Below, piece by piece: positions 1 to 36,674 of a DNA stretch of 36,674 nucleotides (the stretch's first letter is position 1; each line of letters begins with the position of its first letter). The notes beneath the pieces are model-generated. The model saw only the letters and a program-made list of their open reading frames with translations, made no database searches and was not told where the DNA came from. Source of the DNA: Nocardiopsis prasina DSM 43845 (lineage in GTDB: Bacteria; Actinomycetota; Actinomycetes; Streptosporangiales; Streptosporangiaceae). The translations under genes were made by a program, and so were the position numbers. The stretch spans positions 1-36,674 of the forward strand of contig NZ_ANAE01000125.1 of assembly GCF_000341265.1 (NCBI RefSeq). Reading direction: 5' to 3'.

Positions 1-105
1 CGACACGGGCCCCGATCCGCGCAGGCCTGGGGGTGCTGCTTCCCTCGCTGCCGCTTTTCGCCGACGACAGTGACCGGCCGCGACACGAGAAACGATCCGC
101 GCGGA
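1..105. repeat. Imperfect direct repeat at the left edge
   Basis: Bases 1-25 and 81-105 match at about 19 of 25 positions in the same register. Both start CGACACG and both contain CGATCCGCGC 12 bases later. The repeat period is 80 bp and the first copy is cut by the window edge. The stretch up to 109 holds no gene I can support. A short open frame ends at a TGA at 71-73 and could be the tail of an upstream gene, but its residues match nothing I recognise. Confidence 0.35.
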
Positions 106-109
106 GGGA

Positions 110-1009
110 CTACGAATCGGCAGGGAGGGAGTCCACGAGCGACCGGATGGCACGCACGTGCTCGGGGCCGGTACGGCAGCAGCCACCCACGAGGGACACC
201 CCGTCGGCGATCCACTGGGCGGCGGCGCGTCCGAAGTCCTGGGGGTCGGCTGTGCCGGTCCACTGTTGGGCCTCGGCGTCCCAGTACTCACCGGAGTTGG
301 GATAGGCGATCGTGGGGACTCCCGTGCTTGCGACCTCGTGGAGAAGTGGGGCCACGTGGCTGGGCGGCACGCAGTTCACGCCCACGGCGACCAGGCGGTC
401 GAGTGGGGCGAGTTCCTCCGCGACCTGGCGGAGGGGCGTGCCGTCGCTGATGTGTTCGGCGTCGACGCAGGAGAAGCTGAACCACGCGCGGACGTGGGGT
501 GTCTCCTCCAGGAGCCGGGCGAGGGCTCGGGCCTCGGGGAGGGAGGGCAGCGTCTCGCAGGCCACGAGGTCGGCGCCGGCGTCGGTGAGGACCCGCCAGC
601 GTTCGCGGTGCCAGAGGTGGAGCTCGTCCTCGGAGAGGCCATAGGCGCCGGTGTACTCGGAGCCGTCGGCGAGGGCGGCGCCGTAGGGACCCACGCTGGC
701 AGCCACGAGGCCGTGGCCGAAGGCGTCGCGTTCGGTGAGGGCGAGCTCCACGGAGCGGGCGAGGAAGTCCAGAGCCTGGGAGTGCGAGTAGCCGCGTTGG
801 GTGAAGGCGGCCACGCTGGCCTGGTAGCTGGCGGTGATGGCGACGTCGGCTCCCGCTTGGAAGTGGTCGCGGTGCACCTGGGAGACGAGTGCGGGCTCCT
901 CAGCGAGGAGGCGGGCGGACCACAGGCCCCCGGAGAGGTCGCGACCGTGGGCTTCCAGGCTCGTGGCCAGACCCCCGTCCAGCACGAGTGGGCGCGGCGA
1001 TTGCTTCAT
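110..1009 (-). CDS. mmuM: Homocysteine S-methyltransferase
   Basis: Predicted 299-residue cytoplasmic enzyme that moves a methyl group from S-methylmethionine (or S-adenosylmethionine) to homocysteine, giving methionine. It opens with the family's LVLDGGLATSLEAHG segment. The zinc-thiolate ligands are visible as the Cys of GVNC and the Cys pair of GGCCRTGP near the C-terminus. Length is normal for the single-domain MmuM/YagD type, far shorter than MetH. The ATG at 1009 is preceded by a clean AGGAGG seven bases upstream, which decides the start. It is transcribed away from murE across an 84-bp gap, so it is not part of the division operon. In many actinobacteria murE follows ftsI directly, and here mmuM occupies that place. 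Family assignment is firm; the preferred methyl donor is inferred. Confidence 0.93.
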   Translation of the reverse strand: MKQSPRPLVLDGGLATSLEAHGRDLSGGLWSARLLAEEPALVSQVHRDHFQAGADVAITASYQASVAAFTQRGYSHSQALDFLARSVELALTERDAFGHGLVAASVGPYGAALADGSEYTGAYGLSEDELHLWHRERWRVLTDAGADLVACETLPSLPEARALARLLEETPHVRAWFSFSCVDAEHISDGTPLRQVAEELAPLDRLVAVGVNCVPPSHVAPLLHEVASTGVPTIAYPNSGEYWDAEAQQWTGTADPQDFGRAAAQWIADGVSLVGGCCRTGPEHVRAIRSLVDSLPADS

Positions 1010-1056
1010 GGCGGTACCTCCTACGAGTGAAGTATCGCCCGTGGGCAGCGTGGAAA

Positions 1057-1093
1057 TTACCGAGAGGTCCCCCGCAGCCGTTAACCTCCACAC
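1057..1093 (+). promoter_or_regulatory. Probable leaderless promoter of murE
   Basis: A -10-like TAACCT lies at 1082-1087, exactly six bases before the GTG at 1094, so transcription would start at or next to the first codon. No Shine-Dalgarno sequence precedes that GTG. The -35 element is weak (TTACCG at 1057-1062, 19-bp spacer). The 84-bp mmuM-murE gap must also hold the mmuM promoter, for which I see no convincing hexamers. Confidence 0.45.
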
Positions 1094-2770
1094 GTGCCAC
1101 CGGTAATGCGACCTGAACACGCCAAACTCCGTCCACTGTCCGACCTCGCAGCGCTGCTCGGGCCGGACGCCACACTCCTGCGCCCAGACCTCGGCGCGGA
1201 CCGTCCAGCGGACATGCCCGATCGGGAGATCCATGTCCGCGGTATCACCCACGACTCGCGCAAGGTGCGGCAGGGCGACCTGTACGCGGCCCTGCCGGGT
1301 ACTCGCGCGCACGGCGCCGACTTCTCCCAGCAGGTGGCCGAGGCCGAGGCCGCGGCGATCCTGACCGACGCGGCGGGCGCGGACCGCGCGGCCGAGTCGG
1401 GCCTGCCCGTCCTGGTCGTACCGGACGCGCGCGCCGCGCTGGGAACGGTCGCGGCCTGGGTCTACGGCGAACCGGCCCAGGACCTGCTCCTCGTGGGCAC
1501 CACCGGGACCAGCGGCAAGACCACGGTCACCTACCTGATCGAGTCCGGCATGCGCCACGCCGGGATGAGTACGGGCCTGGTCGGCACCGTGGAGATGCGT
1601 GTGGGCGACGAGCGCGTCGCCTCCTCGCTGACCACGCCGGAGGCCACGGACCTGCACGGCCTGTTCGCGGTGATGCGCGAACACGGGACGACGGCCGCCG
1701 CCATGGAGGTCTCCAGCCACGCGCTGGCCCTGGGCCGCGTGGGCGGCACCCGTTACGACGTCGCGATCTTCACGAACCTGTCCCAGGACCACCTGGACTT
1801 CCATTCGGACCTTCGCGACTACTTCGACACCAAGGCGCGCCTGTTCTCGCCGGAGTACTGCGACATCGCGGTGGTCAACGCCGACGACCGCTTCGGTCGC
1901 GCGCTGGTGGACATGGTGCAGGGACGCGGCAAGGTCCCGGTGACCACCTTCGCGGTGGAGGGCGCCTCGGACGCCGGTCCGGAGAACGCCATGGCTGCGG
2001 ACTGGACGGCGATCGACGTCGAGCTCGGCGCCACCGGCAGCACCTTCCGTATCGTGGGCCCCGGCGGCATGGAGGCCCGCGCCTCGGTGGCGCTTCCGGG
2101 CCCGTTCAACGTCTCCAACGCCATGGCGGCCGTCGTGGGTCTGGTCGAGGCGGGGATTCCGCTGGAGACCGCCATCGCGGGCGTGGCCGCCGCTCCGGGC
2201 GTGCCGGGCCGCATGGAGCCGGTCGAGGTCCGGGGGAACTCGGGGTCGCAGGACTTCGCGGCCCTGGTGGACTACTCGCACAAGCCCGGCGCCATCGAGG
2301 CCGTGCTCAGCGCGCTGCGCGAGACCACCGACGGCCAGGTCACCATGGTGGTCGGCTGCGGCGGCGACCGTGACCGCGCCAAGCGTCCGCTGATGGGCGA
2401 GGCCGCCGCGCGACTGGCCGACCAGCTGATCATCACCAACGACAACCCGCGCACCGAGGATCCCGTCGCCATCGCCGCCGCGATGCTGGACGGAGTCGCC
2501 AAGGTCCCCGAGGACCAGCGTGCGCGGGTCACCGTGGAGTTCGACCGCGCCGAGGCGATCGGCCTGGGCGTGCACCGGACCGGCCCCGGCGACGTGGTGG
2601 TGGTCGCGGGCAAGGGCCACGAGACCGGCCAGTACGTCAAGGGCGACGTCCTGCCCTTCGACGACCGCGAGGTCCTGCGGGGCGCCATCGAGGACGCCCT
2701 GCGCACCCGGGCGAGCGAACGGCTCGGCAACGCCCTCCAGGACGTCCACCGGGTGCCTGACGAGGCCTGA
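1094..2770 (+). CDS. murE: UDP-MurNAc-L-Ala-D-Glu:meso-DAP ligase MurE
   Basis: ATP-dependent cytoplasmic ligase that adds the third stem-peptide residue to UDP-MurNAc-L-Ala-D-Glu. The 558 residues show the three Mur ligase domains in order: an N-terminal uridine-binding domain with THDSRKVRQGD, a central ATPase domain with P-loop TGTSGKTT and the carbamylated-lysine segment YFDTKARLF, and a C-terminal domain. The DNPR motif (ITNDNPRTEDP) marks meso-diaminopimelate as substrate, so the wall should be DAP-type. GTG at 1094 is taken as the start because a -10 hexamer sits six bases upstream, suggesting a leaderless mRNA. An in-frame ATG at 1106 is the alternative. It is first in the rightward dcw run but is separated from murF by 388 bp with a strong hairpin, so it may be its own transcription unit. 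Confidence 0.97.
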   Translation: MPPVMRPEHAKLRPLSDLAALLGPDATLLRPDLGADRPADMPDREIHVRGITHDSRKVRQGDLYAALPGTRAHGADFSQQVAEAEAAAILTDAAGADRAAESGLPVLVVPDARAALGTVAAWVYGEPAQDLLLVGTTGTSGKTTVTYLIESGMRHAGMSTGLVGTVEMRVGDERVASSLTTPEATDLHGLFAVMREHGTTAAAMEVSSHALALGRVGGTRYDVAIFTNLSQDHLDFHSDLRDYFDTKARLFSPEYCDIAVVNADDRFGRALVDMVQGRGKVPVTTFAVEGASDAGPENAMAADWTAIDVELGATGSTFRIVGPGGMEARASVALPGPFNVSNAMAAVVGLVEAGIPLETAIAGVAAAPGVPGRMEPVEVRGNSGSQDFAALVDYSHKPGAIEAVLSALRETTDGQVTMVVGCGGDRDRAKRPLMGEAAARLADQLIITNDNPRTEDPVAIAAAMLDGVAKVPEDQRARVTVEFDRAEAIGLGVHRTGPGDVVVVAGKGHETGQYVKGDVLPFDDREVLRGAIEDALRTRASERLGNALQDVHRVPDEA

Positions 2771-2816
2771 CGCCACGACACACCCGGGGCGCGCCGAACG
2801 TGGTGCCGTCCTCTTT

Positions 2817-2845
2817 CCGGGACGCGGTCCCAGACCGCGTCCCGG
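2817..2845 (+). terminator. Hairpin terminator after murE
   Basis: A perfect 13-bp inverted repeat, CCGGGACGCGGTC at 2817-2829 and its complement at 2833-2845, is closed by a 3-base loop. It lies 46 bp beyond the murE stop. No T-run follows, as is common for actinomycete terminators. It probably ends murE transcripts or reduces read-through into murF. Confidence 0.65.
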
Positions 2846-3158
2846 TGGTGTCCCCCTCCGTGACGTGCACGAATCACATGCGAGGTGCGTGTCGACGGTC
2901 ACGAAGTGGAGCATATTGCTTCGCACAGGGCCCTGCCGGGACCCCAGACACCCCAACATGTTCTAAGGTAGGTCCGGCAATCGCAGCCCGACACGTGCCG
3001 CCCACACAGGCGCCCGCGGCCCGGTACCAGCCGGAGTTCGTGGCCCGGCGCGGCACCGCGCGCACGGTATCCGCGGTGCCATCCCCTGACCCGATCCCGA
3101 GGCCGGGTGGCCAATGCCCTTGGGGCGCCGTGGGCCGGGCCTGACATGAGGAGTGGAT
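2846..3158 (+). promoter_or_regulatory. Gene-free murF leader with a second hairpin
   Basis: This 313-bp stretch has no coding region I can support. It holds a perfect 9-bp inverted repeat, GGCACCGCG at 3052-3060 and CGCGGTGCC at 3072-3080, with an 11-base loop, 79 bp before the murF start. A -10-like TAAGGT lies at 2964-2969 just after an AACATGTT palindrome, but no good -35 matches it. If it is used, the murF leader would be about 180 nt and would contain the hairpin. Promoter identity is weak; the hairpin is clear. Confidence 0.4.
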
Positions 3159-4607
3159 TTGATCGCGCTCACGCTCGATCGGATCGCTGAGATCACCCAA
3201 ACCGCCATCGGCGGATCAGCGCGCCCCGACGCCGTCGTCGACGGCCCCGTCGTCATCGACTCTCGACAGGTGGCGCCAGGAGCGCTCTTCGTCGCCCTGA
3301 GCGGTGAGCGGGTCGACGGACACGACTTCGCCGAGACCGCCGTGGCGGCCGGAGCCGTCGCGGTCCTGGCCTCGCGCCCGGTCGACGCCCCCCACCTCCT
3401 GGTGGACGGCGGCGACGACGAGGTCGTGGCGGCCCTGGCCCGACTCGCCCGGCACGTGGCCACCGAACTCAGCGACCCCGCGCGCGGAACGGCCACCACC
3501 GAGGTCGTGGGGGTCACCGGCTCCTCCGGCAAGACCACCACCAAGGACCTCATCGCCCAGGTCGTGGGAGAGCTGGGCCCCACGGTCGCCCCCGCGGGTT
3601 CGTTCAACAACGAGATCGGCCACCCGCTCACGGTGCTCCGCGCCGACACCCGGACCAAGAACCTGGTGCTGGAAGTCGCGGCGCGCGGGATCGGGCACAT
3701 CGCCCACCTGTGCCGGATCGCCCCGCCCCGGATCGGTGTCGTCCTCAACGTCGGCAGCGCCCACATGGGCGAGTTCGGCGGCCGCGACGCCATCGCCAAG
3801 GCCAAGGGCGAGCTCGTGGAGTCCCTGCCGCCCGGAAGCGAGCGGCGCGGGGAGGGCGGCGTGGCCGTCCTCAACGCCGACGACCCGCTCGTGCGCGCCA
3901 TGCGCTCCCGCACCGAGGCCCGCGTGGTGCTCTACGGCACCGCCGAGGACGCCCAGGTGCGCGCCACGGACATCACCATCGGAACCGACGGCGCCCCGTC
4001 CCTCACCCTGAACCTGCGCGGCCGCACGGCCCGGGTCCAGCTGGGACTGGTCGGCGCCCACCAGGTCAGCAACGCGCTGGCCGCCGCGGCCGTCGCCGAC
4101 GACCTCGGGATGGACATCGAAGACATCGCCGCCGCCCTCGGCGCGGCGACCCCGGTCAGCCGCTGGCGAATGGAGGTCACCGAACACCACGGTGTCACCC
4201 TCGTCAACGACGCCTACAACGCCAACCCCGAGTCCATGAGGGCGGCGCTGACCACCCTGGGCGCGCTCGCCCGGGATCGCCGGTCCATCGCGGTGCTCGC
4301 CCACATGGCCGAGCTCGGCGACGACGGCGGGGCCGAACACGAGAACGTGGGTGAGCTGGCCGCCGAGACCGGCGTGGCCCACCTGGTCGTGGTCGGCGAG
4401 GCGGCCGAGGGGATCGCAGTCGGAGCCGAACGCGCCGCCCAGCAGGGGCGGTGGCGCGGTGAGAGCATCCGGGTTCCCGACGCGGAGGCAGCAGCCGACG
4501 CGGTGCGCGAACGGATGCGCACAGGAGACGTTGTCATTGTGAAGGGATCGCGCGTGGCTGCGCTCGAAAGGGTCATCGACCTCATCACCAAGGGTGATGT
4601 CCAGTGA
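3159..4607 (+). CDS. murF: UDP-MurNAc-tripeptide:D-Ala-D-Ala ligase MurF
   Basis: ATP-dependent ligase that adds D-alanyl-D-alanine to UDP-MurNAc-tripeptide, the last cytoplasmic step of the nucleotide precursor. The 482 residues show an N-terminal substrate domain (IDSRQVAPGALFVALSGE), P-loop TGSSGKTTTKD, the GSFNNEIGHPLT segment, NVGSAHMGEFGG, and the C-terminal NDAYNANPESMRAAL motif typical of MurF. The start is taken as TTG at 3159: GAGGAG at 3148-3153 sits five bases upstream, and MIALTLDRIAEI matches the usual actinobacterial MurF N-terminus. A GTG at 3153 would overlap the ribosome site. Its stop overlaps the mraY start (GTGA), so the two are translationally coupled. Confidence 0.96.
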   Translation: MIALTLDRIAEITQTAIGGSARPDAVVDGPVVIDSRQVAPGALFVALSGERVDGHDFAETAVAAGAVAVLASRPVDAPHLLVDGGDDEVVAALARLARHVATELSDPARGTATTEVVGVTGSSGKTTTKDLIAQVVGELGPTVAPAGSFNNEIGHPLTVLRADTRTKNLVLEVAARGIGHIAHLCRIAPPRIGVVLNVGSAHMGEFGGRDAIAKAKGELVESLPPGSERRGEGGVAVLNADDPLVRAMRSRTEARVVLYGTAEDAQVRATDITIGTDGAPSLTLNLRGRTARVQLGLVGAHQVSNALAAAAVADDLGMDIEDIAAALGAATPVSRWRMEVTEHHGVTLVNDAYNANPESMRAALTTLGALARDRRSIAVLAHMAELGDDGGAEHENVGELAAETGVAHLVVVGEAAEGIAVGAERAAQQGRWRGESIRVPDAEAAADAVRERMRTGDVVIVKGSRVAALERVIDLITKGDVQ

Positions 4608-5677
4608 TCGGCATCACCATAGCGGCGGGGCTCTCGCTGATCATCTCCATGGTGCTGATGCCGCCGCTCATCAAGCTCCTGTACCGGTTCAAGTTCGGCC
4701 AGGAGGTCCGCGACGACGGACCCGAGGGCCACAAGACCAAGCAGGGCACGCCCACCATGGGCGGCATCGTGATCATCCTCGGCGCGGTGGTGGGCTACTT
4801 CGGTTCCCACCTGCTGCTCTGGGCGATCCAACCGGCCGCCTCCGGGCCCACGGCCTCCGGCCTGCTGGTGATGTTCCTGTTCGTCGGCATGGGCTGTGTC
4901 GGCTTCCTGGACGACTTCATCAAGATCTACAAGCGCCGCAGCCTCGGTCTGCGCAGCGGCGCGAAGATGGTCGGCCAGGCCGTCATCGGTGTCGGGTTCG
5001 CCTACGGCGTCACCCAGTTCCCCAACGGGTACGGCTACACCCCCGCCGCCCCCCAGTTGTCGTTCCTGCGCGACTTCGGCCCGCCGCTGATGATCGGCGT
5101 GTTCGTCATCTGGGCGCTGTTCCTCATCGTGGGCTTCTCCAACGCGGTGAACCTCACCGACGGCCTGGACGGTCTGGCCACCGGCGCGACCATCCTGTCG
5201 CTGGCCGCCTACGTCATCATCGGCAACTGGCAGCTGCGCCAGTCCTGTGTGGAGGCGCTCACCTCCAGCTGCTACACGGTCCGCGACCCCCTGGACCTCG
5301 CCGTGGTGGCCTCGGCCGTGCTCGGTTCCTGCATCGGCTTCCTGTGGTTCAACGCCCCGCCCGCCAAGATCTTCATGGGCGACACCGGCTCGCTGGCCCT
5401 GGGCGGCCTGATCGTGGGTCTGGCCATCACCACCCGCACACAGCTCCTGCTGCTGCTCATCGGCGGCCTGTTCGTCATCATCACCATGTCCGTGATGATC
5501 CAGATCACCTCGTTCCGTCTCACCGGCAAACGGGTGTTCCGCATGGCGCCGCTCCAGCACCACTTCGAACTCAAGGGTTGGGCGGAGACCACCATCGTCA
5601 TCCGGTTCTGGATCATCCAGGGCCTGTTCATGGCGATCGCCATCGGACTCTTCTACCTGGAATGGATGCCAAGCTAG
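4604..5677 (+). CDS. mraY: Phospho-MurNAc-pentapeptide transferase MraY
   Basis: Integral membrane enzyme that moves phospho-MurNAc-pentapeptide from UDP to undecaprenyl phosphate, making lipid I. The 357 residues hold about ten hydrophobic segments and the family signatures in order: the aspartate pair in FLDDFIKIYKRRSLGL, NAVNLTDGLDGLATG with the catalytic-region aspartates, FMGDTGSLALGG, and the histidine-rich APLQHHFELKGW loop. The GTG start lies in the GTGA overlap with murF. Length and motifs are normal. It runs into murD four bases after its TAG stop. Confidence 0.97.
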   Translation: MIGITIAAGLSLIISMVLMPPLIKLLYRFKFGQEVRDDGPEGHKTKQGTPTMGGIVIILGAVVGYFGSHLLLWAIQPAASGPTASGLLVMFLFVGMGCVGFLDDFIKIYKRRSLGLRSGAKMVGQAVIGVGFAYGVTQFPNGYGYTPAAPQLSFLRDFGPPLMIGVFVIWALFLIVGFSNAVNLTDGLDGLATGATILSLAAYVIIGNWQLRQSCVEALTSSCYTVRDPLDLAVVASAVLGSCIGFLWFNAPPAKIFMGDTGSLALGGLIVGLAITTRTQLLLLLIGGLFVIITMSVMIQITSFRLTGKRVFRMAPLQHHFELKGWAETTIVIRFWIIQGLFMAIAIGLFYLEWMPS

Positions 5678-5681
5678 AGGC

Positions 5682-7151
5682 ATGCCGCACCACCATCCTT
5701 CCGACTCGTCCCGCACCGCCGCCCCCGCCGGGGGCGACGACCCCCTCGCGGGCGCGCGGGTCTGCGTCGCCGGTCTGGGTGTCTCCGGGCCCCCCGTCGC
5801 CAGGGCACTCCTGGCCCGGGGTGCCCGGGTGGTCGTCGTCGACGGCCGCGACGACGACACGACACGCCCGGTGGCCGCCGCCCTGACCGAGGCCGGTGCC
5901 GAGGTCGTCCTGGGCGACACCCCGCTGCCCGACGACTGCGACCTCGTGGTCACCTCGCCCGGTTGGCGTCCCGACTCCCCGCTCCTGGTCCGCGCCGCGG
6001 AGGCCGGGGTGGAGGTCATCGGGGACGTGGAGCTGGCCTGGCGGCTCAAGCCCGCCGACCAGGTGTGGCTCGCCATCACCGGCACCAACGGCAAGACCAC
6101 CACCGTGCGCATGCTGGAGTCCATCCTGCGCGCGGACGGCCGCGATGCGCTCGCGGTCGGCAACGTCGGCACCCCGATCGTGGACGCCGTCCTCCCCGAC
6201 GCCGACGGCCACGTCCACGACATCCTCGCCGTGGAGCTGTCCAGCTTCCAGCTGCACTGGTCCAACAGCGTCCGGCCGCACGCCGCCACGGTCCTCAACG
6301 TCGCCCCCGACCACCTGGACTGGCACGGCGGCCTGGAGCCCTACGCCCGCGCCAAGGGCAGGGTGTTCGCCCAGGGCACGATCCGCGTGGTCAACACAGC
6401 CGACTCCTGGTCCGTCCGTCTGGCCGAGGAGGAGGGCGACCCGCACACTCCGGTGGTGGGTCTGCGCCTGGACACGCCTCGCGCCGGTGAGCTGGGTGTG
6501 GTCGAGGACCTGCTCGTGGACCGCGCCTTCGTCGCCGAGCCGCACAGCAGCGCTGAGGAGCTCGCCTCCCTGGGCGACGTCCGCCCGGCCGCGCCGCACA
6601 ACGTCGCCAACGCCCTGGCCGCCGCCGCCCTGGCCCGCTCGGTGGGGGTGGACCCCGCCTCGGTTCGGGCGGGTCTGACCGCCTTCGTGCCCGAGCCCCA
6701 CCGCATCGCGCACGTGGCCACGGTCGCGGGCGTGGACTTCGTGGACGACTCCAAGGCCACCAACCCGCACGCCGCCGCGGCGTCGTTGAACTCCTACGAC
6801 TCGGTGGTGTGGATCGCGGGCGGCCTGCTGAAGGGGGCCGAGGTCGACGGTCTCGTCGCCGGTGCCGCCTCCCGCCTCCGTGGCGCGGTGCTGATCGGCG
6901 CCGACCGCGAGCGCATCCGTGAGGCCCTGGTCCGGCACGCCCCGGACGTTCCGGTGGTGGAGGTGGAGGGCCCCGAACCCGACGCGCCCGCCGGTCACAC
7001 GGTGATGGACGCGGTCCTCGCCCGGGCCACCGACCTCGCCCGGGAGGGCGACACGGTGCTGCTGGCCCCGGCCGCCGCCTCCATGGACATGTTCACCAAC
7101 TACCCGGAGCGGGGCCGCTTCTTCGCCGAGGCCGTCCACCGGCTCGGCTGA
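5682..7151 (+). CDS. murD: UDP-MurNAc-L-alanine:D-glutamate ligase MurD
   Basis: ATP-dependent cytoplasmic ligase that adds D-glutamate to UDP-MurNAc-L-Ala. The 489 residues begin with a non-conserved His/Pro/Ser-rich tail of about 24 residues, followed by the Rossmann-like ARVCVAGLGVSG domain. Next come P-loop TGTNGKTTTV, NVAPDHLDWHGG, the carbamylated-lysine region YARAKGRVF, and the C-terminal DDSKATNPHAA and LLAPAAASMDMF motifs characteristic of MurD. The ATG at 5682 follows the mraY stop by four bases. The ribosome site is weak (AGAGG only one base upstream), so translation may depend on coupling with mraY. A 228-bp gap with an inverted repeat follows. Confidence 0.96.
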   Translation: MPHHHPSDSSRTAAPAGGDDPLAGARVCVAGLGVSGPPVARALLARGARVVVVDGRDDDTTRPVAAALTEAGAEVVLGDTPLPDDCDLVVTSPGWRPDSPLLVRAAEAGVEVIGDVELAWRLKPADQVWLAITGTNGKTTTVRMLESILRADGRDALAVGNVGTPIVDAVLPDADGHVHDILAVELSSFQLHWSNSVRPHAATVLNVAPDHLDWHGGLEPYARAKGRVFAQGTIRVVNTADSWSVRLAEEEGDPHTPVVGLRLDTPRAGELGVVEDLLVDRAFVAEPHSSAEELASLGDVRPAAPHNVANALAAAALARSVGVDPASVRAGLTAFVPEPHRIAHVATVAGVDFVDDSKATNPHAAAASLNSYDSVVWIAGGLLKGAEVDGLVAGAASRLRGAVLIGADRERIREALVRHAPDVPVVEVEGPEPDAPAGHTVMDAVLARATDLAREGDTVLLAPAAASMDMFTNYPERGRFFAEAVHRLG

Positions 7152-7222
7152 ACCGTCCCTCGTCCCCTGCGGCGAGCAGGAGCCGAAGCGGAGCACCCCC
7201 TCGGGCGAACACTGAGTGATCA

Positions 7223-7262
7223 GAGGCCACCCCTGCGTCATATCGAACGCGCGGGTGGCCTC
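7223..7262 (+). terminator. Inverted repeat between murD and ftsW
   Basis: Perfect 10-bp arms, GAGGCCACCC at 7223-7232 and GGGTGGCCTC at 7253-7262, are separated by 20 bases. The element lies 71 bp after the murD stop in a 228-bp gap that holds no other gene. The long loop and missing T-run make it either a weak terminator or a folded leader ahead of ftsW. The rest of the gap shows no promoter I can defend. Confidence 0.45.
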
Positions 7263-7379
7263 CTGTGTGTCGCGCGGCACCCCACGCACCGCCAAAGATG
7301 GCCAACACGCGGGAAATGTCCACGGTTCCCGACCCGCCGGTACGCAAGTATTGAGGCGCGAATCGTGCGGAGGGTGTGG

Positions 7380-8822
7380 ATGGCGGCGACGACAACGGTT
7401 CCCGGGGTGTCCCGCACCCGGGAACGCACGGCGGCCGGTGGCCGCGAACGGGGCCTCTGGCGTGAGTGGGCCCGGTCCCTGGACCGTCCCCTCACCTCCT
7501 ACTACCTGATCCTCAGTACCGGGGTGATGCTCATCTCCCTGGGCCTGGTCATGGTGCTGTCCTCGACGATGGTCAACTCCATCACCGAGACCGGCTCGGC
7601 CTTCTCCGTGGTCCAGCGGCAGATGGTGTCGGCGATGATCGGCCTGCCGCTCATGGTGTTCGCCTCCCAGCTGCCCCTGTGGGTCTTCCGCATGGTCGGC
7701 TACCCGGCGATGATCGTGTCTGTGGCGCTGCTGCTGCTCACCGCCTTCCAGGGCACCGAGGTCAACGGTGCGATGCGGTGGCTGGAGGTCGGCGGCCTGG
7801 TCATCCAGCCCTCCGAACCGGCCAAACTCGCCTTCGCCCTGTGGGGCGCCAACATCCTCGCGCGCAAGGAGGAGCTGAAGGACCTCACGGAGTGGCGGCA
7901 CCTGCTCATCCCTCTGGTGCCCGGCTGCGGACTCCTGGTGCTCCTCGTGCTGCTGGGCTCCGACCTGTCCACCTCCCTGGTGCTGCTCCTCATCTTCCTG
8001 AGCCTGCTCTGGGTGGTGGGGGCGCCCGCGCGGCTGTTCGTGGGCATGTTCGGCCTGGTCCTGGGGCTGGCCGCGATCGTCATCGCGATCGAGCCCTTCC
8101 GCATGACCCGAATCGCCGTGTTCCTCGACCCGGAGTCGGACCCGAGCGGTACCGGTTTCCAGTCACTGCACGGCCTGTACGCCCTGGGTACCGGCGGCAT
8201 CTTCGGGGTCGGCATCGGCGCCAGCCGTGAGAAGTGGGGCTTCCTGCCCTACGCCGAGTCCGACTTCATCTTCGCCATCATCGGTGAGGAGTTCGGGCTC
8301 ATCGGCACCCTGCTGGTCCTCGGCCTGTTCGGCATGCTGGGCTACGCGGGCCTGCGGGTGGCCTTCCGCGTCAAGGACGCCTTCTCGCGCCTGGCCGCCT
8401 TCGCGATCGTCACCTGGATCATCGGCCAGTCCATGATCAACATCGCCGCCGTCATCGGCCTGGTCCCCGTCACCGGCATCCCGCTGCCCCTGGTCTCCTA
8501 CGGCGGCTCCGCGCTCATCCCGACGATGATCGCGCTCGGGGTGCTGCTCGCCATCGCCCGAAACGAGCCCGAGGCCCAGAAGGCCCTGGCGGCCCGGGGT
8601 CCCACTCGGGTCCAAAGGGCCATAAGCTGGCTTGGCCTGGAGAACATCGCCGCTTCCGTCCGTAATCAGAGCGGTTCGGCGCCCTCCAAGCGCACCACCG
8701 CGCCGCGCACCCCCCGCAAGTCGGGTGAGCGCGGGGCCCGGACCGGTGCCAAGACCACGGCCAAGAACAAGAGCGGACCGGTCCCGGCGGGTGACCGGCC
8801 AAGGAGGAATCGGCGACGATGA
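7380..8822 (+). CDS. ftsW: Division glycosyltransferase FtsW (SEDS family)
   Basis: SEDS-family membrane protein that polymerises lipid II at the septum together with a class B penicillin-binding protein. The 480-residue form has an N-terminal cytoplasmic tail, about ten hydrophobic segments from LILSTGVMLISLGLVMVLSS onward, and the SEDS signatures ARKEELKD, ASREKWGFLPYAESDFIFAIIGEEFG and LPLVSYGGSAL. A basic, Lys/Arg/Thr-rich C-terminal tail of about 80 residues follows the last membrane segment. The ATG at 7380 is chosen because GGAGG ends six bases upstream; GTG codons at 7365 and 7374 are possible but worse placed. It overlaps murG by ATGA. FtsW is preferred over RodA because of its place in the cluster. 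Confidence 0.95.
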   Translation: MAATTTVPGVSRTRERTAAGGRERGLWREWARSLDRPLTSYYLILSTGVMLISLGLVMVLSSTMVNSITETGSAFSVVQRQMVSAMIGLPLMVFASQLPLWVFRMVGYPAMIVSVALLLLTAFQGTEVNGAMRWLEVGGLVIQPSEPAKLAFALWGANILARKEELKDLTEWRHLLIPLVPGCGLLVLLVLLGSDLSTSLVLLLIFLSLLWVVGAPARLFVGMFGLVLGLAAIVIAIEPFRMTRIAVFLDPESDPSGTGFQSLHGLYALGTGGIFGVGIGASREKWGFLPYAESDFIFAIIGEEFGLIGTLLVLGLFGMLGYAGLRVAFRVKDAFSRLAAFAIVTWIIGQSMINIAAVIGLVPVTGIPLPLVSYGGSALIPTMIALGVLLAIARNEPEAQKALAARGPTRVQRAISWLGLENIAASVRNQSGSAPSKRTTAPRTPRKSGERGARTGAKTTAKNKSGPVPAGDRPRRNRRR

Positions 8823-9979
8823 GGGTAGCCCTCGCCGGAGGCGGCACGGCCGGGCATATCGAGCCCGCACTCTCCCTAGCGGACGCGCTCCGGCGCGTGG
8901 ACCCCAACACGGAGATCCTCTGCCTGGGAACGGAGCGGGGCCTGGAGACCCGGCTGGTCCCCATGCGCGGCTACGAACTGGGCCTGATCCCGGCGGTTCC
9001 CCTGCCGCGCAGGCTCACCCCACAACTGCTCACGGTTCCCGGCAAGCTGGCGGGCGCCCTCAGCGCGGCGGGAGAACAGCTGGACAAGCTCCAGGCCGAC
9101 GTCCTCGTGGGCTTCGGCGGCTACGTGGCCACCCCCGGCTACCTGGCGGCACGGCGCCGTCGCATCCCCATCGTGGTGCACGAGGCCAACCCTCTCCCGG
9201 GCCTGGCCAACCGCCTCGGTGCGCGGCTCACCCCGCACGTGTTCACCGGCCACCCGCACACCCAGATCCGCAACGGCCGGTTCATCGGCATCCCGCTGCG
9301 CCAGCAGATCACCTCGCTGGACCGGCTGGCCATGGGTGACAAGGCCCGCGCCTACTTCGGTCTGCGCCCCGACCTGCCCACCCTGCTGATCTTCGGCGGC
9401 TCCCAGGGCGCCCAGCGCATCAACGAGACCGCCTTCCAGGCCGCGCCGGCCTTCCGCCGCGCCGGCGTGCAGGTCCTGCACGTGGTCGGCCCCAAGAACG
9501 CCGACGAACCCCAGGACCTCACCCAGGACGGCGTCCCCTACGTCGCCGTTCCCTACGTGGACCGCATGGACATGGCCTACGCCGCCGCCGACGTGGCGAT
9601 GTGCCGCTCCGGGGCCATGACCTGCGCCGAACTCACCGCCGTGGGCCTGCCCGGCGCCTTCGTGCCGCTGGCCATCGGCAACGGTGAGCAGGCACTGAAC
9701 GCCGAGCCGATCGTCCAGGCGGGCGGCGGCCTGATGGTCGAGAACGCCAACGTCTCGGTCGAGTGGATCACCGGCCAGCTCATCCCGCTGCTCACCGACA
9801 CCGACCGTGTCGTGGCCATGTCGGAGGCGGCCGCCCGGATGGGTCGCCGCGACGCCGACACCGAACTGGCCCGGGAGGTCCTCGCGATCGCCCGCGGCGA
9901 CAAGCCCACCCCCGAGATACAACTGTCCGACGACGACGGCGAGGACGCCTTCTACGACGACGGGAAGGACGCACGATGA
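8819..9979 (+). CDS. murG: UDP-GlcNAc:lipid I GlcNAc transferase MurG
   Basis: Peripheral membrane glycosyltransferase on the inner face of the membrane that converts lipid I to lipid II. The 386 residues carry the MurG glycine-rich loop GGGTAGHIEPAL at residues 7-18, HEANPLPGLANR, GGSQGAQRIN, and the UDP-GlcNAc-binding CRSGAMTCAELTAVGLP region. The C-terminal 20 or so residues are acidic and variable. AAGGAGGA lies upstream and the ATG overlaps the ftsW stop (ATGA). The stop in turn overlaps the murC start, so ftsW-murG-murC form a tightly coupled block. Confidence 0.97.
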   Translation: MRVALAGGGTAGHIEPALSLADALRRVDPNTEILCLGTERGLETRLVPMRGYELGLIPAVPLPRRLTPQLLTVPGKLAGALSAAGEQLDKLQADVLVGFGGYVATPGYLAARRRRIPIVVHEANPLPGLANRLGARLTPHVFTGHPHTQIRNGRFIGIPLRQQITSLDRLAMGDKARAYFGLRPDLPTLLIFGGSQGAQRINETAFQAAPAFRRAGVQVLHVVGPKNADEPQDLTQDGVPYVAVPYVDRMDMAYAAADVAMCRSGAMTCAELTAVGLPGAFVPLAIGNGEQALNAEPIVQAGGGLMVENANVSVEWITGQLIPLLTDTDRVVAMSEAAARMGRRDADTELAREVLAIARGDKPTPEIQLSDDDGEDAFYDDGKDAR

Positions 9980-11430
9980 GCCTGGTCACAACGACCGACC
10001 CGGTCCCCGTCGACGAACTCGGCCGTACCCACTTCATCGGTCTGGGCGGGGCCGGCATGTCCGGCATCGCCCGCGTGCTGCTCCAGTCCGGGGTTGAGGT
10101 CTCGGGCAGCGACGCCCGCGACAGCGAGACCCTGCGCGAACTCGAGCAGATGGGCGCCCAGGTCTTCGTGGGCCACGCCGCCGAGAACCTGGGCAAGGCC
10201 GACACCCTGGTGGTCTCCTCCGCCATCCGTGAGGACAACCCCGAACTCGCCGAGGCGCGCGCCCGCGGCATCCGCGTCCTGCCCCGGGCCGCCGCCCTGG
10301 GCGCCCTCCTGCTGGGCCGTGAGGGGATCGCGGTCTCGGGCACCCACGGCAAGACCACCACCACCTCCATGGTCACCGTGGTCCTCCAGCACCTGGGGGT
10401 CGACCCCGGGTACGTGATCGGCGGCAAGCTGGTCACCACCGGCCTGGGCGCGGACGCCGGGGTCGGCGAGGTCATCGCGGTGGAGGCCGACGAGAGCGAC
10501 GGATCCTTCCTGATGCTCTCGCCCAAGGTCGCCGTGGTCACCAACGTCGAGGCCGACCACCTGGACAACTACAGCGGCATCGACGAGATCCACGCGAACT
10601 TCGCGAACTTCGTCGACCGGGTCGAGCGCACCCTCATCGTCGGGATCGACGACCCCGGCGCCCGCACCGTCGCCGAACTCGCCCGTGAGCGCGGTAAGAA
10701 GGTGCTCACCTACGGCGAGGCCGAGGACGCCGACTACCGGATCACCCGTATCCGGGCGCGCGGCTTCACCACGGAGTTCACGCTCACCACCGCCGACGGC
10801 GAGCCGATCGACGGCACCCTGGCCGTCCCGGGGCGGCACAACGTCCTGAACGCCGCCGCGTCCGTGGCCGTCGCCGACGAACTCGGCCACGACCTGGAGA
10901 TCGCGGTGGAGGGGATCGCCGACTTCGCCGGCGCCGCCCGCCGGTTCGAGCTCAAGGGCGAGGGCGACGGCGTGGGCGTCTACGACAGCTACGCCCACCA
11001 CCCCACCGAGATCGACGCGGACCTGCGCGCCACGCGCGCCGCCCTGCGCTCCTTCTCCGAGGATTCCGGGGAGGAGATCCCGGAGGGTCGGGTGGTGGCC
11101 CTGTTCCAGCCGCACCTGTACAGCCGGACCCGGATCTTCGCCGAGGAGTTCGCGACCGCCCTGAGCCTGGCCGACGAGGTCGTGGTGATGGAGGTCTACG
11201 CCGCCCGTGAGGACCCCGAGCCCGGAGTGACGGGGGAGATCATCACCTCGAAGGTCTCCCACGACGGGGTCCGGTACGTGCCGGACCGCGCGGACGCCGT
11301 GCGTACGGTGGCCGCTCTGGCCCGCCCCGGGGACATCGTCCTCACCATGGGCGCCGGTGACGTCACCGAGCTGGGGCCGCTGATCGTCGAGGAGCTGGCG
11401 CGGAACGCAGAAGGAACCGAAACCAGCTAA
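9976..11430 (+). CDS. murC: UDP-N-acetylmuramate:L-alanine ligase MurC
   Basis: First Mur ligase: ATP-dependent addition of L-alanine to UDP-MurNAc. The 484 residues show FIGLGGAGMSGIA at the N-terminus, P-loop SGTHGKTTTTSM (the GTHGKTTT form typical of MurC), EADESDGSFLML, NVEADHLDNY, DSYAHHPTEI and LFQPHLYSRT. The ATG at 9976 overlaps the murG stop, with GGAAGG upstream. Its position between murG and ftsQ resembles Mycobacterium. In Streptomyces coelicolor murC lies outside the cluster, so this is a useful taxonomic pointer. ftsQ follows after 13 bases. Confidence 0.97.
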   Translation: MSLVTTTDPVPVDELGRTHFIGLGGAGMSGIARVLLQSGVEVSGSDARDSETLRELEQMGAQVFVGHAAENLGKADTLVVSSAIREDNPELAEARARGIRVLPRAAALGALLLGREGIAVSGTHGKTTTTSMVTVVLQHLGVDPGYVIGGKLVTTGLGADAGVGEVIAVEADESDGSFLMLSPKVAVVTNVEADHLDNYSGIDEIHANFANFVDRVERTLIVGIDDPGARTVAELARERGKKVLTYGEAEDADYRITRIRARGFTTEFTLTTADGEPIDGTLAVPGRHNVLNAAASVAVADELGHDLEIAVEGIADFAGAARRFELKGEGDGVGVYDSYAHHPTEIDADLRATRAALRSFSEDSGEEIPEGRVVALFQPHLYSRTRIFAEEFATALSLADEVVVMEVYAAREDPEPGVTGEIITSKVSHDGVRYVPDRADAVRTVAALARPGDIVLTMGAGDVTELGPLIVEELARNAEGTETS

Positions 11431-11443
11431 GAGGAGCACGCAC

Positions 11444-12196
11444 GTGGCCGCTGACCGCAACAGGGCGAAGACCACGGAACGGGACGGGGAGGGCGGCGAG
11501 AGCGCGGTCCGCAAGGGGTCGGACCCCTGGAAGGTCGCCTTCGCGGTCCTGCTCGTCGTGTCACTGGTCTGCGTGGTCACGTGGGTGCTGCTCGGCTCCC
11601 GGCTCCTCGTCGTGCGTGAAGTCGCCGTCACCGGTCTGGACCGGGTCTCGAAGGAGGAGGTGGTCGCGGCCGTGGCCGTGGAGACGGGCACACCCCTGAT
11701 CCGAGTCGACCTGGACCAGGGCCGCGACCGAGCCGAGGGACTCGACCTGGTCCAGGCCGCCGAGGTGAGCCGGGGCTGGCCCGCCACCCTCAGGGTGGAG
11801 GTGGTCGAGCGCCGTCCCCTGCTCGCCATCCGCATGGGGGAGGAGTACCGGCTCGTCGACGGCGACGGCGTACGAATCGAGGACTCCGCGACCCGGCCCG
11901 GCACGCACCCGCTGGTCCGGGTCACCGGCGAGATCGAGGGCAACACGGCGGTCCGGGCCGCCGCCGACATCGTCCAGGAGGCGCCGGACTCCCTCATCGC
12001 GCAGATACAGCTGATCGACGCGACCGACACCGACGACATCACCGTGGAACTCGGTGACGGATCAGTGGTGGAGTGGGGCGACGCGCGGGACACCACGGGC
12101 AAGAGCGACGTGTTGCGCGTGCTGATGCGCGAGCACCCGCCCGAGGACGGGCGCGTCTACGACGTGGGAACCCCGGACCTGGCCATCGTCCGGTGA
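11444..12196 (+). CDS. ftsQ: Division protein FtsQ (POTRA domain)
   Basis: Bitopic membrane protein of the divisome that links FtsL/FtsB to the other septal proteins. The 250 residues have a charged cytoplasmic tail of about 25 residues, then one membrane segment (VAFAVLLVVSLVCVVTWVLL). After this comes a POTRA domain opening with VREVAVTGLDRVSKEEVVAAV and containing the RGWPATLRVEVVERRPLLAI segment, and a C-terminal FtsQ region. GTG at 11444 has GAGGAG eight bases upstream. It is the last gene of the tightly packed part; 456 bp then separate it from ftsZ. Confidence 0.93.
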   Translation: MAADRNRAKTTERDGEGGESAVRKGSDPWKVAFAVLLVVSLVCVVTWVLLGSRLLVVREVAVTGLDRVSKEEVVAAVAVETGTPLIRVDLDQGRDRAEGLDLVQAAEVSRGWPATLRVEVVERRPLLAIRMGEEYRLVDGDGVRIEDSATRPGTHPLVRVTGEIEGNTAVRAAADIVQEAPDSLIAQIQLIDATDTDDITVELGDGSVVEWGDARDTTGKSDVLRVLMREHPPEDGRVYDVGTPDLAIVR

Positions 12197-12652
12197 AGCT
12201 CACCCCAAGTAACGGGATGGTCGCACAGGAGTCGGGGCAAGAGCCGCGCACCGGGACAAGGGGTACGAGTGGGAGCTCGGCGCCGCGAACCGAATCCTCC
12301 GCAAGGACATTCCAGACGCGACGCGCCGAGTGCGCACTTCGCTTCCTCGCGTTATACGCCGTTAGGCTGAAGTCGTCACCGGTTGCCCGCACCCGACGGT
12401 CCGCTTACTGTCGGGAAGCACAACCAACGTCAACAACGCAGTAAGACACGCTTTCAGGGGTACACGAGAACCGTTCGAGAACGGTCTTCGGTGGCCCCGG
12501 GTCTCCCCACTCACGGTCGCCTCCGGGCGCTGTGCGGGGGTACCCGAAACGCACACTGTAGAACCGGATGCCGGACCGCCGGCGCACCCGATGGCCCACG
12601 GCCGTCGGACGCGGAGACGGAACGGCGTAAGCGAGCGGAAAGGCCCCTCGTC
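12197..12652 (+). promoter_or_regulatory. Long ftsZ leader and promoter region
   Basis: A 456-bp gene-free stretch. One -10-like hexamer, TAGGCT, lies at 12363-12368, with TTATAC just upstream; the nearest -35 (TTCGCT at 12338-12343, 19-bp spacer) is poor. A 7-bp inverted repeat, CTTACTG at 12404-12410 and CAGTAAG at 12439-12445, falls in the predicted transcript, followed by the palindrome at 12470-12485. In Streptomyces coelicolor ftsZ is driven by several promoters in the equivalent gap, one of them raised during sporulation, so developmental control here is a reasonable inference. Confidence 0.5.
12470..12485. promoter_or_regulatory. Operator-like palindrome ahead of ftsZ
   Basis: ACCGTTC at 12470-12476 and GAACGGT at 12479-12485 form a perfect 7-bp dyad around a central GA, 16 bp in all. 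It lies 168 bp before the ftsZ start and about 100 bp after the TAGGCT hexamer. The close spacing suits a dimeric regulator site better than a terminator. The GTTC/GAAC halves point the opposite way from an actinobacterial LexA box (GAAC-N4-GTTC). Confidence 0.4.
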
Positions 12653-14116
12653 GTGGCAGCACCGCAGAACTACCTCGCGGTCATCAAAGTCGTCGGTATC
12701 GGCGGCGGCGGTGTCAACGCCGTCAACCGAATGATCGAAGAGGGGCTCAAGGGCGTCGAGTTCATCGCGATCAATACCGATGCCCAAGCGCTGCTGATGA
12801 GCGACGCGGACGTCAAGCTCGACGTCGGCCGTGAGCTCACCCGTGGCCTTGGCGCAGGCGCCAACCCCGATGTCGGTCGCAAGGCCGCCGAGGATCACCG
12901 CGAGGAGATCGAGGAGGTCCTCAAGGGGGCCGACATGGTCTTCGTCACCGCTGGTGAGGGTGGCGGAACCGGCACGGGGGGAGCCCCGGTCGTGGCCAAC
13001 ATCGCCCGCTCCCTCGGGGCACTCACCATCGGTGTGGTCACCCGCCCCTTCGGTTTCGAGGGCAAGCGGCGGGCCACCCAGGCCGAGTCGGGGATAGCGA
13101 TGCTCCGTGAAGAGGTCGACACCCTCATCGTCATCCCCAACGACCGGCTGCTGTCCATCTCGGACCGCCAGGTCAGCGTCCTGGACGCCTTCAAGGCGGC
13201 CGACCAGGTCCTGCTCTCCGGTGTCCAGGGCATCACCGACCTGATCACCACGCCGGGCCTGATCAACCTGGACTTCGCCGACGTCAAGTCGGTCATGTCC
13301 GGTGCCGGATCGGCGCTGATGGGGATCGGATCGGCGAGAGGGGACGACAGGGCGGTCGCGGCGGCCGAACTGGCGATCTCCTCGCCACTGCTGGAAGCGA
13401 GCATCGACGGCGCACACGGTGTGCTGCTGTCCATCCAGGGCGGCTCCGACCTCGGACTGTTCGAGATCAACGAGGCGGCTCAGTTGGTCGCCAACTCGGC
13501 GGCACCCGAGGCCAACATCATCTTCGGCGCCGTCATCGACGACGCCCTGGGCGACGAGGTCCGGGTCACCGTGATCGCGGCGGGCTTCGACGAGCCCGAG
13601 GTGTCCAGCCCCGCCACGCGGGAGCGTCAGCCGGTGGACCCTCCTGAGGCCGTCGCCCCCACGGCAGGCATCACGTCCGGCAGGGAGGAGTCGTCCGCGA
13701 AGGCGACGCCCCCCGGCACGGACGCGAGCGGGGCGCCGGCCACCAGCATGCCGTGGATCGCTCCGTCCCGCCCGGCCCAGCCGGTGCAGGAGGCTCCTCG
13801 GCCCGCCATGCCGCCGGTCCAGCCCGCGGTGACCCCGGAACCGGTCCGCCCCGAGCCCCAGCAGGCCCCGGCCGAGCCGGTCCAGGGCAACGGCTACCCG
13901 GTCCCGAGCGCGGAGCCCGAGCAGGTCGAGCCGGAGCCGGTCCAGGCGGAGGAGACCACCGCCCCGGAGCCCGAGGCCGCCGAGCCGGAGGAGCAGGCGA
14001 ACCACGTCCACGCGGTGTCGGAGGCCTCCGAGCGCCGCAGCGAGGTTCCCACGCCCCGTCGCCGGGTCATCTTCGACGACCCCGACGACCTGGACGTCCC
14101 GGAGTTCCTCAAGTAG
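12653..14116 (+). CDS. ftsZ: Cell division GTPase FtsZ
   Basis: Tubulin-like GTPase that polymerises into the Z-ring and recruits the septal machinery. The GTG at 12653 gives [16 protein letters not shown], the standard actinobacterial N-terminus, although the frame stays open upstream; AAAGG lies nine bases before it. In the 487 residues the core (about 1-315) holds the nucleotide-binding [11 protein letters not shown], the tubulin signature [12 protein letters not shown] and the T7-loop region [12 protein letters not shown] long Pro/Glu-rich linker (about 320-465) follows. The conserved tail [10 protein letters not shown], the expected SepF contact site, closes the protein. The linker is rich in acidic residues and PEP/EPV runs. 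Confidence 0.97.
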
Positions 14117-14149
14117 TCCGGCACCACCCCGGTACCATCGACGTGTCAG

Positions 14150-14177
14150 CGGCCCCGACCCATCTGCGGCGGGGCCG
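14150..14177 (+). terminator. Hairpin terminator after ftsZ
   Basis: Perfect 8-bp arms, CGGCCCCG at 14150-14157 and CGGGGCCG at 14170-14177, enclose a 12-base loop 33 bp past the ftsZ stop. There is no T-run. It probably trims ftsZ transcripts or lowers read-through into pgeF. Confidence 0.55.
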
Positions 14178-14198
14178 TCGCCGCCCTCGATGGGGCGC

Positions 14199-14239
14199 GG
14201 CGGAGGACGGCGGGGGCGACCCGCCGTCACTCCTCCGCC
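14199..14239 (+). promoter_or_regulatory. Second long hairpin, upstream of pgeF
   Basis: The left arm 14199-14214 (GGCGGAGGACGGCGGG) pairs with 14220-14227 and 14232-14239. This gives two 8-bp helices with a 4-base bulge (14228-14231) and a 5-base loop. It ends 32 bases before the pgeF start, so it sits in the pgeF leader and is a second tandem structure after the ftsZ hairpin. It could be part of the terminator or affect pgeF translation. Confidence 0.5.
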
Positions 14240-14271
14240 CACGGGGCAGAGGGAAGGACAACGTCGCGCCG

Positions 14272-14991
14272 ATGGGCAACGTCATCGACCTGGGGCACGG
14301 TGTCCGTGCCGCCGTCACCGAACGCAAGGGCGGCGTGAGTCAGCCGCCGTTCGACTCGCTCAACCTGGGGCTGGGGTCCGGTGACACCCGGGAGGCGGTC
14401 ACCGCCAACCGCCGACGCGCGGCCCAGGAGCTCGGGTTCGACGTCGACCGGGTCGTGTGGATGAACCAGGTGCACAGCGCCGACGTCCTCGTGGCGACCG
14501 AACCCGGTGGGGTCGGTACCTGTGACGGCGTGGTCACCACCCGCCCGGATCTGGTCCTGGCTTCGATGGCCGCCGACTGCCTGCCGGTGCTCGCCACCGA
14601 CGCCGTCGCCGGTGTGTTGGGGGCGGCCCACTCCGGCCGACAGGGCACCGCCCACGGAGTCGCCGCAAACCTCGTCGACACCATGGTCGCCCAGGGCGCC
14701 CGCCCCGACCACATCACCGTCTTCCTCGGCCCCGCCATCTGCGGAAGCTGCTACGAGGTCCCACCCGAGCTCCAGGCCGAGACCGCCGCCCGGACACCCG
14801 AGGCCGCCTCGACCACGCGCCAGGGCACCACAGGCGTGGACATGGTCGCCGCCGTCACTGCTCAACTGCGCGGGGCCGGCGTCACCGACATCGTCACCGA
14901 CGGGCGCTGCACCCTGGAGACCCCCGAACTCTTCTCCCACCGGGGCGACGCGCCCACCGGCAGATTCGCCTCCTTCCTCTGGCGCACCTGA
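14272..14991 (+). CDS. pgeF: Polyphenol oxidase-family protein PgeF (YfiH)
   Basis: 239-residue protein of the multicopper polyphenol-oxidase-like YfiH family. The E. coli member is reported to correct mis-made UDP-MurNAc-L-Ser during wall synthesis; other members have been given purine-nucleoside activities. The metal and active-site residues are visible: His in WMNQVHSADV, Cys in MAADCLPVLA, and His in GAAHSGRQGTAHGV, a variant of the usual AHAGWRG. ICGSCYEVPPEL follows. The ATG at 14272 starts at the first conserved residues, with GGAAGGA 12 bases upstream, a little far. Its constant place between ftsZ and yggS in actinobacteria supports a wall-linked role. Confidence 0.9.
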   Translation: MGNVIDLGHGVRAAVTERKGGVSQPPFDSLNLGLGSGDTREAVTANRRRAAQELGFDVDRVVWMNQVHSADVLVATEPGGVGTCDGVVTTRPDLVLASMAADCLPVLATDAVAGVLGAAHSGRQGTAHGVAANLVDTMVAQGARPDHITVFLGPAICGSCYEVPPELQAETAARTPEAASTTRQGTTGVDMVAAVTAQLRGAGVTDIVTDGRCTLETPELFSHRGDAPTGRFASFLWRT

Positions 14992-15074
14992 CCGCCGACC
15001 CGCCCGACCGGGCCGTCCCCAGCGGCCGGTTCCGGTCACGCGCCGCCCTCCTACCCCAGAAGGAACGATCGACA

Positions 15075-15803
15075 GTGTCACTGACCGACCCTGAGCGCAC
15101 CGAGCAGATCCGCGCCAACCTCTCGGCCGCGCGGGCCAGGATCGAGGCGGCCTGCCACAAGGCCGACCGCGACCCCTCGGAGGTGTCGCTGATCGGCGTG
15201 ACCAAGACCTACCCCGCCAGTGATGTGCGGATTCTCGCCTCGCTTGGTGTCACCGACGTCGGTGAGAACCGCGACCAGGAGGCCGCCCCCAAGGCGGCGG
15301 AGACCGCTGATCTCGGCCTGACCTGGCACTTCGTCGGCCAGCTCCAGACCAACAAGGCCCGCTCCGTGGCCTCCTACGCCGACGTCGTGCACTCGGTGGA
15401 CCGGGCGAAGCTGGCCCGCGGGCTGGGGGACCGGGCCGCGGCGGCCGAACGGAGCCTGACCTGTCTGGTCCAGGTCAACCTGGACACCGACTCGCGGGCC
15501 GGGGTCCTCGGCCCGCGCGGAGGGGTCGACCCCTCCGACGCGCCCGCCCTCGCGGAGAGCATCGACGAGCACGAGGCGCTCACTTTGGGGGGAGTGATGG
15601 CGGTGGCGCCGCTCGGCGGCGACCCGGACGCTGCCTTCGCCGTCCTCAACGAGGTGGCGGGGCGGATTCGGGATCGCTACCCTCAGGCGACGGTGATCTC
15701 CGCCGGGATGAGCGGGGACCTGGAGGCCGCGATCGGACGAGGCGCGACACACCTGCGACTCGGCACGGCGTTGCTTGGCGCTCGGGGACCGATCGTGGGG
15801 TAA
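15075..15803 (+). CDS. PLP homeostasis protein (YggS/PLPBP)
   Basis: 242-residue pyridoxal-phosphate-binding protein of the YggS/PROSC family, a single alanine-racemase-like barrel with no known catalytic reaction. It buffers PLP and influences amino-acid pools. The PLP lysine is Lys44 in IGVTKTYP; VGENRDQEA, WHFVGQLQTNKAR, VNLDTDSRAGV and SAGMSGDLEAAIGRGATHLRLGTALLG are all family signatures. GTG at 15075 has AAGGA about 10 bases upstream. An insert of about ten residues (GPRGGVDPSD) lies after the VNLDTD segment. The gene shares the pgeF-yggS-sepF order common in Gram-positive division clusters. Confidence 0.93.
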   Translation: MSLTDPERTEQIRANLSAARARIEAACHKADRDPSEVSLIGVTKTYPASDVRILASLGVTDVGENRDQEAAPKAAETADLGLTWHFVGQLQTNKARSVASYADVVHSVDRAKLARGLGDRAAAAERSLTCLVQVNLDTDSRAGVLGPRGGVDPSDAPALAESIDEHEALTLGGVMAVAPLGGDPDAAFAVLNEVAGRIRDRYPQATVISAGMSGDLEAAIGRGATHLRLGTALLGARGPIVG

Positions 15804-15874
15804 TGTCCCCACATAGACCTTGGGGCCCGTCTGTGGCGTTCGCCCGAATGGACGAACACCCCGCTGAGGCGGGG
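15795..15874 (+). terminator. Two short hairpins between yggS and sepF
   Basis: GTGGGG at 15795-15800 and CCCCAC at 15807-15812 form a 6-bp hairpin whose loop contains the yggS stop codon. CCCCGC at 15859-15864 and GCGGGG at 15869-15874 form a second one with a 4-base loop. Neither has a T-run. Together they suggest partial termination before sepF rather than a strict end. Confidence 0.4.
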
Positions 15875-15943
15875 CGCAGGGGCTGGAAACGACGGAGGAG
15901 TCGGCTGCGGTGAGAACGCCGCGGGGACGACGGAGGACATGAG

Positions 15944-16471
15944 ATGGCCGGCGCGATGCGCAAGATGGCGGTCTACCTCGGCCTCGTGGAGGACGACCGT
16001 TACGATCACCGCTATGCGGACGAATATGATGAGTTCGACGATTTCGATGAGGGCGTGGAGGAGCAGCGTGACCGCGACGCTGACACTCCGCGAGGCGAGG
16101 AAACACGAGGCGACGCTGTGACGGACACCGGCGACTACCTGGGAACGGGTGAACGGCGCGGTGGAACGACCACGACAGCCTCAACCGCCGACCTTGCTCG
16201 GATCACCACGCTCCATCCACGCACCTACAACGAGGCGCGTACGATCGGAGAGCACTTCCGGGAAGGTACACCGGTGATCATGAACCTGACCGAGATGGTC
16301 GACAGTGACGCCAAGCGTCTGGTCGACTTCGCGGCTGGTCTGATCTTCGGTCTCCATGGCAGTATCGAACGCGTGACGAACAAGGTGTTCCTGCTGTCCC
16401 CGGCCAACGTCGAGGTGACCGCCGAAGACAAGGCGCGGATCGCCGAGCGAGGGTTCTTCAATCAGAGCTAG
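15944..16471 (+). CDS. sepF: Cell division protein SepF
   Basis: Membrane-binding FtsZ partner that anchors the Z-ring in bacteria lacking FtsA. The 175 residues start with [18 protein letters not shown], an amphipathic helix expected to insert in the membrane. An acidic, disordered linker (about 19-75) follows. The SepF core (about 80-170) has [28 protein letters not shown], and [22 protein letters not shown], which includes the glycine used in dimer packing. The ATG at 15944 has GGAGG seven bases upstream. The conserved FtsZ tail made by the neighbouring gene is its likely ligand. Confidence 0.96.
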
Positions 16472-16510
16472 ATCATCACATTTGTCCAGAGATTGGGTCG
16501 GGGAACGACC

Positions 16511-16810
16511 GTGAGTATGGTCCTGTATGTGCTGCTGCTTCTGCTTCAGCTGTTTGTCTTCGTGCTGATAGCGCGGGTGGTGTTGGAGATGGTGATGTCC
16601 TTCTCCAGGACCTGGCGGCCTACCGGGTTCGTGCTTGTGCTCGCCGAGATCGTCTACACGATCACCGACCCGCCACTGAGGTTCCTACGCAGGTTCATCA
16701 AGCCGGTCCGGCTGGGAAGCGTCGCACTCGACCTGAGTGTGCTGATTCTCTTCTTCGCCGTGATCATCCTTCAGAGCGTTCTGAGGGTCCTGATGGTGAA
16801 CGTGTCGTAG
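16511..16810 (+). CDS. YggT-family membrane protein
   Basis: 99-residue membrane protein of the YggT family with two hydrophobic segments (about residues 3-25 and 70-97). Between them lies the family signature SRTWRPTGFVLVLAEIVYTITDPPL, followed by RFLRRFIKPVRLG. Function is not settled; the family is often found beside sepF and divIVA and is thought to act in division or envelope homeostasis. GTG at 16511 is preferred because GGGGA lies six bases upstream. ATG at 16517 is possible, and TTG at 16493 is unlikely. It lies 39 bp after sepF. Confidence 0.85.
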   Translation: MSMVLYVLLLLLQLFVFVLIARVVLEMVMSFSRTWRPTGFVLVLAEIVYTITDPPLRFLRRFIKPVRLGSVALDLSVLILFFAVIILQSVLRVLMVNVS

Positions 16811-16818
16811 GGGTTGGG

Positions 16819-16836
16819 GGGCGGAAAGGACCGCCC
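16819..16836 (+). terminator. Small hairpin after yggT
   Basis: GGGCGG at 16819-16824 and CCGCCC at 16831-16836 form a perfect 6-bp stem with a 6-base loop, starting eight bases past the yggT stop. With the promoter at 16872 downstream it separates yggT from divIVA. Confidence 0.5.
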
Positions 16837-16871
16837 TGGATTCCGATATGTGGTCTTGGTCATGATCTGGA

Positions 16872-16899
16872 TTGCCGTAAGGTCACGATCAGGTAGCGT
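16872..16899 (+). promoter_or_regulatory. divIVA promoter
   Basis: A -35 TTGCCG at 16872-16877 and -10 TAGCGT at 16894-16899 are spaced by 16 bp, giving a start near 16906 and a leader of about 32 nt. A 10-bp direct repeat with one mismatch (GGTCATGATC at 16858-16867, GGTCACGATC at 16881-16890) flanks the -35 at a 23-bp interval and could bind a regulator. Confidence 0.55.
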
Positions 16900-16937
16900 C
16901 CCTACGGACAGACTCCAAGCGCGCCAAGGAGACGAAC

Positions 16938-17837
16938 ATGCCGCTGACACCCGCTGATGTGCGGAACAAGCAGTTCAGTACCACCCGGCTCCGGCCGGGG
17001 TACGACGAAGAAGAGGTCGACGCCTTTCTCGACGAGGTCGAGTCCGAGCTGGACCGACTCATCCAGGAGAACGAGGAACTGCGCGGCAAGCTGGCCGAGT
17101 GCCTGAGGGGCAAGGTCCCCAACGCCGGTATGCAGGACTTCCAGCAGCAGGAGCAGGCGCCCGAGGCCCCGCAGCAGCAGATGGAACAGATGCGCCCGGA
17201 GCCCGTCCAGGCGCAGCAGCCCGTCGAGCCGCAGCCCCAGCCGCCCGCGCCGCAGCCGCAGATGGGCATGACCGGCGCCAACCTGGCCATGGGTGGCGAG
17301 GAGAACATGGACACGGCCGCCCGCGTCCTGGCCCTCGCTCAGCAGACCGCCGACCAGGCGATCTCCGACGCCCGCCGCGAGGCGGACGAGACCCTCGGCC
17401 GCGCCCGCCACGAGTCCGAGGACATCCTCGGTAAGGCGCGCCGTCAGGCCGACCAGATCATCGGCGAGGCCCGGGCCCGCTCCGAGAACCTCGACCGCGA
17501 CGCCCAGGAGCGCCACCGTCAGGTCATGGGCAGCCTGGTCCAGCAGCGCGAGGAGCTCGAGCACAAGGTCAACGTGCTCAAGGACTTCGAGCGCGAGTAC
17601 CGCAGCCGCCTGAAGGACTACTTCGAGCGTCAGCTGCGCGAGCTCAACGAGGAGGGCAAGTCCATCGAGCCCAACCCGAACACCACGGGTGGGTTCCAGA
17701 CGATGGCCCCCCAGTCCGGCGGGACCCCCGCGCTTCAGCAGCACGGCCCCGGCCCCGGCGGTAACCCGTTCGGTCAGCCCGAGCCCGCCCAGCACGGTGG
17801 TTTCCACCCGGGCGAGGCCCCGCACGAGCGTCGCTGA
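16938..17837 (+). CDS. divIVA: Polar growth scaffold DivIVA (Wag31)
   Basis: Coiled-coil scaffold that gathers at curved membrane and directs polar wall growth in actinobacteria. The 299 residues start with the membrane-binding DivIVA domain (PLTPADVRNKQFSTTRLRPGYDE). A first coiled coil follows (about 30-55), then a Gln/Pro-rich linker (about 70-115). A long second coiled coil (about 120-245) is built of Ala/Glu/Arg heptads such as ADQAISDARREADETLGRAR, and the tail is Gly/Pro-rich. AAGGAG lies seven bases before the ATG at 16938. A dedicated promoter and an upstream hairpin suggest independent expression. The protein is shorter than the Streptomyces one. Confidence 0.95.
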   Translation: MPLTPADVRNKQFSTTRLRPGYDEEEVDAFLDEVESELDRLIQENEELRGKLAECLRGKVPNAGMQDFQQQEQAPEAPQQQMEQMRPEPVQAQQPVEPQPQPPAPQPQMGMTGANLAMGGEENMDTAARVLALAQQTADQAISDARREADETLGRARHESEDILGKARRQADQIIGEARARSENLDRDAQERHRQVMGSLVQQREELEHKVNVLKDFEREYRSRLKDYFERQLRELNEEGKSIEPNPNTTGGFQTMAPQSGGTPALQQHGPGPGGNPFGQPEPAQHGGFHPGEAPHERR

Positions 17838-17906
17838 ACCTCAGCGGATGCGGCTCCGAACAACTGAAAACTCCGGCTCCACACGTGTAAAGGCCCTGGT
17901 CGACCC

Positions 17907-19256
17907 GTGATCCTTAGCCTCCTCGCCACCGTGGCGGTACTGGCGGCCCTTGTCGTCATCGCGGCCGCCCTGGTGCTCGCCGAGCCCACCCTGGTGTACT
18001 TCGCCTTGGGACTCGGCGGGTTGAGCGTCCTTCTTCTGTTGGGCGCGCTCCTCCAGGGACGGTTCGGCGGGAGCAGTTCGGACACGGCACGGACGGACGG
18101 TTTGGGGAAGTCGTCCGTCCCCGTGGTGGCCGCCGCTTCGGCGGCCGGCGCGGTACCGGGCACACAGTGGGAACCGGAGCACTCCGGGCGCGTACCCGCA
18201 CCGGCTGCTCAGCCGGTGCGGGAATCCGCCGTTACGGAGCCTCTCGTGCCCACGGGGCACGAGGTCGGTGAGCCGCGCGCCGCGGCCGCCGAGGAGAACG
18301 AAGAGGAAGCGGAGTTCGAGGTTCCCCGCTGGCAGACCCCCACCATGGGGAGTTGGCCCGAACCGGTCGTCGAACCGGAAGCCGAGCCGAAGCCGGAAGA
18401 GCACTCCGAGAGGCCCGAGCCCGTCCCAGAACCCGACGGATCGGACGAACCCCCGCAGGTCGAGAAGACCCCCGAGAGGGAGGCAACCCACGAGGCCGCG
18501 CTGGACCCGACCGAGGTGACCGAGGTCGAGGACGCGCCGGAGCCCGTGGTCGCTGTGGCGGAGATGGAACCGGTCACGGAACCGGACGAGTCCGTCATCG
18601 AGCCCGAGAGAGCGGACGAGTGGACCTCCGTTGCGGAGATCCCCGTCGAAGAGACCACCGTGGATGCCGCGCCGCTCCCCGAGAGTGATGACGAGGCACA
18701 CGCGCAGGAGCCGCACCAGGAGGACCGGGCGCCCGAGGACCTCGGCCCCGAGGCCCCGGACCCCGCCGAGGACGTGGAACCGTCCGTGGCCTACGCGGCC
18801 CTCCTCGACGCACACGGCGATTACCCCGAGGAAGGCGAGCCGCAGCGGGAGTCCGACCAGACCGAGTCGGAGCAGGCCGCGTCCGAACAGGTCGATCTTG
18901 GGCAGGACCCCCAGGTCGAGCAGGCAGAGTCCGACCAGGAAGGGCTCCAGCAGGCCGCGTCCGAACAAGTCGAGCCTGAGCAGGACCCCCAGGTCGAGCG
19001 GGTCGAGTCCGAACAGGCCGGGATCGAGCAGGACGCCCGGACGGAGGAGGCCGAGACCTCCCTGGAGCCCCAGGAATCGGACACGGCACCGGAGAGCGCC
19101 TGCGGGAACGAGGACGAACCCGTCCGCGAGGACCCCGCGGACACCTCGGCCCACGAAACCGACACACCCGAAGGCCCCGAGGACCGCGAGGAACCGCAGG
19201 ACCGGGTGGAGGACTCGGGACGCACCAGGGAACCGGACTCCTCCCTCTCCGCCTGA
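17907..19256 (+). CDS. Membrane-anchored acidic disordered protein, unknown
   Basis: 449-residue protein I do not recognise. Residues 1-25 and 28-52 are strongly hydrophobic and look like two membrane helices joined by a tight turn. The remaining 390 or so residues are highly acidic, rich in Glu, Pro, Gln and Asp, with few hydrophobics, and are predicted to be disordered and cytoplasmic. A 26-residue unit starting QAASEQV and containing QDPQVE is tandemly duplicated near residues 323-374. The start GTG at 17907 has only a weak AAAGG upstream. It lies 69 bp after divIVA and ends in a terminator shared with ileS. A role with DivIVA or at the pole is a guess from position only. Low-complexity drift could also explain the tail. 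Confidence 0.7.
   Translation: MILSLLATVAVLAALVVIAAALVLAEPTLVYFALGLGGLSVLLLLGALLQGRFGGSSSDTARTDGLGKSSVPVVAAASAAGAVPGTQWEPEHSGRVPAPAAQPVRESAVTEPLVPTGHEVGEPRAAAAEENEEEAEFEVPRWQTPTMGSWPEPVVEPEAEPKPEEHSERPEPVPEPDGSDEPPQVEKTPEREATHEAALDPTEVTEVEDAPEPVVAVAEMEPVTEPDESVIEPERADEWTSVAEIPVEETTVDAAPLPESDDEAHAQEPHQEDRAPEDLGPEAPDPAEDVEPSVAYAALLDAHGDYPEEGEPQRESDQTESEQAASEQVDLGQDPQVEQAESDQEGLQQAASEQVEPEQDPQVERVESEQAGIEQDARTEEAETSLEPQESDTAPESACGNEDEPVREDPADTSAHETDTPEGPEDREEPQDRVEDSGRTREPDSSLSA
18873..19028 (+). repeat. 78-bp tandem duplication inside the acidic protein
   Basis: Units 18873-18950 and 18951-19028 are adjacent, in frame, and close to identical for their first half (CAGGCCGCGTCCGAACA in both). 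They diverge later by point changes only. An upstream partial echo (GAGTCGGAGCAGGCC) suggests older copies. This is a coding tandem repeat, likely to vary between strains. Confidence 0.75.
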
Positions 19257-19267
19257 CCCAGGAACAC

Positions 19268-19303
19268 GGAAGGACCCCGCTCATCATCGAGCGGGGCCCT
19301 TCC
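19268..19303. terminator. Bidirectional terminator between convergent genes
   Basis: GGAAGGACCCCGCTC at 19268-19282 pairs with 19289-19303 over 14 of 15 positions (one A/C mismatch) around a 6-base loop. It lies between the stop of the acidic-protein gene and the convergent ileS stop, so it can serve both strands. Confidence 0.8.
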
Positions 19304-19321
19304 ACATCGCTGCGATCGACG

Positions 19322-22300
19322 TCAGGCGCGGCGGAAGCCGAAGACCACGTCGAACTCCTCCGACTCCGCCGAGTGGGGGGCGTCCTCGGCCACACCGGCC
19401 ACGAAGGCGTCGGCGAGCACCTCGCCGGCGATGGTCCGACCGTGCTCGGTCAGGGCCTCACGGATCGCGTCGTCACCGGTGGTCCACCACACGTGGATGC
19501 GGTCCGACACGTCGAGGCCGCTGTTCTTGCGGGCCTCCTGGAGCATCCGGACCATCTCGCGGGCCAGACCCGCGCGACGCAGCTCCGGGGTCAGCTCCAG
19601 GTCCAGGGCCACGGTCTCACCGGCCTCGGAGGCCACGGCCCAGCCCTCGCGGGGCTGTTCGGTCACCAGCACCTCGTCGGCGCTGACCTCGACCGGCTCG
19701 TCCTCGACCCGCACCTGCGCCCAGCCGGTGTCACGGACCTGCGCGACCAGGGCGGCCGGGTCGGCGGCCTGGATGGCCTTGGCCACCAGCGGCGTGCGCT
19801 TGGCGAACCGCTTGCCCAGAGCGCGGAAGTTCGGCTTGACCACGTAGTCCACGAGGTCCCCGCCGACCGACGACAGCGAGTCCAGACCGGCCACGTTGAG
19901 CTCCTCCGCCACCTGGCCGCGCAGCTGCTCCGGCAGGTCGGCGAAGCCCGGGGCACCCACCAGGGCGCGGGCCAGCGGCTGACGGGTACGCATGGCCGAG
20001 TCGACCCGCGCGGACCGGCCCAGTTCCACCAGACGGCGGGTGAGCGCCATGTTCTTCGACAGCTCGGTGTCGATCAGGTCCTCGTTCACCCGGGGCCACG
20101 ACGCCAGGTGCACCGAGTCGGCGGCCTCCGGGCGGCGCAGCGCCGACCACACGTGCTCGGTCAGGAACGGGACGATCGGCGCCATCAGCAGCGTGACGGT
20201 CTCCAGCGCCTCGAACAGCGTCGCGAAGGCGGCCGCGCCCTCGGGGGTGTCGGCCCCGCCCCAGAACCGGCGGCGGGAACGGCGCACGTACCAGTTGGAG
20301 ACGTCGTCCACGAACGCGGTCAGGCGGCGCCCGGCCCCGGTCGTGTCGAACTCCTCCATCGCCTTCGTGACGTCCCGGACGACCTCGTTCAGCTCCGACA
20401 GCAGCCAGCGGTCCAGCACCGGGCGGTCCTGCGGAGCGGGCGCGTCGGCCAGCTTCGAGTGGTCCCAGCCGTTCCCGGCGTTGGCGTACAGGGTGAGGAA
20501 CGACGTCGTGCTGTAGTACGTCAGCAGCACCTTGCGGACGATCTCCTCCAGGGCGGCGTGGCCGACCCGTCGGGCGGTCCACGGTGAGCCGCTGGCCAGC
20601 ATGAACCAGCGCAGGGCGTCGGCACCGTGCCGGTCCATGACCGGAATGGGCTGCATGACGTTGCCCAGGTGCTTGCTCATCTTGCGGCCGTCCTCGGCGA
20701 GGATGTGGCCGAGCACGACCACGTTCTCGAACGAGTTGCGGCCGAACACCAGGGTGCTCACCGCGAGCAGCGAGTAGAACCAGCCGCGGGTCTGGTCGAT
20801 GGCCTCGGAGATGTACTGAGCGGGGAAGTTCTCCTCGAACGTCTCCTTGTTCTGGTGCGGCGCCCCCCACTGGGCGAACGGCATGGAACCGGAGTCGAAC
20901 CAGGCGTCGATGACCTCGGGCACGCGGCGGGCGACCCGCTGGTCCTCCGGCAGGGACGGGTCGGCGTCGGGGTCGGGGATGACGACGTCGTCGACGAACG
21001 GGCGGTGCGGGTCCAGGTTGGACAGGTCCTGGCCGCTGAGCTCGCTCAGCTCCTCCAGGGAGCCCACGCAGATCCGGCGGCCGTCGGGGAACTCCCAGAT
21101 CGGCAGCGGGGTGCCCCAGTAGCGGTTGCGGGACAGCGCCCAGTCGACGTTGCCGCGCAGCCACTCGCCGAAGCGGCCCTCCTTGACGTTCTCCGGCACC
21201 CAGTTGGTGACGTCGTTCTGCGCGAGGAGTTCGTCCTTGACGGCGGTGGTGCGGATGTACCAGGACGGGACCGCGTAGTAGAGCAGCGCGGTGTGGCAGC
21301 GCCAGCAGTGCGGGTAGGAGTGCTCGTAGTTCAGGTGGCGGAAGAGCAGACCGCGGTCCTTGAGGTCGCGGACCAGCGTCTTGTCGGCCTCCTTGAAGAA
21401 CACCCCGCCCACCAGGGGGAGTTCGGCCTCGAAGGTCCCGTCCGGGCGGACCGGGTTGACCACGGGCAGGCCGTAGGAGCGGCAGACCAGCATGTCGTCG
21501 GCGCCGAAGGCGGGGGACTGGTGGACCAGACCGGTGCCGTCCTCGACGGTGACGTAGTCGGCGAGCACGACGTAGTGCGCGGGCTCGTCGAAGGGGACGA
21601 GGTCGAAGGGGCGCTGGTAGGTCCACCGCTCCATCTCGTCGCCCTCGTAGCTTTCGCCGGTGAGCTCCCAGCCCTCACCGAGGACCTTCCCGAACAGAGG
21701 TTCGGCGACCACGAGCCGCTCGTCGCCGTTGGTGGCCACCACGTACCGGACGTCCGGGTGCACGGCCACGGCGGTGTTGGACACCAGGGTCCACGGGGTG
21801 GTCGTCCACACCAGCAGTGAGGTGGGGTGCTCGGGAGCTGCCAGCGGCCCCGAGGTGATGGGGAAGCGCACGTACACCGACGGGTCGGTGACGGTCTCGT
21901 ACCCCTGGGCCAGCTCGTGGTCGGAGAGCGTGGTGCCGCAGCGGGGGCAGTAGGGGCTGATCCGGTAGTCGCGGACCAGCAGGCCCTTGTCCCAGATCTG
22001 CTTGAGCGCCCACCAGACCGACTCCACGTACTGCGGGTCCATGGTGCGGTAGGCGTCGTCCATGTTCACCCAGTAGCCCATGCGCTCGGTCATGGCGGTG
22101 AACGCGTCCACGTTGCGCAGGACCGACTCGCGGCAGCGCTCGTTGAACTCGGCGATACCGAAGGCCTCGATGTCCTTCTTGCCGCTCAGGCCGAGTTCCT
22201 TCTCCACGGCGACCTCGACGGGCAGGCCGTGGCAGTCCCAGCCGGCCTTGCGGTCGACGTGGTAGCCGCGCATGGTGCGGAACCGCGGGAAGACGTCCTT

Positions 22301-22540
22301 GAAGGCGCGGGCCTCGACGTGGTGCACGCCGGGCTGGCCGTTCGCGGTGGGCGGGCCCTCGTAGAACACCCAGTTCTCGTTGCCGCGCGTCTGTTCGAGG
22401 GAGCGCTGGAAGACGTTCTCCTTCGACCAGCGGCCGAGGATCTCGCGCTCCGTCGCGGGCAGGTCGATCTGGGCGGGCAGCTGGGGCAGCGCGCGGGATT
22501 CGGGCCGGGGGTCGTCGGTCACCGTCGTACCTTTCTCCAT
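19322..22540 (-). CDS. ileS: Isoleucyl-tRNA synthetase, type 2 (GVHH signature)
   Basis: Class I synthetase that charges tRNA-Ile. It is 1072 residues from the ATG at 22540, the long eukaryote-like IleRS2 form. Seen in order: the HIGH region PTANGQPGVHHVEAR, WDCHGLPVEVAVEKELG, zinc ligands SPYCPRCGT, the CP1 editing domain with TTPWTLVSNTAVAVHP, SYPHCWRCHTALLYY, the KMSKS motif as GRKMSKHLGN, and anticodon-binding and C-terminal domains. The HIGH motif reads GVHH (residues 71-74), that is GXHH instead of HXGH. Type 2 IleRS with this altered signature has been reported to be extremely insensitive to mupirocin. The ATG has AGGA nine bases upstream; a GTG at 22522 with AAAGG seven bases upstream is an equally good start (1066 residues). 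Transcription is governed by the T-box leader. Confidence 0.95.
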   Translation of the reverse strand: MEKGTTVTDDPRPESRALPQLPAQIDLPATEREILGRWSKENVFQRSLEQTRGNENWVFYEGPPTANGQPGVHHVEARAFKDVFPRFRTMRGYHVDRKAGWDCHGLPVEVAVEKELGLSGKKDIEAFGIAEFNERCRESVLRNVDAFTAMTERMGYWVNMDDAYRTMDPQYVESVWWALKQIWDKGLLVRDYRISPYCPRCGTTLSDHELAQGYETVTDPSVYVRFPITSGPLAAPEHPTSLLVWTTTPWTLVSNTAVAVHPDVRYVVATNGDERLVVAEPLFGKVLGEGWELTGESYEGDEMERWTYQRPFDLVPFDEPAHYVVLADYVTVEDGTGLVHQSPAFGADDMLVCRSYGLPVVNPVRPDGTFEAELPLVGGVFFKEADKTLVRDLKDRGLLFRHLNYEHSYPHCWRCHTALLYYAVPSWYIRTTAVKDELLAQNDVTNWVPENVKEGRFGEWLRGNVDWALSRNRYWGTPLPIWEFPDGRRICVGSLEELSELSGQDLSNLDPHRPFVDDVVIPDPDADPSLPEDQRVARRVPEVIDAWFDSGSMPFAQWGAPHQNKETFEENFPAQYISEAIDQTRGWFYSLLAVSTLVFGRNSFENVVVLGHILAEDGRKMSKHLGNVMQPIPVMDRHGADALRWFMLASGSPWTARRVGHAALEEIVRKVLLTYYSTTSFLTLYANAGNGWDHSKLADAPAPQDRPVLDRWLLSELNEVVRDVTKAMEEFDTTGAGRRLTAFVDDVSNWYVRRSRRRFWGGADTPEGAAAFATLFEALETVTLLMAPIVPFLTEHVWSALRRPEAADSVHLASWPRVNEDLIDTELSKNMALTRRLVELGRSARVDSAMRTRQPLARALVGAPGFADLPEQLRGQVAEELNVAGLDSLSSVGGDLVDYVVKPNFRALGKRFAKRTPLVAKAIQAADPAALVAQVRDTGWAQVRVEDEPVEVSADEVLVTEQPREGWAVASEAGETVALDLELTPELRRAGLAREMVRMLQEARKNSGLDVSDRIHVWWTTGDDAIREALTEHGRTIAGEVLADAFVAGVAEDAPHSAESEEFDVVFGFRRA

Positions 22541-22560
22541 CAGGGGTGTTCCTGACGGAG

Positions 22561-22830
22561 GGACGAGGCCGGGCCCCGCGGTACCACCCTCCTTGGAGCC
22601 GCGTCCGGGTCCGCTGGGCGGATCGGTGGCGGGTCCCACTTCGTTGGGTTCGTGCCGGTTCTACTGGGGTGCGCGCGGTGCACGCGACCTGTTCTTCCGG
22701 CGGCTCCGGGGTGATCTTCGCGCTGGTCGTTGCCCCCGGGCTCGCACCGTCCCCGGGTCGCTTGGGCGGTCCAGCCCCCTCTAGGCTGTGTCCGTCCGGT
22801 CGGGGCCAGCGTTACTCGTCCCCATCGACA
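22561..22830 (-). promoter_or_regulatory. T-box riboswitch (isoleucine) of ileS
   Basis: The transcript ahead of ileS carries the T-box sequence AGGGTGGTACCGCG (22590 down to 22577). Its TGGT can pair with the ACCA end of tRNA-Ile. Upstream, GGGGACGAGTAA and CGCTGG (about 22823-22806) pair with CCAGCG (22726-22721) and CCCC (22711-22708). This leaves an internal loop that contains the isoleucine specifier ATC at 22715-22713. CAGTAGAACCGG (about 22666-22655) is a typical linker element. CGCGG...CCGCG closes the antiterminator helix around the T-box. A competing GGAGGG/CCCTCC helix is possible. I see no T-run, so translational control or atypical termination are both open. Confidence 0.88.
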
Positions 22831-22837
22831 CGACTTC

Positions 22838-22843
22838 AGGATA
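22838..22843 (-). promoter_or_regulatory. Candidate -10 of the ileS T-box transcript
   Basis: TATCCT on the minus strand at 22843-22838 would start transcription near 22831, just before Stem I of the T-box. No convincing -35 is seen. The 22831-22888 gap is shared with the divergent small gene, for which a plus-strand TAGGCT at 22782-22787, antisense to the T-box, is a possible -10. Confidence 0.35.
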
Positions 22844-22888
22844 ACGCAGTGCGGCCAGGCGCGCCGCGCTTTAGTTGGGGGTGCGGCC

Positions 22889-23149
22889 ATGGCGGAGCGG
22901 ACACGGGGCGCGGTGCTGGTGACCCTGGCCGACCGCGAGGACGCGGAGGAGCTCGCCGAGCAGCTCCAGGAGCAGGGTTACGAACCGTGCAGGGTGTACC
23001 GGGACATGCTCGCGGGGGAGGACGACGCCGAGGATGCCGACTGGGTGATCGAGGTGCTGACCGGACCGCACGGCGGCTCGGCGGTCTTCGACGAACCCCA
23101 CCTGCGGCTGCTCGCCGAGGACTACGGCGGCTTCGCCGTGGCGGAGTGA
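22889..23149 (+). CDS. Small acidic protein, unknown
   Basis: 86-residue acidic protein with no family I can name. It reads as alternating strands and helices: TRGAVLVTLADREDAEELAEQLQEQGYEPCRVYRD, a charged loop, then WVIEVLTGPHGGSA and a C-terminal helix. This is compatible with a small ferredoxin-like or ACT-like fold, but that is inference. The ATG at 22889 lacks a strong Shine-Dalgarno (TGGGGG upstream). It is divergent from ileS and lies 165 bp before the DksA-like gene, which has its own promoter. Codon use (third positions G/C) supports real coding. Confidence 0.75.
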   Translation: MAERTRGAVLVTLADREDAEELAEQLQEQGYEPCRVYRDMLAGEDDAEDADWVIEVLTGPHGGSAVFDEPHLRLLAEDYGGFAVAE

Positions 23150-23199
23150 CCCCGGGGGAGTGAATCCCCTTCACCAGCCGCACCGCACCGCCGGGATCG

Positions 23200-23228
23200 T
23201 TGCCTTGGACCGGGGGATTGCCTAGGCT
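23200..23228 (+). promoter_or_regulatory. Promoter of the dksA-like gene, lspA and rluD
   Basis: TTGCCT at 23200-23205 and TAGGCT at 23223-23228 with a 17-bp spacer form one of the best vegetative promoter matches in the window. The start would be near 23235, leaving a leader of 55-80 nt ending in AGGAGG and GGAGGGGGAG. Confidence 0.65.
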
Positions 23229-23314
23229 CACGGCACCACTCACGGCCGTTCCGAAGGGGAGACCCCCCAGTTCAGGAGGGGTGCGGGGCCATGGGTACGC
23301 GGAGGGGGAGTGCG

Positions 23315-23725
23315 ATGAAGGCCACCGAGGCGGCGGCGCTGCCGGTGCGACAGGGTGAGGAGCCCTGGACGTCGGGAGAGCTCGCTCAGGTCCGGAAGCA
23401 GCTGGAGGGCGAGATGGCGGCCCAGCGGGCGGAACTCAGGGAAGGCGAGGAAGCGCTCGCCGAGCGGCTCACCGATCCGGTCGAGGGTGCGGGCGACGAC
23501 CCCGCGGACGCCGGGGCGAAGACCTTCCAGCGCGAACACGATCTGGCGTTGGCCTACAATACTCGTGACCTGCTCGCCAAGAGCGAGCGGGCGATCGAAC
23601 GGATGGACGCGGGGACCTACGGGGTCTGTGAGTCATGCGGCCAGGCCATCGGGAAGGCACGTCTACAGGCCTTTCCGCGCGCCACCCTGTGCGTCAACTG
23701 CAAACAGCGCGAGGAGCGTCGCTGA
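23315..23725 (+). CDS. DksA/TraR-family zinc-finger protein
   Basis: 136-residue protein (144 if started at ATG 23291) of the TraR/DksA group, which can bind RNA polymerase through the secondary channel. The N-terminal half is a charged coiled-coil hairpin (SGELAQVRKQLEGEMAAQRAELREGEEAL...). The C-terminus has a four-cysteine zinc finger, CESCG-N17-CVNC, in the motif DAGTYGVCESCGQAIGKARL. The acidic tip residues of E. coli DksA cannot be confirmed by eye. ATG 23315 has GGAGG nine bases upstream; ATG 23291 has AGGAGG 11 bases upstream. It sits between ileS and lspA, a common actinobacterial order, and probably heads the lspA-rluD transcript. Confidence 0.9.
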   Translation: MKATEAAALPVRQGEEPWTSGELAQVRKQLEGEMAAQRAELREGEEALAERLTDPVEGAGDDPADAGAKTFQREHDLALAYNTRDLLAKSERAIERMDAGTYGVCESCGQAIGKARLQAFPRATLCVNCKQREERR

Positions 23726-23754
23726 CTGAGGTAGAGCCCTCCGGGGACAGCAAC

Positions 23755-24333
23755 ATGACCACGACCGACAACACCGTCGCCCGGCCGCGCAGGTACGTAC
23801 TCCTGTTGCTGGTCGCGCTGGCCGCGATCGTCGCCGACCTCATCACCAAGGAATGGGTGCTCGCCGCCTTCTCTCAGGGTGAGCGCCTCGACGTCCTCGG
23901 CAGCTTCGTCCAGTTCACCCTGGTCTACAACACCGGTGCCGCGTTCTCGCTCGGCACCGGCTACACCTGGGTGTTCACCGCCATCGCCACCATCGTGGTC
24001 CTCGCGATCGCCTGGATCGGCTGGCGCGTGCGCAGCCTGTGGTGGGGCGCGACGCTCGGCCTGATGATGGGCGGTGCCGCGGGTAACCTCGTCGACCGCT
24101 ACTTCCGGGGCGAGACGCCCGGGACGGGCGCGGTCGTCGACTTCATCAGCGTCGGGAGCTTCCCGGTGTTCAACCTGGCCGACTCCTGCGTGGTGGTCGG
24201 GGCCTGCCTGGTGGTGGCGCTCACGTTCAAGGGGCTCAACCTGGACGGGACGAGGGCCGAGGACGAGGCCGCCGAGCCTGATGAGGGCGCCGAGAAGGAC
24301 CGCGACGACAACGACGAAGGGAAGGGCGCATGA
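23755..24333 (+). CDS. lspA: Lipoprotein signal peptidase LspA
   Basis: Membrane aspartic peptidase that removes the signal peptide from diacylated prolipoproteins. The 192 residues include four hydrophobic segments (about 14-30, 72-90, 95-112, 140-160). The conserved boxes are [24 protein letters not shown] with the first catalytic Asp, and VVDFISVG...[14 protein letters not shown] with the second. The C-terminal tail of about 30 residues is strongly charged and non-conserved. The ATG at 23755 has GGGGA upstream, and the stop overlaps rluD (ATGA). Confidence 0.95.
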
Positions 24334-25256
24334 GCGACACGAGAAGCCTGCCCGTCCCTGACGGACTGGAGGGGGACCGGCTCGACTCCGCCATCGCGCG
24401 GATGTTCGGGCTGTCCCGCACCCGCGCCGCCGAGATCATCGGTGACGGCGGGGTCCTCCTCGACGGCTCCGAGGCGGCCAAGTCCGACCGGGTGAGCGCC
24501 GGCGCCTGGCTGGAGGTCACCCTCCCGCCGCCGCCCACCGCCCCGGTGCCCAGGGCCGAGGCGGTCCCCGGCATGCGGATCGTGCACGAGGACACCGACA
24601 TCATCGTGGTGGACAAGCCGGTCGGCGTGGTCGCGCACCCCACGGTCGGCTGGACCGGTCCGAGCGTGCTGGAGGGCCTGCTGGCCTCGGGCGTGCAGCT
24701 GGCCACCAGCGGTGCGGCCGAGCGTCAGGGCATCGTGCATCGGCTGGACGCCAACACCACCGGTCTGATGGTCGTGGCCAAGAGCGAGACCGCCTACAGC
24801 GTGCTGAAGCGGGCGTTCAAGGAGCGCACCGTGGACAAGCGGTACCACACGCTGGTTCAGGGCCACCCGGACCCGCTGCGCGGCACCGTCGACGCCCCGA
24901 TCGACCGTCACCCCGCCGGTGATGGCCGTTGGGCCGTGGTCGCTGGCGGGCGCCCCTCGGTGACGCACTACGACACCCAGGAGGCCTTCCGGGCCGCCAG
25001 TCTGTTGGAGATCAAGCTGGAGACGGGCCGCACCCACCAGATCCGGGTGCACATGTCCGCGCTGCGCCACCCGTGCGTGGGCGACTACCTCTACGGCGCC
25101 GACCCGACGCTCGCCGAGCGGCTCGGGGTCAGGCGCCAGTGGCTGCACGCGGTGCGGCTGGGCTTCGACCACCCCACCGAGCACCGTCCGGTGGAGTTCT
25201 CCAGCCCCTACCCCGACGACCTGCGCGCCGCCGTGGAGCTGCTCCGCGAGGACTAG
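24330..25256 (+). CDS. rluD: RluA-family rRNA pseudouridine synthase RluD
   Basis: Converts uridines in 23S rRNA (helix 69 for E. coli RluD) to pseudouridine. The 308 residues have an N-terminal S4 RNA-binding domain ([21 protein letters not shown]), then the RluA catalytic domain. The catalytic aspartate is Asp140 in [19 protein letters not shown], close to Asp139 of E. coli Rlu[25 protein letters not shown] is the second signature. The gene is translationally coupled to lspA. Its TAG stop shares a CTAG with the stop of the convergent transporter gene. Site specificity is inferred from the lspA-rluD pairing. Confidence 0.94.
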
Positions 25257-26266
25257 CGCGCGCCATTCCCCTCCCGGTCTCCTCCGCCGTCCTGCCCCAC
25301 CGGGGCCGGACGGCGGACGTGCAGGACCCGCTGGCACAGTGCCGCACCCAGGATGATCACCAGGGCCCCCACCGGCTGGTTCCAGGTCAGGGTCTCGCCG
25401 AGCAGGACCACACCGGCGGTGACGGCGACCACCGGGACGACGTAGGTGACGGTGGTGGCCACGGTGGCGCCCGCGGCCCGGACGATCGCGTAGTTGAGGA
25501 TGTAGGCGAACCCGGTGCCGAACACGCCCAGGGCGGTCACCGCGAGGGCGACCCGCCAGGTCAGTTCGGTGGGGGCCTCGGTGAGCAGTGGGGTCAGCAC
25601 CAGCAGGGGCAGGGTGCCGAGCAGCATCTGGAGGGAGCTCAGCTCCAGCGCGCTGTGCGGGCTTCCCGCCACGAACCGGCGCAGGTAGGGGGTGCCGATC
25701 CCGTAGCAGACGGTGGCGCCCACCACCAGGAGCATGCCGAGCAGGGCGTCGTCGTCGGAGACGTTCACCTGGCCCAGGGAGTTCCAGACACCGAAGACGG
25801 TGAGGACCCCCAGGAAGCCGATGCCCAGGCCGAGGAGGCGGGTCCGGTCGGGTCGTTCGTCGCTCAGGATCAGCATGGCGAACACCACGGCGAACAGCGG
25901 GGTGGAGGCGTTGACGATCCCCATCAGTGCGGACGGGATGAGCTTTCCCGCGTAGCCGAACAGAGTGAACGGGATGGTGTTCAGCAGCAGCGCGGCCACG
26001 AACATGTGACACCAGAGCCGGGGTGAGGACGGCAGGCGCCCCCGGCTGAGGAGGAGGACGGCGAGCAGGGCCAGGGCGCCGGTGCCCATGCGCCCGAGGG
26101 CGAGCTGGAGCGGCGCGAGCACCTCCGCGCCGATCCGGATCAGGACGAAGCTCATGCCCCAGATGAGCGCGAGCAGCACGAACTTGGCACGCCAGCTCAG
26201 GAACGGGGCGCTGCGCGGTGCGACGACCGGCGGGGAGGAAGCGACGGTGTCGGGAAGAGTGGACAT
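25253..26266 (-). CDS. EamA/DMT-family transporter
   Basis: 337-residue drug/metabolite-superfamily carrier with ten hydrophobic segments in two EamA repeats (about 28-150 and 180-305). The second repeat starts at [21 protein letters not shown] and ends [23 protein letters not shown]. Members commonly export amino acids or other metabolites; the substrate here is unknown. No Shine-Dalgarno precedes the ATG at 26266. A TAGAAA lies six bases upstream, so the mRNA may be leaderless. It is divergent from a LysR gene across 73 bp, the usual arrangement for a regulator controlling its neighbour, and converges on rluD with a 4-bp stop overlap. Confidence 0.9.
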
Positions 26267-26339
26267 GGGATGTTTCTATCTGTGCACGATCCCTTAGGTC
26301 TACTTCGTATCTCTAAACCCGTGCCTTAGCGTTGCTTAC
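26267..26339. promoter_or_regulatory. Divergent EamA/LysR promoter region
   Basis: For the LysR gene, TAGCGT at 26327-26332 lies seven bases before the ATG, with a TTCGTA -35 at 26304-26309 (17-bp spacer), so its mRNA is probably leaderless. For the transporter, TAGAAA at 26278-26273 (minus) lies six bases before its ATG. TTAG...CTAA at 26294-26316 is a loose dyad that could be a LysR site. Confidence 0.45.
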
Positions 26340-27245
26340 ATGCTCAGTGTCGACCGGCTCCGGGTCCTGCACGCCATCGCCGCCCACGGGTCCCTCAGCG
26401 CGGCCTCCCAGGCCCTCCACGTCACCAACTCCGCCGTCTCCCAGCAGTTGACCAAGCTCGAACGCGAGGTCGGCCAACCACTGGTCGAGCGCAACGGGCG
26501 GGGGGTGCGCCTCACGGACGCCGCCGAACTCCTGGTGGAGCACACCTCCCGCATCCTGTCCCTGGTCCACCGGGCCGAGGCCGACCTGGAGGCCCACCGG
26601 GGCGAGGTCACCGGCCACCTACGCCTGTCCGCCACCCCCACGGCGGTGCGCGGACTGCTGCCCGCCGCCCTGTCAGCCCTGCGCGAGGCCCACCCCGGAC
26701 TGCGGGTCGAACTCCACGAGGACGAGCCCCAGGAGAGCGTCCCCGCGATGGCGCGCGCCGACGCCGACCTCGCCCTGGTCGTGGACTGGATGGGAGCGCC
26801 CCTCCAACTGCCCCAGGGGATGACCCGCGCCTCTCTCATGGAGGACGTCGGCGACATCGCGTTGCCCTCGGACCACCCGCTGGCCCACCGGGAGATCCTG
26901 GAGCTGGACGAGATCCTGGACCTGCCGTGGATCAGCTGGACCAAGGGGTCCATCTGCGACGACTGGCTGCACGACATCATCCGGGGCCGAGGGGCCGAAC
27001 CCCACATCATCCACTCAGTGGAGGAGCACCAGACCAAGCTGGCCCTCATCGCGGCCGGGATCGGCGCCGCCGTGATGCCGCGACTGGGCAGGGGGCCCCT
27101 GCCCGAGGGCGTGACGGTGGTCCCCGTGCAGCCCGCGATGGTCCGCCAGGTCTACGTGTTCTGGCGCACCGACGCCTCCCGGCGCCCGGCCATCAGGGCC
27201 GTGGTCAGAGCCCTGCGGGAGGCGGCCGCCGCCTACACGGAGTGA
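26340..27245 (+). CDS. LysR-family regulator (divergent from EamA gene)
   Basis: 301-residue LysR-type transcriptional regulator. The winged helix-turn-helix is at the extreme N-terminus (LRVLHAIAAHGSLSAASQALHVTNSAVSQQLTKLEREVG, residues about 6-45), followed by the linker helix and a periplasmic-binding-protein-like effector domain (about 90-295). The ATG at 26340 lacks a ribosome site, and a -10 hexamer seven bases upstream points to leaderless translation. It probably controls the divergent EamA transporter. It ends 148 bp before the convergent thiamine-diphosphate enzyme gene, with a strong terminator between. Confidence 0.93.
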   Translation: MLSVDRLRVLHAIAAHGSLSAASQALHVTNSAVSQQLTKLEREVGQPLVERNGRGVRLTDAAELLVEHTSRILSLVHRAEADLEAHRGEVTGHLRLSATPTAVRGLLPAALSALREAHPGLRVELHEDEPQESVPAMARADADLALVVDWMGAPLQLPQGMTRASLMEDVGDIALPSDHPLAHREILELDEILDLPWISWTKGSICDDWLHDIIRGRGAEPHIIHSVEEHQTKLALIAAGIGAAVMPRLGRGPLPEGVTVVPVQPAMVRQVYVFWRTDASRRPAIRAVVRALREAAAAYTE

Positions 27246-27354
27246 CCCGGGGGGCGTCGTGGGCGCGGTGCCCCTCTGCCTCCGCATGGGAGACGCCCTG
27301 CCGAGGCGTCCGACCCGGTGGGTCCGATCGCCAGGTCGTGCCCTCACCCCTGGA

Positions 27355-27383
27355 GGGCGGGGCGGACCCGAGCCGCCCCGCCC
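27355..27383. terminator. Bidirectional GC hairpin terminator
   Basis: GGGCGGGGCGG at 27355-27365 and CCGCCCCGCCC at 27373-27383 form a perfect 11-bp stem with a 7-base loop. It lies between the convergent LysR and acetolactate synthase-like genes, 10 bp from the stop of the latter. Confidence 0.75.
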
Positions 27384-27393
27384 CGCCCCGCAC

Positions 27394-29076
27394 TCAGGCC
27401 TCGCCGAGCAGGTCCGTCATGGTGGCGGTCGGGCTGATCACCTCCGGGTCGGTGCGCACGTCCACCAGGGTGGGCAGGTCCGCGCCCACCGCCTCGCTCA
27501 GGGCCTTCTCCAACTCCTCACGGGTGTGCACGGTGGCGCCCCTGGCCCCCAGCGCCCTGGCGTACCCGGCCAGGTCCAGCGGTCCGCTGATCTCCGTTCC
27601 CGCGATCCTGCCCAGCTCGCGGGCCTGGTGCATGGCGATCGTGCCGTAGAGCCCGTTCTGGAACACCACCACCGTGATCGCCGCCCCGTGGCGCACCGCC
27701 GTCTCCAGTTCCTGCCCGGTCATCAGCGCGCCGCCGTCACCGGCCACCGCCACCACGGTCCGCTCCGGAGCGGCGAGCTTGGCGGCCACGGCGGCGGGCA
27801 CCGCGTACCCCATGGCGCCGCTGGTCGGCGCCAACTGCGTGTCCGCGTGCCGGTACCACCAGCCCCGGTGCAGGAAGGACGCGAAGTTGCCCGCGTCGTT
27901 GGTGATCAGGGCGTCCTCGGGCAAAGCCTCTCGCATGCCCGCGATCACCGACCACGGGTGCATGCGCGGGCCCCGGTGCCGCTCGGCCTCGGGTGGGACG
28001 GTGGCGCTCTCGACCCACAGCCGACGGGCCGCGCTCCAGTCCCGGTAGGCCACCGTCACCGGAGCCCCGGCCAGTGCGCGCAGCGCCTCGCCGGAGTCGG
28101 CCACCGCTCCCAGCCACACGTCCTTGGTGGCCCCCACCTGCGCGGGGTCGATGTCGATCTGCGCCACCCTGGTGCGGCCGTCCGACTCGGGCAGCCGGTA
28201 CCCCTGGGTGGTCGTCTCGCTCATCCGGCAGCCGACCACCAGGACGGCGTCGGCGTCGGCCAGGGCGCCCAGAACCGCGCTCGGCGCGCCCAGCCCCAGG
28301 TGCCCCAGGTAGAGCGGGTGGTCGTTGGGGAAGACGTCCTGGCGTCGCCAGGCGGCGTACACCCCGGCGCTGTAGCGCTCGGCCACGCGCACGAGGTCCT
28401 CGCGCGCCGCCCGCGCACCGCCGCCCGCGACGATCACCGGGCGCACCGCACGGGCCAGCCACGCGGCCAGCTGATCGCGGTCCCCCTCGCCCAGTGGCGG
28501 CCGGGGGACCAGCGGGGCGCGCGGTACGGGCGGGGCGCCGACCCGCTGCCCGAACAGGTCTCCGGGCACCGCGACGGCCACGGGCCCCGGCCGCCCGGTG
28601 GTGGCGATCCGGATCGCCCGTGCGGTCACCTCCGCCAGCCGGTCCGCCCGGTGCACGGTGGTGGACCACTTGGTGATGGGTGCGTAGAAGGCGGTGAGGT
28701 CCACCTCCTGGAAGGCCTCACGGCCCAGGTGCTCGGTCTCCGCCTGTCCGAGGAACACGATCATGGGGGTGGAGTCCTGCATGGCGGTGTGCACGCCCAC
28801 CGCCAGGTTGGCCGCGCCGGGGCCCCGGGTGGCGGCGGCCACGGCCGGGATACCGGTGAGCTTGGCCTCGGCCTCGGCCATGAAGGCGGCTCCGCCCTCG
28901 TGCCGGGTGGAGACCAGCGCCATCTCCGGATGCTGGTCGATGGCGTCGGCCAGTTCGAGGAAGCTCTCGCCGGGGACGGTGTAACACCGTCTGATCCCGG
29001 CGGCGGCCAGGACCGAGACCGTCGCGTGCGCTGCGGTGTCGGTCGGGGGCTGGGGCCGTGGTGCGGCAGGGGCCAT
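27394..29076 (-). CDS. Thiamine-diphosphate enzyme, acetolactate synthase-like
   Basis: 560-residue ThDP-dependent enzyme of the acetolactate synthase/pyruvate oxidase family. It has the three-domain layout: an N-terminal pyrimidine domain with the activating Glu in STRHEGGAAFMAEA, a central domain, and a C-terminal pyrophosphate domain with GDGGALMTGQELETAVRHG and QNGLYGTI, the ThDP/Mg motif. No small regulatory subunit (IlvN) is adjacent, so a catabolic or non-standard role is as likely as branched-chain synthesis; the substrate is unknown. The ATG at 29076 is chosen because GGAAGGA lies ten bases upstream; a GTG at 29109 is the alternative. A good promoter and a palindrome precede it. Confidence 0.85.
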   Translation of the reverse strand: MAPAAPRPQPPTDTAAHATVSVLAAAGIRRCYTVPGESFLELADAIDQHPEMALVSTRHEGGAAFMAEAEAKLTGIPAVAAATRGPGAANLAVGVHTAMQDSTPMIVFLGQAETEHLGREAFQEVDLTAFYAPITKWSTTVHRADRLAEVTARAIRIATTGRPGPVAVAVPGDLFGQRVGAPPVPRAPLVPRPPLGEGDRDQLAAWLARAVRPVIVAGGGARAAREDLVRVAERYSAGVYAAWRRQDVFPNDHPLYLGHLGLGAPSAVLGALADADAVLVVGCRMSETTTQGYRLPESDGRTRVAQIDIDPAQVGATKDVWLGAVADSGEALRALAGAPVTVAYRDWSAARRLWVESATVPPEAERHRGPRMHPWSVIAGMREALPEDALITNDAGNFASFLHRGWWYRHADTQLAPTSGAMGYAVPAAVAAKLAAPERTVVAVAGDGGALMTGQELETAVRHGAAITVVVFQNGLYGTIAMHQARELGRIAGTEISGPLDLAGYARALGARGATVHTREELEKALSEAVGADLPTLVDVRTDPEVISPTATMTDLLGEA

Positions 29077-29131
29077 GGAGGCGGGTCCTTCCATCGTCGC
29101 AAGGTCCACTCAGCGCGCTCCGGGGGCGGGG

Positions 29132-29147
29132 TGTGCTCCGGAACACA
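29132..29147. promoter_or_regulatory. Operator-like palindrome at the +1 of the ThDP gene
   Basis: TGTGCTCCGGAACACA is a 16-bp dyad with one mismatched pair and a TCCGGA core. It starts one or two bases after the predicted transcription start (about 29149, minus strand), a position suited to a repressor. Confidence 0.4.
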
Positions 29148-29155
29148 TGCGGCTG

Positions 29156-29184
29156 ACTCTGGCAGGCGGCTCAGGGCCGGTCAA
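29156..29184 (-). promoter_or_regulatory. Promoter of the ThDP enzyme gene
   Basis: On the minus strand TTGACC (29184-29179) and CAGAGT (29161-29156) are separated by exactly 17 bp, a near-consensus vegetative promoter. Transcription would start near 29149, giving a 73-nt leader. The remaining 85 bp up to the second LysR gene hold only a single DnaA-box-like 9-mer at 29202-29210. Confidence 0.65.
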
Positions 29185-29269
29185 GGCCGAGGGTCGCCGC
29201 CTGTGGACAACTCACCCCGAGCCGCCCCAAGCCGCCCCCTGTGTGGCGCCCGCCCGGTGGGCCGACCGG

Positions 29270-30235
29270 TCAGGCGGAGCTCCCGTCCTCGTGGTCGGGG
29301 GGCCGTGCCGCCGACCGCCTCCTTCGTGGTTCGAGGGCGCGGGCGTGGTCGTGGAGCTCGCTGAGCACAGCGTTCACCAGGGGATGCCCCTCGGTGCCCC
29401 GGCGAACGGAGACGAACACGTGCCTTCTGGGCGGTCGTCCCCTCAGCGGGACGACGCTGACGCGCGGCAGGTCGATGGCGGCTACCGCCGACCGCGGGGC
29501 GAGGGCGATGCCGACGCCCGCGCCGACGAGCGCGCTGACCGCACGGAAGTCGTTGGAGACCGACTCGACGCGCGGCTGGAAGCCCGCCTGCTGACACGCG
29601 AGGAGTGTGAGGTCGTGGATCGGGTTGCCCGGCAGCGGGGTGACCCACGCCTCGCCGGCCAGACGTGACAGTGACAGGTGGGTGCTGGCGGCGAGTTCGC
29701 TGTCCGACGGCACGAGCGCGTCCAACGGCTCCGAGTACAGACGTGCGTGACTGAACTCCTGTGCGGTCGAGACCGTGGCCTCCGGGTAGTCCACCGACAC
29801 CGAGACGTCCACCTGGCCCTCGGCGAGGAGCCGTTGCGCGGCGCCCCCCTCCGCGTCGGTGACGTGCGCGCGCAGATGCGGCGCGGAGGCCCGAAGCGCG
29901 CGGAGGGCGGGAGCCACGACCTCGATGATCGCGGACGGGAACGCCGCGATGCTCACGGTGCCGACCTCTCCGAGCGCCGACGCGGCCAGGTCGGCCTCCG
30001 CCTGCTCGAGGATCGCGGACACCTGCACGGCGTATCCCGCGAGGACCGTCCCCGAGGAGGTCAGCCGGATGTTCCGTCCGTGGCGTTCGAAGAGGTCGAG
30101 TCCGACCTCGCGCTCCAGCGCCGACAGCTGTTGCGACACCGCCGACGGTGACAGGTAGAGCGCCCGGGCCGCGGCGGTGACCGTGCCGTGGAGCGCGACT
30201 GCCTGGAGAACGCGCAGGCGGCGCGGGTCGATCAC
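29270..30235 (-). CDS. LysR-family regulator (divergent from tdh-kbl)
   Basis: 321-residue LysR-type regulator. The N-terminal helix-turn-helix is clear (LRVLQAVALHGTVTAAARALYLSPSAVSQQLSALEREVG, about residues 7-46). An effector-binding domain follows (about 90-300), then an Arg-rich C-terminal tail of about 25 residues. GTG at 30235 has AAAGGAG five bases upstream. It lies between two possible targets: the ThDP gene downstream on the same strand, which has its own promoter, and the divergent tdh-kbl pair 86 bp away. Control of tdh-kbl is the more likely by the usual LysR arrangement. Confidence 0.93.
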   Translation of the reverse strand: MIDPRRLRVLQAVALHGTVTAAARALYLSPSAVSQQLSALEREVGLDLFERHGRNIRLTSSGTVLAGYAVQVSAILEQAEADLAASALGEVGTVSIAAFPSAIIEVVAPALRALRASAPHLRAHVTDAEGGAAQRLLAEGQVDVSVSVDYPEATVSTAQEFSHARLYSEPLDALVPSDSELAASTHLSLSRLAGEAWVTPLPGNPIHDLTLLACQQAGFQPRVESVSNDFRAVSALVGAGVGIALAPRSAVAAIDLPRVSVVPLRGRPPRRHVFVSVRRGTEGHPLVNAVLSELHDHARALEPRRRRSAARPPDHEDGSSA

Positions 30236-30284
30236 GCGGTCTCCTTTGAAGGAAATCTGGAAGGTTCTCTACAGGTCTTCGTGA

Positions 30285-30302
30285 TGGACTTAATGATATC
30301 CA
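30285..30302. promoter_or_regulatory. Candidate LysR site ahead of tdh
   Basis: TGGACTTAATGATATCCA is an AT-rich dyad (TGGA-N10-TCCA) in the 86-bp LysR-tdh gap, 20 bp before the tdh start. Its AT content stands out from the surroundings. It overlaps weak -10-like hexamers (TGATAT at 30294-30299 on plus). Function inferred from position. Confidence 0.35.
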
Positions 30303-30321
30303 GTACGTGATGATCGGGGGA

Positions 30322-31407
30322 ATGAAGGCTCTTTCGAAACTCCGCGGCGAGCCCGGGCTGACCCTGGCCGACGTCAAGAACCCCGAGATCGGTCGCGGAG
30401 AGGTGCTCATCAAGGTCCTGCGCACCGGAATCTGCGGTACCGACCTCCACATCAGAGCCTGGGACCACTGGGCGCGCTCCGTGATCGAGCCGCCGCTCGT
30501 CCTCGGACACGAGTTCGTCGGTGAGGTCGTCGACGTCGGCGGTGATGTCAGCGACGTGAAGGTCGGCGACCTGGTGAGCGGCGAGGGCCACCTGGTGTGC
30601 GGCAAGTGCCGCAACTGCCGGGCCGGGCGCCGTCACCTGTGCATTCGCACGATCGGTCTGGGGGTGAACACGAACGGGGCGTTCGCGGACTACGTCGCGC
30701 TTCCCGAGTCGAACGTCTGGGTGCACCGCATCCCGATCGACCTCGACGTCGCCGCCATCTTCGACCCCTTCGGCAACGCCGTGCACACGGCGCTGTCCTT
30801 CCCCGTCATGAACGAGGACGTCCTGGTCACCGGGGCGGGGCCGATCGGGATCATGGCCGCCGCGACCGCGCGCCACGCGGGAGCGCGCAGCGTCGTCGTG
30901 ACCGACCTGAGCCCGTACAGACTCGGGTTGGCCCGGGACATGGGCGCCACGATCGCCGTGGACGTGTCACGGGAGGACCTGGCCGACGTCATGGCGGCGA
31001 ACAACATGAAGGAGGGCTTCGACGTCGCGTTCGAGATGTCGGGCCAGCCCAGGGCCCTCGCCTCGGCGATCTCCAGCATGAGCCCCGGCGGCCGTATCGC
31101 CGTCCTCGGCCTGCCGTCCGACGACGTCTCCGTCGACCTCGCGACCGTGGTGACCCGGATGCTCACGGTCAAGGGGATCTACGGGCGGGAGATGTTCGAC
31201 ACCTGGTACGCGATGTCCGTGCTGCTCGAGAACGGCCTCGACATCAGTCCGATCATCACCCACCGGTTCGGCTACGAACAGCACGAGGAGGCCTTCGAGG
31301 TCGCCGCCTCGGGCGGGTGCGGAAAGGTCGTCATCGACTGGACCACGCCGATGGTCCCCCAGCCCGGGACCGCTCACAACGACGATCAGCGACGAGTAGG
31401 AGACTGA
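30322..31407 (+). CDS. tdh: L-threonine 3-dehydrogenase
   Basis: Zinc- and NAD-dependent medium-chain dehydrogenase that oxidises L-threonine to 2-amino-3-ketobutyrate. From the ATG at 30322 the protein begins [10 protein letters not shown], like E. coli Tdh, and the catalytic zinc Cys of GICGTDLHI falls at residue 38 as in E. coli. Also seen: GHEFVGEV, the structural-zinc cysteines [29 protein letters not shown] and the Rossmann [11 protein letters not shown], then [13 protein letters not shown]. It is 361 residues, with a C-terminal tail of about 20 beyond E. coli Tdh. In-frame GTG 30307 and ATG 30310 are alternative starts; no ribosome site is well spaced for any of them. kbl starts one base after the stop. 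Confidence 0.96.
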
Positions 31408-31408
31408 C

Positions 31409-32605
31409 GTGTACTCAGCGATGCGTGACCACCTCAAGAGTGAGATCGAGGGCATCCGGGAGGCGGGACTGTTCAAGGACCAGCGGTTGATCAGCGGTCC
31501 CCAGTCCGCACGGATCAGCGTCGGTGACGGCTCCGTCCTCAACTTCTGCTCGAACAACTACCTGGGCCTCGCGGACCACCCCGACCTGATCGACGCCGCC
31601 AAGCGCACGCTCGACGAATCGGGCTTCGGGATGGCCTCGGTGCGGTTCATCTGCGGCACCCAGGACCTGCACGCGCGACTGGAGCGACGCCTCTCGGAGT
31701 TCCTCCGGGTCGAGGACACCATCCTCTACAGCTCGTGCTTCGACGCGAACGGCGGGGTCTTCGAGACGCTCCTCACCGCTGAGGACGCGGTGATCTCCGA
31801 CGAGCTGAACCACGCGAGCATCATCGACGGGATCCGGCTCAGCAAGGCGGGCAGGTACCGGTACAAGAACCGCGACATGGCCGATCTGGAGAAGCAGCTC
31901 GTCGCCGCGGCGAACGCCCGCCACCGGCTCATCGTGACGGACGGCGTGTTCTCGATGGACGGCTATCTCGCCCCGCTCGACGAGATCTGCGACCTGGCGG
32001 AGCGCTACGACGCGCTCGTCATGGTGGACGACTCCCACGCCGTCGGGTTCGTCGGACCGAACGGGCAGGGGACCCCGGAGCTGTTCGGCGTCCAGGACCG
32101 TGTGGACATCGTGACCGGAACGCTCGGCAAGGCACTCGGTGGGGCCAGCGGCGGATACGTGGCCGGACACGCGGAGATCGTGGAGATCCTCCGGCAGCGG
32201 TCGCGGCCGTACCTCTTCTCGAACTCCCTGGCCCCGATGATCGTCGGCGCCTCCCTGCGCGTGCTCGACATGCTCTCCGAGGCCGACGACCTCAGGACGA
32301 GGCTGAACCGTAACGCGGCACTGTTCCGGGAGTCGATCACCGCGGCGGGCTTCGACGTCCTGGACGGCGAACACCCGATCGTGCCGGTGATGATCGGGGA
32401 CGCGGCCGAGGCGGCCCGGATGGCGTCCGCCCTCCTCGAGAAGGGCGTGTACGTGACGGCGTTCTCCTACCCCGTCGTTCCCATGGGGCGTGCGCGTATC
32501 CGGGTCCAGCTCTCGGCGGCTCACAGCGAGGACGACGTCCGCGCGGCGGTGGCGGCGTTCGCGCAGGTCCGGGACGAGCTCCGCGACTCCGGGACGGCGG
32601 ACTGA
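31409..32605 (+). CDS. kbl: 2-amino-3-ketobutyrate CoA ligase (glycine C-acetyltransferase)
   Basis: PLP-dependent enzyme that cleaves 2-amino-3-ketobutyrate with CoA to glycine and acetyl-CoA, taking the unstable Tdh product. The 398 residues belong to the alpha-oxoamine synthase family: [63 protein letters not shown], and the PLP lysine Lys241 in [14 protein letters not shown] (Lys244 in E. coli). GTG at 31409 has AGGAG six bases upstream. The order is tdh-kbl, reverse of E. coli kbl-tdh. It converges on azlD with a hairpin between. Confidence 0.96.
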
Positions 32606-32618
32606 CGCCGAGCCGTCC

Positions 32619-32635
32619 CCGCCCCCCGGGGGCGG
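32619..32635. terminator. Compact hairpin between kbl and azlD
   Basis: CCGCCCC at 32619-32625 and GGGGCGG at 32629-32635 form a 7-bp stem with a 3-base loop between two convergent genes, 13 bp from each stop. It can act on both strands. Confidence 0.6.
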
Positions 32636-32647
32636 CCCGGCCGGGTC

Positions 32648-32962
32648 CTAGGCGACGCCGAGGGCGCGCAGGGCGGCGGTGGTCCCGGCGGCGGCCACGA
32701 CCACCACCAGGAACGGCGCGCGCAGCACCAGGGCGAGCGCGGCCGCTCCCAGCCCGGCCATGCGGGCGGTGTCCCAGTGCAGGCCCTGACCGTCGCCCAG
32801 GGCCTGCACGGCGATCAGAGCGGCCAGCAGCGCGAGGGGCACGGCCATGGCGAACCGTCGCAGCCACGGGTTGTCCAGCAAACGGCGCGGGGCCGCCAGC
32901 CCCGCGTACTTGAGCAGGTAGCACCCGGCGGCGGTGGCGACCAGCGCGATCCACATCGTCAT
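32648..32962 (-). CDS. azlD: AzlD-family branched-chain amino acid exporter subunit
   Basis: 104-residue membrane protein with three or four hydrophobic segments, small partner of AzlC in branched-chain amino acid export. Family features include TAAGCYLLKYAGL near the N-terminus, the DNPWLRRFAMAVPLALLAALI segment, and Ala/Leu/Val-rich C-terminal helices. The ATG at 32962 overlaps the azlC stop (ATGA), so the two are coupled and probably form a complex. It converges on kbl. Confidence 0.88.
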   Translation of the reverse strand: MTMWIALVATAAGCYLLKYAGLAAPRRLLDNPWLRRFAMAVPLALLAALIAVQALGDGQGLHWDTARMAGLGAAALALVLRAPFLVVVVAAAGTTAALRALGVA

Positions 32963-33702
32963 GACCGGACCCCCTCGGCACGGTCGGTCCCGTCGGCGCC
33001 GTCGGGCCGCCCCGTGGCGCCCCCGCGGTCGTCGGCGCCCACGAAGGCGAGCAGCCCGGCGGAGGCGGCCAGCAGCACCGGTACCCCCGGCGGCATGAAC
33101 GGGGTCGTGGCCAGCGCCAGCCCCGCGCCCAGCGCCGCGATCAGCCAGGTGCGCAGCCCGCCCTCGCGCAGGCGGGGCCACAGGAGCCCCAGGAAGATGG
33201 CCGGGCCCACCGCGTCCAGACCGAACGCGTCGATGTTGTCCACGCGGTCCGTGGCCAGCGCGCCCACCAGGGTCGTGGCCACCCAGAAGCCGCCCAGGAC
33301 CAGGTAGGTCGTCATGAACGCGGTACGGGCCGACTCCCGGTCCGGCTGGACCAGCGTCACCGCCGTGGTCTCGTCGATCACCCCGTGCGCCGCCAGCGCC
33401 CGGCGCACGCCCCGGTACCCCAGGACGTCGGCCAGCCGCAGCCCGTACAGGGTGTTGCGGGCGCCCAGCAGGAGGGCGCCCAGCGCCCCCGCGACGAGGT
33501 TGCCGCCGCCCGCGATCACCCCCACCAGCGCGAACTGGGAGGCGCCGGTGAACATGAACAGGCTCAGGAACACCGCTTGGGCGGGTGAGAGCCCGGCGGC
33601 CACGGCGGCGGTGCCGAAGGCCAGACCGGCGGCGCCGACGGCGACACCGATCCCCAGGCTGTCCCGCACCGCGGGAGATCGGAGTACGGAGAAGGTCTTC
33701 AC
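32959..33702 (-). CDS. azlC: AzlC-family branched-chain amino acid exporter subunit
   Basis: 247-residue membrane protein, the large AzlC subunit. Family signatures are the N-terminal GIGVAVGAAGLAFG, SLFMFTGASQFALVGVIA, LLGARNTLYGLRLADVL and the DETTAV segment; about six or seven hydrophobic stretches follow. The C-terminal 30 residues are a charged Gly/Asp-rich tail. GTG at 33702 has no Shine-Dalgarno; TAACGT lies eight bases upstream, suggesting a leaderless or near-leaderless mRNA. An AraC-type regulator gene lies directly upstream on the same strand. Confidence 0.9.
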   Translation of the reverse strand: MKTFSVLRSPAVRDSLGIGVAVGAAGLAFGTAAVAAGLSPAQAVFLSLFMFTGASQFALVGVIAGGGNLVAGALGALLLGARNTLYGLRLADVLGYRGVRRALAAHGVIDETTAVTLVQPDRESARTAFMTTYLVLGGFWVATTLVGALATDRVDNIDAFGLDAVGPAIFLGLLWPRLREGGLRTWLIAALGAGLALATTPFMPPGVPVLLAASAGLLAFVGADDRGGATGRPDGADGTDRAEGVRS

Positions 33703-33747
33703 GTTCGCTCACGTTAGGTGGGCCCAGGGCCGGGAGTCTTGTACGTT
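33700..33747 (-). promoter_or_regulatory. azlC promoter with AACGTGA direct repeats
   Basis: On the minus strand -10 TAACGT lies at 33716-33711. Two copies of AACGTGA, 10 bp apart (33715-33709 and 33705-33699), overlap the -10 and the start codon. A related AACGTAC lies at 33747-33741. Direct repeats at one helical turn suit an AraC-type monomer pair, and the neighbouring regulator is the obvious candidate. Confidence 0.4.
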
Positions 33748-33778
33748 CTTGCGCTCGCCGGGAACCGGGCGGAAGGGC

Positions 33779-34633
33779 TCAGACGCGCAGGGCGCGCTGG
33801 TAGGTCACGGGCGGCACACCGAGGTGGCGGCGGAAGTGCCGGGTCAGGTGGGACTGGTCGGTGAAACCCACCCGCGCGGCGACCTCGCTCGCCCGCCAGC
33901 CCTGGAGGAGCAGGACCCGGGCCCGGGCCACCCGCAGCTGGTTGAGGTAGGCGTGCGGGGGCAGTCCGTAGGCGGTCCGGAACGCCCGGGCCAGCGTGAA
34001 CGGGCCGATGCCCACGTGCGCCGCCAGCTCCTCAAGGGTCGGCGGGTCCACCAGTCGCTCCGTCAACAGCTCCCGTGCCAGCGCCACCTCGGGCCGCGCG
34101 GTGTGCGCCGCGACCCCGGTCCCGCGCTCACGCCCGTGGGAGCGCAGCAGCATCGCGATGCCCTGACGGGCCAGCGACGACGCGGTGAGCCGTTCGCCCC
34201 GTTCGGCCGCCGTGTGCGCGCGCACGAGTACGCGGGAGACCTCGGGGGCGTCGATGCCGGAGTGGGTGAACCCCGGGGTGCCGCGCATCCCCAGTTCGCG
34301 GCCGATGTCCACCACCACCTCGGGCGCGGGGTAGAACACCCGGTACCTCCACCCCTCGGGGACCCCGGCGTGGCCGGTGTGCACCTCGTCCGGCTCGACC
34401 ACGGCGAGCCCGCCCGGCCCCACCCGTGAGCTCCCGCCCGAGTGCGAGTACTCCTCGATCCCGGCGGTGATCATGCCGATGGTGTATGTGGAGTGCGTGT
34501 GCCTCGTGAAGGCGGTGGTGACGAACCGCGCGGTGAGGAGCTCGGTGTCGGGCAGCCCGGAGAAGCGCCAGTACCGCGCGCGCTCCACGCGCGGGTCCTC
34601 GACGGTGGGGTGGACGTCACGGGGCAGTTCCAT
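33779..34633 (-). CDS. AraC-family regulator, likely of azlCD
   Basis: 284-residue regulator with an N-terminal cupin-like effector domain (TRHTHSTYTIGMITAGIEEYSHSGG...GPGGLAVVEPDEVHTGHAG, about 30-95) and a C-terminal pair of helix-turn-helix motifs (about 180-280: LEELAAHVGIGPFTLARAFRTAYGLPPHAYL and ASEVAARVGFTDQSHLTRHFRRHLGVPPVTY). The ATG at 34633 has no ribosome site; TAACCT at 34645-34640 ends exactly six bases upstream, so it is probably leaderless. It is 76 bp upstream of azlC on the same strand. The effector may be an amino acid, by context. Confidence 0.93.
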   Translation of the reverse strand: MELPRDVHPTVEDPRVERARYWRFSGLPDTELLTARFVTTAFTRHTHSTYTIGMITAGIEEYSHSGGSSRVGPGGLAVVEPDEVHTGHAGVPEGWRYRVFYPAPEVVVDIGRELGMRGTPGFTHSGIDAPEVSRVLVRAHTAAERGERLTASSLARQGIAMLLRSHGRERGTGVAAHTARPEVALARELLTERLVDPPTLEELAAHVGIGPFTLARAFRTAYGLPPHAYLNQLRVARARVLLLQGWRASEVAARVGFTDQSHLTRHFRRHLGVPPVTYQRALRV

Positions 34634-34639
34634 ATGTCC

Positions 34640-34792
34640 AGGTTAGAACGGGTCGCGGGCGTTCGTCGGCGCCAGGGTGCGCGCGGGGCGGGGGCACCGC
34701 CCCGGGCACGGGAGGGGCCGGGGCCCAGACCGCCGGAGAGGGGATCGTGGCAGGCCCCGCGGGGTACGGGGGCACCGGCGCGCGGATAGTCT
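34640..34792. promoter_or_regulatory. Divergent leaderless promoters, AraC gene and GNAT gene
   Basis: TAACCT (34645-34640, minus) lies six bases before the AraC ATG, and TAGTCT (34787-34792, plus) six bases before the GNAT ATG; neither gene has a Shine-Dalgarno. No good -35 was found for either. A 7-bp hairpin, GGGGCGG at 34685-34691 and CCGCCCC at 34697-34703, lies between them. Confidence 0.45.
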
Positions 34793-34798
34793 GCGCCC

Positions 34799-35236
34799 AT
34801 GAGCAAGCCACAGATTCGCCGGGTCGAGGGCGAGCGGGACCGCGCGGCCGTCTTCGTGATCCGCGGCGCCGTCTTCGTCGCCGAACAGCAGGTTCCCATC
34901 GAGGAGGAGTGGGACGAGCGGGACTCCACCGCCGCCTTCCTCCTCGCCCTCGTGGACGGCAACCCGGTGGGCACGGTCCGACTCGTGGACCAGGGGGACG
35001 GCGCCGGTCTCCTCGGCCGGATGGCCGTCCTGCCCGCCGGACGGGGGAGGGGGACGGGCGCCGCTCTGGTGCGCGCCGCCGAGGAACTGGCCCGCGAGAT
35101 CGGCCTCGAACGTGTCGAGCTGCACGCGCAGACGCACGCGCTGGGCTTCTACGAGCGGCTGGGTTACACGGCCCACGGTGAGGAGTTCATGGACGCCGGG
35201 ATCCCCCACCTGCACATGGAGCACAAGCTCGGCTGA
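34799..35236 (+). CDS. GNAT-family N-acetyltransferase
   Basis: 145-residue acetyl-CoA-dependent acyltransferase. It resembles the ElaA/YjcF group: RGAVFVAEQQVPIEEEWDERD near the N-terminus, then strand GNPVGTVRLVD, the acetyl-CoA pyrophosphate loop RMAVLPAGRGRGTGAALV, and the C-terminal LHAQTHALGFYERLGYTAHGEEFMDAGIPHLHM, which is typical of that group. The substrate is unknown. The ATG at 34799 is probably leaderless (-10 TAGTCT six bases upstream). It is followed by a strong terminator, so it is monocistronic. Confidence 0.9.
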   Translation: MSKPQIRRVEGERDRAAVFVIRGAVFVAEQQVPIEEEWDERDSTAAFLLALVDGNPVGTVRLVDQGDGAGLLGRMAVLPAGRGRGTGAALVRAAEELAREIGLERVELHAQTHALGFYERLGYTAHGEEFMDAGIPHLHMEHKLG

Positions 35237-35251
35237 CCGGCTGTGACGAGC

Positions 35252-35281
35252 GCGCTCCCCGTCCGGTGTGACGGGGAGCGC
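35252..35281 (+). terminator. Strong hairpin terminator after the GNAT gene
   Basis: GCGCTCCCCGTC at 35252-35263 and its exact complement at 35270-35281 form a perfect 12-bp stem with a 6-base loop, 15 bp past the stop. No T-run follows. A -10-like TAGGAT at 35317-35322, with no clear -35, may start the next gene. Confidence 0.75.
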
Positions 35282-35392
35282 ACGCCCTCGGCCCGCCCCA
35301 TCGGGGTACTACCGAGTAGGATTCGGTTTTGGCGTCGGCGCCCCCAGAACCATTCGCCGACCGAGCACGAACACCGATCCGACGAGGAACAC

Positions 35393-36055
35393 ATGACGGT
35401 CAACACGCAGCCGGCCACCGAGAGCCCCGACGACCCACGAGCCTACGGACTCCCGCTCGTCGACGCCCACTCGATCCCCGCCGAACTGCGCACGTTGGTC
35501 TCCCGCGTCCACGACCTCGTCGATGCCGTCGCCAACACCGAGGTCGACTCCGACACCCTGGCCGAGACCGCCGACGTCGTCGAGGGACTCACCGACCGCC
35601 TCAACGTCGCCCGCCGCGAGATCGGCACCATGGTCCGCCGCGAACTCGGCGACGGCACCTCCGTGATCGGCACCATCACCAACATCGTGGAGGGCGAGAC
35701 CAACCCCGCCGCTCCGCGCCTCTTCCTCGACCGCACCGAGGAGGGCCTGCGCGCCGAGGTCACCCTCAACACCGTCTACCAGGGCCCTCCCGGCCTGGTG
35801 CACGGCGGCTGGATCGCCGCCATGCTCGACCAGGCCGTCGGCAGCGTCTCCTCCGTCGAGACCAGCCCCGGGCTGACCGCGCGCCTGGAGATCGACTACC
35901 GCCGCCCCACCCCGCTGTTCACCCCCCTGGAGATCACCTCCTGGGTGGAGCGGGTCGAGGGTCGCAAGGTCTTCGTGGCCGGTCGGATCCGCGCCCACGG
36001 TGAGGTCACCGCCGAGGCCAGCGCCCTCATGATCCGGGTCGAGGTCCCCGAGTGA
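35393..36055 (+). CDS. PaaI/4HBT hotdog-fold thioesterase
   Basis: 220-residue protein with a C-terminal hotdog domain (about 110-218). The thioesterase motif is GPPGLVHGGWIAAMLDQAVG (HGG turn plus the active-site helix), followed by LTARLEIDYRRPTPL and VFVAGRIRAHGEVTAEASALMI. The N-terminal 100 residues are an extra helical region (IPAELRTLVSRVHDLVDAV...), longer than in minimal PaaI proteins. It probably hydrolyses an acyl-CoA; the substrate is unknown. The ATG at 35393 has GAGGA about five bases upstream. Confidence 0.88.
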   Translation: MTVNTQPATESPDDPRAYGLPLVDAHSIPAELRTLVSRVHDLVDAVANTEVDSDTLAETADVVEGLTDRLNVARREIGTMVRRELGDGTSVIGTITNIVEGETNPAAPRLFLDRTEEGLRAEVTLNTVYQGPPGLVHGGWIAAMLDQAVGSVSSVETSPGLTARLEIDYRRPTPLFTPLEITSWVERVEGRKVFVAGRIRAHGEVTAEASALMIRVEVPE

Positions 36056-36063
36056 ACCGCGCC

Positions 36064-36096
36064 GTGACGGAGCGCTTCCCCGGGGTGTAGTAGCAT
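36064..36096 (+). promoter_or_regulatory. Promoter of the chorismate mutase leader
   Basis: A -35-like GTGACG at 36064-36069 is spaced 18 bp from TAGTAG (36088-36093) or 16 bp from TGTAGT (36086-36091). TAGCAT at 36091-36096 is a third -10 choice. Each gives a start at about 36098-36104, at or next to the first codon of the leader frame. Confidence 0.5.
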
Positions 36097-36103
36097 CACC
36101 ACC

Positions 36104-36163
36104 GTGACCCACCGCTATCACGTGTTTAGCCAGCCGACGCGCCCGTCGGCCGCTTTCACGTAG
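36104..36163 (+). CDS. Putative leader peptide of chorismate mutase
   Basis: A 19-codon frame, GTG to TAG, reads MTHRYHVFSQPTRPSAAFT. It begins seven bases after the TAGCAT hexamer and would be translated leaderless. It contains one Tyr and two Phe. The Tyr and the first Phe use TAT and TTT, very rare in this GC-rich genome, where TAC and TTC dominate. The downstream gene belongs to the Phe/Tyr pathway, so stalling at these codons could sense aromatic amino acids. The frame overlaps competing hairpins and precedes a strong terminator. With only three aromatic codons in 19, it is less biased than the classic pheA leader, so this is a hypothesis. Confidence 0.45.
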   Translation: MTHRYHVFSQPTRPSAAFT

Positions 36164-36183
36164 GCGGAGACGGGAACGTCGGC
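36133..36183 (+). promoter_or_regulatory. Alternative pairing elements in the leader RNA
   Basis: GCCGACG at 36133-36139 can pair with CGTCGGC at 36144-36150 (4-base loop) or with an identical CGTCGGC at 36177-36183. CCCGTC at 36142-36147 can instead pair with GACGGG at 36169-36174. GCCCG at 36141-36145 is complementary to CGGGC (36196-36200) in the terminator's left arm. These exclusive pairings are what an attenuator needs. Confidence 0.5.
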
Positions 36184-36188
36184 AAAAG

Positions 36189-36225
36189 GAGCACTCGGGC
36201 ATCGGCCCGGTGCTCTTTCGTCTTT
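36189..36225 (+). terminator. Intrinsic terminator/attenuator before chorismate mutase
   Basis: GAGCAC at 36189-36194 pairs with GTGCTC at 36210-36215, and CGGGC at 36196-36200 with GCCCG at 36205-36209, around an ATCG loop with one bulged T. The AAG before the stem extends it by pairing with TTT, and TTTCGTCTTT follows. It is the only terminator in the window with a T-rich tail, and it sits before, not after, a gene. The PaaI stop is 134 bp upstream and the chorismate mutase start about 90 bp downstream. Confidence 0.75.
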
Positions 36226-36316
36226 CCGGGCGGCCGACGCCCCAGTCCACACTTCCCTGACGGGTCGTACGGCCGCGCCGCATCCGCGAACGCATCCACA
36301 CCCGAGAGGGACCTCC

Positions 36317-36643
36317 GTGCACGACCGCCACAGTGAACCCGCGCCCGTCAGCGAGCAGATCCTGCGCCTGCGCGGCCGGATCGACCAGATGGACGCCGAG
36401 CTCGCCGCACTCCTCGAACGCCGCGCCCTCGTCGCCGCACAGGTCCAGCGGCTCAAGCCGGTCGGCTACTTCGCCGGACGCGACATGGAACGCGAACGCC
36501 GACTTGTCGAGCGCATGGCCGAGCACGCTCCCCGCCTGGGCGCGGACCGTCTCGCACCCATCATGGACAGTGTCATCAGCGCGGGCCTGGCCGCGGCCCA
36601 GGAGGAGGCCGCGACCGGTCCCGGCGGAGTCGGAGGCTCCTGA
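36317..36643 (+). CDS. Chorismate mutase (AroQ type)
   Basis: 108-residue all-helical AroQ-fold enzyme that rearranges chorismate to prephenate, the entry to Phe and Tyr. The pattern is LRGRIDQMDAELAALLERRALVAAQVQRLK, with the N-terminal Arg, the mid-helix Arg pair and Lys. Then RDMERERRLVERM carries the second-helix Arg/Glu, and DRLAPIMDSVISAGLAAAQEE forms the last helix. There is no prephenate dehydratase or dehydrogenase domain. Small stand-alone actinobacterial chorismate mutases (AroQ-delta, as in M. tuberculosis) are activated by DAHP synthase, which may apply here. GTG at 36317 has GAGGG six bases upstream. The leader suggests control by attenuation. Confidence 0.92.
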   Translation: MHDRHSEPAPVSEQILRLRGRIDQMDAELAALLERRALVAAQVQRLKPVGYFAGRDMERERRLVERMAEHAPRLGADRLAPIMDSVISAGLAAAQEEAATGPGGVGGS

Positions 36644-36661
36644 CACCCGGTGGCGGCGGGG

Positions 36662-36674
36662 CCCCCCCCCCCCC
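36662..36674. repeat. Poly-C run at the window end
   Basis: Thirteen consecutive C residues end the window, directly after GGCGGCGGGG and 18 bp past the chorismate mutase stop. This is most likely a contig end or sequencing artefact, since the run reaches the last base. Confidence 0.9.

Follow-up and report, generated by a model that had tools for sequence, protein, structure and literature searches.

A putative ribosome-mediated attenuator ahead of the chorismate mutase gene of Nocardiopsis prasina and its actinobacterial relatives

What controls the chorismate mutase (CM) gene that closes a 36,674-nucleotide stretch of Nocardiopsis prasina DSM 43845 DNA (hereafter the window), where a short open reading frame and a terminator-like hairpin stand before the gene? 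An initial annotation, made from the window alone, proposed that a ribosome stalled on Tyr or Phe codons of the short frame allows transcription to pass the terminator. Following up this proposal, we consider it moderately probable that the region is a ribosome-mediated transcription attenuator of CM responsive to the supply of aromatic amino acids. Our commitment to the broad interpretation (dependence on the ribosome, sensing of aromatic amino acids and control of CM) is firm, whereas the sign of the response is assigned only tentatively. The features discussed below are collected in Table 1.

Table 1. Features of the CM leader region, in window coordinates.
Feature	Position	Strand	Remark
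-10 box TAGCAT (TANNNT)	36091..36096	+	7 nt 5' of leader start
Leader ORF MTHRYHVFSQPTRPSAAFT, 19 codons + stop	36104..36163	+	GTG start 36104, stop TAG 36161-36163
P1 5' strand CCGCUA	36112..36117	+	partner 36161-36167
Tyr5 codon TAT (position Phe-3), likeliest sensor codon	36116..36118	+	
P4 5' strand GUGUUU, codons 7-8, putative antiterminator	36122..36127	+	partner 36189-36194
Phe8 codon TTT, inside antiterminator helix P4	36125..36127	+	
Segment A, GCCGACG	36133..36139	+	partner B (P2) or C (P3)
Segment B, CGUCGGC	36144..36150	+	pairs with A in P2
P1 3' strand UAGGCGG (stop codon and next bases)	36161..36167	+	
Segment C, CGUCGGC	36177..36183	+	pairs with A in P3
Intrinsic terminator GGAGCACUCGGGC-AUCG-GCCCGGUGCUCU, tail ending TTTCGTCTTT	36188..36225	+	hairpin 36188-36216
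GAGCAC, terminator 5' arm and also P4 3' strand	36189..36194	+	
Segment D, GCCGACG, copy of A directly 3' of U tract	36233..36239	+	can pair with C
Segment E, CGGCCGC	36270..36276	+	can pair with 36230-36236; kept in genus alignment
SD-like GAGAGGGA	36304..36311	+	
Chorismate mutase (CM_2), putative controlled gene	36317..36643	+	Pfam PF01817, E 3.6e-12

CM is the sole CM_2 match found in the N. prasina genome by Pfam search; the NCBIfam chorismate mutase models also match it, but below their own cut-offs. A thioesterase gene ending at 36055 lies upstream of the leader. At the other end, the window closes with a run of C (36662-36674) that is followed by undetermined bases (from about position 875 of locus L050), and an assembly gap probably lies directly behind CM. 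A few genes from CM, a minus-strand ORF (32959-33702) encodes what we take to be an AzlC-type transporter; a similar ORF also sits close 3' of the CM leader in another genus (L119). Base-level reading places the terminator approximately 90 nt from CM. The RNA spanning 36085-36232 has a predicted folding energy of -72.4 kcal/mol (z = -4.2), with 0/200 shuffles as low. A search of 35200-36674 against Rfam 15 returned no family, the lone microRNA model (E 1.7) falling far below its cut-off.

The 19-codon frame was found as initially described, its GTG lying close to the predicted transcription start and its reading ending at TAG. The distance from the end of the TANNNT box to the start codon is 5-8 nt in all 51 leaders read individually (34 from the genus and 17 from other genera) and exactly 7 nt in 46, with the start codon picked by eye in 17 of the 51. 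A scan of the window found no consensus sigma-70 promoter; hence the promoter originally claimed survives as a conserved TANNNT box and not as a consensus sigma-70 site. Judging from this conserved spacing, transcription probably begins at or adjoining the GTG, making the leader ORF leaderless. For Streptomyces lividans, the portion consulted of a 2021 study describes both a TAnnnT -10 consensus and leader ORFs that are leaderless (PMC8079986). The initial annotation had named a separate CM promoter 3' of the terminator as an observation that would speak against attenuation. A TANNNT box occurs between terminator and CM in just 1/34 genus leaders, so that transcription of CM very likely comes from the leader promoter or, by read-through, from further upstream.

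The hairpin had also been called the only terminator of the window. This does not hold: a consensus scan gives six terminator-like sites, two of which are this hairpin, and the site counts (3 and 3) show no excess over shuffle means (4.7 and 3.0). The case for a terminator is one of conservation and covariation, not of the scan. An intrinsic terminator is present between leader and gene in the genus leaders, where its basal pair is A-U in 23, G-C in 6 and G-U in 3 of 32 sequences, and 6-8 T follow within 14 nt of GGTGCT in 34/34. The GAGCA of the 5' arm is invariant in the unanchored genus alignment (32 leaders); in the wider set GAG served as an anchor, and its invariance there arises by construction. 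In one genus (g38: L091, L097, L101 and L203) the U tract appears by eye to be little developed or absent.

The named relatives of the locus are 13 Nocardiopsis loci and one of Streptomonospora. This CM was matched in 34 of 40 genus genomes, and the leader is kept in all 34. Each of these leaders has an intact frame with an ATG or GTG start, a stop and at least one Phe codon, in agreement with what the initial annotation expected of relatives. Changes in frame length (L014, L042 and L033) amount to one codon each. One of the six genus genomes without this CM has another CM_2 gene elsewhere, and five have none. Among these six, G015 retains a decayed leader (L222, G015:C7:259294-259418) in which the stop is lost, the frame broken and the Phe codon TTC, and no CM was seen behind it. 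A full-length leader was not found in the other five, the partial matches to the family profile R2 (in G004, G025 and G033, and a second one in G015) being weak where present. With both elements carried in 34/34 genomes and a relic in G015, leader and CM are kept together, and the sole leader seen apart from the gene has a disrupted frame.

A first model (R1) found the leaders of other genera, which have the same layout with a different A/B/C set, as well as a second kind of leader ahead of DAHP synthase. Seventeen CM leaders from other genera were read individually, bringing the set to 51. The R2 profile then matched 116/200 genomes and 38/68 genera of the family at E values up to 0.05, with 111 of the 116 below 0.001; across the class it matched 40/296 genomes and 20/114 genera, some of these matches being spurious. 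R2 is mostly a sequence profile, as it retains only six base pairs. Of 110 loci obtained or fetched, 107 fit the leader pattern; they comprised 106 distinct leaders, 87 of them new, giving 138 leaders in total; L211 fell outside the pattern, and the weaker matches L138 and L140 lie in apparent coding sequence. Because a locus had to show a start codon, a Phe codon, GCCG and a TANNNT box to fit the pattern, the presence of these four in the 87 does not count as independent evidence. A CM motif follows 3' on the same strand in 84 of the 87, more than 500 nt away in 73 of them. The three others are L134, L135 (where the contig ends) and L165 (no motif in reach). L134, in a genome of another family, places the same kind of leader (reading VTRSYRWFRQPAAEPVTSP to its stop) ahead of a class I DAHP synthase of aroFGH type. 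In the one protein tested, that of L144, a partial DAHP-synthase-like part, to which the Pfam profile aligns incompletely, is joined in front of CM; translations at other CM-leader loci resemble this fusion by look.

Base-level reading confirmed the mutually exclusive pairings of segment A with B or with C that had been noted at the outset, A and C being separated by 37 nt. The pairing of A with C had been assumed to block the terminator. As sole antiterminator, A:C is ruled out, since C does not touch the terminator stem. The blocking helix is instead P4, overlooked initially, which joins codons 7-8 to the terminator 5' arm. The alignments support two competing folds, P1+P2 protecting the terminator and P3+P4 sequestering its 5' arm, with P4 linking the Phe-codon region to that arm.

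To align the leaders, blocks were delimited by sequence anchors, the anchors being TTT/TTC then GCCG (Phe), CGGC (segment C), CGGY or CGCY (segment B) and GAG plus C, ACC or GCC (arm). The alignments contained 32 of the 34 genus leaders (A1), the 40 distinct rows of 51 (A2) and 19 of the 51 (A3). Pairs were recounted over the 40 distinct rows without those fixed by anchors, because anchored pairs prove nothing. For P3+P4, 84.3% of the unanchored cells are paired compared to 61.9% in shuffles (0/500 as high), partners slid by 1-3 bases reach at most 38.6%, and the covariation score is 0.519 against 0.189. The corresponding values for P1+P2 are 84.1% and 71.0% (0/500 as high), at most 49.4% for slides, and 0.359 against 0.146. 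Individually, the unanchored pairs of P3 and P2 are paired in 83.9% and 81.9% of cells, and inclusion of the anchored pairs raises P3+P4 to 90.7% and P1+P2 to 88.8%. The three unanchored pairs of P4 alone reach 85.0% versus 73.1% in shuffles (0/500 as high), although 75% is reached by one slid version in which a single pair stays in place.

Exchanges are readily seen within P4. Its second pair is U-A in 22, C-G in 5, G-C in 5 and U-G in 3 rows and unpaired in 5, and the helix reads GUGUUU:GAGCAC in Nocardiopsis, GGGUUU:GAGCCC in L094 and L101, GCGUUU:GAGCG in L056 and L058, and GCCUUC:GAGGCC with one mismatch in L106. The four core pairs of P1 are 86.3% paired across the 40 distinct leaders, with both-side changes at 2/4; with two extra outer pairs the figure is 68.8% against 64.7% in shuffles, and hence only four pairs hold. 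Segment A turns into GCCGGCUC in other genera, and B and C change to match. The compensatory changes that the initial annotation looked for in both alternative pairings are thus seen across genera, with P1+P2 and P3+P4 each above shuffles. Counts of double-change pairs and of further pair types, taken over all helices scored, showed no excess over shuffles. Covariation therefore backs both folds: an antiterminator that overlaps the terminator arm, and the protecting fold that excludes it.

Beyond the U tract, the longest run pairing C with D averages 7.3 nt over 138 leaders compared to 5.8 nt in shuffled downstream sequence, C having been located through its match with A, wrongly in some rows (e.g. 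L060 and L061). D and E, both conserved in the genus, cannot decide termination in a simple scheme, as they lie after the termination point; they may act in the messenger made by read-through.

Aromatic codons fall at defined distances from the conserved Phe codon (Phe 0). They occur at Phe-3 in 85/138 and at Phe-2 in 76/138 leaders, compared to 17 of 2072 other non-start codons (Phe 0 excepted). Tyr occupies Phe-3 in 82/138, encoded by TAT (UAU) in 74 of the 82, and Phe at Phe-2 is UUC in 62/62. The Phe 0 codon is TTT in 132 and TTC in 6 of the 138 (UUU 49 and UUC 2 in the first 51); with TTT/TTC used as an anchor, the presence of Phe throughout is by selection for the last 87, while the 34 genus leaders can be read from the unanchored alignment. 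TAT and TTT are indeed rare in the window, as initially claimed, amounting to 1 of 143 Tyr and 3 of 245 Phe codons in 23 script-chosen ORFs. Rare synonyms thus look selected at Phe-3 and at Phe 0, given UAU in 74/82 and UUU in 132/138, yet UUC in 62/62 at Phe-2. Phe 0 is accompanied by an aromatic codon at Phe-3 or Phe-2 in 118/138 leaders and lacks one in 20, and Tyr is absent altogether from 6/34 genus leaders. Of the 138 leaders, 67 have this Phe as codon 7 and 66 as codon 8, Arg and Tyr staying at a constant distance from it. Arginine, histidine or initiation as the sensed step is not favoured: codons 2-3 vary and the Arg/Tyr-Phe spacing is fixed.

The effect of ribosome position was modelled by ribosome-masked, pseudoknot-free folding of 49 of the 51 leaders (34 genus and 15 other; no arm was found in L091 and L101) and of 86 of the 87 further leaders. 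In the first run the automatic arm choice was shifted in L026, L059, L060, L085, L090 and L097. As long as the terminator 3' arm is still untranscribed, the window leader folds with lowest energy into P3+P4. On the full transcript of this leader the terminator wins at equilibrium at all ribosome positions tested (P at least 0.97), and any antitermination must therefore be kinetic. With the ribosome upstream, sequestration of the terminator 5' arm is 0.8-0.9 in the genus and 0.7-0.8 in the 15 others, and a ribosome at codons 1-4 likewise permits the antiterminator. With Tyr5 (Phe-3) in the A site, sequestration is 0.87/0.71 (genus/others) for a P+10 footprint and 0.80/0.61 for P+11, dropping to 0.18/0.27 for P+12; P4 is no longer allowed at P+12 or more. 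Moving the ribosome one codon past Phe-3 brings it to 0.18 or below for all footprints tested. Later positions bring it back to about 0.2-0.8 through non-conserved pairings, and a P site at codon 12 gives a high value in many genus leaders, much weaker in other genera. In the 86 further leaders the positions rank alike but the effect is weaker: sequestration is 0.32 and 0.24 at Phe-3 (P+10 and P+11) versus 0.36 and 0.35 at the stop codon, and it is 0.01-0.07 from Phe-2 to Phe 0, where the terminator is freest.

The folding models point to Tyr5 as the likeliest sensor codon. It appears to be the sole conserved aromatic codon compatible, narrowly, with starvation switching CM on; Phe8 appears incompatible, and in folding the aromatic codons at Phe-2 and Phe 0 are placed contrary to such a response. 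A stall at Phe8 would cover P4 and free the terminator, because P4 contains the Phe8 codon. Other upstream partners for the terminator arm under a Phe8 stall were sought, and none holds across species. The initial suggestion that a stall at Tyr or Phe frees the antiterminator is accordingly retained only tentatively for Tyr5, where it depends on a P+10 or P+11 footprint and is weak in the 86 further leaders, and abandoned for Phe8.

In the mechanism that we favour, transcription would start at the leader start codon and a ribosome would load immediately. A ribosome moving past codon 5 would leave the terminator 5' arm largely freed, allowing the hairpin to form and transcription to stop. When Tyr-tRNA is short, the ribosome would be held at or before the rare Tyr5 UAU and cover the P1 5' strand; P3 and P4 could then form and delay the terminator, and RNA polymerase would read into CM. 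With no ribosome, P1+P2 and P3+P4 would be left to compete. A stall at Phe8 would favour termination, since the Phe8 codon is itself antiterminator strand. The tentative sign of this scheme, in which starvation would switch CM on, is argued by analogy to pheA and aroR together with the Tyr5 geometry.

A more elaborate form of the scheme, which seems rather unlikely to us as a whole, would be a two-codon device in which a Tyr stall opens CM and a Phe stall three codons on closes it, the opposite actions following from the Phe codon being the antiterminator strand. Such a device would be widespread in actinobacteria, standing before CM genes, before CM fusions and, in a single genome, before a class I DAHP synthase, and its repeated A/B/C/D/E segments would span the terminator.

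If the leader family acts as an attenuator of CM, it would be a main control of the chorismate branch point in the family sampled, more than half of whose genomes (116/200) gave a match. The position of a regulatory codon within the switch makes the sharing of the same bases by ribosome and antiterminator testable.

The sign could also be reversed. A stall at Phe-2 or Phe 0 would then promote the terminator while an absent or early-held ribosome means read-through, with CM damped at Phe-tRNA shortage and raised when leader translation starts slowly. The folding results lean this way in part: a ribosome placed anywhere from Phe-2 to Phe 0 leaves the terminator arm least sequestered in the 86 further leaders, and almost the same is seen in the first set. 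Furthermore, the Phe codon that forms the antiterminator strand is kept as UUU or UUC even though Leu codons would pair too. We nevertheless think a reversed response unlikely: for an enzyme of Phe/Tyr biosynthesis it would be hard to justify metabolically, and folding of the related DAHP synthase leaders follows the classical logic.

A protein- or ligand-binding RNA switch comparable to the actinobacterial LEU element, with the short ORF incidental, would account for the compact covarying structure and for the pseudoknot that P1 and P3 could make. The authors of the LEU work, in the part of their paper seen, themselves doubted classical attenuation at LEU (PMC1262725). Against such a switch, start, frame and stop of the ORF are kept, its indels within the genus are whole codons, aromatic codons occur at three positions with rare synonyms at two, and no Rfam family matches; this explanation is quite improbable.

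Control by the nascent peptide, in which an RYxxF..PAP peptide senses a metabolite and stalls the ribosome near the ORF end, masking B and P1 while A and C pair around it, is in our judgement very improbable. The peptide is alike across genera, with a P-A-P or P-T-x-P segment, and the 37-nt interval between A and C comes close to the size of one ribosome footprint. However, the codons for the conserved C-terminal residues lie in A and B, where pairing limits which bases can change, and the residues that follow as well as the peptide length vary. That the hairpin is an ordinary terminator of the thioesterase gene it follows, accompanied by a chance ORF, is extremely improbable in view of a leader that accompanies CM across genera and is decayed in G015 where no CM stands at that place, of the -10 box between the thioesterase stop and the leader, and of alternative folds that covary.

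Returning to attenuation by a translated leader, the open-licence literature matches listed included no actinobacterial CM attenuator. The consulted part of a 2005 survey states that conserved RNA structures were not seen before Phe and Tyr operons in Actinobacteria (PMC1262725), and the eight leader peptides given for S. lividans in the part consulted of the 2021 study include none for Phe or Tyr (PMC8079986). The LEU element upstream of leuA in Actinobacteria has Leu codons that pair with the Shine-Dalgarno box, as described in the survey excerpt (PMC1262725). The CM leader resembles this description in that codons of a leader ORF pair with a downstream expression signal and in its pseudoknot potential. 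It differs in that the partner of the Phe codon region is the terminator arm (36189-36194), while the SD-like sequence is found at 36304-36311.

E. coli pheA encodes a chorismate mutase-prephenate dehydratase and has a leader with a run of Phe codons. In the CM leader loci, by comparison, CM stands alone or, in other genera, forms a fusion with a DAHP-synthase-like part. Their leader ORF is probably leaderless, with its Phe codon lying inside the antiterminator. Control of the E. coli chorismate mutase enzyme by pheL-pheA through Phe-tRNA and a leader peptide is summarised in a source seen in excerpt (PMC11802643).

An aroR leader of aroF in Corynebacterium glutamicum was reportedly described by Neshat et al. 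in 2014. Within the sections consulted, two papers give its leader peptide as containing Phe-Tyr-Phe (PMC4046766, PMC11802643). Going by these descriptions, aroR is the nearest described case, an actinobacterial leader peptide before an aromatic-pathway gene like the CM leader, with the difference that aroR controls DAHP synthase and the leader studied here precedes CM.

A DAHP synthase leader is also present in the N. prasina genome itself, where an aromatic leader (L081, G000:C192:45745-45888; reading MQQNFWRFYGYRPISPVACKALR to its stop) and a terminator precede a DAHP synthase with a ferredoxin-like domain. L081 and its relatives L062-L067 resemble the CM leader in being found by the CM-leader profile (L081 only at E 0.07), and L081 likewise has a TANNNT-type box (TATAGT) placed 7 nt ahead of its start codon, followed by aromatic codons, alternative folds and a terminator. 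The DAHP synthase leaders differ in having five aromatic codons and a segment A of their own that pairs directly with the terminator region. In folding, their antiterminator is kept with the ribosome as far as about codon 9-10 (P site at codon 9) and lost at the stop codon in 7/7, species differing in between; this behaviour is classical, because the aromatic codons are codons 5, 6, 8, 9 and 11.
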